A stretch of DNA of 64,000 nt from Pseudomonadota bacterium (GTDB lineage: Bacteria; Pseudomonadota; Gammaproteobacteria; JAKAQQ01). This document shows positions 1 through 64,000 of the stretch, piece by piece. Where the stretch lies: the NCBI GenBank assembly GCA_027365475.1, contig DAHXNI010000079.1:1-64000 (forward strand), given 5' to 3'. The translations under genes and the position numbers were made by a program. The notes below the pieces were generated by a model. That model saw nothing but the letters and a program-made list of their open reading frames with translations. It did no database searches and was not told where the DNA came from. Within the stretch, counting starts at the first letter, position 1, and each line of letters opens with the position of its first letter.

Positions 1-180
1 CTTCATCGCTCATAACTCCCATGGGGTGATGGAGGGGTATCACCCTTTCATCTTATCCCAGCCAATGACTTGAGGGATAAACATCCTGCCAGGCGCGAAG
101 GACGGCGGTCGGAGTGGTAAAGTTTCATACCAAAGCCAGCCCTTAAGCTATTGAAACGGACCGAGCCCCCTACGGTTGAC

Positions 181-2388
181 ATGACCTCATCAGCCCAGAT
201 TGTTGAAGTAGCCGTATTTTGCCCGAATTTGGAGCCTCTGGACTATCTTTGGCCGGATGACGCCGGTTTTCGACAGAAACCGGATCTCGGAATTCGGGTG
301 CGCGTTCCTTTGGGCTCCCGGACGGTGGTCGGCATCGTGGTCGGCTTGAAACACGAAAGCGCACTCCCCGTCAAGAGATTGCGTTCGATCCAGGAGGTCC
401 TGGATCCCGTGCCCCTGCTCACCGCTACGCTTTCCGCATTCGTGCTCTGGGCGAGCCGCTATTACCAGTATCCAGCCGGATTGGCGTTTCAGGGCATTAT
501 CCCCCCGACTCTCAAGCGCGGATGCTCCAGAAAACCTCCGGTGCGGACTTTCTGGGTGCCACCGGATACCCATTGGATAGATCATCCAGGCCGGCTCGGT
601 ACGGCCAGCCGGGCACTTCTCATCGCAGCCGCTCAAAACCCGGATGGCTTGGATGATCGTGCACTCGACCGTATCGGACGCAAGCGCGCGCGCAGCCTCG
701 CAAAGCGCGGCCTTCTGATCCGGCGGGAGCGCCCGGTTGAGCCCGCACCCCCGCACAGACCTGCGCAAGGGGACCGGCAGCCTGTCGAGATGCCACTGAA
801 TGCGGAGCAGCAGTCTGCAGTCCGCGCTATTCTCGAAACCACACACAGCTTTCAGTGCACGCTGCTCGATGGCGTGACCGGAAGTGGCAAAACCGATGTT
901 TATCTGGCGATCGCGCGTGCCATCGTGGATGAGCGGCGCTCCGCACTCCTCCTTCTCCCCGAAATCGCGCTCACTCCCCAACTCACCACCCGGATCGAGC
1001 AAGTATTCGGCAGCCGTGCGCTGGTCTACCACTCCGAACGCTCCCCAGAGGAACGTCAAGCGGTCTGGGACGCTGTGCGCTCAGAAAAAGTCCATTGCGT
1101 GATCGGAACCCGCTCAGCCCTGTTTCTCCCCTTTGCCACACTTGGACTCATCGTGGTCGATGAAGAACACGACTCTTCGTTCAAGCAGCAGGACGGTTTT
1201 CGGTACTCCGCGAGGGACCTGGCCGTCTATCGTGCACGCCAGCTTCGCATCCCGATCGTACTGGGTTCTGCCACGCCGAGCCTCGAGTCCCTCGCGAACG
1301 CCAAAACCGGCCGCTACCGCCATCTCTGCCTGACCGCGCGCGCAGGCCGAGGACAGACACCTGACTGGAGCCTAGTCGACATCCGCGGTCAAAGACTGAC
1401 GGGGGGGTTTTCCGACAAAACGCTCGTGGTCATGGAAACCCACCTTGCACGTCGCGGTCAGATCCTGATCTATCTCAACCGCCGCGGTTTTGCGCGGAGC
1501 CTCCTCTGCCCCGATTGTGGATGGATTGCAACTTGCGAGCCGTGCGAGTCGCCGTTCACGGTCCATCAGCGTGAGCGACGATTACTTTGCCACCGCTGTG
1601 GGCTGCGCCGGCCAGTGCCCGATGCCTGCCCCGCATGCGGAGGCACCCTGAGCACGAGAGGATCCGGGACCGAACGGCTCGAAGCCACACTGGCCGAGCG
1701 TTTCCCAGGCGTCGGGCTGGCTCGACTGGATCGCGATGTCATCGCCCGCCGGGACAGGCTCGCCTCAGTCCTCGAAGGCGTCCGTTCCGGCGCGACCCGC
1801 ATGCTCGTCGGAACCCAGATGCTGGCCAAAGGACACGACTTCCACGGGGTCACGCTGGTGGTGGTGATCGACGCCGACCAGGGGCTCTACAGCGCCGACT
1901 TCAGGGCGGCCGAACACCTCGGCCAGCAGCTGGTTCAGGTTGCAGGTCGCGCAGGGCGGGGCGAGCAAGCCGGGGAGGTGGTGCTTCAGACCCGACATCC
2001 GGAAAACCCCCTCCTCCACGATCTTTTTGGTGGATCCTACGCGAGTTTCGCCGAACATCTCCTTGAGGAAAGACGCCAAGCCGGATGGCCTCCCTATGCG
2101 AAACTGGCGCTCCTGATTGCGGAATCGACAGATTCCGAGGCAGCCTGGACGGTCTTGAGAGCCATCAAGCGGGATCTTGAACCAGCCACTGGCCATCGGC
2201 TTGATACGTTCGGCCCGGCCCCTGCTCTGCATCCCAAACAGGCCGGACGCTGGCGCATCCAGCTCCTCCTGAGAGCCTCCTCTCGGAGCGGTCTCCAAGC
2301 AGGCTGTGCACGCATTTTCGAACGCCACAAACCGCATTCGAAGAAGGTCCGTCTGACTCTCGATATCGACCCCTATAGCCTCGATTAA
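181..2388 (+). CDS. priA: Primosomal protein N' (replication restart helicase PriA)
   Basis: Walker A 'LLDGVTGSGKTDVYL', 'VVDEEHDSSFKQQ', and the full set of zinc-binding cysteines (CPDCGWIATCEPC...CHRCG...CPACGG). ORF is open from 151 (TTG); ATG at 181 is preferred. Confidence 0.96.
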   Translation: MTSSAQIVEVAVFCPNLEPLDYLWPDDAGFRQKPDLGIRVRVPLGSRTVVGIVVGLKHESALPVKRLRSIQEVLDPVPLLTATLSAFVLWASRYYQYPAGLAFQGIIPPTLKRGCSRKPPVRTFWVPPDTHWIDHPGRLGTASRALLIAAAQNPDGLDDRALDRIGRKRARSLAKRGLLIRRERPVEPAPPHRPAQGDRQPVEMPLNAEQQSAVRAILETTHSFQCTLLDGVTGSGKTDVYLAIARAIVDERRSALLLLPEIALTPQLTTRIEQVFGSRALVYHSERSPEERQAVWDAVRSEKVHCVIGTRSALFLPFATLGLIVVDEEHDSSFKQQDGFRYSARDLAVYRARQLRIPIVLGSATPSLESLANAKTGRYRHLCLTARAGRGQTPDWSLVDIRGQRLTGGFSDKTLVVMETHLARRGQILIYLNRRGFARSLLCPDCGWIATCEPCESPFTVHQRERRLLCHRCGLRRPVPDACPACGGTLSTRGSGTERLEATLAERFPGVGLARLDRDVIARRDRLASVLEGVRSGATRMLVGTQMLAKGHDFHGVTLVVVIDADQGLYSADFRAAEHLGQQLVQVAGRAGRGEQAGEVVLQTRHPENPLLHDLFGGSYASFAEHLLEERRQAGWPPYAKLALLIAESTDSEAAWTVLRAIKRDLEPATGHRLDTFGPAPALHPKQAGRWRIQLLLRASSRSGLQAGCARIFERHKPHSKKVRLTLDIDPYSLD

Positions 2389-2456
2389 AAACACCCCTCC
2401 ATGCAAAAGACCCTCGCAAGGTACAATGCTCATCCCCATTCCCGGATGCGATTGGA

Positions 2457-4190
2457 GTGAAACGCGAGCTTGAAGCCTGTTTCGATGCGGCACTCGTACG
2501 CCTCGGCTGGATTGCACCTTCGGGGAGTCTGATCGAACGGCCGCGTGAAACCGGTCATGGGGATTATTCCTCCCATGTGGCGCTCAGGCTGGCCAAATCG
2601 CTCGGCAAGTCCCCTTTGGCCGTCGCCCAGACCATCGTCTCGAACCTGCCGCCTGCATTTGAGATCGAACGGATCGCAATCGAGCCGCTCGGATTCATCA
2701 ATATCCATCTGAGCCAAGAGGCCCTGCTCCGGGAACTCGCCCGGATGATGGATGGGACCCATCCATACGGGCATTCGCCTCCGGGCGCAACCCGGGTTCT
2801 CATTGAGTTCGTCTCGGCCAACCCAAATGGACCTCTCCACATCGGGCACGGCCGGGGCGCCGCCTTTGGGGATGCCTTGGCACGCGTGCTTGAAGCCACG
2901 GGATCCTGTGTCGAACGGGAGTACTACGTCAACGACGCGGGTCGGCAGATGGACATCTTGGCACTCAGCGTCTGGATCCGCTATCGCGAATACCTCACGC
3001 GCGTAACACAGGCTTTCCCGAGCGCAGGGTATCAAGGGGACTACATCCGGGATCTCGCGGGAAAACTCGTGGGAGCGGAAGGCTCACGCTTTCTGCGCGA
3101 TGACGAACGGGCACCCCTCCCGCCGGATACACCGGAGAGTGATGGAGCGGATCGGCACGTCGATGCCCGGATCGCCCTCATGAAAGAGGCACTCGGCGAC
3201 GAGGACTACGCCGCCGTGCTCGACTTTGCGCGTGGCCAGATGCTCGAGCTCATTCGCCAGGATCTTCTGGAGTTTGGCGTACGCTACGACCGTTTTTACT
3301 CGGAGCGTTCACTCTATACGGAAGGCCAAGTGAACGAACTGATCCGTCTGCTTGCGGAGCGGGGCGAAACGTACACTCAAGACGGCGCACTCTGGTTTCG
3401 GGCCAGTACGCATGGAGATGAAAAGGATCGCGTGCTCATGCGCTCGAATGGCGCCTACACCTACTTCGCTCCGGATCTTGCCTATCATCTCGACAAGATG
3501 CGCCGCGGTTATGACCGGCTGATCAACGTGCTCGGATCCGATCATCACGGCTATGCCCCAAGAATCCGAGCCGGACTCGAGGCCTTGGGCGAGGATCCCC
3601 ACCACCTTGAAGTCCGCCTCGTCCAGTTTGCCGTGCTCTACCGGGCAGGTCAGCGCGTCCAGATGTCAACCCGATCCGGATCATTCGTCACGCTTCGCGA
3701 ACTCGTCGATGAAGTCGGACGCGATGCGGCCCGTTTCTTTTATGTGATGCGCTCGGAAACGCAGCATCTCGATTTCGATCTCGATCTCGCAAAAAGCCAG
3801 TCCCAGGAAAACCCGGTCTACTATGTGCAGTATGCGCATGCCCGTATCGCAAGCCTCTTCCGTGAATGTGCGGAACGCGGTCTTGAGCTTGATCAGAGCG
3901 ATCGACAGGACTGGGAGCGACTCGATCAGCCCCTCGAACGCACCCTGCTCACGATTCTGATCCGCTATCCCGAGGTTCTCGAGCAGGCGGCAGACGGCTC
4001 AGCACCCCATCTCATCGCACAATACCTGCGGGAGCTTGCCCAGGCCTTCCATGCCTACTATCACGCGGTTCCACTGCTCGTTTCAGAGCGGTCACTGCGC
4101 AATGCCCGTCTCAGTCTCTGCTTCGCTGCGCGTCTCATTCTCGCCGATGGGTTATCCCTGCTCGGTGTCTCAGCACCTTCGAAAATGTAG
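2457..4190 (+). CDS. argS: Arginyl-tRNA synthetase
   Basis: 'FVSANPNGPLHIGHGRGAAFGDALARVLEATG' (HIGH motif) and C-terminal ArgRS anticodon-binding domain; 577 aa. Confidence 0.97.
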   Translation: MKRELEACFDAALVRLGWIAPSGSLIERPRETGHGDYSSHVALRLAKSLGKSPLAVAQTIVSNLPPAFEIERIAIEPLGFINIHLSQEALLRELARMMDGTHPYGHSPPGATRVLIEFVSANPNGPLHIGHGRGAAFGDALARVLEATGSCVEREYYVNDAGRQMDILALSVWIRYREYLTRVTQAFPSAGYQGDYIRDLAGKLVGAEGSRFLRDDERAPLPPDTPESDGADRHVDARIALMKEALGDEDYAAVLDFARGQMLELIRQDLLEFGVRYDRFYSERSLYTEGQVNELIRLLAERGETYTQDGALWFRASTHGDEKDRVLMRSNGAYTYFAPDLAYHLDKMRRGYDRLINVLGSDHHGYAPRIRAGLEALGEDPHHLEVRLVQFAVLYRAGQRVQMSTRSGSFVTLRELVDEVGRDAARFFYVMRSETQHLDFDLDLAKSQSQENPVYYVQYAHARIASLFRECAERGLELDQSDRQDWERLDQPLERTLLTILIRYPEVLEQAADGSAPHLIAQYLRELAQAFHAYYHAVPLLVSERSLRNARLSLCFAARLILADGLSLLGVSAPSKM

Positions 4191-4802
4191 ATGTCCCCAC
4201 GCAACCCGCCCCAATCCCGACCCGGCAAACGGCACAAACGCAAGCGGCAGCGCCCTGGCGGCAAGACCAGTTTCCGGCCCTGGGGCTGGGTGAGCCTGCT
4301 GCTCGCCATTGTTGTCGTCTTGCTTTTGGTGATCCCGGTGATCAAGCATTCCATCAGAACCGCCGAACGACTGGAACAGCGAGGTCGTCACCCCCTTCCA
4401 CAGACACCCAAACCCAAACCTCCTACACCCGCCCTGCGACATGCCGAGCGGACTTTCAGTTTCTATCAACTGCTTACACAGCCCCGGTTCGAGATCGTTC
4501 ACCCTGACCAAGTGCAGAATGCGCGCACCGATTATGGCCATCACCCCGTTCGGCAACCGGGACAGTATCTCATTCAGGTTGGATCGTTTCGCCGCTGGGC
4601 CCAGGCCAACCGGCTCAAGGCCCAGCTCGCACTCTGGGGCATCGTGGCGCATATCAACCCGGTACGGATCGACCATGGGGAAACCTGGAATCGGGTCCAG
4701 ATCGGTCCGATCGGTCACCTCAAACAACTGAACCGGGTGCGTACAACATTGGCCCTGCACCGTGTGACCTCGCTCCTCATCGAGCTTAAGCATTCATCCT
4801 GA
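4191..4802 (+). CDS. SPOR-domain membrane protein (FtsN-like)
   Basis: N-terminal basic stretch plus one TM helix, C-terminal 'GQYLIQVGSFRRWAQANRLKAQLALWGI...WNRVQIGPI' SPOR repeat; located downstream of argS. Confidence 0.85.
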   Translation: MSPRNPPQSRPGKRHKRKRQRPGGKTSFRPWGWVSLLLAIVVVLLLVIPVIKHSIRTAERLEQRGRHPLPQTPKPKPPTPALRHAERTFSFYQLLTQPRFEIVHPDQVQNARTDYGHHPVRQPGQYLIQVGSFRRWAQANRLKAQLALWGIVAHINPVRIDHGETWNRVQIGPIGHLKQLNRVRTTLALHRVTSLLIELKHSS

Positions 4803-4806
4803 GTGC

Positions 4807-4835
4807 TTGACAGAGCCCAGGCCCGCCTCTAGAAT
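4807..4835 (+). promoter_or_regulatory. Candidate sigma70-type promoter of Hyf/Ehr operon 1 (TTGACA-17-TAGAAT)
   Basis: TTGACA at 4807-4812, 17-nt spacer, TAGAAT at 4830-4835. A homologous element lies upstream of the hyfC pseudogene at 20836-20865. Confidence 0.65.
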
Positions 4836-4850
4836 GCCAGCGCATGCGGC

Positions 4851-4892
4851 GATGGAGTTCGCCGAATAATCGCCGCAAGGCTGATGACTCCT
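4851..4892 (+). repeat. 42-bp leader repeat, copy 1 (inverted copy at 20782-20823)
   Basis: GATGGAGTTCGCCGAATAATCGCCGCAAGGCTGATGACTCCT; reverse complement matches 20782-20823 with one mismatch by eye. Confidence 0.93.
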
Positions 4893-4948
4893 GAACGGTA
4901 ACCCATCCGCGGTACGTCACCGTAGCCGCTTCGGGAGATCTACGGTTC

Positions 4949-5893
4949 ATGGTCGGCGATATCATCCTCCAGCAGGTCTTTCAGGTTCTCGTCATCCTAG
5001 CGCTGTCCCCTCTGCTCCAGGGGTTCATTGTCACACTTGAAGCAAAAATAGAGCGGGGGCGGGGACCCTCGATCATCCAGCCTTACCGCGACCTTTACAA
5101 GCTGTTCCATAAAGAGCAGCTGATTCCGCAATCGGCTTCCCTGATTTTCTGGCTAGCTCCTCTGGTCGCCTTCACCGCCATGCTCACGGTTCCGTTGTTG
5201 ATCCCTGTGCTCACCAACTATCCGCTGCCACTATCCGACATGGGCGATATTCTGGGGGGTGGACTGATCCTGACTCTCGGAGGCTTTGCCATTCTTCTTG
5301 CCGGTCTCGACAGCGGGCATCCCTACGGCGGGTTGGGTTCGAGCCGTGAAGTCATGCTCGCGATTCTGGTCGAACCCACCCTGATCATGGTCTTCATCGG
5401 CATCACGCTGCTTGCGCGATCCATGCTGCCCTTTGTGGTCAACCACCTGCTTGTGGCACAACCGGCGGTGTTCTGGAGCCCGGCGCATGTGCTCCTGGTC
5501 GCAGCCTTCCTCATCCTGCTCACCGTCGAAACCGAGCAGCTCCCGATCCACTCCACCACCCACCACGAAATCTACATGATCGGGGAAGCGCGCATCCTTG
5601 AATATTCCGGCCCGCTGCTTGGGTGCCTCCGGTGGGCTTCATGGATGAAGCGGGCCATCCTCTACACCATCTTCATGAATGTCCTGACACTCCCATGGGG
5701 GCTTTCCACGCATGGGACAGGCTGGGGGCTTCTCTTTGCAGCTGTCATGCTCCTTATCAAGTGGGGCATCGTGGGTACCGTCATGGCCGTCATCGACACC
5801 GTTCAGTCGCGCCTGCGCTTTTACCGCTATCAGGAACCACTGGCCCTGTCGTTTCTCCTAGCCATCCTGGCCGTGGTCGCCCACCAGCTCTAG
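4949..5893 (+). CDS. hyfC: Ehr/hydrogenase-4-like membrane subunit HyfC (NuoH family), operon 1
   Basis: 'LLQGFIVTLEAKIERGRGPSIIQPYRDLYKLFHKEQ', multiple TMs, HyfC/NuoH-type. Confidence 0.9.
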   Translation: MVGDIILQQVFQVLVILALSPLLQGFIVTLEAKIERGRGPSIIQPYRDLYKLFHKEQLIPQSASLIFWLAPLVAFTAMLTVPLLIPVLTNYPLPLSDMGDILGGGLILTLGGFAILLAGLDSGHPYGGLGSSREVMLAILVEPTLIMVFIGITLLARSMLPFVVNHLLVAQPAVFWSPAHVLLVAAFLILLTVETEQLPIHSTTHHEIYMIGEARILEYSGPLLGCLRWASWMKRAILYTIFMNVLTLPWGLSTHGTGWGLLFAAVMLLIKWGIVGTVMAVIDTVQSRLRFYRYQEPLALSFLLAILAVVAHQL

Positions 5894-5901
5894 GCACCCT
5901 G

Positions 5902-6582
5902 ATGTCAACCTTCCATCCGAATGGTCTCGCGGCGGCAGTGTTCAGCCTGCTCAGCATCTCGGCTCTGATTCTGTCCTTCGTGATGCTGGCTTCCCACTGG
6001 ATCAAAAACCACATCCTTGCATTCGCAATCCAGTCCTGGGTGATCGCCTTCCTGTCTGCTTTCATCGGGGTGAGCGGACATTACCCGGAACTCATCCTCA
6101 TCGCCTTCCTGACCGCACTTCTGCGCGGCACGTTTCTGCCCTTCCTCCTGATCCGCCTGCTCGACCAGGCGCATCTCGATCGCGAGTTTGCACCGCTGGT
6201 GCAGCCCAGTTCCAGTATGGTCCTGGGTGCGGCGCTTGTGCTGCTCGCCTACACGATGGCACTGCACCTCGGCCCTGGCGCACGCATCCCCGATCCGACC
6301 GCGTTGATGGCACTGACCACCATGCTGGCCATCACGCTGATCGGCTTTCTGATGCTCGTCCTGCGCACCGAGGCACTGAGCCATCTGCTCGGCCTGCTCG
6401 TTATCGAAAACGGGATTTTTCTGGGTTCGCAGATCCTGATGCCCGGCATGCCACTTCTTCTGGAGCTCGTGATCCTCTTCGACCTTCTCATCATCGTCGT
6501 CACATTCGGAATTCTGGTGCGCTATCTCAAAAGAGAAGTCGGCTCGACCGACAGCCGCGTGCTCAGACGGCTGGTGGGCTGA
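5902..6582 (+). CDS. hyfE: HyfE-like membrane subunit, operon 1
   Basis: Hydrophobic; 'LGLLVIENGIFLGSQIL' typical of HyfE/MrpC-like subunits; internal ATG at 5902 preferred over the ORF-track start 5623. Confidence 0.85.
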   Translation: MSTFHPNGLAAAVFSLLSISALILSFVMLASHWIKNHILAFAIQSWVIAFLSAFIGVSGHYPELILIAFLTALLRGTFLPFLLIRLLDQAHLDREFAPLVQPSSSMVLGAALVLLAYTMALHLGPGARIPDPTALMALTTMLAITLIGFLMLVLRTEALSHLLGLLVIENGIFLGSQILMPGMPLLLELVILFDLLIIVVTFGILVRYLKREVGSTDSRVLRRLVG

Positions 6583-6586
6583 AGAC

Positions 6587-8044
6587 ATGCTCTGGAATCT
6601 CGTGGTCATACTCCTCGCGGTCACGGCCCTGGCGTCGGCCGGCTGCTGGCTCACCCCGAATGCCCGCATCGCGGAAGGACTCAATTTCGGTGCGGCCGCC
6701 ATCGACTGCACGCTCGTCGTGATCCTTCTCGCCCGAACACCCGCTCGGGGCATCGAGACCCTCGACGGATACCTTCTGCTGGACCCGCTCGGACTCTGGG
6801 TCATGCTCTGCACCGCGCTTGTCTATCTGCTCGCATCCCTTCACGCGATCGGCTACATGCGCGGCATGCACGAAGAATCTGCGCGCCTCAACCGCTTCTA
6901 TGGACTTTTTTCTGCCTTTGCGCTGGCCTTGTTTCTGGCCCCGCTTCAGAATAACCCAGGACTTTTTTGGATCTCGATCGAACTCACCACCATCGTGAGC
7001 GCCTTTCTGGTCGCATTCCAACGCGCACCGGAAACCATTGAAGCTGCTTGGAAATATGTCATCATCGCCTCCGCCGGGTTGTCGCTCGCGCTTCTCGGAA
7101 CCGTGCTTTTCTATTGGGCTGGAACGTTCGCCGCCGGACCGTCCTACAACATGACCTGGGCCCGGTTCGCCACCCTGGCACCTGCTGTGAATCCAACCTT
7201 GATCCTGCTTGCGTTTCTTCTGGTGCTCACCGGATTCGGAACAAAAGTCGGCCTGGCGCCGATGCACACCTGGTTGCCGGATGCCCACAGCGAAGCACCG
7301 GCACCAGTCTCGGCCCTCCTGTCGGGTGCACTCCTCAACTGTGCCATGCTGGGCGTGGTGCGCTACCTTCTCGTCCTGCGCCAGACCCGGGTCTACCCCT
7401 TGGCACAGACGATCCTGGTCGCGTTTGGCGCCCTGAGCCTCCTGGTTGCCGCGTTGTTCATCACCCGCCAGACACTCATCAAACGTCTGGCGGCCTATTC
7501 GAGCCTCGAGCACATGGGAATTATGGCCATCGGTTTCGGTTTTGGCGCACCGTTCGGGGTGATCGGTGCACTCTACCAGATGCTCAATCATTCGCTCACA
7601 AAATCCGCGGTTTTTTTCGGCGCTGGCAACGCAATGCATGCCTACCACAGCAAACAGATCGCGAAAATCCGGCGCGTGCTCGATTATTTCCCGATGAGCG
7701 GCGCGCTGTGGCTCGCTGCAGCCGTTGCCATCACGGGCGCACCCCCCTTCGGGCTTTTCTGGGGCGAGATCACGCTGTTGCGCGGCGGGATGGCCAGTGC
7801 CAATACTTGGGCGGTGGCCTGGACGGGGGTGTTCCTGATCGTCATTTTCATAGGGTTTCTGAAACACTTCCGGGTCATGTACTTTGGCCGCGAACCCGCT
7901 GAACCGCCGGATACCACACTCCATTGGACCCAAGTCGCCCCACTGGCCCTAGCCGTCGGCACCGTTCTGGTGCTCGGCCTTTGGTGGCCCCATCCGATTT
8001 GGGTCTATCTCAGCGCCATCGCGCGACACTTCGAGCCCACCTAA
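6587..8044 (+). CDS. hyfF: Antiporter-like proton-translocating subunit HyfF, operon 1
   Basis: 'FGTKVGLAPMHTWLPDAHSEAPAPVSALLSGALLNCAML' and 'YSSLEHMGIMAIGFGFG'; NuoL/M/N family. Confidence 0.92.
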   Translation: MLWNLVVILLAVTALASAGCWLTPNARIAEGLNFGAAAIDCTLVVILLARTPARGIETLDGYLLLDPLGLWVMLCTALVYLLASLHAIGYMRGMHEESARLNRFYGLFSAFALALFLAPLQNNPGLFWISIELTTIVSAFLVAFQRAPETIEAAWKYVIIASAGLSLALLGTVLFYWAGTFAAGPSYNMTWARFATLAPAVNPTLILLAFLLVLTGFGTKVGLAPMHTWLPDAHSEAPAPVSALLSGALLNCAMLGVVRYLLVLRQTRVYPLAQTILVAFGALSLLVAALFITRQTLIKRLAAYSSLEHMGIMAIGFGFGAPFGVIGALYQMLNHSLTKSAVFFGAGNAMHAYHSKQIAKIRRVLDYFPMSGALWLAAAVAITGAPPFGLFWGEITLLRGGMASANTWAVAWTGVFLIVIFIGFLKHFRVMYFGREPAEPPDTTLHWTQVAPLALAVGTVLVLGLWWPHPIWVYLSAIARHFEPT

Positions 8045-9549
8045 TGCAACCCTGCACCATGCGCGTCATTCCTAAAGGCGGATTGCCTCTGGCACTCGAA
8101 GAGCTCCTGCCTGCCCATGGAGGAGATCCCCATCAGCGTTTACGGATGGCCTACGCCCGGAAAACCCGTGAGGGAGGACTCGAAGTCCTCTACTGCCTGA
8201 GCCAGGGGACAGGAATCCCCTATCTCATGCTGCGGGTGAGTCCAGACCAGAATCGGCTCCCGTCTCTCGCGAACCGCTTTCCGGCCATGGGCTGGTATGA
8301 GCGTGAAATGCATGATCTCTTTGGCCTCGAGTTCGAAGGTCACCCTGAGCCCTACCCTCTGGTCCTCCACGAAGGAACTGCTCCAGTCCATCCACTGCTC
8401 ACCGGTCCGGTCACCCAGCCCCTTCGGCTCTCGGTCGAGCCCCCCATCGTCCCTGCAATGATCGGGCCTGAAATCCAGCGACTGCCGTTCGGTCCCGTGC
8501 GCGCGGATGTCGTTGAATCGGCACAGTTTCTGTTTTTCTACATCGGCGAGGGTATTCTCCACTATCATCCGCGCCTGTTCTACAAACATCGGGGCATGGA
8601 ACAGCGTTTCGAAGGCGCCTCGCTTATGACGGGCGTCATCCTGTCGGAGCGGGTGTCTGGAACGGATTCGATCGCGCACGCTCTGGCCTATTGCCAGGCC
8701 TGCGAGGCCGCGCTCGGACGCCGCCCCCCCTCCCGCGCCAACCTGATCCGGGTCATTCTCGCCGAACTTGAGCGGCTGACCAATCATCTGCATTTTTTCG
8801 CCGAGCTCGCCAAGATGACGACGCTCAAGGTAGCGGATGCCCAGGGCCATTGGCTTGAGGAACAGGCGAAGCAGATCAATGGGACCCTCACCGGTAGCCG
8901 ATTTCTGCGCGGCATCTTGTGCGTGGGGGGACTCCGGCACGATCTCGATCTCTCGGGACTCCACGCCACGCTCAAGTCGCTTGAACGCGACACACTCAGC
9001 TATCTTGGGAAACTGGAAGAGACCCGGAGCTTTCTCGACCGGCTGATCGGCACGGGACGCCTCACACGCGAGGTCGCATTCGATCAGGGTGCAACCGGCC
9101 CCATCGAACGGGCCAGCGGAGTGGATCGGGACCTCAGGCGCGATCTCTGCTATGCCGGCTACAACACATTGCGCTTTGCGATCCCGAAGCAATCCGCAGG
9201 CGATGCCTGGGCTCGCGCCTGCATCCGCCGGGACGAAATCCGGGAATCCCTGGCCATGATCCGCCAATGTCTCGAACAAATCGAGCCGGGATCCATTCGG
9301 ACCGATCGGATGAATGCGGATCCGGATCCCCTGGCTGAAGGTCTCGGCTGGGCAGAGGGAACACGGGGGGGGCTTTATTATGCGATCCACTACGACCCGG
9401 AGCGGGAGGTCTTCGACCGGGTCAAGATCAAAGATCCATCCTTTTCCAACTGGCGCGTCTTTCCTTTCACGGTGCAAGACAGCAATCTCATGGATTACGC
9501 CATCAACGAATCGAGTTTCGGCTTGTCGATCGCCGGTGCGGACCGGTAA
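8044..9549 (+). CDS. hyfG: NuoC-NuoD-fusion large subunit HyfG-like, lacking [NiFe] ligands, operon 1
   Basis: N-terminal NuoC-like 'WYEREMHDLFGLEFEGHPEPYPLVLHE'; NuoD-like 'ERVSGTDSIAHALAYCQACEAALGRRPPSRANLIRVILAELERLTNHLHF'. RxCGxC is replaced by RVSGTDS and there is no C-terminal DPCxxC. Start ATG overlaps the hyfF stop. Confidence 0.92.
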   Translation: MQPCTMRVIPKGGLPLALEELLPAHGGDPHQRLRMAYARKTREGGLEVLYCLSQGTGIPYLMLRVSPDQNRLPSLANRFPAMGWYEREMHDLFGLEFEGHPEPYPLVLHEGTAPVHPLLTGPVTQPLRLSVEPPIVPAMIGPEIQRLPFGPVRADVVESAQFLFFYIGEGILHYHPRLFYKHRGMEQRFEGASLMTGVILSERVSGTDSIAHALAYCQACEAALGRRPPSRANLIRVILAELERLTNHLHFFAELAKMTTLKVADAQGHWLEEQAKQINGTLTGSRFLRGILCVGGLRHDLDLSGLHATLKSLERDTLSYLGKLEETRSFLDRLIGTGRLTREVAFDQGATGPIERASGVDRDLRRDLCYAGYNTLRFAIPKQSAGDAWARACIRRDEIRESLAMIRQCLEQIEPGSIRTDRMNADPDPLAEGLGWAEGTRGGLYYAIHYDPEREVFDRVKIKDPSFSNWRVFPFTVQDSNLMDYAINESSFGLSIAGADR

Positions 9550-9563
9550 GAGGTGATACTCCG

Positions 9564-10370
9564 ATGACCAACTGGGCATGGTTTGGATTGCGCGCGGGCC
9601 GTCTGACCTCGCGCTGGCCCGAGCGTCCGGGCTCCGATGGACAGTCGGGCATCTTGGGCATGCCCCGCTTCCATCCCGAGCGCTGCACATCCGGATGCAG
9701 TGACTGCGTATCGGCCTGTCCCTCAGGTGCGATCACCAAGAATCCCGATGGTGAAACGGGGATCGATTATGCGCGTTGCGTCACCTGCCAACGCTGTACC
9801 GAAGTCTGTCCGACCGGAGCCTTTGAGACCAGCACCGACTGGGCGTTTGCCGTCCGGGATCGGGCCGATCTCGTTTTCGGTGTGGTAGCAGATGCACCAT
9901 CTGATCCGCGCGGGCAGCCCTCCCGCCGGGTGCCGCACGCCCTGAAACGAAGTCTCCACATCCGCCACGTCGATGCCGGCTCATGCAACGGCTGCGAATC
10001 GGAACTCGAGGCGCTGCTGAATCCGCTCTACAACCTCCATCGCCTCGGAATCTTTTTTACCCCTTCCCCACGTTTCGCTGATCTCCTCCTGGTCACAGGA
10101 CCCGTCACCATCGCCATGCACGAGCCACTGCTCCGCACCTATGAAGCCATGCCTGAGCCCCGTTTTGTCATGGCGACGGGGACCTGTGCCACCGGCGGCG
10201 GGATCGCCGGTGGCGGCTACGCCTGCCATCAGGGCCTCGCAGGCCTCCTGCCGATCGACCTCTGGTTGCCGGGTTGTCCGCCCAACCCCGCTGCCATCAT
10301 GGATGCCTTGCTGGTTCTGCTCGAGAGACGGCCCGCGCGCGTCAACCGCGGGCACCTCGAGGTATCCTGA
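9564..10370 (+). CDS. hyfI: Ferredoxin-NuoB fusion subunit (HyfI-like), operon 1
   Basis: Two [4Fe-4S] motifs (CTSGCSDCVSACP, CVTCQRCTEVCP) followed by N2-type ligands CNGCE...GTCATGG...PGCPPNP. Confidence 0.92.
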   Translation: MTNWAWFGLRAGRLTSRWPERPGSDGQSGILGMPRFHPERCTSGCSDCVSACPSGAITKNPDGETGIDYARCVTCQRCTEVCPTGAFETSTDWAFAVRDRADLVFGVVADAPSDPRGQPSRRVPHALKRSLHIRHVDAGSCNGCESELEALLNPLYNLHRLGIFFTPSPRFADLLLVTGPVTIAMHEPLLRTYEAMPEPRFVMATGTCATGGGIAGGGYACHQGLAGLLPIDLWLPGCPPNPAAIMDALLVLLERRPARVNRGHLEVS

Positions 10371-10371
10371 G

Positions 10372-12369
10372 ATGTCCCCTCTGGATGGGTTTCTCGCCTC
10401 ATCCCTTCTCTGGGTGGCCGCGCTCGTGCTCGATCTGGCCAGAAGACCACGTGCCGCACGGGGATGCCTCGTAACAGGCGTGATCCTCGCGGCGTGGGCA
10501 ACCGCGGCGAGCCTACCCCATGGCACCGGAGACCGGATCATCGCCTGGATCGGCCCGTGGCCGATCGGCTGGCGCGCGGATCCGGCAGGCTTGTGGCTCA
10601 TGCTTCCGGCCTGGCTTCCGGCCGGATTTGCAGTCCTTTTAGGAGGACGCGAAGGCCGGCGCGGCTTTGCGTCTGGCGCGGCGCTTGCGCTCCTCGGAGC
10701 GCTCGGGGTGCTTGGCCTCCAAAATGGCCCGGGGTTCCTGATCGCTTGGGAAATCATGGGTTTTGGCGGGGCGATGTTGCTCCTTTCGGAACGGCAGACA
10801 CGGGAATCCGGACGCGATACCTTCTTCATGCTGGCTCTGCTCGAAACCGGTGCCATCGCCTTACTCTTCGCGATTCTCCTGCTCGGCCCAAGCTGGCAGG
10901 TTGCCACCTATGGTCAGGAATGGGCCAGATTGGGATCGGGCATGGGTTTTTTTCTGGCGCTCCTCTGGGTCGCGGGTTGCGGGGCCAAACTCGGCCTTTT
11001 GCCCTATTACGAGTGGTACCCGGGCGCCTACAGTTCCGGCAGTGGGGCGAGTGGGGCTCTCCTCTCGGGACTCCTCCTCAACATCGCCTATTTCGCACTG
11101 GGCCGCGCTCTGCTGGATTGGCTTGGGGTCACCCCCTGGCTCGCGGATCTTGGAATCGTGCTGCTCGCACTCGGCATTGTGACCGCCGTTCTGACCGGCC
11201 TCTATGCCTTTCAACAGGATGATTGGCCGCGACTGCTTGCCTTCTCGTCAGCGGAGAATGCGGCGATCGCGGTGGCGGCCCTCGGCGCCGCACTGATTTT
11301 TCGAGGCTATGGGCACAATCAGCTTGCAGCGCTGGCCTGGATCGTGGGCCTCATCCAGCTCATGGGACACAGCCTGGCCAAAGGTGCCCTGTTCTTCTCT
11401 GCGGATGCCGCCCATCATCTCACGGGATCCGATCAGATCCGTCCGGATGCGCTCTTCCGAAGAGCGCCCTGGACCCTTGGGGTGGGGGCCCTCTGCGCCG
11501 TGATGAGCCTCGCGGCCCTGCCACCCACTATCGGCTTCGTCAGCGAGTGGTATCTATTCCAGACACTCTTCCACGATTTTGTGATCTCCGGGGCGGGGGC
11601 GCGGATCGCTCTCACCCTGGCGGGCGCGGGACTTGCCCTCACTGCAGCCATTGCACTCGCCACCATGGTCAAGCTGGCCGGAGTGGGTCTCCTCGGACTG
11701 CCCGAGCTGGAAAAGGATCAGGGCTTATCGGGACCCATGCAATCGCTCTCCTGGACCGTCCGAATCGCGATTCTCGTGACCGGGCTCGCCGTTCTCGTTT
11801 TCGCGGTGAGTCTCGTCAGTTGGCTGCCTCTCATGGCGTCGACCGCAAGACCGATCCTCGGTGGGAAATCCATCACACTCGTGCACCACTGGCTCCTGAT
11901 CCCATTGAGTCCGAGTTTCGCCTTCATCTCGCCCGCCAAGCTCGTGATCGTCTGGCCGCTTCTGGCACTCATCCCTTTTGCCCTCCTCCTCTCGGGAATG
12001 CGCCATTTCAAGGTCCGACGGACACCCCTCTGGTGTGGTGGCGACGAGAGTGCAGCTCATGCCGGCGCCACGACGGCCTTTGCATTCTCGAATGCCCTGC
12101 GCGTTTTCTACAGTTTCGTCTATCGCCCCCGCAATAACGTGCGCCGCACTTTCGGCGATCGGCCCTACTTTCTCAAAGAGTTGAGCTTCGATTACAGCCA
12201 CGCACCCGTTTTCGGTCCGCTGCTGTTCCAGCCGGCGACAGCCAGTGTACGCTGGCTGGCCGACCGGTTGCGTTTCCTGCAAAACGGACGGTTGAGCTCC
12301 TATCTGGCCTATATCGGTCTCATACTCCTCACCATATTTGCGCTCGTGCTTCTCTGGTCTGCTCCGTAG
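10372..12369 (+). CDS. hyfB: Antiporter-like subunit HyfB, operon 1
   Basis: NuoL-family TMs; 'GAKLGLLPYYEWYPGAYSSGSGASGALLSGLLLNIAYFALGRALLDWLGVTPWLADLG'. Start ATG just after the hyfI stop. Confidence 0.88.
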   Translation: MSPLDGFLASSLLWVAALVLDLARRPRAARGCLVTGVILAAWATAASLPHGTGDRIIAWIGPWPIGWRADPAGLWLMLPAWLPAGFAVLLGGREGRRGFASGAALALLGALGVLGLQNGPGFLIAWEIMGFGGAMLLLSERQTRESGRDTFFMLALLETGAIALLFAILLLGPSWQVATYGQEWARLGSGMGFFLALLWVAGCGAKLGLLPYYEWYPGAYSSGSGASGALLSGLLLNIAYFALGRALLDWLGVTPWLADLGIVLLALGIVTAVLTGLYAFQQDDWPRLLAFSSAENAAIAVAALGAALIFRGYGHNQLAALAWIVGLIQLMGHSLAKGALFFSADAAHHLTGSDQIRPDALFRRAPWTLGVGALCAVMSLAALPPTIGFVSEWYLFQTLFHDFVISGAGARIALTLAGAGLALTAAIALATMVKLAGVGLLGLPELEKDQGLSGPMQSLSWTVRIAILVTGLAVLVFAVSLVSWLPLMASTARPILGGKSITLVHHWLLIPLSPSFAFISPAKLVIVWPLLALIPFALLLSGMRHFKVRRTPLWCGGDESAAHAGATTAFAFSNALRVFYSFVYRPRNNVRRTFGDRPYFLKELSFDYSHAPVFGPLLFQPATASVRWLADRLRFLQNGRLSSYLAYIGLILLTIFALVLLWSAP

Positions 12370-12622
12370 CCCATCTTGCGCCATGCGCCCAAGGACGCGT
12401 TCATTTTCGCCCCTGATCGGGCGATGTGAGGCAACCTGCTGCGCATGCCCACGGGATTCCCCTTGACCATACTTCGTTCAGCCCGACCGCGACGATTCCT
12501 CACAACCCCATCGGCGGGTGCCGGCCACCTGCGGCATCCGCACCCGGGCAGCCCGCCGGAACACGCCCGTGACTGGGGTTTGACCCGCTGGGTCGTCGTA
12601 GGTACGCGCCCCAGCAAGATGC

Positions 12623-14731
12623 TCATCCCCTTCCGGCTGCCACGATGACCAACAGCAAGACCATTGCCAACAAAATGTACCCGGCGTAAGTGTTCATCCG
12701 TCCCTTGTGCATCCGCGCCAGTAGCGTTGCTATCGCCATGGCACCACCGATGATCGGACTCAACACTGCCCGATCGGAGATGTTGGCGATCACCCCGCGG
12801 TAGCTACGAGTCAACACAAAGGCACCCTGTCGCTCTTCTTCCACCTCGATATGTGGATGGAAAAATCCAGCAAAGATCACCCGTACCGGAGCGACAAAGG
12901 TGGTCGCGGTGTAGGTCATCTCCGGGCGCAGTCGGGCCAGTCCGGCATCCCACAGGATATTGCGGCTGCTGCGTCGACGCCTCAGTCCGCGGGCCACCAA
13001 CCATACCCCACCCAGCATCAGGGCCAGTACCACGCCGGTCAGTGCCGCGGACATGGCGTAGACCACCGGCGCCGTGCTGTCTAGATGCATCACAATCAGG
13101 CTGCGCACCGGCATGAAGACAGCGCCGACATGGGCACCGATGGCATCCAGCGCCTGCTGCACGGCGCGAGGGATGCGCGATGTGTTATGGAAAAATGCCG
13201 GCACCAGAGTGGCTGTGGGGTCAGCCCCCACCAAAGGTGCGGCCAATCGTCCCAGCACTGGAATGATGACTGTAGCGGCAAGCCCTAGCAGGAGGCTCAA
13301 CAGCGTCAATATCCCCATGGGAATCACCACACTGTGCGGCGCTCGACGAGCCCCAGCCGCTTGCGCTGTCCGTGGCAGGCCCATGAGGGCACTGCCACTG
13401 AGCATGATAAAGCAGGTGAGCGCCAAACCGGATGTGAGGGCCAGTACGGCACCTGAAATCGCGAAAGCAATCCGTACCGGCACAACCGGAATTTCCACCA
13501 CCCGCAACAAGGACTCCAGCAGAAGCCACTCGCTCACGAAGCCATTGAAAGGAGGCAGCGCAGCAATGGCGAAAGCTCCCGCTAGAAAAAATCCACCCAG
13601 AACCGGCAACCTCCGCATGAGCCCTCCTAGCTGGTCGAGATTGTGGGTGCCCGTCGCCACTTCGATGCCACCAGCACCTAGGAAAAGCAGCGTTTTGAAG
13701 GTGGAATGATTGATCATGTGATAGAGACCCGCGACCATGGATATCCCGCCCAGCAGCGGATGTCCATATGCGGCGAAGGTGAGGCCGGCGCCAATGCCCG
13801 CCGTAGCGATCCCCATGTTCTCCACCGAACTTTGGGCCAAGAGGCGTTTCATGTCACGTTCCACGAGGGCGTAGAGAATTCCGATGAGCGCCGTCAACGC
13901 ACCGCTGGCGAGGATAACCAATCCGAGATCGGGTTGGTGCAAGGCAATCGGTGCATCGATGCGCAGGAAGGCATAGAGACCAAGATTAAGGGTCGCTCCG
14001 GATAAGATGGGCGATATAGAGCGGGGTGCCGTGCCGTGGGCGGCAGGCAGCCAAACATTGAGGGGAACGATACCGGCCTTCATGCCAAAACCGAAAAATG
14101 CCAGAAGGCCGGTAATTAGCAGTAACATCGGCGACAGATGCGGAATCGCAGCGGCAATGCCGTTGAGCTGTGTGGTACCAGCCGCCCCAGCGAGCAGCAG
14201 TAGGCTGGCGAGTCCCACAAGACTGCCCAATTCCGAAAGGGCCATGGTCAGCAATCCCGCTGCAACCGGTTTACTGTGCCGGGTTTCGAATGTAATCAAA
14301 CCCCAAATGGCGAGGGCCGCCAACTCCCAGGAGAAAATAAAGGAAACGATGGTAGAGGCAGAAAAAAAACCGATCATGCTAACCAGAGTGAGCATGACGA
14401 TGGCCAAGAAAAGCGTTCGGCGCCCGGTGCTAAAGACAGTGGCATCTCGCGTCACGAAAGGGAGGGCAGTAGCGAAAACCACAGCGGTGATCAAGATCAA
14501 AAGACCGCCCAAGGGCGTTTGCACGAAATCGAAGGTACCGATGATGGGCAAAGCCCAGCGGATCAAGCTTTGCTCCACTGGCCCGCCGACGGCGAGGGCA
14601 CCTTGCACAATCATCAGCACACAACCCGCTGTCATGGTGATCCAAGCGAAGATCAGCGGGATTCGGCGTCCGGGCAAGAGGGCCAGTAGCGGACCACTGG
14701 CAAAGAGGAGATAGGCAAGGACATAAAGCAT
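12623..14731 (-). CDS. hyfB: Antiporter-like subunit HyfB, operon 2
   Basis: 'FGMKAGIVPLNVWLPAAHGTAPRSISPILSGATLNLGLYAF', 'AQSSVENMGIATAGIGAGL'. ATG at 14731 overlaps the hyfI stop. Confidence 0.9.
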   Translation of the reverse strand: MLYVLAYLLFASGPLLALLPGRRIPLIFAWITMTAGCVLMIVQGALAVGGPVEQSLIRWALPIIGTFDFVQTPLGGLLILITAVVFATALPFVTRDATVFSTGRRTLFLAIVMLTLVSMIGFFSASTIVSFIFSWELAALAIWGLITFETRHSKPVAAGLLTMALSELGSLVGLASLLLLAGAAGTTQLNGIAAAIPHLSPMLLLITGLLAFFGFGMKAGIVPLNVWLPAAHGTAPRSISPILSGATLNLGLYAFLRIDAPIALHQPDLGLVILASGALTALIGILYALVERDMKRLLAQSSVENMGIATAGIGAGLTFAAYGHPLLGGISMVAGLYHMINHSTFKTLLFLGAGGIEVATGTHNLDQLGGLMRRLPVLGGFFLAGAFAIAALPPFNGFVSEWLLLESLLRVVEIPVVPVRIAFAISGAVLALTSGLALTCFIMLSGSALMGLPRTAQAAGARRAPHSVVIPMGILTLLSLLLGLAATVIIPVLGRLAAPLVGADPTATLVPAFFHNTSRIPRAVQQALDAIGAHVGAVFMPVRSLIVMHLDSTAPVVYAMSAALTGVVLALMLGGVWLVARGLRRRRSSRNILWDAGLARLRPEMTYTATTFVAPVRVIFAGFFHPHIEVEEERQGAFVLTRSYRGVIANISDRAVLSPIIGGAMAIATLLARMHKGRMNTYAGYILLAMVLLLVIVAAGRG

Positions 14732-15456
14732 CAGGGCAGCTCCTCCGCAGTCGTGCACTGGGTGCGGCCGACCACTGCCAGTAGACCATGGAGAATCGCA
14801 AGAGGCGGAGGCGGACAACCGGGAATCCAGAGATCCACTGGAACGATTTTCTGGAGCCCACCCACACAGGCAAAATTCTCGCCGAAGATACCACCGTTAA
14901 TGGCACACACGCCCATGCCTACGACCCGTTTGGGGTGGGGCATGGCGGAATACGCCTTGCGGACAGCTGTGCACATGGCATTGGTGATGGGTCCCGCAAC
15001 GAGCAGAACATCTGCGTCGCGGGGGCTTGCTGTGATGAAGATGCCGAGGCGGTGTAGGTTGTAGACAGGTGCATCCAAAAGACGCGCTTCATTGATGCAG
15101 GCCCCGCAAGCGCCGGCATCGATATAGCGAACATGCAAGGACCGCCGGAAACGGTAGCCCAGAGGAGACAAAGCGGTGCCGGCATTCACAGTCCAAGCGA
15201 CGTCATCCTCCCAGGGTAGGGCGTGAGGGCCCTGGCGGCAACGCTGGCAGTGGATGCAGTGCGTGAGGTCGACCGACACGCCAGTCTCTACCGGATGCAA
15301 CGCACCGGTAGGACACAGTTGCGTTGTGGCATTGCTGGACGCGTTCGAGGCCGAACGTGGCCGCCCTGGAGTGATCCCGGGACTTTGTTCTTTCGCAGAT
15401 GGCCACGAAGTCGTCTTGATGCCGCGCTTCAGTCCGAAGTATGGCCAAAAGCTCAT
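14731..15456 (-). CDS. hyfI: Partly degenerate ferredoxin-NuoB fusion (HyfI-like), operon 2
   Basis: N2 ligands CGAC...GVCAINGG...PGCPPPP retained; ferredoxin domain keeps only LCPTGAL and CIHCQRC. Confidence 0.9.
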   Translation of the reverse strand: MSFWPYFGLKRGIKTTSWPSAKEQSPGITPGRPRSASNASSNATTQLCPTGALHPVETGVSVDLTHCIHCQRCRQGPHALPWEDDVAWTVNAGTALSPLGYRFRRSLHVRYIDAGACGACINEARLLDAPVYNLHRLGIFITASPRDADVLLVAGPITNAMCTAVRKAYSAMPHPKRVVGMGVCAINGGIFGENFACVGGLQKIVPVDLWIPGCPPPPLAILHGLLAVVGRTQCTTAEELP

Positions 15457-17042
15457 TAGCGATCATTCTCCGCGACTGAAAGACCCCAGGTCGCCAGGAT
15501 GATAGGAAAGTCCTGGAAAGCCGCGTTTTCCACGGCCCGCTCGAAAGCGTGCCAGTTGCGGAAACCAGGCGTTCCCAGACGCAGTCGCAGCACCATACCG
15601 GCAGCGTCGCAGTGTACCCAGTGGAAGGTCGCCCCTGAGGGCGCCTCCACCCAAGCCAGTGCACGCCCTTCGAACGTTGGGCAGGGCGTGTGTACAGGCC
15701 CGGCCGAGATCTGGTGCAGAGTCTTCAGGATCAGCTCTGCGCTGATGTGAATCTCACTGAAGAAGATTCGCAGACGCGCATAGCCGTCGCCCTCCTGGGC
15801 GATGGGTACCGTTGGCGCCAGGGTCGCGTATGCCCCGTAGGGCAGGGTCAGGCGCAGATCGATGGCACGCCCCGATGCGCGAGCAATGGGGCCCACCACC
15901 CCATAGGACTGCGCCAGCTCAGGGCTCAAAGTGCCCATCTCCTCGATACGGTCGAGAAAGCTGGAACTATTCTTCAGTAAATGCTCCAGCTCGTGCAGAC
16001 GCGCGTCGAGGCTCGGCAGCGTTTCGGCCAGGAGATTCTGGCGCCATGGATCAAGGTCGTGATGCAGACCACCGGGCGTGAGCACCCCAAAGAAGTAACG
16101 ATGCCCGCAGAGTCTGGCACTGAGCCGCAGCAGGTCTTCAACGATATCTTGGGCCATGGCTTTGGCCACAGCCAGTGCAGTGGAGCCAGAGATTTCGGCG
16201 ATATTCGCGGCATGATGGCGAATGCGCTCTAGTTCAGCGAAGATGAGGCGTAGATCCTGGGCACGGGCTGGCACTTTGCAGCCACCGATACGCTCCACTG
16301 CCTGGCAATAGGCCCAAGCATGGGCAAAGGCTGCTGCTCCAGAAAAACGCTCGACCAGCAGCAGGGCACGATCCAAGGTTTGTCCCTCGGCAATCTTCTC
16401 CACTCCCCGGTATTTGTAAAAGAGCCGCGTGTGCAAGTAACGGATCTGCTCACCCGGTGTTTCTAGCATCCACAAACCGGATTCGTGAAAGTCGCCCCAC
16501 ACGGGCCCGACGGGGAACACGATGGCACCCTCTTCCCGCAAAATTTGCGGTGGGGACCATTCGGTGTCGGAGTCCTTCTGCACCTTCGGGTGGTGCAGAC
16601 CGTCGAAACTGTGACGCATGGGGGCAACGCCCTCCGGCCAGTTGTCGTCATGGAGGACGAAGTCACCGAGGAAGGGGTGGCCAGTGAAACGCAGGCCAAA
16701 TAAATCCTCGGCTTCGCGCTCATGCCAATCGGCTGCATGCACCGTCTCGCTGATGGCCGGCAGCTCTTCCCCCGGCTGTACCCGGATCTGGATCTCCAGC
16801 AAACATCCGTTACGAGGCAGATAAAAGAAATAATAGACCGCAAGACAAGCATCTACCGCGCTTTCTTCCTCTTCCACCAGCAGAGTCGCGAATTCCGCCT
16901 GCCAATCGCGGACCAAGGCAGCAGTCAACTCAGGGAGGCGGGATGCCTGAATTTGGAGTTGCAACCACTGCGCAGCGACAGCTTGGCTACTAATCCCGGT
17001 CTGCACCCCCAGCCAGTCCTGAATTTGAGTGCAGGTGCTCAT
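15456..17042 (-). CDS. hyfG: NuoC-NuoD-fusion large subunit HyfG-like, lacking [NiFe] ligands, operon 2
   Basis: 'DWHEREAEDLFGLRFTGHPFLGDFVLHDD', 'VERFSGAAAFAHAWAYCQAVERIGG...LRLIFAELERIRHH'; no CxxC pairs at either [NiFe] position. Confidence 0.92.
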   Translation of the reverse strand: MSTCTQIQDWLGVQTGISSQAVAAQWLQLQIQASRLPELTAALVRDWQAEFATLLVEEEESAVDACLAVYYFFYLPRNGCLLEIQIRVQPGEELPAISETVHAADWHEREAEDLFGLRFTGHPFLGDFVLHDDNWPEGVAPMRHSFDGLHHPKVQKDSDTEWSPPQILREEGAIVFPVGPVWGDFHESGLWMLETPGEQIRYLHTRLFYKYRGVEKIAEGQTLDRALLLVERFSGAAAFAHAWAYCQAVERIGGCKVPARAQDLRLIFAELERIRHHAANIAEISGSTALAVAKAMAQDIVEDLLRLSARLCGHRYFFGVLTPGGLHHDLDPWRQNLLAETLPSLDARLHELEHLLKNSSSFLDRIEEMGTLSPELAQSYGVVGPIARASGRAIDLRLTLPYGAYATLAPTVPIAQEGDGYARLRIFFSEIHISAELILKTLHQISAGPVHTPCPTFEGRALAWVEAPSGATFHWVHCDAAGMVLRLRLGTPGFRNWHAFERAVENAAFQDFPIILATWGLSVAENDR

Positions 17043-18520
17043 CCGTGGACCTCCAGCAGGCCTGCCGCCTGATGTACCAGTTGTGCCAGCTGCGGCGGCA
17101 GATAAATGCCGAAGATGACAACGGGAAGGAAGGCTATGGACAAGGCGATCAGGCTACTCCAGGGAACCCTGACTTTCGACCAGGAGCTGCCCTCCGCTGC
17201 CGCAGAGGGTTCGCCAAAGGCGATGCGCGAAACCTGGTAGACCAGAGCAATAAAGGCGAGGACGATGAAAACGGTGAGCAGTCCGGTCGGCACATACTGG
17301 CCTGAAGCGTAACCTCTGGCCAAGATCTCGTATTCCGACAGAAAGAGGGCGAAGGGCGGTGCCCCGGCAATAGCCAGCGTACTCACCAGCAGCGCCCAGC
17401 CCACGGCTGGGGATCGGCTGATGAGTCCTCGCACTCGCATAATCTCTTGGGTGCCGAAGACAACGCCCGCCAATCCCGCTGCGTAAAAACAAAAGGGCTT
17501 GACAAAACTGTGGGCGAAAAGCTGATAGACCATGCCCTGTTCATGGATCGCTGCCCCTAACCCGCAGGCAGTCAGGATAATGCCCATGTGCTCGATGGTG
17601 GAGTAGCCGAACATACGCTTGAAATCATGCACCTGCAGGAGCATAAAGGCGGCACTACCAACGGTGATGAGTCCCACCGTCATGTACCAGGCACCTGGAT
17701 CGTGTACGCCAGGGTTGGCGGTCAGCGCCGGATAAATGCGCAGCAGCATGTACAGTGCGGCGCCCGTTTCCACACCCGAAAGAACAGCGCAGACCGACGC
17801 CGGCGCCTGGCTATGAGCATCGGGCAGCCAAGTATGCATGGGCACGAGCCCGGCCTTGGCACCGAAACCGATGAGCCAGAGCACAAAGGCGAGCAACAAC
17901 AGAGGTGCCGGGATCCGTGGAGCCGCCGTGATAAGCCCCTGCCAAGTAGGCGGCTGACCAACGGCGTGGGTACCGTAATAGAGCATGAGCACGCCGAGAA
18001 GGGCAATCATCGCACCCATGCTGGTCAGCATCACATACTTCCAGGCCGCCTCCAGTGCCTCGGGACGATCCTCATAAGCTACCAGAAAAGCCGAGAACAC
18101 CGTCGTCAGCTCAATGGCGATCCACATCAGCGCAAAATTGGCTACGACAGGCACCGCTAATATCACCAGAGCAAAAATATTCATCAGCGGAAAATATTGA
18201 CGGAAGCGCGGTGGCGCTTCATCGGGATGTTTCTGTCGGCGAGCTTGGAGATAGCCGATGGCATAGAGCGATGAGGTAAAATACACAAAGCCCACCGGTA
18301 ACAGATAAAGTGCACCGAGTGCATCCAGAACAAAGAGACCGTGGCCACCCGTCAGTGGCCCCCCGCTCTCCACTTGCAGCGCCGCCAACACAGTGAGGAT
18401 CAGGGTCACGGCGGCCGTCAACAGGGTCAGCAAGGGGGCTGCCTTCTGGATGAGTAACGTGCTCACCGCGCCTGCAAGAGGGATCAGCAGGATCAGTGCT
18501 GGCAACCCATCAACGTTCAT
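17039..18520 (-). CDS. hyfF: Antiporter-like subunit HyfF, operon 2
   Basis: 'FGAKAGLVPMHTWLPDAHSQAPASVCAVLSGVETGAALYMLLRIYP', 'GYSTIEHMGIILTACGLG'. Confidence 0.92.
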   Translation of the reverse strand: MNVDGLPALILLIPLAGAVSTLLIQKAAPLLTLLTAAVTLILTVLAALQVESGGPLTGGHGLFVLDALGALYLLPVGFVYFTSSLYAIGYLQARRQKHPDEAPPRFRQYFPLMNIFALVILAVPVVANFALMWIAIELTTVFSAFLVAYEDRPEALEAAWKYVMLTSMGAMIALLGVLMLYYGTHAVGQPPTWQGLITAAPRIPAPLLLLAFVLWLIGFGAKAGLVPMHTWLPDAHSQAPASVCAVLSGVETGAALYMLLRIYPALTANPGVHDPGAWYMTVGLITVGSAAFMLLQVHDFKRMFGYSTIEHMGIILTACGLGAAIHEQGMVYQLFAHSFVKPFCFYAAGLAGVVFGTQEIMRVRGLISRSPAVGWALLVSTLAIAGAPPFALFLSEYEILARGYASGQYVPTGLLTVFIVLAFIALVYQVSRIAFGEPSAAAEGSSWSKVRVPWSSLIALSIAFLPVVIFGIYLPPQLAQLVHQAAGLLEVHG

Positions 18521-19190
18521 GAAGGCTGTCTAGGGCGCCGGCAAGGGTGGATCCGGTCACCCGGCGAATGTTGCGGATCAGCAGACCGATGACCAAGGCG
18601 AGAATGGGTACATCCACCGCTACCGCAATCTCAACGATCACTGTGAGGTTGTGGACAATGGCGATGGATCCGAAAAATGCACCGTTCTCCATGATCAACA
18701 GCCCCATGAGCTGGGCGACGCTCTCGCGCCGCAACGCCACAGTAAAGGCACCCCACAGCACCATGACCATCCCGGCGGGCAGATTGATGTGTGCAAAAGG
18801 CACCCCACTCGCAAAAATAGGCAACGTGGGCACCATGGCAAACCAGGTCACAAGTGCCAGGACTGACGCCACCAGAACCGATACCGGGATGTCCAGAGCC
18901 TGATCCACTTCGCGACACCCGTATACCTCTTCGCCGGCTGCCCAGCGCAAAACCCATGGTACGGCGAGGACCTTGGAGACGACGGTAATCAGCGCCACCC
19001 AGAACAAACTATAAATATGCAGATCGACCGCCAACACCAGCGCCGAAGCAGCTAGCGCGACGGACTGCCACATGAAAAAGCGCAAGGAAGCGAGCATTTG
19101 CCGCGCAACCATCACTCCGAGACCAAGGACGATGAAGAGTGCGGCGATGGAACCATCGATGCTCAGGGCAACGACGTGGTCGGCGCCCAT
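18510..19190 (-). CDS. hyfE: HyfE-like membrane subunit, operon 2
   Basis: 'LMGLLIMENGAFFGSIAIVHNLTVIVEIAVAVDV'. Confidence 0.87.
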   Translation of the reverse strand: MGADHVVALSIDGSIAALFIVLGLGVMVARQMLASLRFFMWQSVALAASALVLAVDLHIYSLFWVALITVVSKVLAVPWVLRWAAGEEVYGCREVDQALDIPVSVLVASVLALVTWFAMVPTLPIFASGVPFAHINLPAGMVMVLWGAFTVALRRESVAQLMGLLIMENGAFFGSIAIVHNLTVIVEIAVAVDVPILALVIGLLIRNIRRVTGSTLAGALDSLHER

Positions 19191-20152
19191 CAGGAAATCC
19201 CCACCAGACGCACGCCGACCGCGAATAGGCAGATGACGAAGGCGACTGCTAGAAACTCGGGAATGCGAAAGAGTCGCAATTTAGCGAGGTTAGTTTCGAC
19301 AAGCGCGAGCACGACCACAAAGATCAATAGTTTCAGCAATACCCAGCACACGGCCGCCAGCACGGCTGCCCACTGCGTGTTCTGAGCAAGACCCCAAGGC
19401 GTTACCAGTACATTAACGAAAACCATGGCGAGGACCATGAGCTTCATCGCCCCGCCCCATTTCATGAGCGCCGCGCTGGTTCCGGAATACTCGATCCCCT
19501 GGGAGTGGCTGATCATAGCGATCTCAACTTTGCCAGCCGGACTATCCACTGGAATCCGACCCTCATCCGCCAAAATGAGCAGAAAAAAGGCAAGAATCAC
19601 CATGAGGTGCGCTGGTTGCAGCATGCTCGCCCACGACGTCGCCCAAGTGGCGGTCACCACGTAGGGAATGGTGCTGTTGGCCACGTAGGAGACGGCGAAA
19701 AATACCATGATGAAAACAGGTTCGGCCAAAAACCCTACCATATGCTTGCGGCTGGCACCCATCGCTGCGTAAACGTTGCCCGTATCCATTCCACCCAGCG
19801 CGACAAAAAATCCTGAGATGGCCATCAGAAACCCAACCGCTACCATATCCCCCATGAAGGCGAAGAATAGGGGGTAAGCGGTCAGCGCCGGGATCAGCAG
19901 CACCACAAAGAGCGGCATCACGAAGGCGACGATGGGCGTCATGCGAAAGACCCAGGTGGACTCCTCGGAGATCACCTCGTCCTTGATGAAGAGCTTTCCG
20001 ATATCCCGGTAGACCTGCCAAATGCTTGGGCCACATTTACCTTGGGCAATCTCCTCTAGGCGATGCAGCACACCCTCGAGGAGGGGTGCGAAGAGCAGCA
20101 GAAAAGCCATCTGCACAAGATTCAGTGCGAAACGCGTCCATAGGGGCGTCAT
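19190..20152 (-). CDS. hyfC: HyfC (NuoH family) membrane subunit, operon 2
   Basis: 'LLEGVLHRLEEIAQGKCGPSIWQVYRDIGKLFIKDEVISEESTWVFRMTPIVAFVMPLFVVLLIPALTAYPL', 'EGRIPVDSPAGKVEIAMISHSQGIEYSG'. Confidence 0.9.
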   Translation of the reverse strand: MTPLWTRFALNLVQMAFLLLFAPLLEGVLHRLEEIAQGKCGPSIWQVYRDIGKLFIKDEVISEESTWVFRMTPIVAFVMPLFVVLLIPALTAYPLFFAFMGDMVAVGFLMAISGFFVALGGMDTGNVYAAMGASRKHMVGFLAEPVFIMVFFAVSYVANSTIPYVVTATWATSWASMLQPAHLMVILAFFLLILADEGRIPVDSPAGKVEIAMISHSQGIEYSGTSAALMKWGGAMKLMVLAMVFVNVLVTPWGLAQNTQWAAVLAAVCWVLLKLLIFVVVLALVETNLAKLRLFRIPEFLAVAFVICLFAVGVRLVGIS

Positions 20153-20723
20153 GTGAAGCCGACCTCAAATCCTGGTAACGCTAAGACTTCGCAAACTCCT
20201 CTCTGACGCAGCATCCTTTTCCAGCGCACACCCCACACCGAGCTGCCAAGAATCAATCTATGACCCACTGGCATCAGAGTTGCCTGAATCCAGAAAATTG
20301 CCGGTTGAGTCACCCAGTGATGGTTCACGGCAAACGACAACATCAACTTGGCCAGCAGTAGGATGCCGATGAAGATGGTCAGCAACGTGACCTGACCCAG
20401 AATCAGGATCAACCACCCGCTCTCGATACCCGCCAGGTTTGAGAGCGACAGAGGCAAACTCGTCAGGATGGGGGGCAAAAGCGGAACCATGCGCATGGTA
20501 ATGGCGGGTGGGGCATGCCAATAGACCCAGAAAGCGGATCAAGGTACCACCTGTTCTTTAGGGAAGAACTGGAACAGGTCTCAGTACAGCCGGGAAGCGG
20601 TGCGGACCCGCGCCCTCGCTTGGTACTTTCTGCGATGAGGACGGTGCAGAACTGAAGCAGGTAAAGCAACCCCCGTCTGGCGAGAATTTGGCAGACTGGC
20701 CCGCACACCGCTCCACTCACCAT
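20149..20723 (-). pseudogene. Decayed operon-1-like hyfC paralogue (frameshift, nonsense codon, internal deletion)
   Basis: Minus-strand frames give 'MVSGAVCGPVCQIL...LLYLLQFCTVLIAESTKRGRG', then 'Y*DLFQFFPKEQVVP' (cf. YRDLYKLFHKEQLIP), then 'MVPLLPPILTSLPLSLSNL...TIFIGILLLAKLMLSFAVNHHWVTQPAIFW' (cf. MVFIGITLLARSMLPFVVNHLLVAQPAVFW in 4949-5893). About 34 codons are missing. Confidence 0.9.
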
Positions 20724-20781
20724 GAACCGCTGACCCCGCATGGCGGCGAATATTCTTCACCGCGGATGGCATCAAGATTCT

Positions 20782-20823
20782 AGGAGTCATTAGCCTTGCG
20801 GCGATTATTCGGCGAACTCCATC
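20782..20823 (-). repeat. 42-bp leader repeat, copy 2
   Basis: AGGAGTCATTAGCCTTGCGGCGATTATTCGGCGAACTCCATC is the reverse complement of 4851-4892 with one mismatch. Confidence 0.93.
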
Positions 20824-20835
20824 TCCGTGACGGAC

Positions 20836-20865
20836 ATTCTAGAGAACACGGCGTCTACCCGTCAA
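20836..20865 (-). promoter_or_regulatory. Candidate promoter of the hyfC pseudogene / operon 2 (TTGACG-18-TAGAAT)
   Basis: Minus-strand TTGACG (20865-20860), 18-nt spacer, TAGAAT (20841-20836), upstream of leader repeat copy 2; mirrors 4807-4835. Confidence 0.55.
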
Positions 20866-20871
20866 GTCTCA

Positions 20872-21021
20872 CCCTACATCCTCCTCAACACCGCTTATTT
20901 CGTTCTGGGCCGAGCACTGCTGAACGGGCTCGGGGTCACCCCCTGGCTCGCGGATCTTGGAATCGTGCTGCTTGCACTCGGCATCGCGACAGCCGTCCTG
21001 ACCGGGCTCTACACCTTTCAA
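20872..21021 (+). pseudogene. Internal fragment of operon-1 hyfB
   Basis: 'LLNTAYFVLGRALLNGLGVTPWLADLGIVLLALGIATAVLTGLYTFQ' is near-identical in DNA and protein to 11071-11220 of hyfB. Confidence 0.92.
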
Positions 21022-21064
21022 CCGCTAAAGTGGATCGCGATCATCAGCTCGTCAAGAACGCTAT

Positions 21065-21087
21065 GGCCCCTGTCGACGACAGGGGCC
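21065..21087. terminator. Perfect 10-bp stem hairpin, possible terminator
   Basis: GGCCCCTGTC-GAC-GACAGGGGCC between the hyfB fragment and the 3' end of the LVIVD gene; no clear T-tract. Confidence 0.35.
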
Positions 21088-21119
21088 CAGCACTGGATAA
21101 TGCAACCGTGTTACCGAAT

Positions 21120-22787
21120 CTAGTCCTGGTAGTCCTCATTCCCGGGAGTGGGCACCGGCTTCAGCTTCGCGATCTCCGCTTGGTTTTCGAACTTCAATGT
21201 GTAAAAGCCGCCATGGCTTGAGGTGACCCAGAGGTAGAGCTGGCCATCCTGCCACACAAAGCGGCTGTGCGCCTTCGACCACGCAAAGTTGATCGGTGGA
21301 CGCACACCCTGGAATGCGTTCAACAATGAACCCGGATCGATCTCTGTCGGAACCGGCGGTGCGGGGCCTACGAAATACGCGATCTCCCTCGGTTGTCGCG
21401 GGTTACGAATATCGAACACACGAACGCCCGCCTGATGGCTAGAACAAGCCAGAAGCTTCGCATCGCGGGGATTGTCGAAGGTGCAGTCATGCACACTGTA
21501 GCCGTAGCCGCCCATGGTGGCCGTGATATCGTTTTCGGTTTTCGCGCAATTTTTCGGATCATCTACACCGATCATCAGCTGGGCTACGAGCTTGGGCTTG
21601 GCGAGATTGCTGATGCTGATGAGCCTCTCAAGCCCGAACGGTGGAAGCCCCGCACGACATGCGGCGATCGCGCTGGCCGGATAATTGCACCCACCGGATC
21701 CACACTCATCACCGACGCCCAGGTATGGCTTTCCGTTGATGAACGCCAAATCGGGCTCAATCCCGATATCGCCGTTTACCCAGTAAAGCGAGCCGATCAC
21801 CTTGATGACAGGATGTGGGCGGCGATCTTGCACCTGGCTCACATCGTAGATGACCAACCCGTTACCCGACTTGAAGACGCCGGGACGGACCATCTTGCCG
21901 ACCACGCCGCAGAAAAGAAGCGTGCCGGGCGGATGGCCATCGACCGTGAACTGATTGAGGGAAATCCGGTGGCATATCTGCCCGGCCCCGGCGCCACCCG
22001 GCTGGTCATGCGGAAAATCCCAGTCGAGGAGCTCTTTCGGATGTCTCGGGTTCGTGACGTCGATGGCGAAGAGGCGACGCTTGCTCCACGAGGTGATCCA
22101 GTAGGTTTTGCCGTCGGGGGCAAAGTTGCCGGCATGCGCCTCGAGATTCGGGTCCGGAAGCTGGACACTGGACAGCAACTTCGGGTGCGCGCAATGGGAC
22201 AGATCGTAGAAGGAGACGGCGGGTTGCGGTCCGGCGCCCATCCAGCTCTCGGCGGTACCCAATAGCGCGCGCCGGGGGTTGACCGACGGGTCCTCCCAGT
22301 CGTAGAGGGCAGCTGGATCATCGAGGTTGGTGACATACCGCGGGTCACGCGGGTTCGATACGTCCAGCACCTGGATACCGGGGTGCAGGAGCGGCGGAAC
22401 CCCCTTCTGGCCAGCTTCGTAGCCCTCGGTCGTGACGTAGGCGCAATGGCCATACCACAAGAGCTGGTGTCCGGCACCCTGGCCCTCGTATTCGCCGACG
22501 ATCGCAAGATTGCAGTTGTACGGGCGGGTCGAAGCGCCACTGGAACGCTCAGCCAACGTGAGCTGACCGTCTACCCCCTTCTCGGTCCGATCTCCCGGTT
22601 GACAGACCGGCGGGGGCACGGGGCCAAGAAACGGGGCCTGCGCTTTCGCTTTCGCAGGGGCTGCCGTCGATAGCATCAGAACACAAACAACGAGCGACAG
22701 TCCGAAACTTTGACCCATTCGATATACGTCACGCATGGCAAACCTCGCTATCTCGAAGATCTTGTGCGGGCAAGCTCGGTGAGCCAC
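21120..22787 (-). CDS. Secreted LVIVD-repeat beta-propeller protein
   Basis: Signal peptide-like N-terminus (alternative start 'MRDVYRMGQSFGLSLVVCVLML'); repeats 'GIQVLDVSNPRDPRYV', 'LFAIDVTNPRHPKEL', 'GVRVFDIRNPRQPREIAY'. Confidence 0.8.
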   Translation of the reverse strand: MAHRACPHKIFEIARFAMRDVYRMGQSFGLSLVVCVLMLSTAAPAKAKAQAPFLGPVPPPVCQPGDRTEKGVDGQLTLAERSSGASTRPYNCNLAIVGEYEGQGAGHQLLWYGHCAYVTTEGYEAGQKGVPPLLHPGIQVLDVSNPRDPRYVTNLDDPAALYDWEDPSVNPRRALLGTAESWMGAGPQPAVSFYDLSHCAHPKLLSSVQLPDPNLEAHAGNFAPDGKTYWITSWSKRRLFAIDVTNPRHPKELLDWDFPHDQPGGAGAGQICHRISLNQFTVDGHPPGTLLFCGVVGKMVRPGVFKSGNGLVIYDVSQVQDRRPHPVIKVIGSLYWVNGDIGIEPDLAFINGKPYLGVGDECGSGGCNYPASAIAACRAGLPPFGLERLISISNLAKPKLVAQLMIGVDDPKNCAKTENDITATMGGYGYSVHDCTFDNPRDAKLLACSSHQAGVRVFDIRNPRQPREIAYFVGPAPPVPTEIDPGSLLNAFQGVRPPINFAWSKAHSRFVWQDGQLYLWVTSSHGGFYTLKFENQAEIAKLKPVPTPGNEDYQD

Positions 22788-22997
22788 GCCCTAAGATAAT
22801 GACTACCCTTGAATGCTAACAAAGAAAGGGGGCTACATGCAAAATGGGGCTGGATACCAGCGTCACTCGTCGTACGAGTCACTTATCCGTTTTGTGCAAT
22901 ATGCGGCAGGAATATCATCGGTCAGTGCATTCCGGACTGGCCAGTGGCCGGGATGCGGCCAGCGCCGTCCTCAATATCCATGCAAGTTTGGGGCCAA

Positions 22998-23288
22998 TCA
23001 ATATCCGACTTCGCGTCCGTGGCGGACGGCCAATAGAACAATTTGCTTCCCATCGTCGTGATACAGGGCGACTTAGCCTCCATGCCCGCATTCAATAACC
23101 CACTCGCGCAACTCTGGCGGCAGATCTTCGACGGGGCGACCAATCTCAGGATGCGGGCTCAGCACTTTCATGCTTTGACGGATGGGCTGGGCGGCGCGTT
23201 TGGCCGCATCACGACTCTTTGGAGAGAGGACGTCATGGAGACGACCCACAGCGAGCAGCGCAGATGGGGACCACCTCAGATGTGGCAT
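22998..23288 (-). pseudogene. ParE/RelE-type toxin with an in-frame stop
   Basis: Minus strand: MPHLRWSPSALLAVGRLHDVLSPKSRDAAKRAAQPIRQSMKVLSPHPEIGRPVEDLPPELREWVIECGHGG*VALYHDDGKQIVLLAVRHGREVGY*. TAA at 23075-23073 sits where the family usually has Tyr. Confidence 0.85.
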
Positions 23289-23425
23289 TTAGGAACCGCG
23301 GCATCCTCATCCGCTTCAAGCTCGGCTAGCCAGGCATCGGCTTCGTCGGCTGTGACGTGCAGTCCGATCGTTTGGTCGTGTATCCAAGCCGCAAGTGTGT
23401 TCTTGGTACTACCTGACAATGCCAT
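23276..23425 (-). CDS. Putative antitoxin of the ParE module (49 aa, absent from the ORF track)
   Basis: MALSGSTKNTLAAWIHDQTIGLHVTADEADAWLAELEADEDAAVPKCHI; stop overlaps the toxin start (ATGCCACATCTGA). Confidence 0.7.
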   Translation of the reverse strand: MALSGSTKNTLAAWIHDQTIGLHVTADEADAWLAELEADEDAAVPKCHI

Positions 23426-23480
23426 AGCATGGCCTTTCCAGCCATGTGCCGGAAATAGCAGCCAAGGTGTATCATTGAGT

Positions 23481-23885
23481 ATGCACGGGGTCGATTCGAG
23501 GCATCAGTCGGTGCGACATTCCCAATATACCCAGTTGCTGATGGCGATCGCAGTGCTGTGGATGTCGATTTGGACACCGTACTGTCTCGCCACGGGACAA
23601 GTTTCGGCTGCGCTACCATCGTCCATGCATCAGATCTGCGGGGCGCAATCGACTCTTCCCGGGATGGGGATGGCGACTCGTTGTGTAGTGGTCAGCGCAT
23701 TGGCGCACTACGCTGGCGTGCGTGCATCACGCCCCCCTGCTCCTGTTTTCCATCCGTTTGCGCTGACCGCTCCTCCCCCCCTGGCACTCCGACCGGTTTC
23801 GCGACCTATTGCACGCATCTCGGTCCGGACGCCACGACTTCCGCCCACATCTCTGACGTTACGTTACTGCGTTTTTCTGAAATAG
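23481..23885 (+). CDS. Small secreted hypothetical protein preceding the metal efflux operon
   Basis: Signal-peptide-like hydrophobic stretch 'LLMAIAVLWMSIWTPYCLATG', then Cys/Met/Pro-rich; co-directional with the efflux operon. Confidence 0.45.
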   Translation: MHGVDSRHQSVRHSQYTQLLMAIAVLWMSIWTPYCLATGQVSAALPSSMHQICGAQSTLPGMGMATRCVVVSALAHYAGVRASRPPAPVFHPFALTAPPPLALRPVSRPIARISVRTPRLPPTSLTLRYCVFLK

Positions 23886-23952
23886 CGGTTCCCTGAAATC
23901 AGGTCCGTGCCTGTCATACGACAGGCCAGTCGTCTCCTGAATTGAGGAACCG
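23886..23952 (+). promoter_or_regulatory. Nested inverted repeat covering the ribosome binding site of the TolC-like gene
   Basis: Outer arms CGGTTCCCTGAAATCAGG (23886-23903) / CCTGAATTGAGGAACCG (23936-23952), inner hairpin GCCTGTC-ATAC-GACAGGC (23909-23926). The SD-like GAGGA (23944-23948) lies in the right arm; ATG at 23957. Confidence 0.6.
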
Positions 23953-23956
23953 TTTT

Positions 23957-25246
23957 ATGTTTTTGATATCACGTACTGTAGCGCAGGCGGTCGTCTGGAT
24001 TGCGATGCTGCTCCTCGCGGCATCCGCTTTTGCAGGACCGACACCATCATCCATCCCATGGGCCCCATTGACACTCGCGCAAGCAGCTTCCCGGCTCATG
24101 CGCGTTAACCCAGGCATACTCGGCGCGCAACAAAAGCAGGAAGTGCTCTGGCATCAGGCTGTTGCAGCCGCTCAGCTGCCCGACCCCGAGATTGGGTTGA
24201 TGGCAGAGAATTTTCCCGCCAATAACCCCATGATGCCATCTCAAGGGCCCAACGCCATGCTGAGTCTCGGCATCAGCCAGCGCCTGCCGCCTTTCGGCCA
24301 GCGTCAGTACCGGAGCGAAGAACTACAGGAGAAAAATCGGGCCGCATTCTATGGCATCGCAACCACCCGGGCAGAATCCCTGTTGGCGTTACGGCTTGCT
24401 TGGTTTGATGCTATCTCCACCAAGCAGGCCCTCTGGGTGTTGCGCACGCAACGCGATCTTGAAACGGAAAGTGTGCAGGCGGCACTAGCGCGTTTTCGTG
24501 CCGGTTTCGCTCCGGAATCCGATGTGCTGCAGGCCCAATTGGGCGAACAGGCGCTTGCAAACCGCGTTGCCCAGGTTCGGGCCCTCCACGCCGCCGCCCG
24601 TGCCCGCATTGCTGAGCTACTGAACGCGATGAGTCTCCCTGAGCTGGCTGCGGACTGGCCGGCGATTCCTAAACCACCAGCTTTGGAGACCATCGAATCT
24701 GACTTGTCCGGCAACCCCGTACTACGTCAATCCCAAGCGATCCGCCATGCAGCCGAACGGGGCGTGGAAGTCGCCAAGAGTGAATACTACCCCGACATCA
24801 CGGTGCTGGGTTCTTATGGGAACAGTTACTATCCCGGCATGCCCAATACGCTCACGATAGGCATCCGCTTTTCGCTGCCAATATTTACATCAAGGCGTCA
24901 AGATCAAGTTCTGGATGCCGCGCGCGCCAAGGCGCGCGCATCCGGATATGAATACCAAGAGCAGTCGCTGTCCATGCTGAGACGCGTGCGCACGCTGTTT
25001 GCCCAATATGCATCGACTGAGACGCAACTGCAGCGCACGCAGAGGGTGCTCCTGCCCACTGCCAAAGCCGCCTTTGCAGCAGCGCTGGCTGCTTACACCA
25101 CGGGCGAGACTGATATGACCAACCTGCTCAGGGCTCAGCGATCGGTTCTGGAATACAGTCTGGCTGGTATTCAACTGCATCGCGAGTTTGTCAGCGCCCA
25201 GGCGGAACTCGACTATCTGGCAACACAGGTGGAGCAGCATCCATGA
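23957..25246 (+). CDS. TolC-family outer membrane factor of heavy-metal efflux (CusC/CzcC-like)
   Basis: 'MLSLGISQRLPPFGQRQYRSEELQEKN', two-fold helical repeats; start of an overlapping OMF-MFP-RND operon. Confidence 0.9.
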   Translation: MFLISRTVAQAVVWIAMLLLAASAFAGPTPSSIPWAPLTLAQAASRLMRVNPGILGAQQKQEVLWHQAVAAAQLPDPEIGLMAENFPANNPMMPSQGPNAMLSLGISQRLPPFGQRQYRSEELQEKNRAAFYGIATTRAESLLALRLAWFDAISTKQALWVLRTQRDLETESVQAALARFRAGFAPESDVLQAQLGEQALANRVAQVRALHAAARARIAELLNAMSLPELAADWPAIPKPPALETIESDLSGNPVLRQSQAIRHAAERGVEVAKSEYYPDITVLGSYGNSYYPGMPNTLTIGIRFSLPIFTSRRQDQVLDAARAKARASGYEYQEQSLSMLRRVRTLFAQYASTETQLQRTQRVLLPTAKAAFAAALAAYTTGETDMTNLLRAQRSVLEYSLAGIQLHREFVSAQAELDYLATQVEQHP

Positions 25247-26529
25247 ACCGGAAAACGATCGTCTCTGTTCTCGTGGCCGCTGTCCTGTTCGGCACGGGTC
25301 TTGCCATCGGTCTCATGTGGGAAGCGGGAAACGGCTCAGCAACACACCCGAAAAACTCGACCCATCGGATTTTGTACTGGGCCAATCCCATGGATCCCGA
25401 GCAACACTTCAATCACCCCGGCAAGGACAGCATGGGCATGAACTACGTGCCGGTTTATGTGACTGCGTCGGCCACTATCCACTCGGAGAAGGAGTTGGCG
25501 GTGGACCCGCGCATGGTGCAGACCCTGGGGGTGCGTCTCGTGACGGTGCGGCCGCGCCAGTTAGGTCACGAAATCCACACCGTGGGTACGGTTGCGGTGG
25601 ATCAAAATCGTCTGTATGACGTCAACCTGCGCGTGTCCGGCTGGGTGACGGATCTCAGCGTCAGTGCGGTAGGGGATGCCGTACGGCGCGGCCAGATGTT
25701 GGCCAGGGTGTACTCGCCCGAGTTGTATGCGGCTCAGAACGAATATCTGATCGCACGTGACCAGTCACGCCTGCTCGGCAACGGCAGCATCGAACGGGCG
25801 GCGGCCGAGAAGCTCGAGCTGCTCGGTATGACGCACGCACAGATCGCGGCCTTGGCTCTGCGACGCAGGGCACAAAAGAGGATGCCCATCGTAGCGCCCA
25901 CCACCGGCACCGTACTCGCACTTGGTACACACACCGGCGGATACGTCACGCCGTATTTCACGTTGTTCAAGCTGGCCAATCTTGACCGCGTTTGGGTGAA
26001 AGTCGCGCTTTACGGTTATCAGCTGCCCTGGGTGGCGCTGGGTAACCCGGTGCGTCTGCGGCTGGCCAACGATCCCGCCAAAGTCTGGAATGGGCGTGTA
26101 AGTTTCCTGTATCCGACGCTCAACAAGATGAACCGCACGCTGGAGGCCCGTCTCACGTTCGACAATTCGGCAGGGATGCTGCGTCCGGGAATGTATGTGA
26201 AGGCCACGCTGCTCGGTACGCCACGCACCGCGCTCGCCATCCCCGCGGATGCAGTGCTGCGCACCGCAGAAGGCAACTATGTGATGGTGGCTGAGGGGCA
26301 AGGCCACTTCCTCCCGACTCAGGTGGCACTCGGCCCCGAGTCCGGTGGCTGGGTGGAGGTTCGGACAGGACTCAAGAAGGGCAATCAGGTGGCGGAAAGC
26401 GCCCAGTTCCTTTTGTACGCGGAATCCCAAGTACAGCAGATCAACGCGCGCATGCTGGGCCCGGCATCGCCCGTGCCAGAGCAGAAGCCAAAAATGCTGG
26501 ACATGCCACACAAGGGAGCGCTGCCATGA
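25243..26529 (+). CDS. Heavy-metal efflux periplasmic adaptor (CusB-like)
   Basis: 'YWANPMDPEQHFNHPGKDSMGMNYVPVY' heavy-metal-binding motif, 'GWVTDLSVSAVGDAVRRGQMLARVYSPEL'. Confidence 0.92.
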   Translation: MNRKTIVSVLVAAVLFGTGLAIGLMWEAGNGSATHPKNSTHRILYWANPMDPEQHFNHPGKDSMGMNYVPVYVTASATIHSEKELAVDPRMVQTLGVRLVTVRPRQLGHEIHTVGTVAVDQNRLYDVNLRVSGWVTDLSVSAVGDAVRRGQMLARVYSPELYAAQNEYLIARDQSRLLGNGSIERAAAEKLELLGMTHAQIAALALRRRAQKRMPIVAPTTGTVLALGTHTGGYVTPYFTLFKLANLDRVWVKVALYGYQLPWVALGNPVRLRLANDPAKVWNGRVSFLYPTLNKMNRTLEARLTFDNSAGMLRPGMYVKATLLGTPRTALAIPADAVLRTAEGNYVMVAEGQGHFLPTQVALGPESGGWVEVRTGLKKGNQVAESAQFLLYAESQVQQINARMLGPASPVPEQKPKMLDMPHKGALP

Positions 26530-29500
26530 TCCGGCGCCTTATCGAGACTTGTCTGGATAACCGTTACCTTGTCCTGCTAGCTGCTCTCGCATTGTTGCTG
26601 GTTGGCATTCTGGCAATCATGCGCATACCGCTTGAATCCATTCCCGATATATCTCCGACCCAGGTGATTGTGAAGACCTCCTTTCGTGGACAGGCACCAG
26701 AGGTGGTGCAGAACCAGGTGACCTACCCCATTGAAGCTTTGCTGATGTCGGTACCGGGGCGTCAGGCGGTACGCGGCTATTCGATGTTCGGCGATTCTTA
26801 CGTGTACGTGATCTTCAAAGGCGGCACGAGCATCCAACAAGCCCGCGATCGGGTACTACAGTATCTGAGCCAGGTGCAGGCGAAACTGCCGCCCGGGGTC
26901 ACGCCAGCGCTCGGCCCGGAAAGTTCCGGTGTGGACTGGATTTACGAGTACGCCCTCACGGATCCGAGCGGCACGCTCAACCTCGCGGATCTGACCACGC
27001 TGCAGAACTGGTTCCTCAAATACCAGCTACAAGCCATCCCCGGGATCGCGGAAGTGGCAACGGTGGGCGGCATGGTCAAGGAATACCAGGTGGTGGTGGA
27101 TCCCAACAAGCTTGTCGCCTACGGCATTTCCCTGCCGCAAGTGGAGGAAGCCATCCGCGCAGCGAATGGCGAAACCAGTGGCTCGGTGGTGGACATGGGC
27201 GGCGCCACCTACATGGTGCGCACCTCGGGTTATGTACACAATCTCGGTGACCTTGAGAGCGCTCCGCTCGTTGTGCGCGACGGCATCCCCGTGACGCTGC
27301 GCGACATCGCCCGAGTCCAATACGGCCCACAACTACCCAACGGCGTCGCCGATCTGAACGGTCGGGGGCAAGTGGTGGGCGGGATCGTCATGATGGATCA
27401 AGGCGAGAATGCCTATAACCTCATCCGGCAGATCGAGAATAAGCTTCGTGCGGTGCAGCCATCCCTGCCGAAAGGAGTCAGGATTGTCACCACCTACAGT
27501 CAAGCTCCGCTGATTGCGAGAAGCATTCATACCTTGAGCGATAAGCTCATTGAAGAATTCCTCATCATCGCGCTGGTATCCCTACTGTTCCTTTTCCGTG
27601 TCCGCTCCGCGCTGGTGGCCCTCGTTATGCTGCCGCTCGGCGTGTTGATGGCGTTTATCGTAATGTGGGCACAGGACATCCCGGCCAATATCATGTCGCT
27701 CGGAGGGATCGCCATCGCCATTGGCGCCATGGTGGATGCCGCGATCGTCATGATCGAGAACATGCACAAACATCTGGAGAAATCGCCGGATGCCGATCCC
27801 TGGATCCTGACGCGACAAGCTTCGACAGAAGTTGCGCCCGCGCTGTTCTTTTCGCTGCTGATCATCGCTGTATCGTTTCTGCCGGTGTTCGCGCTCGGGG
27901 GCGAAGAGGGAAAACTGTTCAGCCCACTCGCCTTCACCAAAACTTACTCCATGGCGGCGGCGGCGCTATTGTCGGTGACCCTGGTGCCGGTCTTGATGGC
28001 GTATTTCATCCGCGGACGGATCGCTCCGGAGCGCCAGAACCCGCTGAACCGATTCTTGGCACGTCTGTATCGCCCGGTGATAGCACTCGTCCTGCGTTAC
28101 CCATGGTATGTACTGGGAGGCGGGGTTTTGCTGCTTGGCAGTCTCGTCGTTCCCTGGACGCACCTGCAGTCGGAGTTCATGCCGCCCCTCAACGAGGGCA
28201 CGCTGCTGTATATGCCGATCAGTCAGGATCCGTCCATTTCTATCGGAGAAACCGCCTATTTGCTCCAATTAACGGATCGCATCCTCAAGAAGTTTCCCGA
28301 GGTGGAAACGGTATTTGGACAAGCGGGACGTGCGCAAACCGCAACTGACACGGCACCCCTCTCGATGTTTGATACCACCGTGACACTGAAAAATCCGAGC
28401 CAATGGCCGCGGGCTCTCACGATGCACGAGCTTGAAGACCAGTTCAATCGTGCGCTCAATCTGCCTGGCTTGTCCAATATCTGGACTCAGCCGATCCAGA
28501 ACCGGGTAGAAATGCTGACTACAGGATTACAAACACCACTCGGTATCAAGGTGGCGGGGCCGAATCTGGGGACGTTAAACCGGCTCGGGGCCGAAATTCA
28601 AGCTGCAATTCAGAAGTTGCCAGGTGTCAGGACCGTATACTCCACAAAAGCCACGGGCGGACATTACATCGTGATCCATACTGACCGCGTGGCTGCCGCA
28701 CGCTATGGTTTGTCCATCGCGGATATCAACCGGTTCGTCGAAACCGCCATCGGCGGAGAACCGGTAGCTACCGCCGTCAATGGCCTGGAGCGGTTCCCTA
28801 TCGTTCTACGGTATCCCCGGGAACTGCGTCAGTCGCTTTCGACCCTGAAAGCGAGTCGTGTGGCTGCGCCCTCGGGTGCGCAGATTCCCTTGGCTGAGTT
28901 GGCGGACATCCGTATTGAAAACGGCCCGCCGATGCTCACCAGCGATAATGCGCAGTTAAACAACTGGGTCTATATAGACCTCAAACCCGGCACCGGCATG
29001 GGGAGATTTGTGCGCTCAGCAAAGCGGATACTCACCCACGCGCTGCACCTGCCTCCGGGTTATACCCTGTCTTGGGTCGGGCAGTATCAGGTGATGCAGC
29101 AGGCGGATCGGCGATTGAGATTACTGATTCCAGCGGTGATCGTTCTGGTCGCATTGCTGCTCTACTTCAACTTCAGGAATCTCACTGAAGTGGCCATCAT
29201 CCTGTTGACGCTGCCGCTGTCGCTCGTCGGAGGTGCCTGGTTGGTGTATTTGCTGGCGTACAAACTCTCGGTCGCCGTGGCCGTAGGGTTTATTGCGCTC
29301 GTCGGCATCGCCTCTGAATTCGGCGTCGTGATGCTGCTATTTTTGGACCAATCGCTTAAATCTTGGCGATCCGAGGGGCGACTCAACACCCTCCAGGATC
29401 TCCATCAGGTCGTTATCGAGGGTACGCTCTTGCGTCTGCGTCCTATGGTAATGACTTTCGCGACGGTGGTGGCGGGCCTCCTTCCCATCATGCTCAGTCA

Positions 29501-29657
29501 GGGGACAGGCGCGGATGTCATGAAGCGCATTGCAGCACCCATGCTGGGTGGCATGGTGAGTGCCGCGGCACTGAGCCTCGTGGTGATTCCTGCGGTGTAT
29601 TACCTGTGGCAGCGTTCCAAACTGGGCGACCCGTCCACCAGAGTGCTCCGTCTGTAA
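26526..29657 (+). CDS. Heavy-metal RND efflux pump (CusA-like)
   Basis: 1043 aa; 'ESIPDISPTQVIVKTSFRGQAPEVVQNQVTYPIEALLMSVPG', 'IAIAIGAMVDAAIVMIENMHKHLEK'. Confidence 0.95.
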   Translation: MIRRLIETCLDNRYLVLLAALALLLVGILAIMRIPLESIPDISPTQVIVKTSFRGQAPEVVQNQVTYPIEALLMSVPGRQAVRGYSMFGDSYVYVIFKGGTSIQQARDRVLQYLSQVQAKLPPGVTPALGPESSGVDWIYEYALTDPSGTLNLADLTTLQNWFLKYQLQAIPGIAEVATVGGMVKEYQVVVDPNKLVAYGISLPQVEEAIRAANGETSGSVVDMGGATYMVRTSGYVHNLGDLESAPLVVRDGIPVTLRDIARVQYGPQLPNGVADLNGRGQVVGGIVMMDQGENAYNLIRQIENKLRAVQPSLPKGVRIVTTYSQAPLIARSIHTLSDKLIEEFLIIALVSLLFLFRVRSALVALVMLPLGVLMAFIVMWAQDIPANIMSLGGIAIAIGAMVDAAIVMIENMHKHLEKSPDADPWILTRQASTEVAPALFFSLLIIAVSFLPVFALGGEEGKLFSPLAFTKTYSMAAAALLSVTLVPVLMAYFIRGRIAPERQNPLNRFLARLYRPVIALVLRYPWYVLGGGVLLLGSLVVPWTHLQSEFMPPLNEGTLLYMPISQDPSISIGETAYLLQLTDRILKKFPEVETVFGQAGRAQTATDTAPLSMFDTTVTLKNPSQWPRALTMHELEDQFNRALNLPGLSNIWTQPIQNRVEMLTTGLQTPLGIKVAGPNLGTLNRLGAEIQAAIQKLPGVRTVYSTKATGGHYIVIHTDRVAAARYGLSIADINRFVETAIGGEPVATAVNGLERFPIVLRYPRELRQSLSTLKASRVAAPSGAQIPLAELADIRIENGPPMLTSDNAQLNNWVYIDLKPGTGMGRFVRSAKRILTHALHLPPGYTLSWVGQYQVMQQADRRLRLLIPAVIVLVALLLYFNFRNLTEVAIILLTLPLSLVGGAWLVYLLAYKLSVAVAVGFIALVGIASEFGVVMLLFLDQSLKSWRSEGRLNTLQDLHQVVIEGTLLRLRPMVMTFATVVAGLLPIMLSQGTGADVMKRIAAPMLGGMVSAAALSLVVIPAVYYLWQRSKLGDPSTRVLRL

Positions 29658-29827
29658 CCGCATCGCGGTTCAGGGGGTGGTGAAGCGACGCCATTTTGGT
29701 AGCGGTAGTGGGCTGGGCAAGGTGCGATCTTCCGATCGGTATGAGCAGAGAAAACCCGGTTAAGTCCCTAAACTGCTGAAAATAGCTGACGAGCCCAGGC
29801 GGTGGCAGACTACGAGATTAAAGTCAG

Positions 29828-30533
29828 GGCTATCGCAATGGCGTACGTACCCGCGCGCGCTACACACGCGTGGGACCTGTGACCCTGCAGGTGCCCCAGA
29901 CGCGGGACGGCCGCTTCTTCCAAGATATTCAAGTGCTATCAACGGGAGTGAGCAGGCCTTTGTGCTGGCGTTGATGGAGAGGGGTCGTGCAGGGGCCTCA
30001 AAGGGGTCTTGTGGGTGATCTCGGACAGCCCTGCGGGTCTTGTGGAGGCTGCCCGCAAGCAGTTCCAAGGGGTCTTCTGGCAGCGCTGCCAGGTCCATCT
30101 CATGCGCAATCTCCTGTCGCATACGCCGAGCCGTTATCGGGCTGAGGTGGCCACACACGCCAAACGGATCTTTCAGGCCCATGATACCGCCGAGGCCCGC
30201 ATGCCTCTCGCCACCTTCGTGGCGCGCTTTGAAAAAAGCGCACCCGGGACCGTTACCTGTCTCGAAGACGGCTTCGAGGACGCCCTGAGCGTGATCGTGC
30301 TGCCCGAGAAATACCGCAAGGGCCTGCGGACCACCAACACGCAGGAACGGCTGAACGAGGAGATTCGCAGCTTCTCGGACACCGGGTCAGCCCTGCGCCT
30401 GGTGGGTGCCCTGTTGGCTGAACACCATGAGGCATGGGCCTGGCAGCACGATCTGGATAGGGATGAGCTCCATGAGTGGCTCGCGGCCCGACACCGCGCG
30501 GCACCTTCGGATAACGGGGTGTCCTTGAGTTAA
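29828..30533 (+). pseudogene. IS256-family transposase relic with internal deletion and frameshift
   Basis: 'GYRNGVRTRARYTRVGPVTLQVPQTRDGRFFQ', '..SEQAFVLALMER' in another frame, then 'LWVISDSPAGLVEAARKQFQGVFWQRCQVHLMRNLLSHTP...TTNTQERLNEEIR'. Confidence 0.88.
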
Positions 30534-30737
30534 GATGGGGACGTCACTACCGGATCGAATTTACAGCAGAGATTGGACTTGACCCGTTTCACCTGCAAAA
30601 TTGCTCGATTCCAACCCTAGATTGCAAATAGCCATAATTACCCTATGGATCCGATCACCAACTCCTTTGCCGCCAGTGGGTCTCTACCCGCTCGTGCCGA
30701 TGGCTGACCGTAAAATCCTATAACTCTGGAGCGACCC

Positions 30738-32564
30738 ATGAAATTTGACCCGAGTTCGATCCCGCGCACGCGTTTCCTGCATGCCTCATCGGTTGCTTGC
30801 GCGGTGGCCTTGGCCTTGGGTACTTTGCCCCTGGCCTGGGCTTCAACGCCTCCTCCCGGCACCCCAATCGGTTCTCCGATTGCGGTCATACCCCTTGAGC
30901 AGACTCCATCTGTGTTCACGGGCGGAGTCGCAACGGATGCCGTGGGAGATTTCGTTGTGACTTGGACCACTCGCGATCAGGCTACAAACTTCTCCAACAC
31001 CTATGCTCAGCGTTATGCCGCAGATGGGAAGCCCGAAGGTTCAGCCTTTCTCGTAAGCAGCGGGGTAAAGACGGCGGATCCGGTATCACCTACGGTTGCG
31101 ATGGATGCCGAAGGAGATTTCGTTGTGGACTGGGCGAGTTATAATCTGGATACGCTCTACTTCAACGGTATCTATGCCCAGCGTTATGCTGCGGACGGAA
31201 AGCCGGAGGGTTCAGCCTTTCTCGTAAGCAGCGAGTTTCCGATGGGGTCTATGGCATCTCCCGTGGTCGCGATGGATGCCATGGGAGATTTCGTCGTGGC
31301 CTGGCAGATTTACGATCAGACTTCGAGCACTTCCAAGTGGGACATCTATGCCCAGCGTTATGCTGCGGACGGGAATCCAGAGGGTTCAGCTTTTCTCGTG
31401 AACAGCGGGTTTACGGTGGGGGAGCAGGCAGGTCCCGTGGTTGCGATGGATGCCACAGGGGACTTCGTGGTGGCCTGGCAGAGTTACGATCAGGCCGGGG
31501 CCACGAGCGACTATGACATCTATGCCCAGCGTTATGCTGCGGACGGGAATCCAGAGGGTTCAGCTTTTCTCGTGAACAGCCAGTTTGCAATAGGGCAGCA
31601 GCGCTATCCTGCGGTCGCTATGGATGCTGCGGGAGATTTCGTCGTGGCCTGGCAGAGTTACGATCAGACTTCGAGCACTTCCAAGTGGGACATCTATGCC
31701 CAGCGTTATGCCGCAGATGGGAAGCCCGAAGGTTCAGCCTTTCTCGTAAGCAGCGGGGTAAAGACGGCGGATCCGGTATCACCTACGGTTGCGATGGATG
31801 CCGTGGGGGATTTCATGATCGCCTGGCTCAACTCTGCTGAGAACCCCAGCACGCTCGGTGCGCAGTTCTACCGTGCGGATGGACTGCCAGTGGGATCGAA
31901 CGAGACGCTGTCGAGCACGAATACTAATATCTATGGTCAGGTCGTGAGCATGGATGCCGCAGGCGATGCTGTTATGGGATATTCAATGTTCAACACGCAT
32001 ACCACACACTTCAACTACGGGATCTCGGCACAGCGTTTCACGCCGGAACAGGCTTCGCCCACGATTCTCGAGGCAGTTGGGGTGAGTTCCGAGAGCACGG
32101 TCGAACCGGGTTCTCCGTTTAGTGTGAGTTTCGAGGTGGTGAACCGCACGGTCCCCTCCTTCGAAACCACAGACGCGTATCTCAATAGTTTCATCGGTGC
32201 AGTATCCGATCCTACGATCGCCGTGACTCTGCCGGCACAGGCGATGATCTTGCCAGCCGGGGGGGCGAACTGGAGCTGTACGGGCAACCGGACTGCGAGT
32301 TTGACCTGCACCTATGCGGGATACGTGGGAGCAGGGCAGTATTCGCCCCCGCTCTTGGTGGGACTTGTGGCGCCGGAGACGCCCGGAACGCTCGTCTATG
32401 GGGCTTCGGTCACGGGGAGCAGTGAGCCGGCCTTCACGGGTTCTGTGACGGTGGCGAATGCTCCCTCCGGAAGCGGGGGCGGGGGTGGTTTTGGCTGGAT
32501 CGAGCTTGTGGGGCTCGCGCTAGTGGGATTCCTGAGACGCTTCGAGGAGAAGAGCGCGGCCTGA
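30738..32564 (+). CDS. Repeat-rich secreted protein with GlyGly-CTERM-like C-terminal sorting signal
   Basis: Signal peptide; repeated 'YAQRYAADGxPEGSAFLVxS...VVAMDAxGDFVVAWQSYDQ'; C-terminus 'SGSGGGGGFGWIELVGLALVGFLRRFEEKSAA' (Gly run, hydrophobic helix, basic tail). Confidence 0.75.
   Translation: MKFDPSSIPRTRFLHASSVACAVALALGTLPLAWASTPPPGTPIGSPIAVIPLEQTPSVFTGGVATDAVGDFVVTWTTRDQATNFSNTYAQRYAADGKPEGSAFLVSSGVKTADPVSPTVAMDAEGDFVVDWASYNLDTLYFNGIYAQRYAADGKPEGSAFLVSSEFPMGSMASPVVAMDAMGDFVVAWQIYDQTSSTSKWDIYAQRYAADGNPEGSAFLVNSGFTVGEQAGPVVAMDATGDFVVAWQSYDQAGATSDYDIYAQRYAADGNPEGSAFLVNSQFAIGQQRYPAVAMDAAGDFVVAWQSYDQTSSTSKWDIYAQRYAADGKPEGSAFLVSSGVKTADPVSPTVAMDAVGDFMIAWLNSAENPSTLGAQFYRADGLPVGSNETLSSTNTNIYGQVVSMDAAGDAVMGYSMFNTHTTHFNYGISAQRFTPEQASPTILEAVGVSSESTVEPGSPFSVSFEVVNRTVPSFETTDAYLNSFIGAVSDPTIAVTLPAQAMILPAGGANWSCTGNRTASLTCTYAGYVGAGQYSPPLLVGLVAPETPGTLVYGASVTGSSEPAFTGSVTVANAPSGSGGGGGFGWIELVGLALVGFLRRFEEKSAA
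30990..31815 (+). repeat. Intragenic tandem repeats (about 160-190 bp units)
   Basis: Block 'cagcgttatgccgcagatgggaagcccgaaggttcagcctttctcgtaagcagcggggtaaagacggcggatccggtatcacctacggttgcgatggatgcc' occurs at about 31006 and again at about 31702; intervening units are closely related. Confidence 0.9.
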
Positions 32565-33150
32565 AGCGGCGGCGGCATGACGACCTGCACCGGCAAGAGC
32601 GGACGCTACCGCTATTACACCTGCAACAACCGGGTGAACGAAGCCCCCACGTCCCGCAAGAGTTGGAATATCCCGATGCTGGTTCTCGAAAGTATTGTGG
32701 TCGATAACCTTGAAGATCGCATCTTCGCGCCGGAACGGCTGGAGCCGATGGTGAAGGCCATCCTTGATCGCGCTCGCAACAAAGTGATCGAGAACGCGGA
32801 AAAGGTGGAAGAGCTGCGCAAGATGCCGGCGGGACAGAAGCCAAGATTGAGCGGCTTCATGCGACACTCGCCGACGGCACCGTCGGCGATACCGATATGT
32901 TCAGCCGCTCGATGGTGCAGGTCGAAGCCGAGCGGGATGAAACCTTGTGCATGATCGCGGCGTTGGAGAAGCATCGCGACCTGCCGCGCCACCTGCTCAC
33001 GAAGCACAACATTGAGTACTGCGCCGTCACAGTCCATGCCCGGCTGCGCAAGAGCTACATGCACCAGCTCGTCAACCGCATTGAGGTCGGCGACCGGCAG
33101 ATCGGGGCCGGAATCAACGCTTGCGGAGGGCGTGTCAGACTCCGACAGCG
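32565..33150 (+). pseudogene. Serine site-specific recombinase C-terminal relic (frameshifted)
   Basis: 'GGGMTTCTGKSGRYRYYTCNNRVNEAPTSRKSWNIPMLVLESIVVDNLEDRIFAPERL', then frame shift to 'AKIERLHATLADGTVGDTDMFSRSMVQVEAERDETLCMIAALEKHRDLPRHLLTKHNIEYCAVTVHARLRKSYMHQLVNRIEVGD'. Confidence 0.85.
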
Positions 33151-33183
33151 ACCTGCTGCCGGAGTCCCGGTTTTGTACAGGGG

Positions 33184-33260
33184 TGGTGGGCCCAGCAGGA
33201 CTCGAACCTGCGACCAATCGATTATGAGTCGACTGCTCTAACCAGCTGAGCTATAGGCCC
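33184..33260 (-). tRNA. tRNA with CAT anticodon, probably tRNA-Ile2 (lysidine-type), CCA encoded
   Basis: Minus strand: GGGCCTATAGCTCAGCTGGTTAGAGCAGTCGACTCATAATCGATTGGTCGCAGGTTCGAGTCCTGCTGGGCCCACCA. Full cloverleaf; resembles ileX more than elongator Met. Confidence 0.95.
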
Positions 33261-33367
33261 TCGTTTTCTCCCGAACCACCGGAAGGTCGATACGGTTCCA
33301 TTGTAACTCTGCGCTTTCCATATCCCGCAACCGTGCAGCCTGAACGGGCATGGAGGGCTGGCCCGGG

Positions 33368-34369
33368 TTAGGTAATGTGCCGCGCAAGGATCCGTGCCAG
33401 TGCCTGCACATGACCCGCATCCGCGTTCAGGGCGGGGATGTAATGAAACGCATGGCCTCCCGCTTCGACGAATGCCTGAGCGTTCCGTACCGCAATCTCT
33501 TCCAGCGTCTCGAGGCAATCGCAGGCGAAGCCCGGACAGACGACATCGAGCCGGCGGACCCCGGCACGCGCCAGCTCACGCACCCGATCAATGGTGTAAG
33601 GCGGCAACCAGGGAGTCGGACCAAAACGGGACTGGAACGACAGACTCCACTGTCCGGCATGGAGAGCAAGTTGAGTGGCGAGCCATTCCGAGGTCTCGAG
33701 ACACTGCGCGTAATAAGGATCGCCATCTGCCACACTCCGTCTGGGCAGGCCATGAAAGGAAATGAGGAGGTGATCGGGCATACCCCCGCGCTCACTCCAA
33801 TCCCGCCGGATCCGATCGGCCACAGCCGCGACATATTCCGCTTCGGCATGATAGCCCCTGACAAAAATGAGTTCCGGTATATGCCTGCGGCGTTCGAGTG
33901 CGCGCGCCAAGCCATCGAAGCTGCTCGCGGTGGTCGCGACCGAGTATTGGGGATAAAGCGGCAACACGACGAGTGGCGAACAGTCCTCCAGGCGATCGAG
34001 GGCGTAGGCAATCGAAGGATGCCCGTAGCGCATACCAACGTCGACTTTGACCGCTGGGAAGTTGCCCCGGGAATCAAAATACGCCCCGAGCGCGCGACCG
34101 AGTTGCTCGGTATATACCCGCAGAGGGGATCCTTCGGGCATCCAGATGCTGCGATACAGGGCTGCGGAACGCGGCGCACGCAAGGGGAGAATGAACCCTT
34201 CGAGAAGAGGACGCCACAGCCCGGGTGGCAACTCGACCACCCGACGGTCGGACAGAAACTCCCGGAGATAGCGCCGCAGGGCGAAAGGGGTGGGTTGAGC
34301 GGGTGTTCCCAGATTGACAAGGAGGACTCCCGTCCTCTGTTGAGACGGGGACGATCGGAGAATGGACAA
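33368..34369 (-). CDS. hemH: Ferrochelatase
   Basis: 'TGVLLVNLGTPAQPTPFALRRYLREFLSDRRVVELP', 'LLISFHGLPRRSVADGDPYYAQC', 'QSRFGPTPWLPPYT'. Confidence 0.96.
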   Translation of the reverse strand: MSILRSSPSQQRTGVLLVNLGTPAQPTPFALRRYLREFLSDRRVVELPPGLWRPLLEGFILPLRAPRSAALYRSIWMPEGSPLRVYTEQLGRALGAYFDSRGNFPAVKVDVGMRYGHPSIAYALDRLEDCSPLVVLPLYPQYSVATTASSFDGLARALERRRHIPELIFVRGYHAEAEYVAAVADRIRRDWSERGGMPDHLLISFHGLPRRSVADGDPYYAQCLETSEWLATQLALHAGQWSLSFQSRFGPTPWLPPYTIDRVRELARAGVRRLDVVCPGFACDCLETLEEIAVRNAQAFVEAGGHAFHYIPALNADAGHVQALARILARHIT

Positions 34370-34371
34370 GC

Positions 34372-35658
34372 CTAGCGCTCAAGAATCAGAGTCACACCCA
34401 TTCCGCCGCCGGTACAGATTGAAACGAGCCCCCGTCCCCGCCCCTTGTCAGCCAAGAGTTTGGCGAGGGTCGCTATGATGCGAGCACCGGTTGCGCCAAA
34501 GGGGTGACCCAGAGCCACACTGCCGCCCTTGACATTGATTTTGCTTCGGTCGATGGATCCGAGTGCCCGGCTCAAACCGAGCTTTTCGCGGCAGAAGCTT
34601 TCCGATTCCCAGGCCTTCAGGGTGCATAGCACCTGCGCTGCAAAGGCCTCGTGAATCTCGTAGTAATCGAAATCCTGGAGCGTGAGCCCGTTGCGTTGCA
34701 AAAGCCGCGCGACCGCATAGGTCGGGGCCATCAGGAGCCCCTCCTTTTTGTCGAAGAAATCGACCGCCGCCACCTGGGCATCGACCAGATAGGCCCAAGG
34801 CTCGAGTCCCTGTTCTTGTGCCCAGGATTCCGATCCCAGGAGTACCGCTGCCGCGCCATCGGTGAACGGCGTGCTGTTGCCCGCTGTCAGGGTACCCTGA
34901 GGCGTCCGGTCGAATGCTGGCTTGAGTGTCGCGAGCTTTACGAGCGTAGCATCGGGACGGACGTTGTTGTCGTGATCAGCACCGTGAAACGGCACCACGA
35001 GATCCGCAAAAAAACCACTCTGCCACGCCGCATGCGCATTTTGGTGGCTGGCCAGTGCAAAAGCATCCTGTTCCGCGCGCGGAATCTGCCAATGTTTGGC
35101 CATGAGCTCGCAGGACTCACCCATGTTGAGCCCCGTCTGGCGCTCGGTGACGCGAGGCGGCTCGGGTTTGAGCTCACGCGGACGGATCCCGATCCAGGGA
35201 CCCATTTTGGCACCAAGCGAGCGGGCACGGCTCATATTCGTGAATCGGCGGGTGATCGCATGTGACCAGAGCAGGGGGGTCGCACTGATGCTGTCAACCC
35301 CGGCACCCACACCGGCATCAATTTGTCCGAGCGCAACCTTGTTGGCGATCGTGATACACGTCTCCGCACTGGTCCCACAGGCCCGTGCGAGATCGAAAGC
35401 GGGCGTCTCGGGCGCGAGTCCGCTGCCGAGCACCGCCTCACGCGCGAGATTCCATTCGCGCGGATCGACGATCGTGGCTCCAGCCGCGCAGTCCCCGAGC
35501 CGTTTGCCTTCGAGGTGATAGCGCTCGACCAGGAATTTCAGCGCAGCCGTGAGCAAAGCGAGGTTACCGATATCTCCGTAGTGGGTATAGGCTCGGCAGA
35601 ATGGGATACGGATACCTCCGAGAACCGCAACCCGACGGGAAGGCTTCATTTCGCTCAT
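34372..35658 (-). CDS. Acetyl-CoA C-acyltransferase (thiolase, FadI-like)
   Basis: 'DLARACGTSAETCITIANKVALGQIDAGVGAGVDS', 'NVKGGSVALGHPFGATGARI', 'CTGGGMG'. Confidence 0.93.
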   Translation of the reverse strand: MSEMKPSRRVAVLGGIRIPFCRAYTHYGDIGNLALLTAALKFLVERYHLEGKRLGDCAAGATIVDPREWNLAREAVLGSGLAPETPAFDLARACGTSAETCITIANKVALGQIDAGVGAGVDSISATPLLWSHAITRRFTNMSRARSLGAKMGPWIGIRPRELKPEPPRVTERQTGLNMGESCELMAKHWQIPRAEQDAFALASHQNAHAAWQSGFFADLVVPFHGADHDNNVRPDATLVKLATLKPAFDRTPQGTLTAGNSTPFTDGAAAVLLGSESWAQEQGLEPWAYLVDAQVAAVDFFDKKEGLLMAPTYAVARLLQRNGLTLQDFDYYEIHEAFAAQVLCTLKAWESESFCREKLGLSRALGSIDRSKINVKGGSVALGHPFGATGARIIATLAKLLADKGRGRGLVSICTGGGMGVTLILER

Positions 35659-35833
35659 CGATCACACTCCTCAATCCGGAGCAGCTCCAAGAAGACCAGA
35701 GACCCCGGCACTCCAGCTGGCTGGTATTATAATCCTTCTTGCACAAACGACCCTGAGCACACCTCATCCGCACATCCTGCGGGGCGGTAGCGGGTCGCCT
35801 TTCAATCTCACTCATAGCCAGCTGGAGAACCGG

Positions 35834-36217
35834 ATGGATTACGCAACTGCTCAGAAACAAATCGCCGACAGCCAGAAACTCGCTCAGGACACGCTCGGCA
35901 AGATCCAGAGTTTCTCCCAGAAACTCGCTTCTGCCGCGCCCGACGCCACAACCGCACGCGAATGGGGGGTTGATCTCAAGGAACTGGCACTCGCCATCCA
36001 GCAGCAGAACCAGCAGACCCTGCTCGTTCTGCAGCAGATGGGCCAGTACATCCAAACCCTCGAGGGAGAACTGCAAACGCATCCGACAACCCAGCTCCAG
36101 CAGCGCGGCTGGGGCAGCGGTGGCGGCTTTCTGTCAAGCCTCACATCCGGTCTCGGGATGGGCACGGGCTTTGCCGTAGCCGACGACTTGGTCGGCGGTT
36201 TGTTCAACTCCTTCTGA
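35834..36217 (+). CDS. Small coiled-coil hypothetical protein with Gly-rich C-terminus
   Basis: 127 aa, Gln-rich helix and 'GWGSGGGFLSSLTSGLGMGTGFAVADDLVGGLFNSF'; sits alone between opposing genes. Confidence 0.6.
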   Translation: MDYATAQKQIADSQKLAQDTLGKIQSFSQKLASAAPDATTAREWGVDLKELALAIQQQNQQTLLVLQQMGQYIQTLEGELQTHPTTQLQQRGWGSGGGFLSSLTSGLGMGTGFAVADDLVGGLFNSF

Positions 36218-36231
36218 AGGCGAAGCACCGG

Positions 36232-37938
36232 TTACGGCGGCTTGCTGATCGGCGAGTTCTGTTTGAGGTATTGCTCGCGAAGGGCACGACGCAGAATCTT
36301 GCCGATGTTCGTCTTGGGCAGCTCCTTAGCGAAAAAAATATGATCGAGATCACGGGGGCGCTTGTAGCCCGTGAAATGTTCGTGACAGAACTGCATCACG
36401 GCTTCGCGCGTGAGCGATGCATCGTCCGGGACGATGAAGAGGGCCACGGTCTCACCCGACTGTTCGTCCGGGATACCGATCGCGGCTACCTCCCGGACGC
36501 CCGGGAGGTGAGCCAACTCACCCTCGAGTTCATTGGGGTAAACGTTGAAACCTGAGACCAGAATCATGTCTTTTTTGCGGTCGACGATGTAAACCAGTCC
36601 CGTCTCATCGATCCGCGCGAGATCCCCCGTCCTGAGAAAGCCGTCAGAGGTAAAAACCTGCGCGGTTTCATCCGGTTGGTTCCAGTATTCACGCATGACC
36701 TGGGGCCCACGGACACAGAGCTCGCCCACTTCACCGATCGCGGATTCCTCTCCTTTGTCGGTGCGAATCGCGATATCGGTCGAAGGCAGGGGGTAACCCA
36801 CAGCCCCTGTGTACTCGTCGATATCCAGACGGTTCACACAGACGACCGGTGAGGATTCGGTGAGACCGTAGCCTTCGATGATCGGGTGACCGGTCACGGC
36901 TTTCCACCGCGCCGCCACCGCACGCTGCACGGCCGCCCCTCCGCCCAAAGTGAACCGGAGATGGGTGAAATCGAGCGCGGCGAATCCCGCCGTCCTGATG
37001 AGCCCGTTGAAAAGCGTGTTGACGCCGGTCAGGACGCTGAATCGCTTCTCGCGAAGTGTCTTCACCAATCCAGGAAGATCCCGGGGATTCGTGATCAAAA
37101 CGTTCTCCCCCCCGAGATAAGTGAAGAGGAGGAAGTTAGCTGTGAGTGCAAAGATGTGATAGAGCGGCAACGCCGTGATCACAACCTCCGTTCCCCGTTT
37201 GAGGTCTGCACCGAGCATGGCAGCGCACTGTTCGACGTTAGCCATAAGATTCGTGTGACTGAGGACGGCCGCCTTCGGCAACCCGGTCGTCCCACCCGTA
37301 TATTGCAAAAGGGCGACATCGGATCCATCGAGCGTGACGTCAGGAAACGAGGCACGGGCACCCTCCTTCAAAGCGCGTCTGAATGGGATCGCCTGGTTCA
37401 GGCGATACCCGGGGACGAGTCGCTTCACGTATTTCACAACGAAGTTGATGAGATGGTTCCGCGGCCAGGGCAAGAGATCCCCGAGGGTCGTGACGAGCAC
37501 CGTGTGTACGCGACTGCCCGGGATGGCCTCGGCCAGGACATGGGCGAAGTTCTCGAGCACAATTGCGACTCTCGCGCCCGAATCCTTGAGCTGGTGCGCG
37601 AGTTCGAGGGGGGTATAGAGCGGGTTGCAGCTCACCACCACAAGACCGGCTCGCATGAGCGCGTAAAGAGTAACCGGGAAGGCCAGCACATTGGGCAGGA
37701 TGATGGCTACGCGGTCGCCTTTTTTAAGATGCAGCCGGGCGAGGAGGTACGCCGCCAGGTCGCGACTGGCTTCATCCACCGCCTCGTAAGTCATCGTGTG
37801 CCCCAGGTTTGAAAACGCGGGCAGGCCGGGATAACGCGCAAACGATTCTTCTGCCAAGGTCTTAAGCGAGGCATGCGGAGCCACCTGGATGTGAGGTGGG
37901 ACATTGGGCGGGTAGTTTTTGAGCCAGATCTTTTCCAT
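36232..37938 (-). CDS. fadD: Long-chain fatty acid-CoA ligase
   Basis: 'LLQYTGGTTGLPKAAVLSHTNL', 'EGYGLTESSPVVCVN', 'DRKKDMILVSGFNVYPNELE'. Confidence 0.93.
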   Translation of the reverse strand: MEKIWLKNYPPNVPPHIQVAPHASLKTLAEESFARYPGLPAFSNLGHTMTYEAVDEASRDLAAYLLARLHLKKGDRVAIILPNVLAFPVTLYALMRAGLVVVSCNPLYTPLELAHQLKDSGARVAIVLENFAHVLAEAIPGSRVHTVLVTTLGDLLPWPRNHLINFVVKYVKRLVPGYRLNQAIPFRRALKEGARASFPDVTLDGSDVALLQYTGGTTGLPKAAVLSHTNLMANVEQCAAMLGADLKRGTEVVITALPLYHIFALTANFLLFTYLGGENVLITNPRDLPGLVKTLREKRFSVLTGVNTLFNGLIRTAGFAALDFTHLRFTLGGGAAVQRAVAARWKAVTGHPIIEGYGLTESSPVVCVNRLDIDEYTGAVGYPLPSTDIAIRTDKGEESAIGEVGELCVRGPQVMREYWNQPDETAQVFTSDGFLRTGDLARIDETGLVYIVDRKKDMILVSGFNVYPNELEGELAHLPGVREVAAIGIPDEQSGETVALFIVPDDASLTREAVMQFCHEHFTGYKRPRDLDHIFFAKELPKTNIGKILRRALREQYLKQNSPISKPP

Positions 37939-37967
37939 ATCCCCCCCAATCAGTAGATGTGCGAAGC

Positions 37968-38663
37968 TTAACTTCGAAGACAGGCCCGTGGCAATAGCGG
38001 TTTCAGATTCGGCCAGACGTTGGCCAAAACCCGGGGTTCACCCTGAGCGTTCGGATGGAGTCCATCCGGCTGCATGAGCTTGCGGTGGGTGGCCACGTGG
38101 GCCAACAGAAACGGGACGAAAGCCAAGTGCATGGCTCGCGCAAGATGCTGATAAATACCGGAAAATCGCTTGGTATAAAACGGGCCATAGTTCGGCGGCA
38201 GTTCAATCCCGATCAGGAAGACTGTAGCCCCGCTACCCTCGGCACGGCGAATCATCGCGGTGAGATTCGTGCGGAGGATCCGGAGCGATGTGCCGCGGAG
38301 CCCATCATTGGCACCAAGCTCGAGCATCAGGATCTTCGGATGGAAATGCCTGAGAAGCGCTGGCAAGCGGACGCGCCCGCCGCTCGAAGTCTCGCCGCTG
38401 ATGCTGGCATTGACGACATGGCACTGCCAGTGGCTGCGTACCAGCTTGCGGCGCAGCAGAGCAACCCAGGATCGGCCTTCTGCCACGCCGTAGCCCGCGC
38501 TCAGGCTATCCCCTAGAATAAGAATGGTTCCGGATGCCGAATGGCTCGGGGTCGCGAACACGTTTCCGGCGATACCCCAGGCCGCCACCCCGAGGATAGC
38601 CCATGCGAGTGCCTCCGAATGTCTGAGTCTCTTCCTGCCGTACGGGCTGAACAGGTGAGTCAT
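37968..38663 (-). CDS. tesA: GDSL-type arylesterase / acyl-CoA thioesterase I
   Basis: 'ILILGDSLSAGYGV', 'ELGANDGLRG', 'DGLHPNAQGEP'; divergent to an ABC transporter as in many gammaproteobacteria. Confidence 0.92.
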   Translation of the reverse strand: MTHLFSPYGRKRLRHSEALAWAILGVAAWGIAGNVFATPSHSASGTILILGDSLSAGYGVAEGRSWVALLRRKLVRSHWQCHVVNASISGETSSGGRVRLPALLRHFHPKILMLELGANDGLRGTSLRILRTNLTAMIRRAEGSGATVFLIGIELPPNYGPFYTKRFSGIYQHLARAMHLAFVPFLLAHVATHRKLMQPDGLHPNAQGEPRVLANVWPNLKPLLPRACLRS

Positions 38664-39311
38664 CGTTACGCCGGCTCCGATGGTCCGATTGAGATTCTAA
38701 GGGAGATCGAACTCAGGATCGAATCGGGCGCGTCCTGGGCCCTGATCGGGATCTCGGGATCGGGGAAAACGACCCTCCTATCTCTACTCGCCGGTCTCGA
38801 ACCCCCGAGCCGGGGCCGCATCCGACTGTTCGGCCAAGCACTGGATGAGCTGGATGACGATGGGCGCTCGGATCTCAGACTGGCTTCCATCGGCTTCGTG
38901 TTCCAGTCGTTTCACCTGCTCCCGACCCTGACGGCCTTTGAAAATGTCGCTTTCCCGCTCCGGATTCGCCACCTCCCAGATGCCCGCGAACGGGCCCGGA
39001 ACGCGCTTTTTGCCGTCGGACTCGGCCACCGGCTCTCACACAAACCGGAACGCCTATCGGGTGGGGAACAACAGCGGGTTGCCATCGCACGTGCCTTCGC
39101 GGGCGGGCCCCGGATCCTTTTCGCGGACGAACCCACGGGTAATCTCGACTTTCAAAGCGCCGGGATGGTCGCCGATCTCCTGTTTGAACTCAATCGCCTC
39201 CATGAAACGACCCTGATATTGGCAACGCACGATCGTGAACTGGCTGCCCGCTGTGATCACCGGAACCTGCTCAAGGAGGGCACACTCCAAAGGAATCCGG
39301 AGATCCCGTGA
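38619..39311 (+). CDS. ABC transporter ATP-binding protein (YbbA/LolD-like)
   Basis: '[25 protein letters not shown]', '[32 protein letters not shown]'. Confidence 0.92.
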
Positions 39312-41794
39312 CCCCGGGCTTAACTTGGCGGAGTGTACTCCGCGCCCGCCACGTGCCGTTCCTCGTTGCGATGATTCTTGCGACGGCTGCGCTCATCACG
39401 GTATCTCTGCTCGACGGCCGGCTTCACGCGAGCCTCACCCGTCATGCGGCCGCGGCATTCGGAGCGGATCTCGTTCTGACACGGACGGAACCTTTTCCTC
39501 TACGGTTTCTCAAAGCGATCCGGACACCCGGCATCACTGAAACACGCCTGGTGCGATTCCCAACCGTCGTGGGCTCGGGAGGAGAAACGCATCTCACAGA
39601 ACTCAACGCTGTGGGCATCCACTACCCACTCCTCGGCCGGGTACACCTCAAACGCCAGCGCGGGGGAGCATCCCAAATCCTCACACGGGGGCCCCAAGCC
39701 GGAAAGGTCTGGATCACGCCCGAGCTCCTCGCGGCGCTGGGCGCACGGGTAGGTGGGGAACTCGAGGTCGGTTATGCGAAGCTTGTGATCTCGGGACTCC
39801 TCGCGCGTGCTCCGGCGGTCACATCCGCTTTCGCGCTCTTTGCGCCGCCTATTCTGATCAACCGGCAAATGCTGGTCGAGACTCGTCTCGTCGGAACCCA
39901 AAGCCGCATCGAGTATGAGCTGCTCGTGCGCGGATCGGCCGACGCTGTCCGGATGTTTAGTGCCCGGGTGCGCCGCCAGGGTCGCGGGCTCGCAATTAAT
40001 GTGATCACTCCGCGCAAACAGGCGGCCCAGATCCATAGAGCCCTGAGCCGCACCGAACACTTCCTGGGTCTTGCGATCACAGGCACACTTTTTCTCGCCT
40101 TTCTCACGCTATTGCTGAGCGCCCGCGATGCGGCGCGCCTGGAGCGCTCCGAAGTGGCCCTGCTCCGTGTTTTTGGATTGAAACGCGGCGCCCTCCTGCG
40201 TCACCTCATGCTGGAGCGTGCAATCCAGGTGGGGATTGGAACGGTTCTCGGTGGGGCTTTGGGATTCGGGTGCTACCGGCTCGTGTTGAACGGGGTTGCA
40301 CCCGCCCTGGCAGGGTCCGACCAAGGATTTTTCCTGCTCCCCACATTCGTCACCACCCTGGTCGCAACAGCGTTCCTCTCCTATGCAAGTGCACTGCCAG
40401 CCTGGTTCTGGCTCTTCCGGATTTCTCCCGCAGAAGCACTCCGGAGCGAGCCACCGCGGGAAGGTTGGGGAGCGGGGCAGGCGACCGCCAGTGTGATGGT
40501 TCTGATCGTGTCTTACGGGTTCTGGTATGCCCTGGGAGGCGGAGGCAGTCTCCGCTATCTCGCGATCAGTCTCTCGCTCATCCTCACCGTCTCCGCACTC
40601 GCCTTCCTGTCCCTCCGGCTGCTCGGACGCTCCCTCTCGCGGATGCATGCCGAACTCGGATGGGTGCTCTCGAGTCTCAATCGGCGACCGGCATTCGTGG
40701 CATTGTCGCTCGCCTCTCTCACGCTCATCATTTTTGTGCTCGTATTCCTTGAGACGGCAAGAACCAGTCTTTATGCGGGATACGGACAGATGTTCGGGCC
40801 GGCGACCCCGAACTGGTTCGTTATCGGCATCGAACCGGGCGAACGGACCCGCCTGAAGCAGCTGCTCCAGCGTCATCAGATCAAGGCCCGGCCGTTTGCA
40901 CCCCTCTATGTGGCCCGTCTCATCGCGCTGAATGGCCATCGGCTCCGAGCCCGAGAGACCCACAATCCGGGCCGTCGATTCTGGATCCGGCATGATCAGA
41001 GCCTGAGCGCGAGTGCAACCCTCCCGGCGGGCGACCGGATCGTCGCGGGACATTTCTGGCCCGATGGGACACACGATCACGACGCATCCCTGGTCCGCGG
41101 TTTTGCCCATAGGATGGATGTCCACCTGGGTGACCGGCTTGAATACCAAGTCGCCGGAACCCGGTTTTCGACGCGTATAACGAGTCTCAGAACGGTCCGC
41201 TGGGATCACATGACACCGAACTTCTTCGTTCTGCTTTCTCCCGCCTCAGTCCGGGGCCTGCCGCACAGTTACCTGACTGCGGTACGAGCACCGGAGACGG
41301 CACGCACGTTTCTCTCGCGTCTCCCATCCCGTTTCCCTGGGGTCACGGTCATCGACATCCGTCTCCTCATCCGCGAGTTACGACATCTCTTGACCCGGGC
41401 CGCGCAAGCGATATCCGTCCTCATGCTCTCGACTCTGGCTGCGGCCTTGCTCCTCGCCTATCTCGTCGTCGCCCTGACGCGTGAAGAACGCACACGCGAA
41501 ATCACCCTGTTCCGAACGCTCGGTGTACGCATCACGAAAATCATGGTCTGGCTCGCGATCGAATACGGGCTGCTCGGCCTCCTAGCGGGCGCTCTCGGGG
41601 CGCTCGCCGCAGGCGTGGTCGGGTGGCTTGATGCCCGCACACTGCTCGACGTGCGATTTCAGCCGGATTGGCCGGTGCTTCTCGCAGCCCCGTGGGTCAC
41701 CGCCGCCTGTACGCTTGGGCTTGGCTTTCTGGCCCTGGCGCCCACCCTGTCTGCAAGCCGAACCCGCTTTTGGCAGGCGCTCAATTCCCGCTAA
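39308..41794 (+). CDS. ABC transporter permease (YbbP/FtsX family)
   Basis: 828 aa, FtsX-like permease blocks, stop/start overlap with the ATPase gene. Confidence 0.9.
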   Translation: MTPGLTWRSVLRARHVPFLVAMILATAALITVSLLDGRLHASLTRHAAAAFGADLVLTRTEPFPLRFLKAIRTPGITETRLVRFPTVVGSGGETHLTELNAVGIHYPLLGRVHLKRQRGGASQILTRGPQAGKVWITPELLAALGARVGGELEVGYAKLVISGLLARAPAVTSAFALFAPPILINRQMLVETRLVGTQSRIEYELLVRGSADAVRMFSARVRRQGRGLAINVITPRKQAAQIHRALSRTEHFLGLAITGTLFLAFLTLLLSARDAARLERSEVALLRVFGLKRGALLRHLMLERAIQVGIGTVLGGALGFGCYRLVLNGVAPALAGSDQGFFLLPTFVTTLVATAFLSYASALPAWFWLFRISPAEALRSEPPREGWGAGQATASVMVLIVSYGFWYALGGGGSLRYLAISLSLILTVSALAFLSLRLLGRSLSRMHAELGWVLSSLNRRPAFVALSLASLTLIIFVLVFLETARTSLYAGYGQMFGPATPNWFVIGIEPGERTRLKQLLQRHQIKARPFAPLYVARLIALNGHRLRARETHNPGRRFWIRHDQSLSASATLPAGDRIVAGHFWPDGTHDHDASLVRGFAHRMDVHLGDRLEYQVAGTRFSTRITSLRTVRWDHMTPNFFVLLSPASVRGLPHSYLTAVRAPETARTFLSRLPSRFPGVTVIDIRLLIRELRHLLTRAAQAISVLMLSTLAAALLLAYLVVALTREERTREITLFRTLGVRITKIMVWLAIEYGLLGLLAGALGALAAGVVGWLDARTLLDVRFQPDWPVLLAAPWVTAACTLGLGFLALAPTLSASRTRFWQALNSR

Positions 41795-41848
41795 CAGTTC
41801 CGCTCGCAGCAGCCCCCGCGGGGGATTACCCCGCAGGGAGATGCCCCG

Positions 41849-42478
41849 TCAAGGTCTCGGAAAGTAGTAGTTGACTCCGACCGTAAACTGATCGCCGTAG
41901 CTGTTGGTTCCGATGCTGACGCTCGCGACCCCGCTCAGATGGGGCATAAAGTAGTACTGAACCGCTCCGGTGACCGTCTCGTAGGAAGAGTGGCATCCCG
42001 TGCAGCCGCTATAGGTATCGATACCCACGAGACCATCGATCTCAAGCTTGCGCACCATCGGATGCCAGCGAACACCCCCTGCCAGACCGAATCCATTGGC
42101 ACTCGCAGACGCCCCTCCGCACCCGGGCAGCCCGCAGCCAACATCGAATTGCGAGTGGAGAAACAAGGCCTCGGCCACGAGATCGATTGGTTGACGGGTT
42201 TTGAGTGCAGTATGAAACCCGACACCCAGATCCAGATCGTTGCCGTTGACGCCCTGCCCATAACTCAGATACTGGTACCCGGCTACCGCATTGAAATGTG
42301 GATTGAAGTTGTAGGACCCATCGAAGTAGGGCCCTGTGCCACTCGAACCCCCCGAAGGCGTATAGGACACGAAACCTCCCCCGACATACGTATAGTCAAA
42401 CCCTTTGGCCGAGAGGGTTCCGCCCACTCCCACGGCCACCAGCGTCCCGATCATTAGGATCCGTTTCAGATTCTTCAT
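41849..42478 (-). CDS. Outer-membrane beta-barrel protein
   Basis: Signal peptide 'MKNLKRILMIGTLVAVGVGGTLSAKG', alternating beta strands, terminal 'FTVGVNYYFPRP'. Confidence 0.75.
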   Translation of the reverse strand: MKNLKRILMIGTLVAVGVGGTLSAKGFDYTYVGGGFVSYTPSGGSSGTGPYFDGSYNFNPHFNAVAGYQYLSYGQGVNGNDLDLGVGFHTALKTRQPIDLVAEALFLHSQFDVGCGLPGCGGASASANGFGLAGGVRWHPMVRKLEIDGLVGIDTYSGCTGCHSSYETVTGAVQYYFMPHLSGVASVSIGTNSYGDQFTVGVNYYFPRP

Positions 42479-42629
42479 TGCTGTTTCTCCGCTACAAACT
42501 TTTGCATGAAAGTTGGATATCAAACACCCCGGGGAAACCGCAAGCACGGATTCCACAGGATGCCGGACGTCATCATAGCGAATTTGCATCTCTATTGCGG
42601 AGGGGTTCCCGTATCAGCTTCCCATTTCC

Positions 42630-43856
42630 TCAACGAGATGGTCGACCGCCCGGGGTGAGCCACGGAGCGGGATCGATCGGTTCCGCGCCGCGGCGGATCT
42701 GGAAATAGAGGTCCGGGCGGCGGCCCCGACCGGATCCGAGACGCCCGATCGGATCTCCCGCGTTAATCCAATCGCCGACCCGGTCGTAGAGCACCGTGTT
42801 GTGAGCATAGACCGTGTAGTAACCCCGTCCTTGCGCCACCACTGCAATCAACCCGAAGTTGGGAAGCCATCCGGAAAACACGACCTCGCCATGTGCGACC
42901 GCCCGGACACGGGCTTCTTTGTGAGAGCGAATCAGGAGGCCGTGACTGAGCAGACGACCGCCCGCTTCTGGAGAACCGAAGCCGCGCACGATCGTTCCCT
43001 GGACCGGCCAGGGCAGATGCCCGCGCAGGCGTGGGAATGGCGCCTCGGCCAACTGGTTGGCAGGCGTGGGCATTCCACGCGGGGCCGCACGAAGACGCGA
43101 CCACATGGCCTCAAGTTCCCGGTAGCGCATTCGGAGCGCATCCAACCGGGTGTATCCGTGCTTCATGCGCGCTGAAAGAGCAGCAAGCAATGCGAGCCGC
43201 CGAGCCCGATCGGCTTCGAGCTCGAGGTCCGTTCGCATCCGGACTGCCTCAAGAGCCCGCAACCGCCCAACCGTCTGCTGCAATCGACTCCGGGCCAAGG
43301 CGAGATTCTGCGCAAGCGCATCAAGGGACCTCAGTCGGGACGCAGTGGCCCTGTTAACGAGTCTCCACTCACCGAGCAGGCGGGAGAGTCGACTCACCGA
43401 TCCTCCCCCGAGCAGGAACCGCAAACGGGCCTCCCGTCCCAGGATGAACCGCGTCTGGATCAGCCGGACCAGAGCCTCCCGTTCATGCGCAAGCTGGCGT
43501 TCGATGCGATCCTCGCGCTGTGACAGGAGGCGATCCCGTCTGACAAGTCCCACCCTCTGCCGCCTGAGCGTGCGCAGCTTATCCCGGCTCTCCGCGAGTG
43601 CGTGCGTGGTTCGATCAAGTGCCCGCAGCACACGAACATGACGGGCACGCTCCAAAGCCAATCGGTTCTCGGTTTCCCGGAGTCTCATCCGGATCCGGGA
43701 TCCGTGAACCTCCGGCACATCCGCACGCCCGCGATCCACCGGCCACAAAAGAGCGATGGCGAGAAGAAGCACCCACCCGAGCGAAACTTTCACCACGCGC
43801 CTCCTGTCTACCCGATCAGCCGTTTCGGCGGGCAGAACCCCAGGGCCATCCGGCAA
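42630..43856 (-). CDS. EnvC-like murein hydrolase activator (degenerate LytM/M23 domain)
   Basis: Coiled-coil region then 'LPWPVQGTIVRGFGSPEAGGRLLSHGLLIRSHKEARVRAVAHGEVVFSGWLPNFGLIAVVAQGRGYYTVYAHN'; the M23 HxH is replaced (LYFQIR). Confidence 0.85.
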   Translation of the reverse strand: MPDGPGVLPAETADRVDRRRVVKVSLGWVLLLAIALLWPVDRGRADVPEVHGSRIRMRLRETENRLALERARHVRVLRALDRTTHALAESRDKLRTLRRQRVGLVRRDRLLSQREDRIERQLAHEREALVRLIQTRFILGREARLRFLLGGGSVSRLSRLLGEWRLVNRATASRLRSLDALAQNLALARSRLQQTVGRLRALEAVRMRTDLELEADRARRLALLAALSARMKHGYTRLDALRMRYRELEAMWSRLRAAPRGMPTPANQLAEAPFPRLRGHLPWPVQGTIVRGFGSPEAGGRLLSHGLLIRSHKEARVRAVAHGEVVFSGWLPNFGLIAVVAQGRGYYTVYAHNTVLYDRVGDWINAGDPIGRLGSGRGRRPDLYFQIRRGAEPIDPAPWLTPGGRPSR

Positions 43857-44015
43857 TCGATCTCAATTATCCACGGAAAGGCTCACGCGATTGCAAGGGA
43901 TCCGGTCACTTCGGGGTTGCTGTTCATACAGCCCGGCGTCGCTCCAGGGCACACAGAATGCATGCGCACACCCGGGAGCGGTCTATAATTGGCCAATTGA
44001 ACTCCGGATCGGATT

Positions 44016-44456
44016 GTGCTGAACCGCCTGCCCATCTTTGCTTCAAACCACTATCTTCTGGTTGCAGCGTTCGTGTTCATCCTGGTACTCATCGTCGCCG
44101 ATGAAGTGGAACGCAGAACCCGGCGTTATCGGGAGATCGGCGCTCAGGAAGCCACCCAGCTGATCAACCGGGGCGCGAGTCTTTTGGACCTCCGCGACCG
44201 CAAGACGTTCGATGAGGGCCATATCGCGAACGCCGTCCGGATCAATGCCGACGACCTTCGGGAACGAATCCCTGCGCTCGCGAAATCGAATCCTCCCGCG
44301 ATTATCCTCTGTTGCCAGAATGGAGAGCAATCCAAGCGGAGCGCAAAACAGGCCGCGGGCCTTTCTTCAACCCCGGTGGCCGTTCTCAAAAACGGCATCA
44401 CGCAATGGAAGCAGGAAAACTTCCCCTTGGTCCAGAAAAGCCGGGGACAGACGTGA
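44016..44456 (+). CDS. Membrane-anchored rhodanese-like protein
   Basis: 'GASLLDLRDRKTFDEGHIANAVRI...IILCCQNGEQSKRSA'; GTG start. Confidence 0.88.
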   Translation: MLNRLPIFASNHYLLVAAFVFILVLIVADEVERRTRRYREIGAQEATQLINRGASLLDLRDRKTFDEGHIANAVRINADDLRERIPALAKSNPPAIILCCQNGEQSKRSAKQAAGLSSTPVAVLKNGITQWKQENFPLVQKSRGQT

Positions 44457-44752
44457 GCGCCACAATTATCGTCTACACCACACCCCATTGCGGGTACTGC
44501 CGCATGGCGAAACAACTTTTAACCAGCCGTGGCTGGACCTTTCGCGAGGTGGACGTCGCAGACGATCCCGCCGCTCGCGCAACACTGGTCGCGACTACCG
44601 GTCGCAAAACCGTTCCCCAGATCTTCATCGGCCATCAGCCGATCGGGGGTTTCGAGGAACTCAAGGCCCTAGATGATTCGGGTGCGCTCGCCCGGCTGGT
44701 AGCGCAAACCCGAGACCCCCAACCCGACTCCGGGAGTACGCGCCATGAATGA
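44453..44752 (+). CDS. grxC: Glutaredoxin 3
   Basis: 'IIVYTTPHCGYCRMAKQLLTSRGWTFREVDV', 'TGRKTVPQIFIGHQPIGGFEEL'; GTG start overlapping the upstream stop. Confidence 0.93.
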   Translation: MSATIIVYTTPHCGYCRMAKQLLTSRGWTFREVDVADDPAARATLVATTGRKTVPQIFIGHQPIGGFEELKALDDSGALARLVAQTRDPQPDSGSTRHE

Positions 44753-45242
44753 GACCCCCACGCCTGTAGCAAGTCCGGAACCCGCTGAGCCACCGGAACG
44801 CCAGTTCTCGATCGAAGCCATCTACCTCAAGGACTGCTCCTTCGAATCGCCGCTCGCGCCTGCCATTTTGGGCACGCCCAATCTCGCGCCCGAAATTAAG
44901 GTAAACCTGCAAACGGCCATCAACGGGATCCGCGACAATCCTCATTTGCATGAGGTGGTGCTCACGGTGACACTGGAGGCCCGCTGGCAGGATCGGGTCA
45001 CTTTTCTGGCCGAGATTCATCAGGCCGCGCTGCTTCTCCTGCGCGGGTTCACGGACGAGGAAAAAGGACCCCTGTTGGGGGCCTATGCACCCGGGCTACT
45101 CTACCCTTACGCACGGGAACTTTTGGCGAGCCTGGTCAACCGGGGAGGCTTTCCGTCAGTGCTTCTGCAACCCGTCAACTTCGAAGCGATCTATCAACAG
45201 CACCTCATGCAGGCAACCCAGGCCAGCCCGGGACACGCCTGA
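44745..45242 (+). CDS. secB: Protein-export chaperone SecB
   Basis: 'FSIEAIYLKDCSFESPLAP', 'LYPYARELLASLVNRGGFPSVLLQPVNFEAIY'. Confidence 0.96.
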   Translation: MNETPTPVASPEPAEPPERQFSIEAIYLKDCSFESPLAPAILGTPNLAPEIKVNLQTAINGIRDNPHLHEVVLTVTLEARWQDRVTFLAEIHQAALLLLRGFTDEEKGPLLGAYAPGLLYPYARELLASLVNRGGFPSVLLQPVNFEAIYQQHLMQATQASPGHA

Positions 45243-45250
45243 GCGGACTT

Positions 45251-46285
45251 GTGAAAACGAGCGCCCCCTATGCGGTTCTCGGCGCCGGGTCCTGGGGAAC
45301 GGCACTGGCGCTCCAGCTAATCCGGAATCACCGGACCGTTCGTCTTTGGGGCCGCGATTCACAGGCACTTGCTGAACTCGATGCGCACCGGGAAAACAAA
45401 CGCTATCTGCCCGGTTTCTCATTGCCCGGAGCGCTTGCGCTCACAGGCGATCTCGCCTCTGCGCTCGCAGGCGCAGCGGGTGTGATCCTGGCGGTCCCTG
45501 CCGAGGCACTGCGCAGCACGCTCGAAGCGGCCACCCGGAAGGGTCTCGGTCGTCTGCCCATCCTGATTGCCACCAAGGGGATGGAGTCTGCAACCGCTCT
45601 CCTTCCCCATGAAGTTGCCCGCGCCGTAAGACCGACGGGTTCCCTGGCGTTGCTATCCGGTCCGAGTTTCGCACGGGAGGTGGCGCAGGGGCTTCCGACC
45701 GCCGTCACGATCGCCTCCGAGGAGACCGAGACTGCGCATCAGTTTGCAGATGCCTTCCATGGATCTTCGTTCCGGACCTACCTCGGAGTGGATCTGACCG
45801 GAGTCGCACTGGGCGGGGCTGTCAAAAACGTCATCGCGATCGGGGCTGGATTGTCCGATGGCCTTGGTATGGGTGCCAATGCCCGCGCCGCCCTGATCAC
45901 GCGCGGGTTGGCGGAACTCGTGCGTCTCGGACTGCACGAAGGTGCGCGCCTTGAGACCTTCATGGGCCTGTCCGGGGTAGGGGATCTCATACTCACCGCC
46001 ACGGATGATCAATCGCGCAACCATCGCTTGGGGCGGCTTTTGGCTGAAGGAGTGCCAATCGAAGCAGCGCAGAGCCGGATCGGTCAAGTGACCGAAGGGA
46101 TGCGGACACTCCCCGCTCTTCAAAAACGCAGACGGGGAGCCCAGGTCGAGATGCCTATCACCGATGCGCTCGATGCGATTCTCAACCAGGGAGCGGATCC
46201 GCGCCAATCCCTCGAGGGTCTGCTCGAGCGGAGCCGGACCGCTGAGTTTTCGGGAGCGGACCGGATAAACCGATGTCCGCCCTGA
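45251..46285 (+). CDS. gpsA: Glycerol-3-phosphate dehydrogenase [NAD(P)+]
   Basis: 'AVLGAGSWGTALALQL', 'LLSGPSFAREVAQGLPTAVTIAS', 'GGAVKNVIAIGAGLSDGLGMGANARAALITRGLAE'. Confidence 0.96.
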   Translation: MKTSAPYAVLGAGSWGTALALQLIRNHRTVRLWGRDSQALAELDAHRENKRYLPGFSLPGALALTGDLASALAGAAGVILAVPAEALRSTLEAATRKGLGRLPILIATKGMESATALLPHEVARAVRPTGSLALLSGPSFAREVAQGLPTAVTIASEETETAHQFADAFHGSSFRTYLGVDLTGVALGGAVKNVIAIGAGLSDGLGMGANARAALITRGLAELVRLGLHEGARLETFMGLSGVGDLILTATDDQSRNHRLGRLLAEGVPIEAAQSRIGQVTEGMRTLPALQKRRRGAQVEMPITDALDAILNQGADPRQSLEGLLERSRTAEFSGADRINRCPP

Positions 46286-47265
46286 ACTCTGTCACGCCCA
46301 CACGTCCGGATCCCAGACTCGGATGCCGCCTGTGTGGGCTTGAACTGAACAGCCCGGTCGTTCTTTTGTCCGGTTGTGTCGGGTTCGGGGAAGAATATAC
46401 CCGGATTGAGGGTTTCTCCCTGGATCAGGTCGGGGCTGTCTTTCTCAAGGGAACAACGCTCCTGCCCAGGCTCGGTAATGCCCCGCATCGGCTTTGGGAA
46501 ACCGCATCCGGCTATCTCAACGCCATCGGCCTGCAAAACCCTGGGGTCGCAGTAGTGGTGGAGGAGATTCTGCCTCGCCTGGATTTCAGCGAGACACGCT
46601 ACATTGCGAATGTCTCGGGCTCGACCCTCGAGGAATACGCTGAAGTCACCCGGCGATTCGATGATTCCCGAATCGACGCGATCGAGGTCAATATCTCCTG
46701 CCCGAATGTCCGGGAGGGCGGTGTCCATTTTGGCAATGACCCGGATATGTCCGCACGGGTTGTCGAAGCCTGCCGGACACGCACCCAAAAGCCACTCATC
46801 GTGAAGCTCTCGCCCAACCAGACCGATATCCGGGCCAACGCCCGGCGCTGCATCGAAGCGGGTGCTGATGCGCTCGCGGTCATCAATACCGTGACCGGGA
46901 TGGCGATCGACCGCAAGCGCCGGGAGCCTCTGCCCTCCTACGGACAGGGCGGCCTGTCTGGGCCTGCGATCAAACCGATCGCTCTGCTCAAGGTAGCCGA
47001 AGTGGCTGAAGTCTCCCTGCCCCGGGGGATTCCGATCATCGGCCAGGGCGGAATCTCTTCCGCAGAAGATGCGATCGATTTTCTGCTCGCAGGCGCGAGT
47101 CTTGTGGGCCTCGGGACCGGGCTGTTTTACGACCCGCTTTTGCCAAGACACGTCAACCAGGGGCTCTCCGCCTATCTCAACGAAAATCATCTCCGCCTGG
47201 CTGAGGTCACAGGAGCCCTCTCGCGACCCATCCCAGCCTCCCGCAACCCCAATCTCGAAAGCTGA
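46273..47265 (+). CDS. Dihydroorotate dehydrogenase, class 1B-like (catalytic Cys)
   Basis: 'NSPVVLLSGCVGFGEEY', 'IEVNISCPNVREGGVHFGNDP', 'INTVTGMAIDRKRREPLPSYGQGGLSGPAIKPIAL'. Confidence 0.88.
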   Translation: MSALNSVTPTRPDPRLGCRLCGLELNSPVVLLSGCVGFGEEYTRIEGFSLDQVGAVFLKGTTLLPRLGNAPHRLWETASGYLNAIGLQNPGVAVVVEEILPRLDFSETRYIANVSGSTLEEYAEVTRRFDDSRIDAIEVNISCPNVREGGVHFGNDPDMSARVVEACRTRTQKPLIVKLSPNQTDIRANARRCIEAGADALAVINTVTGMAIDRKRREPLPSYGQGGLSGPAIKPIALLKVAEVAEVSLPRGIPIIGQGGISSAEDAIDFLLAGASLVGLGTGLFYDPLLPRHVNQGLSAYLNENHLRLAEVTGALSRPIPASRNPNLES

Positions 47266-47406
47266 TCCACTTCCGGTATAAAACCATTGATAAAAAGAAT
47301 ATTATTTACAAATGATGGACTTTGGCTTACGCTGGATCAAAATCCTGGGTATACCACTTCGAACCCCGGGTGACGGGGAATCCGGTGGCTAGAGGAAATA
47401 GGGTGC

Positions 47407-48330
47407 ATGTGGAAACTCGGTGAGAAATCGGGCGCCAAAACCGCTTTGACCGGCATCGTCCCCTTCGGGGAGACTCTGGCCTTGGCCAGAATCAGCCGCG
47501 ATCCCGGCCGCAAACCCTGCCTTGAGCGCTACGCCGAGGTCGCCGCGGATGCCCAGCCGGCCAAGCATCTCGAGAGTCTCATCCGCGAAGAGACGAGCGG
47601 CCGCGACCGGCTGAGTCTCGTCACGCCCTGGGAGGCCTATCGCATCCTGCTCGTCGACGCCCCGGATGTACCCGCCCACGAACTCCGGAGCGCCCTGCGC
47701 TGGAAGGTCAAGGACCTCATCGACTTCCACGTTGACGATGCCCTGATCGACGTCTTTGAACTGCCTGCCGAAACCCGCTCCGGGGAGGCACGTGCCAGCC
47801 TTTACTGTATTGCTGCCCGGACCGAAATCATCCGCGATCTCATCGAACGTGTGAGCGAAACCACCGCCAAAATCGCCGTGATCGACATTCCGGAAATGTG
47901 TGTCCGGAATCTGGCCGCGCTCGCGCCCGAGGATCGGGAAGGCCTTGTGAGCGTGCACCTTGAGGCCCAGCGCGGGCTGGTCGTGGTGACCCGTCAGCAC
48001 ACCCTCTACCTCGCGCGCCGGCTTGAGTTCGGAAGCGTGATGCTGGCCGCTGATCCCGCAACGGTGGAACAGTTGGCACTCGAGATCCAGCGTTCGATGG
48101 ATTACTGTGACCGCCATTTTCATCTGGCCATTCCCCGAACGATTCTGCTTTTACCATCCGACCAGACGGATACCCCGCTCGCGCAGGAGCTTGCCCGGCA
48201 CACGGGCCTCGAAGTCAGGCCCCTCGACCTCAACGATTGTCTGGAAGGCGGGCAGAAACTCGAATCTGCTGAACAGATCCGCGGGCTTTTAGCCATCGGG
48301 GCTGCCTTGAGGCTCGAACGGAATGCCTGA
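47407..48330 (+). CDS. mshI: MSHA biogenesis protein MshI (PilM-like)
   Basis: PilM-like actin fold features, first gene of the MSHA-type operon. Confidence 0.82.
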   Translation: MWKLGEKSGAKTALTGIVPFGETLALARISRDPGRKPCLERYAEVAADAQPAKHLESLIREETSGRDRLSLVTPWEAYRILLVDAPDVPAHELRSALRWKVKDLIDFHVDDALIDVFELPAETRSGEARASLYCIAARTEIIRDLIERVSETTAKIAVIDIPEMCVRNLAALAPEDREGLVSVHLEAQRGLVVVTRQHTLYLARRLEFGSVMLAADPATVEQLALEIQRSMDYCDRHFHLAIPRTILLLPSDQTDTPLAQELARHTGLEVRPLDLNDCLEGGQKLESAEQIRGLLAIGAALRLERNA

Positions 48331-48943
48331 CATGCAGCAGGAGATCAACCTCTATCAACCCCTGTTCCACAAACGGTCCATCCCGCTTTCCGGGAAGGCC
48401 ATCGCCCAGATGCTCCTCCTGCTTCTTTGCGGCATCGCGATCGTTTACGCCTATGAATGGACCGTGCTGGCATCTGCGGACTCGGGTCTGCGGCATCTGA
48501 ACCATGAACAGGCACATCTCACCGAACGTCTGGCAACGCTCACACGCGAGGTCCACGCCCATCGTAAAAGTCCGCTTTTGGAAGCGCGTCTCCGGCAACT
48601 CGGTCGGGCGCTTTTGGAGAAGGAGAATGCGCTCAAACTTCTAAACACCCGTCGCTATGGCAACCTCCGGGGATTTTCAGACGAAATCGAGGCGCTCTCC
48701 CGCGCGATTGTTCCCGGGCTCTGGTTCCAAGCCATCCGGATCCGCAAGGGTGGCCGGACTCTCACACTCAAGGGGCACGCGCTCAAGGGATCCGATGTCC
48801 CCCGCTTTCTTAAACAACTGTCTCGAACCGGAGTGTCCCTCTCCATTCATCGGCTCCTCATCCGGCAAGGGCCCAAAGGGAAGGGCTATCTCGATTTCAT
48901 GATCTCGACGGCAGCACAAGGCCGCAAGGTCCATCACCGATGA
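48323..48943 (+). CDS. PilN-like MSHA biogenesis protein
   Basis: 'QQEINLYQPLFHKRSIPLSG', one TM plus coiled coil. Confidence 0.78.
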   Translation: MPDMQQEINLYQPLFHKRSIPLSGKAIAQMLLLLLCGIAIVYAYEWTVLASADSGLRHLNHEQAHLTERLATLTREVHAHRKSPLLEARLRQLGRALLEKENALKLLNTRRYGNLRGFSDEIEALSRAIVPGLWFQAIRIRKGGRTLTLKGHALKGSDVPRFLKQLSRTGVSLSIHRLLIRQGPKGKGYLDFMISTAAQGRKVHHR

Positions 48944-49596
48944 TCCGCGAGAACTGGCTCAAGATTCTGCACCGCATCGACCAGATGAACATGCGGGAAC
49001 GCGTACTTTTGCTCATCACCCTGGCCGCTGTCATCTACTACCTTGGACAGAGTCTCTTTCTTGCACCTCTTAGCCAGACGCTCACCGCGAGAGAAAATGC
49101 CATCACTGCATCGGAATCCCACGTACGCGCACTAGGACAGGCCGCCCGCAAACTCGCCCGCGCGAACTTAGCGCACCCGAACCAGAACATGCGACGGGAG
49201 ATCGCCGAGATCCGCCTTAGGACCCAAACCGTCGACCGCGCGCTCGAACGTAAAACGACCGGGCTGGTCAATCCGGGCGCCATGCCGTCACTGCTCGAGG
49301 CGGTCCTGGCCGAACAGCACGGTCTCGTTCTCATCCGCGCGGAAAATCTTCCCCCCCGGCCTTTACTGAAGGATCCGCGCGCCGTCCGGAGCGGCATCAA
49401 CCTGTTCAGCCATCCCCTGATGATCGAGTTCACCGGCCGTTATGTATCCACGCTCAAGTATCTTCTTGCGCTCAACCGGCTACCCTGGCATTTTTACTGG
49501 GACCAGTTCGATCTCAAGGTGCTGCACTACCCCCAAAACCGGACGATCCTCATCGTTCATACCCTGAGCCTCAATCGTGCGCTCCTGCGTTCCTAA
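48940..49596 (+). CDS. mshJ: MSHA biogenesis protein MshJ-like (PilO-like)
   Basis: 'MNMRERVLLLITLAAVIYYLG', coiled coil, order in operon. Confidence 0.75.
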   Translation: MIRENWLKILHRIDQMNMRERVLLLITLAAVIYYLGQSLFLAPLSQTLTARENAITASESHVRALGQAARKLARANLAHPNQNMRREIAEIRLRTQTVDRALERKTTGLVNPGAMPSLLEAVLAEQHGLVLIRAENLPPRPLLKDPRAVRSGINLFSHPLMIEFTGRYVSTLKYLLALNRLPWHFYWDQFDLKVLHYPQNRTILIVHTLSLNRALLRS

Positions 49597-49930
49597 TCTC
49601 CTCACCTGGGTCGTGCTTTCGGCTCTGCTCGGATGGGCTCCAACCGCACAGGCCCAACGCCTGATCGACCCTACCCGCCCACCGGACTTCATTGCGTCCA
49701 CCCCTCTGCACCCCACGACCACTTTCGAGCTCACCGCCATTCTGATCTCCCGGCATCGCAGGCTGGCTGTCATCAATGGGGTAGCCCTCGATGTCGGTGC
49801 CACACTCGCTGGTGCAACCGTGCTTGCCATCCGCCCTGATGCCGTCCGTCTGAGACTCCCTTCGGGTCGTCTCGTACGCCTCACCCTCTATCCAACCCAT
49901 ATGCGAACCGCTCTGAGGTCGCCGCGATGA
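49577..49930 (+). CDS. mshK: MSHA biogenesis protein MshK-like (PilP-like)
   Basis: 'LIDPTRPPDFIAS...LTAILISRHRRLAVINGVALDVG'. Confidence 0.78.
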   Translation: MRSCVPNLLTWVVLSALLGWAPTAQAQRLIDPTRPPDFIASTPLHPTTTFELTAILISRHRRLAVINGVALDVGATLAGATVLAIRPDAVRLRLPSGRLVRLTLYPTHMRTALRSPR

Positions 49931-51687
49931 AAAGAAGCTTGCTGCCGCTGTCCACACTTATGCTGCTGGCCTTGTCCGGCTGCATCACCACCCCACCTCA
50001 TTCGAGTCCGGCTTCGCTCCTGAGCCAGGCGGCCAGCATCCACCCTCAGCCACCGCACCGGGCCCTGCCCCCACCTCAGGCACTCCGGGCAAGTTTCCTG
50101 CCGCCGATCCGCCATGCACCGAGCCACCTGTCACCCGAACACTTCAATCTGGCGGTTCACAATGTGCCGGCCCGGGCATTCTTTCTGGGGCTCGTCAAAG
50201 GCACGTCTTATAACATCGTGGTCGCCCCCAAGGTCCGTGGGCGGGTCACCCTCACACTGAAACGCGTCACCATTCCAGAGGTGCTCGCGATCCTCGAGGC
50301 CACCTACGGCTATCATTACCAGCGCATTCCCGGCGGCTATCTGGTTCTGCCCAAGGGACTCCTGACTCGCGTGTTCCAAGTGAACTATCTCGACGTAAGC
50401 CGCAAAGGGGTCACCCGCACAATGGTGACATCCGGTGAGACCACCAATGTGCCGGAGAATAACGGCTATGGTGGTGGCATGTACGGAGGCATGTATGGAG
50501 GAGAGGGCGGCATCGGCATGACCGGATATTCCGGCGCGCAGGGCGGCATGAGCCAGCAGTTGTACCTGCCTTCAGGTCAGGAGGCTAGCACCAGCGTCGA
50601 GACGAAATTCAAGGCCGACTTCTGGAAACATATCCTGAAAGCTCTGGATTCGATCGTGGGCACGACCGGAGGGCGCAAGATCATCGTGAGTCCGGCATCC
50701 GGCGTGGTCGTGGTGCGGGCCACACCCGAAGATATCCGGATGGCCGCCCGTTACCTCAAAACGGTTCAAGGCAGTCTCGACCGCGAAGTGGTGATCGAGG
50801 CCAAAATCCTTGAGGTCACCCTGAATAAAGGATTTCAGACCGGAATCAACTGGGCGGCTTTGGGCCAGCCCGGCACCGGCAAAACGATCCTGGCCGGGCA
50901 AATCGGCGGTCAAAACCTCTTCAATCAGGGTGTTTCGACACTCGCCGGACAACCGATCGCACTCCAGCCCAACAACCCGACCCCGATTTCGAGCTTTCCC
51001 ACCACGGCATTCGGGGGGACTTTTGCCACCGCCCTCAACCTCGGGGATTTCAGCGGCTTCATCGAGTTGCTCCAGACCCAGGGCCAGGTCCACGTCCTGT
51101 CGAGCCCCCGTGTGGCTACCCTCAACAACCAGCAAGCCGTGATCAAGGTTGGAACGGATCAGTACTTCGTGACGGGCGTGAACAGCAACACCGTGGCGCT
51201 GACCGCGGTCAGCACGGCGAGCAACGTCATTCTCACACCGTTCTTTTCCGGGATCTCCCTCGATGTCACTCCCCAAATTACGAGTCATGGCGCGGTCATC
51301 CTCCAGATCCATCCGACTGTAAGCAAGGTCACGACCCAGATCACCTCCTATACGGTCTCCGGGCAGTCAAGCACTCTGCCGCTCGCACTGAGCCAGGTGC
51401 GCGAATCCGATACCGTGGTTCGTGCGCACTCGGGACAGGTGATCGTGATCGGAGGCCTCATGAAAAATGAGATCGAAAATCAGGTTTATGAGACGCCCGT
51501 CCTCGGTCATATCCCGTTTCTCGGGAACCTGTTCAAACAGAGGCTCCAGAAGACCGTCAAGACCGAACTCGTGATCCTGCTCCGTCCGATCGTGGTCGGA
51601 ACGCGACGCGCCTGGTCACGTTACGCACGCCATGAAGCCCACTACTTCCGGGGGTACGGCCATCTCCTCCATTCCAGGGGTCACTAA
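49927..51687 (+). CDS. mshL: MSHA secretin MshL
   Basis: Lipoprotein-like signal 'LLALSGCITT', secretin C-domain 'HVLSSPRVATLNNQQAVIKVGTDQYFVT...VIVIGGLMKNEIE'. Confidence 0.93.
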   Translation: MKRSLLPLSTLMLLALSGCITTPPHSSPASLLSQAASIHPQPPHRALPPPQALRASFLPPIRHAPSHLSPEHFNLAVHNVPARAFFLGLVKGTSYNIVVAPKVRGRVTLTLKRVTIPEVLAILEATYGYHYQRIPGGYLVLPKGLLTRVFQVNYLDVSRKGVTRTMVTSGETTNVPENNGYGGGMYGGMYGGEGGIGMTGYSGAQGGMSQQLYLPSGQEASTSVETKFKADFWKHILKALDSIVGTTGGRKIIVSPASGVVVVRATPEDIRMAARYLKTVQGSLDREVVIEAKILEVTLNKGFQTGINWAALGQPGTGKTILAGQIGGQNLFNQGVSTLAGQPIALQPNNPTPISSFPTTAFGGTFATALNLGDFSGFIELLQTQGQVHVLSSPRVATLNNQQAVIKVGTDQYFVTGVNSNTVALTAVSTASNVILTPFFSGISLDVTPQITSHGAVILQIHPTVSKVTTQITSYTVSGQSSTLPLALSQVRESDTVVRAHSGQVIVIGGLMKNEIENQVYETPVLGHIPFLGNLFKQRLQKTVKTELVILLRPIVVGTRRAWSRYARHEAHYFRGYGHLLHSRGH

Positions 51688-51694
51688 AGCGCAC

Positions 51695-52546
51695 ATGTAT
51701 CTCGAATATTTCGGCTTTCGGGAATATCCGTTCAATCTCACCCCGGACACGGATTTCTTCTACGCTTTCGGCAGCCACCAGGAAGCCCTGAATGTCCTGC
51801 TCGTGGCACTCGCGAACCGGGAAGGATTTCTCAAGGTCACAGGCGAGGTGGGACTCGGCAAAACACTCCTCTGCCGGACACTTCTCAACCATCTGAAAGA
51901 AGGCGTCGCGACCGCCTATCTCCCCAATCCCCACCTTGACGCGAACGAGATCCGTCGCGCCCTGGCACGTGAGCTCGGCATCCGGATCGGAGATGCGGAA
52001 AAGGCCGACCACCTGACTGAAGCCATTCAGACCCGTGTGCTACACCTGGCCCGGCAAGGAAGCCGTGTCGTAGTCTTGGTCGACGAAGCCCAGCAGCTCT
52101 CCGATGCTGCCCTCGAAGCCATCCGGCTCTGGTCCAACCTCGAAACGGAAAAATCGAAACTGCTCCATATCATCCTTTTTGGACAACCCGAACTCGATAC
52201 CCGACTCAAGCGCCCCGAACTCCGCCAGCTTGCGCAACGGATTGGCTTCAGCTATCGGCTCAAACCCATGGCCCCGGCCACCGTTTCAGGCTACCTGGCA
52301 CATCGACTGAAAGTGGCAGGATCGAAGGATCTCAACCTGTTCACCCCTCGAGCAGGTCGGATGGTGGCCCGGGTGAGCCGGGGAGTCCCGCGCCTGGTCA
52401 ATCTCTGCGCACACAAAGCGCTTCTCTCGGCCTACGGAGAGGGCGCTCAGCGCGTCCGCTGGCACCACGTTCTCCGGGCAGCCGCAGATACCGAAACACT
52501 GAGATCCCGCCTATCCTGGCCGAACCGTCTCTGGAGCCGGTCGTGA
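51695..52546 (+). CDS. mshM: MSHA ATPase MshM (ExeA-like AAA)
   Basis: 'MYLEYFGFREYPFNLTPDTDFFYAFGSHQEALNVLLVALANREGFLKVTGEVGLGKTLLCRTLL'. Confidence 0.93.
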   Translation: MYLEYFGFREYPFNLTPDTDFFYAFGSHQEALNVLLVALANREGFLKVTGEVGLGKTLLCRTLLNHLKEGVATAYLPNPHLDANEIRRALARELGIRIGDAEKADHLTEAIQTRVLHLARQGSRVVVLVDEAQQLSDAALEAIRLWSNLETEKSKLLHIILFGQPELDTRLKRPELRQLAQRIGFSYRLKPMAPATVSGYLAHRLKVAGSKDLNLFTPRAGRMVARVSRGVPRLVNLCAHKALLSAYGEGAQRVRWHHVLRAAADTETLRSRLSWPNRLWSRS

Positions 52547-53661
52547 GCCTCATCAACGACATGCTTCGCGATTTGGCTGAACGCGAGCCTCGATCGGCCC
52601 ACGCGACAGCCGGCATCACTGTCGTCCCCAAAGCTTCACGCCATCTTCCACAGTCTCTGGTGAGGATCGTATTCGGCGTAGGGATGATCGGAATCCTGCT
52701 CGGAGTGTCCATCTGGATCGCCATGCGTTTTTTGCATCAACCGGCTTCCCCGCACCGGCGCGCGGCACTTCCCGTCACGCTCCATCCGCTCCCCCTTGCG
52801 CCCACTCGCCCACGACCGGCACATCCGGTGCTGCCCTCCCCATCCGTCTCCACCGCAGTGGTCCATGCCCGACGCCTTGCGATCCCCCACAAACCCGATT
52901 TGCAGCAACCTTCAGCCCTGTCGTCCATTGCATCGGTTCAAATCGCTCCCCATCATTTGCATGAACTCTCCCAGAGAGTCCATCACTCCACACCGAAGGT
53001 CATCGCGCTTCCTCCATCCTCGATTGAAATCGCCCCCACGCGTCCCGAGACTCCCGCCCGAAAGATCTCACAGGATCTTGCTTCCGCCGAACGCGCCACG
53101 CATCGGGGAGACTGGGGTCGGGCGATCCGTGATCTCGGCGCTGCTCTCTCGCTCAACCCGGACCTCGCGACGGCGCGATGGTCTCTCGTTCGCCTTGATA
53201 TCGCGCACGGGCAGATCACAGCCGCACAACACCTCCTGATTCAGGGCATCCGGCTCGCCCAAACTCAACCCACCTCCCGCGAGACCGCACTCAACTGGCT
53301 CGCCCGCACTGGAGATGACCACGCCGCGTGGGTAATGAGCAGGCACTACGCCCCCCATCCGTTGCGCGCGCATCCGCACTACCTTGCTCTTGAGGCAGCC
53401 CTCGCCCAGGCGAGCGGCCACTGGCACGCCGCACGCGGGCTCTACAACAGGATGACCACCCTCCAGCCAGACAACGCCTGGGCTTGGGCCGGGCTCGGCA
53501 TCGCACTCGACCAGCTGGGACAGGGACCAGAGGCCCTCCGGGCCGACCGCAAAGCCGTCGCTCTGGGAACGCTCACCCCCGAGCTCACCAACTATCTCAA
53601 CCACCGCATTCACGCTCTTGATCAAATGACTGTCACCCATGAACCGCCCCGCCATCCCTAG
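52543..53661 (+). CDS. mshN: MshN-like TPR protein
   Basis: 'MSLINDMLRDLAERE' N-terminus, TM, Pro-rich linker, TPR-like C-terminus. Confidence 0.85.
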   Translation: MSLINDMLRDLAEREPRSAHATAGITVVPKASRHLPQSLVRIVFGVGMIGILLGVSIWIAMRFLHQPASPHRRAALPVTLHPLPLAPTRPRPAHPVLPSPSVSTAVVHARRLAIPHKPDLQQPSALSSIASVQIAPHHLHELSQRVHHSTPKVIALPPSSIEIAPTRPETPARKISQDLASAERATHRGDWGRAIRDLGAALSLNPDLATARWSLVRLDIAHGQITAAQHLLIQGIRLAQTQPTSRETALNWLARTGDDHAAWVMSRHYAPHPLRAHPHYLALEAALAQASGHWHAARGLYNRMTTLQPDNAWAWAGLGIALDQLGQGPEALRADRKAVALGTLTPELTNYLNHRIHALDQMTVTHEPPRHP

Positions 53662-55372
53662 CGCACCGGAGCGGATCCGGATTGGTGATCTTCTGATACG
53701 CGAGAAGATCATCTCCGAGAGCGCGCTCAAAACCGCACTGGCCACGCAGCGCAAAAGCGGACACAAGCTCGGCCGCGTCCTGGTCGAGCTTGGGTACGTG
53801 AACGAGGAAACCCTGCTCACGTTCCTGTCCCGGCAGCTCCAAATCCCGCTGGTTGATCTCAAGCACTACCGGTTCAAACCTGAGACCGTGCGCCTCCTCC
53901 CGGAAAGTTACGCGCGCCGTTACCGCGCGATGGTCTTGCAGGAACAAGCAGACGGACTGCTGGTAGGGCTCGTCGACCCGACCGACATCTTTGCCTACGA
54001 TGAACTCTCGCGACTGCTCAAAAAACCCCTGCGACTCGCTCTGGTTCAGGAATCGGATCTCCTCCGTGCCATCGATGTCGTCTATCGCCGCACCGAGGAG
54101 ATTTCCTCTATTGCCGAAGAAATCGGCGCCGAACTCCGGGAAGGCAGCAACTTCGATATCGATGAACTCGGTCAGGGAGAAATGCTCGGCGATCAGCCGG
54201 TGGTGCGACTCCTCAAATCGCTTTTCGAAGACGCCATCCAGGCGCGCACCTCTGACATTCATCTCGAACCAGAGGAAAACCAGCTGCGGGTCCGGCAGCG
54301 CATCGACGGCGTGCTCCACGAGCAGCTGGTCGAGGGTCGGCGTGTCAGCCAGGCGATCATCACCCGTCTCAAGCTCATGGCCGGGCTCGATATATCCGAG
54401 AAACGGCTCCCTCAGGACGGACGGTTCAGCCTCAAGGTGAAAGACCGCCTCACGGATGTGCGTCTCGCCACCTTGCCCACCCCATACGGGGAAACCGTGG
54501 TCCTGCGCCTGCTCGATTCGGCCCACAATCTCCTCGACCTCGAAAAGCTCGGCCTGCCCGCCGATCTCATGCCGCGGGTTCAGAAGCTGATCCAGCGCCC
54601 GACCGGCATGCTGCTCGTCACCGGTCCCACCGGAGGCGGCAAATCGACCACCCTTTATTCGATCCTCAATGCCATCAACAAACCTGAAGTCAAGATCATC
54701 ACAGTCGAGGATCCGGTGGAATACCGGCTTCCGCGCATCAGCCAAGTACAGGTGAATCCGCGCATCAATCTGGATTTTGCCCGGATCCTGAGAACCGCCC
54801 TGCGCCAGGATCCCGATATCATCATGGTGGGCGAGATCCGGGACGAGGAGACGATGGAGGTCGCGCTGCGTGCCGCACTCATGGGTCATCTCGTCCTGTC
54901 AACCCTGCATACCAACGATGCGCCGACCAGCCTCGACCGGCTGCTCAATATGGGGGCGCCGGGCTATCTGGTGGCCGCCACCCTGAATGGGGTGATCTCC
55001 CAGCGCCTGATCCGTCGCCTGTGCGAGGACTGCATGGAACCTCACCGTCCCGACTACCATGAAACCGCCTGGCTCGAGGCCCAGCAGGTTTCCACCCCAT
55101 CTGACTGGCGGCAGGGCCGTGGATGCCCCTTCTGCAACAACAGTGGTTTCCGTGGCCGTATCGGCGTTTTCGAACTGCTCGAAATGGACGCGCCGCTGGC
55201 CCGGGCCCTGCGTCGTGGGGATTCCGATGCGGTCACCCACGCGGCGCAGCATCAAACCGGCTATGTGAGCCTCGTCCGCCGTGCGCTCGGCTATGCACAG
55301 AGCGGCATGACAAGCCTCGCCGAGGTCATCCGGCTGTTTGGCGAAATCGACCCGCTCAGGGTTCAGGACTGA
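53639..55372 (+). CDS. mshE: MSHA assembly ATPase MshE (GspE/PilB family)
   Basis: 'VTGPTGGGKSTTLYSILN', 'GEIRDEETMEVALRAALMGHLVLSTLHTNDAPTSLDRLLNMG'. Confidence 0.95.
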   Translation: MNRPAIPSAPERIRIGDLLIREKIISESALKTALATQRKSGHKLGRVLVELGYVNEETLLTFLSRQLQIPLVDLKHYRFKPETVRLLPESYARRYRAMVLQEQADGLLVGLVDPTDIFAYDELSRLLKKPLRLALVQESDLLRAIDVVYRRTEEISSIAEEIGAELREGSNFDIDELGQGEMLGDQPVVRLLKSLFEDAIQARTSDIHLEPEENQLRVRQRIDGVLHEQLVEGRRVSQAIITRLKLMAGLDISEKRLPQDGRFSLKVKDRLTDVRLATLPTPYGETVVLRLLDSAHNLLDLEKLGLPADLMPRVQKLIQRPTGMLLVTGPTGGGKSTTLYSILNAINKPEVKIITVEDPVEYRLPRISQVQVNPRINLDFARILRTALRQDPDIIMVGEIRDEETMEVALRAALMGHLVLSTLHTNDAPTSLDRLLNMGAPGYLVAATLNGVISQRLIRRLCEDCMEPHRPDYHETAWLEAQQVSTPSDWRQGRGCPFCNNSGFRGRIGVFELLEMDAPLARALRRGDSDAVTHAAQHQTGYVSLVRRALGYAQSGMTSLAEVIRLFGEIDPLRVQD

Positions 55373-55373
55373 G

Positions 55374-56597
55374 ATGGCCCTGTTCATCTTCCGGGGGCGT
55401 GACAGGAGAGGGGCGCTCGTGACTGGGCAAAGAGAGGCGGACGGGCCCGAAGCGGTTGCGAGCCAACTCCTCACGGTCGGGATTACACCGGTCGAGATCC
55501 ACGCGCGGGCACCGGAGCCGGCTTGGTGGGTTGCCCTCAAAAAAGCCTGGCCGGGCCGCCATATCACTCTTGACGATCTCATTCTTTTCAGCCGCCAGAT
55601 GCACGCACTCACCCGGGCCGGGGTCCCTATCAATCAGGGGCTCGACAGCCTCGCGCAATCCACCCGGGTCGGTGCACTCAAGGAGGCGCTCCGGAGCCTC
55701 ATGGGCTCGCTGGAAGAAGGGCGGGATCTGGCGAGCGCCATGCAGCGCTGCCCTGACGTGTTTCCACCGATCTATGCGAGCATCATCCGGGTCGGGGAAA
55801 ACTCCGGCAGGCTTGAGGAATCCTTTCTGCAGCTCCATGCCTATCTCCAGCGTGACAAAACCACCCGCAACCAGCTCAAAAGCGCACTCCGCTATCCCGC
55901 CATCGTAGTCATCGCGATCGCGGTCGCCATCGGCATCATCACCGTCAAGGTCATTCCCGCTTTCGCGCGCGTGTACGCCCAATTCCACGGGGAGTTGCCT
56001 CTCCCTACCCGCATCATTCTCGCCATCTCCGATTTCGCATCGCACTACTGGCTCCTCGTCCTGGCCCTGATCGTGATTTCCACCCTCGCCGCCCGGATTT
56101 ACATCCGGACGGAGTCCGGTCGGTACCGGTTCGATGCCCTCAAACTCAAAATACCCGTTTTAGGCCCCGTCGCGCTGCGTGGTGGACTGGCCCGGTTTGC
56201 GCGTGCCTTCGCCATGAGCTTCCGCTCCGGCGTACCGGTCGTCCAAGCCATGGGACTCATTGCCCAGTCCGTCGGGAACGAATACTTGGGGGAGCGGATA
56301 CTCGCCATGCGAACCGGGATCGAACGGGGAGAATCGCTCAGCCGCACCGCCGAAACCGTGGGGCTCTTCACACCGCTTGTGATTCAGATGCTGCGCGTAG
56401 GAGATGAAACCGGAGCGGCCGACGACATGCTCGATGAAGTCGCCACCTACTACGAAGAGGAAGTGGATTACGACGTCCGCAACATGGGAGCTCTGATCGA
56501 ACCCATTCTGATCGTGGCCCTGGGCTTTATGGTCCTCATCCTCGCTCTCGGCGTGTTCCTGCCCATGTGGGACCTGATCCAGGTGATCCAGCATTGA
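55374..56597 (+). CDS. mshG: Inner-membrane platform protein MshG (GspF/PilC family)
   Basis: 'FSRQMHALTRAGVPINQGLDSLAQS', 'EPILIVALGFMVLILALGVFLPMWDLIQVI'. Confidence 0.94.
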   Translation: MALFIFRGRDRRGALVTGQREADGPEAVASQLLTVGITPVEIHARAPEPAWWVALKKAWPGRHITLDDLILFSRQMHALTRAGVPINQGLDSLAQSTRVGALKEALRSLMGSLEEGRDLASAMQRCPDVFPPIYASIIRVGENSGRLEESFLQLHAYLQRDKTTRNQLKSALRYPAIVVIAIAVAIGIITVKVIPAFARVYAQFHGELPLPTRIILAISDFASHYWLLVLALIVISTLAARIYIRTESGRYRFDALKLKIPVLGPVALRGGLARFARAFAMSFRSGVPVVQAMGLIAQSVGNEYLGERILAMRTGIERGESLSRTAETVGLFTPLVIQMLRVGDETGAADDMLDEVATYYEEEVDYDVRNMGALIEPILIVALGFMVLILALGVFLPMWDLIQVIQH

Positions 56598-56612
56598 CCC
56601 CCTTCCCACCGC

Positions 56613-57140
56613 ATGACTGAGCGGCTTTCCGAGCGCGTTCGGAGCGTGAGTCTTCTCGAGCTCGTGATCGTCGTGATCCTGATCGCGGTTTTCATTCGTG
56701 TCGCGATCGACCGGATCTGGCCGCTCCGGATCGTGGCGGAGAAAACCACCGTGGTCGAAGTTCGGGGTGCCATCGAGAGCGCGCTCGGGATCGCGGTCGC
56801 CGGCCGCATTGCCCGTGGCAAACCGCTTGCGGCCATCGCCCGACTGGCGGGCGCGAACCCGATTCGTTTTCTCGCCGCGCCCCCCGACAACTATCTTGGC
56901 AGCTTCGCTCACCCCAGCCGGCACCGGATACCCGGAGGATCCTGGTATTTCAACCGGAGCAATCGGACCTTGGTCTATGTAATCCGCTTCGCCCGCCATT
57001 TCACCTCACCCCTGCCCGGGCGCAAGCGGATCCGCTTCCGGGTGGAAGCGGTCTACCGAGGCGGGAGCCATACACCAGGCGATCTCGCCGGCATTCAGTT
57101 GGTCGGACTCAACCGCTATGTCTGGAAGATCCCCCACTGA
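56613..57140 (+). CDS. mshF: MshF-like pseudopilin
   Basis: N-terminal 'RVRSVSLLELVIVVILIAVFIRVAIDRI' pilin-like helix directly after mshG. Confidence 0.7.
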   Translation: MTERLSERVRSVSLLELVIVVILIAVFIRVAIDRIWPLRIVAEKTTVVEVRGAIESALGIAVAGRIARGKPLAAIARLAGANPIRFLAAPPDNYLGSFAHPSRHRIPGGSWYFNRSNRTLVYVIRFARHFTSPLPGRKRIRFRVEAVYRGGSHTPGDLAGIQLVGLNRYVWKIPH

Positions 57141-57238
57141 CCCGCGCAAAATAAGGCCCTCCCTGTCTCTTGCGGGGGCGCGCGCCATGCTCAAACCCCT
57201 TGATTTACCGGGTCTGCTGATGTTCGACGGGTCGAGAC

Positions 57239-57267
57239 TTGCAACCCGGGGAAAAAGGCTTTATACC
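57239..57267 (+). promoter_or_regulatory. Candidate promoter of the KamA cassette (TTGCAA-17-TATACC)
   Basis: TTGCAA 57239-57244, 17-nt spacer, TATACC 57262-57267, about 87 nt before the kamA-like ATG. Confidence 0.45.
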
Positions 57268-57305
57268 ATGCGCGCCACAATCCCTGTGGCCACCGGCGCC
57301 CCTCC

Positions 57306-57341
57306 GTGATCGGGGCATGTGAGGATCACCCCGTGTGATCC
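57306..57341 (+). promoter_or_regulatory. Competing inverted repeats in the kamA-like leader
   Basis: GTGATC (57306-57311) and GTGATCC (57335-57341) can each pair with the same GGATCAC segment (57323-57329). Confidence 0.45.
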
Positions 57342-57353
57342 GGAACTGGAGTC

Positions 57354-58727
57354 ATGTTGATGCAAGACAGCCCCCTGACTGAAGATCCCGAACCTCCCGG
57401 ACCGCTTGAAGCTTCCGCGGTTTCGACCCCGGACGCCTCCTTTGGATCCTCCTATGAGATCCGAATCCCGCTCCCCTCTCTCAACCCCTCCCGCCCAAAA
57501 CCCGCTCCCTCTCTCTTCCCCCGCCCAGCCCCATATCGCCCCCGCTTCGTCACGAGCCCACAGTCGCAGACTTTCAGGCTCCTCCATTATCCCGAAGCCT
57601 CCCAATCCGACTGGAATGACTGGCGTTGGCAGCAGCGTCACCGGGTGAAATCGGTCCATGACCTCGAACACCTGCTCACCCTCTCCCCCGAGGAGAAAGC
57701 TGCGATCGAGCGTCACGCGGGACCGCTGCCCTTCGGAATCACTCCCTACTATGCCAGCCTCCTCGATCCTCAAGACAGTACCCAGGCACTGCGCCGGACG
57801 GTCGTCCCCGTTCTCCAGGAATACACGCAATCCGAGGGTGAAGCGCTGGACCCACTCGGTGAGGATGCGACGAGCCCGGTGCCGGGACTTGTCCATCGCT
57901 ACCCCGACCGGGTTCTGTTTCTCGTCACCGGGCTTTGCGCCGTCTATTGCCGTTACTGCACGCGTGCACGCCTGGTGGGCGCGAGCGGGGAGGCGAGTCT
58001 CAAGAAGCACCAGCTCGAAGCGGCGCTCGCATATATCGAGTCTACTCCGAGCATCCGGGATGTCCTCCTTTCAGGAGGGGACCCACTGAGTCTCGATGAC
58101 GAACGTCTCGACTGGCTTCTGGGACGCCTGCGCCGGATTCCGCATGTCGAGTTCCTGCGTATTGGAACCAAAAACCCCACCGTCCTGCCCCAGCGCATCA
58201 CCCCCCGGCTGACACGACTTTTGAAAAAATACCACCCGCTCTGGATGAGTATCCATTTCATCCACCCGGATGAACTCACCCCTGAGGTTGCGGAAGCCTG
58301 TGGGCGTCTGGCCGATGCCGGAATTCCACTGGGCAGCCAGACGGTACTCCTCAAAGGCGTGAACGACGACGTGCCGACCCAGAAACGGCTCATGCAGGGA
58401 CTGCTCAAGATCCGGGTCAAACCCTACTATCTCTACCAGTGTGACCCGATTGCAGGCTCCTCCCACTTCCGCACCTCGGTCGAGAAAGGACTCGAGATCA
58501 TTCAGGGTCTGCGTGGACACACGACCGGATACGCCGTGCCGACTTTCGTCGTGGATGCCCCAGGCGGTGGCGGCAAGATCCCGCTTCTGCCCGATCCTGT
58601 GGTGGGACGGGAAGGGGACGATCTCCTGCTCCGGAACTACGCGGGAAACATCTACCGTTATCCTGATCCGGAAGGTGCCATCGGAAGCAGACAGCCCCTC
58701 CCTCAAGATCCATGCGCATCGGCCTGA
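57354..58727 (+). CDS. KamA-family radical SAM enzyme (lysine 2,3-aminomutase-like)
   Basis: CAVYCRYC radical SAM triad, 'LLSGGDPLSL', PLP lysine in 'VVDAPGGGGKIPLLP', lysine-binding-type Asp in 'YLYQCDPIAGSSHFRT'; Pro-rich N-terminal extension. Confidence 0.93.
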   Translation: MLMQDSPLTEDPEPPGPLEASAVSTPDASFGSSYEIRIPLPSLNPSRPKPAPSLFPRPAPYRPRFVTSPQSQTFRLLHYPEASQSDWNDWRWQQRHRVKSVHDLEHLLTLSPEEKAAIERHAGPLPFGITPYYASLLDPQDSTQALRRTVVPVLQEYTQSEGEALDPLGEDATSPVPGLVHRYPDRVLFLVTGLCAVYCRYCTRARLVGASGEASLKKHQLEAALAYIESTPSIRDVLLSGGDPLSLDDERLDWLLGRLRRIPHVEFLRIGTKNPTVLPQRITPRLTRLLKKYHPLWMSIHFIHPDELTPEVAEACGRLADAGIPLGSQTVLLKGVNDDVPTQKRLMQGLLKIRVKPYYLYQCDPIAGSSHFRTSVEKGLEIIQGLRGHTTGYAVPTFVVDAPGGGGKIPLLPDPVVGREGDDLLLRNYAGNIYRYPDPEGAIGSRQPLPQDPCASA

Positions 58728-59725
58728 CCTATGACCTTCGGGAACCCTACCTTGAATCGGGGCTGAGCGAAGAAGAGACCGCCGAGTTCGACCGGCCAGA
58801 GACCATCGATGCGATCGCTGAGGCTTTGGGCGCGCTCGGTCACGAGCCTCTTCGGATCGGCGGGATCCACGATCTTACCCGTGCACTCGGACGGGATGAG
58901 TCCTTCGATCTCGTTTTCAACCTGGCTGAGGGTCTCCGTGGAACGGCGCGCGAATCGCAGGTTCCCGCCCTTCTGGATGCATTCGGGATTCCCTATACGT
59001 TCTCAGGCCCCCTCACGCTTGCCCTGGCACTCCACAAAGCGGTCACCAAAACGATCGTGCGCGATCAGGGGGTGGCGACCGCTCCCTTTGTCCTGATCCG
59101 GGAGCAGGAGGCACCACCCACGATTCCGCTCGACTATCCGCTTTTCGTGAAACCGGAAGCCGAGGGTTCCGGAATGGGTATTTACGGACAATCCAAGGTT
59201 ACCGACCGGAACGCACTCGACCGTGCGGTGCGCGCGTTGCGCGTCTGGCGTGCGGGGCCGATCCTGGTCGAATCATTTCTGCCCGGACGCGAGTTCACCG
59301 TGGGGATTCTGGGAAGCGGACAGGACGCCCAACCGCTCGGAGTCCTCGAGATCCAAGCCCGCTCATCCGAAGACCAGGCTGCCTACGGATATCTCGCAAA
59401 AGAGGAATATGACCAGCGCATCGATTACCGTCTCGTCGAGGACGATGCGGCAACCCAGGCGGCGGCGCTCGCACTGAAGACACACCGGATCCTTGGTTGT
59501 CAGGATGCGAGCCGCGTCGATATCCGGCTGGACCCAACCGGTGAGCCCTGTTTTCTCGAGATCAATCCCCTGGCCGGGCTGCATCCGGTGCGTTCGGATC
59601 TCGTGATTCTGGCCCGTGCCCGGGGCTGGTCCTACACCGACCTCATCCGTGCCATCATCCACTCCGCGCTCGAACGCACCCGGGGGCATCCCCTCCCGCT
59701 CGAGCGGAGGCCGACACATGCGTGA
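58712..59725 (+). CDS. ATP-grasp ligase, D-Ala-D-Ala ligase-like (first)
   Basis: 'FDLVFNLAEGLRGTARESQVPALLDAFGIPYTFSGPLTLALALHKAVTK', 'SRVDIRLDPTGEPCFLEINPLAGLHP'; overlaps the kamA-like 3' end. Confidence 0.92.
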   Translation: MRIGLTYDLREPYLESGLSEEETAEFDRPETIDAIAEALGALGHEPLRIGGIHDLTRALGRDESFDLVFNLAEGLRGTARESQVPALLDAFGIPYTFSGPLTLALALHKAVTKTIVRDQGVATAPFVLIREQEAPPTIPLDYPLFVKPEAEGSGMGIYGQSKVTDRNALDRAVRALRVWRAGPILVESFLPGREFTVGILGSGQDAQPLGVLEIQARSSEDQAAYGYLAKEEYDQRIDYRLVEDDAATQAAALALKTHRILGCQDASRVDIRLDPTGEPCFLEINPLAGLHPVRSDLVILARARGWSYTDLIRAIIHSALERTRGHPLPLERRPTHA

Positions 59726-60740
59726 CGGGACACTCCTCATCCTGCACGGCATTTGCCCGGATCGGGATCAGCCGGTCGAAGACCTGGAAAACCTGGATGT
59801 GGCGCACGAGATTGCCAAGACACTCACCCTGGCGGGACACTCGATACGCATGGCCTCTGCGGATCTCGATCTCGGCCGACTTCGAAAGATGCTCACGGAT
59901 GTGGCCCCGAATCTCGTCTTCAATCTCGTCGAAGGGCTCGACGGACAGGATCGGCTCGCTGCAGCCGTTCCTGCCCTCCTCGAGGCCATGGCCATTCCCT
60001 ACACGGGTAACCCCCCACACGTCCTGGCCCTGGCCGACGATAAGCTCGCGCTGAAACAGGTCCTGCTCGCGGCCGGTATCCCGACTCCGGCGCGTGAAAA
60101 TCATCGCGGACCCTTTCTGGTCAAGGCACGCCACCAGCATGCCTCGCTCGGGCTCGATCCCGGGGCACTCGTCGCCACATTGGGCGATGCAGAAGATCTC
60201 GCCCAGCAAAAATCCAGCGCATACCGGACGGCATTTTTTGCCGAAGCGTACATCGAGGGTCGTGAATTCAACCTGTCGGTCATCGAGGATCCGCCGGGTG
60301 AGCCCCACGTGCTCCCGCCCGCCGAGATCCGGTTCATCGACTGGCCACAAGACACCCCGAAGATCGTGGATCATGCCGCCAAATGGGATCCGCAAAGTAG
60401 CCGGTTCGCACACACGATCCGTGATTTTCCCACGGAAGGGGGACCCGACGGGAATCTGCTTGAAATGCTAACCGCCTGCGCACGGCGGATCTTTACCACG
60501 CTTGGACTCAAGGGTTACGCCCGCATCGATTTTCGGGTGGATGCGGACGGCCACCCCTATGTCATCGATCTCAATCCGAACCCCACACTCGACCCTGCGG
60601 CAGGTTTCGCCCAGACCGCGTTTCGGGCAGGATGGGACTATCCGGGACTCCTCAGGCGGATCCTCGAATGCGCCGGGGGGCCGCATGCCCCGCACCCATC
60701 CCGTCAGGAGCGCACTTTTGCGGAGAACCGTCAAACTTGA
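59718..60740 (+). CDS. ATP-grasp ligase, D-Ala-D-Ala ligase-like (second)
   Basis: 'NLVFNLVEGLDGQDRLAAAVPALLEAMAIPYTGNPPHVLALADDKLALKQ', 'ARIDFRVDADGHPYVIDLNPNPTLDP'; ATG overlaps the upstream stop. Confidence 0.92.
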   Translation: MRDGTLLILHGICPDRDQPVEDLENLDVAHEIAKTLTLAGHSIRMASADLDLGRLRKMLTDVAPNLVFNLVEGLDGQDRLAAAVPALLEAMAIPYTGNPPHVLALADDKLALKQVLLAAGIPTPARENHRGPFLVKARHQHASLGLDPGALVATLGDAEDLAQQKSSAYRTAFFAEAYIEGREFNLSVIEDPPGEPHVLPPAEIRFIDWPQDTPKIVDHAAKWDPQSSRFAHTIRDFPTEGGPDGNLLEMLTACARRIFTTLGLKGYARIDFRVDADGHPYVIDLNPNPTLDPAAGFAQTAFRAGWDYPGLLRRILECAGGPHAPHPSRQERTFAENRQT

Positions 60741-61243
60741 TTCAACCAGGACTCGCACCCGAGGATGTCGCGCCGCTCATCGAAATCGTCCGTGCAACGG
60801 GGTTTTTCCGCGCAGAGGAAGTCGCCATCGCACACGAACTCATGGAACATCATCTTGCCCAGGGCCCCGCACGCTCCGGCTACCACTTCGAACGGGTCCG
60901 TGATCCCGAAGGACATCTGGCCGGCTTTGCCTGCTACGGACCGATCCCGGGAACGGATGGCAGCTTCGACCTTTACTGGCTCGCTGTTCATCCCGGGATG
61001 CAAGGCAGGGGATTGGGTCGGCTCCTCGTGGAGACCGTGGTTGCCGAAACGGCCCACATGCGAGGCCGATGCCTATACGCTGAGACTTCGTCGCAGCCGC
61101 TTTATGCTCCGACACAGACGTTTTACGTGCACAACGGATTTCACGAAATCGCGCGCCTCCCGGACTTTTACCGTCCGGGCGACGACAAGATCGTCTATAC
61201 CCGGAATCTTGGCCAAGGGGTGCCACCGACCGGGGGTGGGTGA
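60737..61243 (+). CDS. GNAT-family N-acetyltransferase
   Basis: 'LYWLAVHPGMQGRGLGRLLVETVVAE', 'YVHNGFHEIARLPDFYRPGDDKIVY'; TTG start overlapping the upstream stop. Confidence 0.9.
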   Translation: MIQPGLAPEDVAPLIEIVRATGFFRAEEVAIAHELMEHHLAQGPARSGYHFERVRDPEGHLAGFACYGPIPGTDGSFDLYWLAVHPGMQGRGLGRLLVETVVAETAHMRGRCLYAETSSQPLYAPTQTFYVHNGFHEIARLPDFYRPGDDKIVYTRNLGQGVPPTGGG

Positions 61244-61395
61244 CGCGAACGGTAGCATCCGGGCGACCAACGGATGGATGGGGGCCTTCCATTTGATGTA
61301 GACTATCCACCCTAGAGTCGGGAAATGGTTCCATATTACAGACTGATATGCGTCAATCCTGACTGAACTTGTAGACTTAAACGAGGTTTAATTTC

Positions 61396-61800
61396 ATGAA
61401 AAGAGAGCAATCTGGATTTACGCTCATTGAACTCGTCATGGTGATCGTCATCTTGGGGATCTTGGCCGCTGTCGCGATTCCAAAGTTCATCAACCTGAGT
61501 ACTCAGGCTGACACCGCTGCTCTGGCGGGTGTGGTGGGCGCAGTCGAATCGGCCAGCGCGATCAACTACGCGGGTGCCGTGGCTGGCAACCCGAGTGCCG
61601 TCTCGACCTCGGGAGCGTCCTGCGCCCTGATTCTGGGTGGGGCTCCGAGCGGCATTCTGCAGCAGCCCCTCGATGCGAGCCAGTACACGGTATCGGGATC
61701 GGTCGGCACGACCCCGGGGATAGCTTCTGCCTGTTCCATCACACAGGTCTCGACGGGCAACATCACGAACGCCCAGGTCATTTCCGTCGACGCGCCCTGA
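61396..61800 (+). CDS. MSHA-type major pilin (prepilin)
   Basis: 'MKREQSG/FTLIELVMVIVILGILAAVAIPKFINLSTQADTAALAGVVGAVESASAINYA', MshA/MshB-like with a Cys pair. Confidence 0.92.
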   Translation: MKREQSGFTLIELVMVIVILGILAAVAIPKFINLSTQADTAALAGVVGAVESASAINYAGAVAGNPSAVSTSGASCALILGGAPSGILQQPLDASQYTVSGSVGTTPGIASACSITQVSTGNITNAQVISVDAP

Positions 61801-61825
61801 CCCGGGCGACTTTGAAAGTGTTGCC

Positions 61826-62347
61826 ATGCATCTAAATGGCAACCGAACCGAAGGGTGGGCAAGGGGGCGCTCGTCGCCCCCTTTTCTTTCGTCCGGCGTG
61901 ACGCTCACCGAGCTCGTGCTCATCATGATTCTCGTCGCCGTCCTCTCGCTCTTCATCCTCCCCCGCCTCTTCGATCTCACGGACTTTGGCGCACACGGAT
62001 ACTTCGACAGCCTTGATGCCGCGCTGGGTTATGCCCGCAAGGATGCCATCGCGACCGAATGCCCGGTTCAAGTGTCGTTCGCATCCGGTGGTTATGCGCT
62101 TGCCCAGGCCAGCCAGTGCACGAGCGGGAGCTATAGCCTCCCGGTGGTCAATGCCGCGACCGGGCGCCCTTACGCCACGACCCTGCCGAGCGGGGTGGCC
62201 CAATCCATCAATCCCGCCGTTTCAAGCCTTGTTTTCGATGCGACGGGGTCGGCCCCGGCTACGGAAACCGTGACCGTGAGCGGCGGCGGATTTTCGGGGA
62301 CGCTCACCGTGAATGGCGGAACCGGGTTCGTGAGCCACTCACCATGA
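61826..62347 (+). CDS. mshC: MshC-like minor pilin
   Basis: 'SSG/VTLTELVLIMILVAVLSLFILPRL'. Confidence 0.8.
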   Translation: MHLNGNRTEGWARGRSSPPFLSSGVTLTELVLIMILVAVLSLFILPRLFDLTDFGAHGYFDSLDAALGYARKDAIATECPVQVSFASGGYALAQASQCTSGSYSLPVVNAATGRPYATTLPSGVAQSINPAVSSLVFDATGSAPATETVTVSGGGFSGTLTVNGGTGFVSHSP

Positions 62348-62793
62348 AAAAGCGTCTCTTCCGTAGACAGAAGGGATTCAGTCTGGTCGAACTCGTGATC
62401 ACGATCATCGTGATCGCCATCGCGCTTACGGCCGTCCTCCTTGCACTCGATGCGGCCGCGAGTTCGAGTGCAAACCCGATGGCCGTAACCCAGGCCATCG
62501 CGATCGGTGAGGCCTATCTTGAAGAGATCCAGAGCAAATCCTACACGCCGCTCCCCTGCCCTGCTCCCTGCACCCGTTCCAACTATAACGACGTCGACGA
62601 CTACAACGGCCTCGTGAATACGGGCGCCCAAAACCAGTTCGGACAGCCCATCCCGGGACTTGGCGCCTACACGGTCGCGGTTACGGTTGCCCCGACCACT
62701 TTCGATGGCGCACCCGCCAAACTCATTTCCGTCAACGTGACACGCGGCAACCTGGCCGACATCACCTTGGCCAGCTACCGGCTCGCGCTCTAG
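62344..62793 (+). CDS. mshD: MshD-like minor pilin
   Basis: 'RRQKG/FSLVELVITIIVIAIALTAVLLAL', 'AIAIGEAYLEEIQSKSY'. Confidence 0.83.
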   Translation: MKKRLFRRQKGFSLVELVITIIVIAIALTAVLLALDAAASSSANPMAVTQAIAIGEAYLEEIQSKSYTPLPCPAPCTRSNYNDVDDYNGLVNTGAQNQFGQPIPGLGAYTVAVTVAPTTFDGAPAKLISVNVTRGNLADITLASYRLAL

Positions 62794-62805
62794 AACAGAT
62801 CCACG

Positions 62806-63669
62806 ATGGACCGGCCCGATCGATCCCGACCCCGCCCGAATGGTATGAGCCTCATCGAACTCGTGATCGTGATCGTGATCTTGGGAATCCTCTCGACCGT
62901 GCTCGGACTCATCATCGCAGGCCCCATCCGGGGATTCTTCGAGACCGGGCGGCGGGTCGCGCTCGTCGAGGATGCGAGCACCGCCCTCACCCAGATGGTG
63001 CGCGACATCCGTGCCGCACTTCCGAACAGCGTTCGGACCACCCAGAGTGGCGGCATCACTGCGCTCGAACTGCTTGAGACACTGGACGGCGCCCGCTATC
63101 GCGACGGGCCCGGGGGTGGAGTGACGTCGAGTACGGATATCCTTACCTTCAACGCGCCGTCCTCAGGCTTCAACATCCTCGGCCATTTCGAGAATCTGAC
63201 CCTTCCGCTCACGACAACTGCCGACTATCTCGTCATCTACAATACCGGGCAGACCGGCGCCAATGCGTACGACATCCAGGCCGGCCCGCCCAATGTGATC
63301 ACTCCGGCGGGCACCACGATCTCGATCAGTGCGGGAACCGATGAGGATCATGTCTCGATCAATCCCGCGTTCCAGTTCCAGTACCCTTCTCCCTACGATC
63401 GGGTCTACCTCGTCAGCGGTCCCGTTTCCTGGTTCTGCGATCCCGCAGCGGGTACCCTCAGGCGCGAGAGTGGCTATGCCATCTCGGCCACCGAGCCGGT
63501 CAGCGCGAGCGCAGGCAATCTCGCAACGAACCAGGTCAGCGCCTGCAGCTTCACCTATACGCCCGGAACTGCCGAACGTGCGGGACTCGTGACCCTGTCC
63601 CTCACACTCACGAGCCATGCCGAAAGCGTCACGCTCCTGCGTGAAGTCCAGGTGGTCAATGCGCCCTGA
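62806..63669 (+). CDS. mshO: MshO-like minor pilin
   Basis: 'RPNG/MSLIELVIVIVILGILSTVLGLIIAGPIRGFFETGRRVALVEDASTALTQMVRDIRAALPNSVR'. Confidence 0.85.
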   Translation: MDRPDRSRPRPNGMSLIELVIVIVILGILSTVLGLIIAGPIRGFFETGRRVALVEDASTALTQMVRDIRAALPNSVRTTQSGGITALELLETLDGARYRDGPGGGVTSSTDILTFNAPSSGFNILGHFENLTLPLTTTADYLVIYNTGQTGANAYDIQAGPPNVITPAGTTISISAGTDEDHVSINPAFQFQYPSPYDRVYLVSGPVSWFCDPAAGTLRRESGYAISATEPVSASAGNLATNQVSACSFTYTPGTAERAGLVTLSLTLTSHAESVTLLREVQVVNAP

Positions 63670-64000
63670 AACCGTCTCGTCCCGGATGGGTCCACCATCC
63701 CTCAAGTCGCGCACCATGAGCGGATTTTCGATCCTGATCGCGCTTTTCATTATTGTGGTTCTGGGCGCGCTCGCGCTCATCGTGGTCGAAATCACCGGCG
63801 CCGGGCAGTCGACGCCGATTCTCGCACTGCGTGAAGCCAGTGCACTGGCCGCCGCCGAAAGTGGAATCCAGTGGGGGGCACACGCTGCCCTCACGAATCA
63901 CACCTGCCCACCCACCACCACGATCCATCTCACCCCCCCGGGTCTTACCGGGTTCTCGGTGACCGTGACCTGTAGTTCCACCCCACACACGGAGGGGGGG
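63659..64000 (+). CDS. mshP: MshP-like protein, truncated by the window end
   Basis: 'MSG/FSILIALFIIVVLGALALIVVEITGAGQSTPILALREASALAAAESGIQWGAH'; open to the end of the window (alternative ATG 63716). Confidence 0.78.
   Translation, partial: MRPETVSSRMGPPSLKSRTMSGFSILIALFIIVVLGALALIVVEITGAGQSTPILALREASALAAAESGIQWGAHAALTNHTCPPTTTIHLTPPGLTGFSVTVTCSSTPHTEGG

Follow-up and report, generated by a model that had tools for sequence, protein, structure and literature searches.

Two diverged hydrogenase-related (Ehr) operons without [NiFe] ligands belong to a clade linked to fluoride riboswitches

Results

Two convergent operons in the window

The window, a 64,000-nucleotide stretch of contig DAHXNI010000079.1 from a gammaproteobacterium (assembly GCA_027365475.1), contains two complete operons of the gene order C-E-F-G-I-B, op1 on the forward strand (4949-12369) and op2 on the reverse strand (20152-12623). 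The operons are convergent and 253 bp separate the ends of their B genes (12.37-12.62 kb; Table 1), so the gene coordinates bear out the tail-to-tail arrangement described in an earlier, sequence-only reading of this DNA. The proteins of op1 and op2 share 23-42 % identity, and the G subunits, at 37 %, agree with the same reading that the two modules are diverged from each other. This low identity and their separate clades rule out that op2 is a recent tandem duplicate of op1.

Table 1 Features of the op1/op2 locus (positions in the window)
Feature	Position	Strand	Description
Fluoride riboswitch aptamer RF01734, op1 leader	4839..4900	+	Rfam 48.6 bits, E 2.1e-10; own model 62.6 bits
op1 C	4949..5893	+	HyfC/NuoH-like membrane anchor; LPIHS motif (type-1) replaces PVD/PFD
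op1 E	5902..6582	+	HyfE-like, NuoK-like end
op1 F	6587..8044	+	antiporter-like, HyfF family; PF00361 173 bits
op1 G	8044..9549	+	NuoC+NuoD-like fused large subunit, without [NiFe] ligands
op1 I	9564..10370	+	two 4Fe-4S ferredoxin motifs fused to NuoB-like subunit; all four proximal-cluster Cys
op1 B	10372..12369	+	antiporter-like, HyfB family
op2 B	12623..14731	-	antiporter-like, HyfB family
op2 I	14731..15456	-	fused ferredoxin domain, ligands of one 4Fe-4S cluster; proximal-cluster Cys complete
op2 G	15456..17042	-	NuoC+NuoD-like fusion without [NiFe] ligands
op2 F	17039..18520	-	antiporter-like, HyfF family
op2 E	18510..19190	-	HyfE-like
op2 C	19190..20152	-	HyfC/NuoH-like
Decayed partial op1 C copy, between second riboswitch and op2	20248..20729	-	stops, deletion
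Second fluoride riboswitch, copy of op1 leader	20774..20835	-	Rfam 38.1 bits, E 5.7e-7
Decayed op1 B copy fragment	20879..21022	+	blastn 87.5 % over 144 bp to op1 B

Subunits and ligands

Among solved structures, G is closest to that of HycE from formate hydrogenlyase (E 1.2e-92). At the positions of the HycE ligands C241, C244, C531 and C534, op1 G has S, D, S and G (RVSGTDS...FGLSIAGA) and op2 G has S, A, S and E (RFSGAAA...WGLSVAEN) in the alignment. Cysteines masked by misalignment are ruled out, as the same columns hold Cys in HycE, HyfG and the archaeal enzyme of the same alignment. Both G proteins terminate at the DR that precedes the cleaved tail of true hydrogenases, and they therefore have neither the four Cys ligands nor the cleavable C-terminal tail of group 4 [NiFe] hydrogenases and formate hydrogenlyase. 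The alignment that the sequence-only reading had proposed as a check thus places no cysteine at any ligand position, and with four of four lost in both proteins its claim that neither large subunit can bind [NiFe] was confirmed. The absence of [NiFe] from both complexes is strongly supported. Both operons have the features of energy-converting hydrogenase-related (Ehr) complexes: the two CxxC [NiFe] motifs are absent from the large subunit (SDSG and SASE), and peripheral and membrane subunits resembling those of complex I and group 4 hydrogenases are encoded in one operon. The Tyr and His of the NuoD quinone site are also absent from both G subunits in the alignment, DY being SG/S and the His of GPxH being replaced.

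In both operons I carries a HyfH-like ferredoxin domain as an N-terminal fusion, contrary to the earlier statement that HyfH is lacking. In op1 and its relatives this domain retains the ligands of two 4Fe-4S clusters; op2 and its relatives retain the CP cysteine from the first motif and cysteines 1-3 from the second, which corresponds to one cluster. All four proximal-cluster cysteines are present in I of op1 and op2 and in every I subunit of types 1 and 3 that was examined (types as defined below); some members of the type-2 clade have Asn, Asp, His, Gln or Phe in place of the fourth. In the antiporter-like B and F subunits of both operons the channel residues typical of proton-pumping complexes are retained (TM5 Glu, TM7 Lys, the K342-equivalent Lys in the TM11 region and TM12 Glu), with Asn or Gly at the TM8 Lys position, which is consistent with the proposal that the modules pump ions. 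Judged from these residues, both complexes seem to retain the full electron path to G as well as the ion channels; the catalytic metal site is gone. The C subunit of type 1 has LPIHS where the other types carry PVD.

Host genome

The host genome (2.48 Mb, 94 % complete) encodes a third Ehr operon outside the window (L007), with the order B-C-E-F-G-I and an I subunit without the fused ferredoxin domain; the host carries three such operons and not two, as had been thought. The G subunits of these three operons are the only PF00374 matches genome-wide. The earlier observation that the window has no hyp maturation genes extends to the genome, in which HypD had no match at this completeness. An ordinary complete NADH complex I is encoded elsewhere (L008), and the NADH-oxidising NuoE/F/G module was found only there and in neither operon, in keeping with its reported absence from the window. 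No formate dehydrogenase gene lies within or beside op1 or op2, which rules out an adjoining formate partner of the kind found in formate hydrogenlyase. CrcB/Fluc was not found in the host; two CLC proteins had no obvious fluoride signature when inspected by eye.

Phylogeny and gene neighbourhoods

In a tree of 125 G sequences, whose hydrogenase references were limited to those of E. coli and an archaeal CCCC row, all Ehr rows formed one group with support of 100, apart from HycE/HyfG and NuoD. Neither operon falls with either of these, as the tree suggested in the sequence-only reading was to decide, and the assignment of both to non-hydrogenase, complex I-like Ehr assemblies holds. Op1 belongs to type 1 (16 rows, support 100), op2 to type 2 (29 rows, support 100) and the third operon to a third group, type 3 (36 rows, support 99). 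A clade of 48 rows (support 100) unites types 1 and 2 and also includes three long single branches. The relatives are acid-mine and Acidithiobacillus genomes, and the type-2 members include, by name, many non-acidophile lineages.

Type 1 was present in 16 of 29 Acidithiobacillaceae genomes, and all 16 operons continue into crcB, encoding a fluoride channel, and DUF190, followed mostly by a zinc-ribbon/HEAT protein and in several cases by DUF211. In nine of the 16, type 2 lies in tandem 9-10 kb further on, and none of the 29 genomes had type 2 without type 1. JOPF132 also has a tandem pair (L049), and in another genome (G048) the pair is convergent and an insertion splits crcB, with one half at each contig end. 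Altogether, 12 genomes are known to contain both types, and in all 12 the two adjoin; three type-2 subclades are represented among these pairs. This adjacency likely reflects joint use and does not establish a single physical complex.

Fluoride riboswitches

Both aptamers in Table 1 score above the Rfam gathering cut-off for RF01734 (34 bits) and have the conserved aptamer with its covarying pseudoknot; they are the only fluoride riboswitches in the host genome. The sequence-only reading, which had called the role of such complexes poorly defined, had overlooked these switches ahead of both operons. The op1 riboswitch ends 48 bp ahead of the op1 start codon. In the predicted fold of the op1 leader, ACUCC of the pseudoknot pairs with the ribosome site GGGAG, a pairing that shuffled sequences match in strength (z -1.0). 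The second riboswitch is on the op2 strand; its leader is 83 % identical to that of op1 over 89 bp. Control of op2 is less sure, because this switch lies 0.6 kb upstream, behind a decayed gene, and has a non-standard (broken) pair in P1.

Relatives were searched with Rfam and then with a model made from 21 aptamers, and matches were assigned to operon starts. The model was built partly from these loci, but most matches also exceeded the Rfam cut-off. In these searches a coding-strand switch was found at the start of type-1 operons in 27 of 27 genomes with an available leader, and 23 of 28 type-2 operons had one. Four of the five switchless type-2 operons are Acidithiobacillus op2 located downstream of a switched type-1 block in the same direction. 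None of 39 operons with the B-C-E-F-G-I order had a fluoride riboswitch, nor did E. coli hyf and hyc. A single change on the G tree accounts for the distribution of the switch (37 rows with it, 43 without). The aptamers covary: both partners have changed in five base pairs, including three pseudoknot pairs (shuffled mean 1.7). The other genomes of the host's family have at most one fluoride riboswitch each, in six of them at op1; in one (G007) it precedes a crcB gene, and in one (G001), where the contig stops inside op1, no fluoride riboswitch was found. In a random sample of 399 Pseudomonadota genomes no Ehr was found downstream of the best 30 fluoride riboswitches, which precede mostly CrcB or transporters, indicating that the link is specific to this clade and not general. 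A fluoride link of one Ehr clade is thus strongly supported.

Origin of op2

Most identities between the six op2 proteins and their Acidithiobacillus op2 counterparts fall within 64-86 %, compared with 49-70 % for op1, 42-55 % for the third operon, 42-66 % for housekeeping proteins and 39-74 % for most complex I subunits (NuoB 88-90 %). Op2 was found in none of the eight family relatives searched, several of whose genomes are incomplete. The higher identity of op2 and its absence from these relatives suggest that op2 was acquired from an Acidithiobacillus-like donor. The decayed C copy, with in-frame stops, matches op1 C (tblastn, E 4.7e-20). Op2 likely landed beside op1 and subsequently came under a copy of the op1 leader, an order of events that we infer.

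Discussion

Ehr complexes were described by Coppi (2005) and Marreiros (2013), as cited in PMC4378227, and their role has been reported as unknown (PMC4378227; PMC10284858; PMC6349859). Op1 and op2 share with them complex I-like subunits, a large subunit without [NiFe] ligands and ion-channel subunits. They differ in that their clade has the C-E-F-G-I-B order, the fusion of ferredoxin to I, fluoride riboswitches and two diverged, paired members. Respiratory complex I (NDH-1) has the same fold for G, I, C, E, B and F, but op1 and op2 have no NuoE/F/G and lack the DY and His of the NuoD quinone site. E. coli hydrogenase-4 (hyf) and hydrogenase-3/formate hydrogenlyase (hyc) have homologous C, E, F, G, I and B subunits (25-38 % identity), whereas they possess four Cys ligands, a protease-cleaved tail and a separate HyfH/HycF, and no fluoride riboswitch. 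As far as our literature search reached, it is new that these operons are Ehr without [NiFe], that the fluoride link sets one Ehr clade apart from its sisters, and that two Ehr types are paired.

Formate hydrogenlyase-type genes are known from fluoride-riboswitch regulons (Baker 2012, as cited in PMC11139923 and PMC8004769), where, as far as these citing reviews describe them, a Hyf/Hyc-like operon likewise stands behind a crcB-motif riboswitch. The reviews, which count 'formate hydrogen lyase' among the common fluoride-riboswitch genes, explain them by formate metabolism in fermentation (PMC8004769; PMC11139923). Such a reading of op1 and op2 as formate hydrogenlyase or group 4 hydrogenase, which is the usual annotation, could also draw on HycE as the nearest solved structure of G, but it is refuted by the missing [NiFe] ligands. 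Neither operon can yield a [NiFe] enzyme or contains a formate dehydrogenase gene, the genome has no HypD match and no other [NiFe] subunit, and the E. coli hyf and hyc operons are not fluoride-switched; we regard this annotation as almost certainly wrong here.

Under acidic conditions fluoride crosses into the cell as HF and lowers the cytoplasmic pH, and cells rely on the proton gradient to export it; among fluoride-riboswitch classes, Na+/H+ antiporters rank second in frequency (PMC11139923). The fluoride RNA switch before both operons and in their whole Ehr branch suggests that this clade helps microbes, many of them acid-loving, to survive fluoride. On balance we consider it probable that op1 and op2 encode fluoride-induced, redox-driven ion pumps acting against HF stress, within a fluoride-switched Ehr clade; the induction by fluoride, the direction of pumping, the donor, the acceptor and the reason for the pairing are those that we infer. 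HF that enters the cell at low pH would release H+ and F- inside, and F- together with Mg2+ would fold the riboswitch, so that the op1 ribosome site is freed. A low-potential donor would pass electrons to the ferredoxin domain of I (two clusters in op1, one in op2) and to the proximal cluster, and from there they would enter the pocket of G that formerly held [NiFe] and reach an acceptor, most likely the quinone pool. Quinone is here a guess from the family and not from residues, since those of the NuoD quinone site are absent. The energy would drive the antiporter-like B and F channels, expelling H+ and restoring the proton gradient for fluoride export. We counted for such a pump the crcB of the Acidithiobacillaceae type-1 operons, the retained channel residues and the proximal cysteines, and against it the missing canonical NuoD Tyr/His, the weak ribosome-site pairing (z -1.0), the distance of the op2 switch and the inward proton gradient of a strong acidophile, which could run the complex backwards.

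One alternative is reverse electron transport, in which the large inward proton gradient of an acidophile would drive electrons uphill under fluoride stress, e.g. from quinol to ferredoxin, for repair or biosynthesis. The ferredoxin-type entry domain in op1, the acid-mine and Acidithiobacillus relatives and a similar uphill role proposed for the A. ferrooxidans cluster (PMC2621215) are all in line with it; however, many type-2 members are by name from non-acidophile lineages and uphill use would admit more protons during HF stress, and we find it unlikely. A redox-silent, Mrp-like cation/proton antiporter with peripheral subunits of structural function only appears quite unlikely as well: the proximal-cluster cysteines persist in op2 as well as in every examined I subunit of types 1 and 3, and the type-1 ferredoxin clusters are complete, even though B and F are Mrp-related with full channel residues and Na+/H+ antiporters rank second among the riboswitch classes (PMC11139923). 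Very unlikely, in our view, is that the complex itself moves or handles fluoride beyond correcting pH, as a redox-driven fluoride exporter or a fluoride-tolerant module. The host has its sole fluoride riboswitches at these operons and no detected CrcB/Fluc, and its CLC proteins are without an obvious fluoride signature, but the Acidithiobacillus relatives already have a fluoride exporter, crcB, in the same operon and no fluoride-binding site was recognised in the complex.

Beyond the ion pump that we favour, it is a tentative and rather doubtful idea that this Ehr clade is a dedicated fluoride-defence machine, the paired types being the main switched defence of the host and the clade being the 'formate hydrogenlyase' of the fluoride regulons. 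Electron flow would then be coupled to removal of fluoride or HF, in a host without a Fluc channel.

A sensor of one ion at one Ehr clade, absent from its sisters, offers a direct and cheap test of Ehr role, and the 'formate hydrogenlyase' entry in lists of fluoride-riboswitch genes needs rereading, at least for this clade. Bioleaching with Acidithiobacillus is limited by fluoride, and an answer would therefore have practical use.

Six-gene Hyf-like clusters, hyfBCEFGI, have been described in A. ferrooxidans (AFE2149-54; PMC2621215; PMC7735108), where the catalytic subunit was already classed as non-hydrogenase by HydDB (PMC7735108), and in A. caldus (PMC3826726). These papers differ from the present case in that they do not mention fluoride and report no paired second type in A. 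ferrooxidans. Their gene order, with B first, suggests that some of the published clusters are of type 3, which has no fluoride riboswitch. A role in CO2 uptake or carbon fixation is ruled out for op1 and op2, which are not of type 3 and in whose host genome RuBisCO was not found. In Sulfuricella (L107) the neighbours of type-3 Ehr include SulP, a carbonic-anhydrase-like gene, CbbR and RuBisCO; in A. ferruginosus (L171) they include cbbQ/cbbO/cbbR.

Results and discussion

In part of the type-2 clade (the clade of the second window operon), Asn, Asp, His, Gln or Phe takes the place of the fourth proximal 4Fe-4S cluster cysteine in the NuoB-like I subunit, and in the same subunits an Asp precedes the first cysteine (for example at loci L057, L052, L058 and L078). 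In every type-1 member examined, the NuoH-like membrane anchor C carries the motif LPIHS, in which His replaces the conserved loop Asp. This replacement may alter the coupling path.

Between type-1 and type-2 operons, a zinc-ribbon/HEAT protein and a DUF211 protein are conserved next to DUF190 and the fluoride channel gene crcB (L060, L066, L089 and L193-L198), and both may be part of the fluoride response. In genome G048 an insertion divides crcB in two, and a transposase gene lies where the contig stops; when contigs C4 and C34 are joined through the two crcB halves, the operons of the two types are convergent. No CrcB/Fluc was found when the whole host genome was searched, and the selectivity motifs of its two CLC proteins (L211, L212) are altered. 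At two Acidithiobacillus loci (L173, L175), a gene resembling, by eye, cyclopropane-fatty-acid synthase lies downstream of the type-2 B gene.

The host has a third Ehr operon, which is of type 3 and has neither a ferredoxin domain nor a fluoride riboswitch; RNase P RNA lies directly downstream of it. The type-3 operon of Sulfuricella adjoins SulP, a carbonic-anhydrase-like gene, CbbR and RuBisCO, and that of A. ferruginosus adjoins cbbQ/cbbO/cbbR. These neighbours hint at a possible role of type-3 Ehr in carbon fixation.

Locations of the features discussed
Feature	Genome	Location
Type-1 C gene with LPIHS	Host, window	4949-5893
Third Ehr operon, B-C-E-F-G-I	Host	L007:7708-15099
RNase P RNA	Host	L007:15208-15572
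crcB half	G048, C4	L125 end
crcB half	G048, C34	L129 end
Type-3 operon and neighbours	Sulfuricella	L107:2556-18723
Type-3 operon and neighbours	A. ferruginosus	L171/L172
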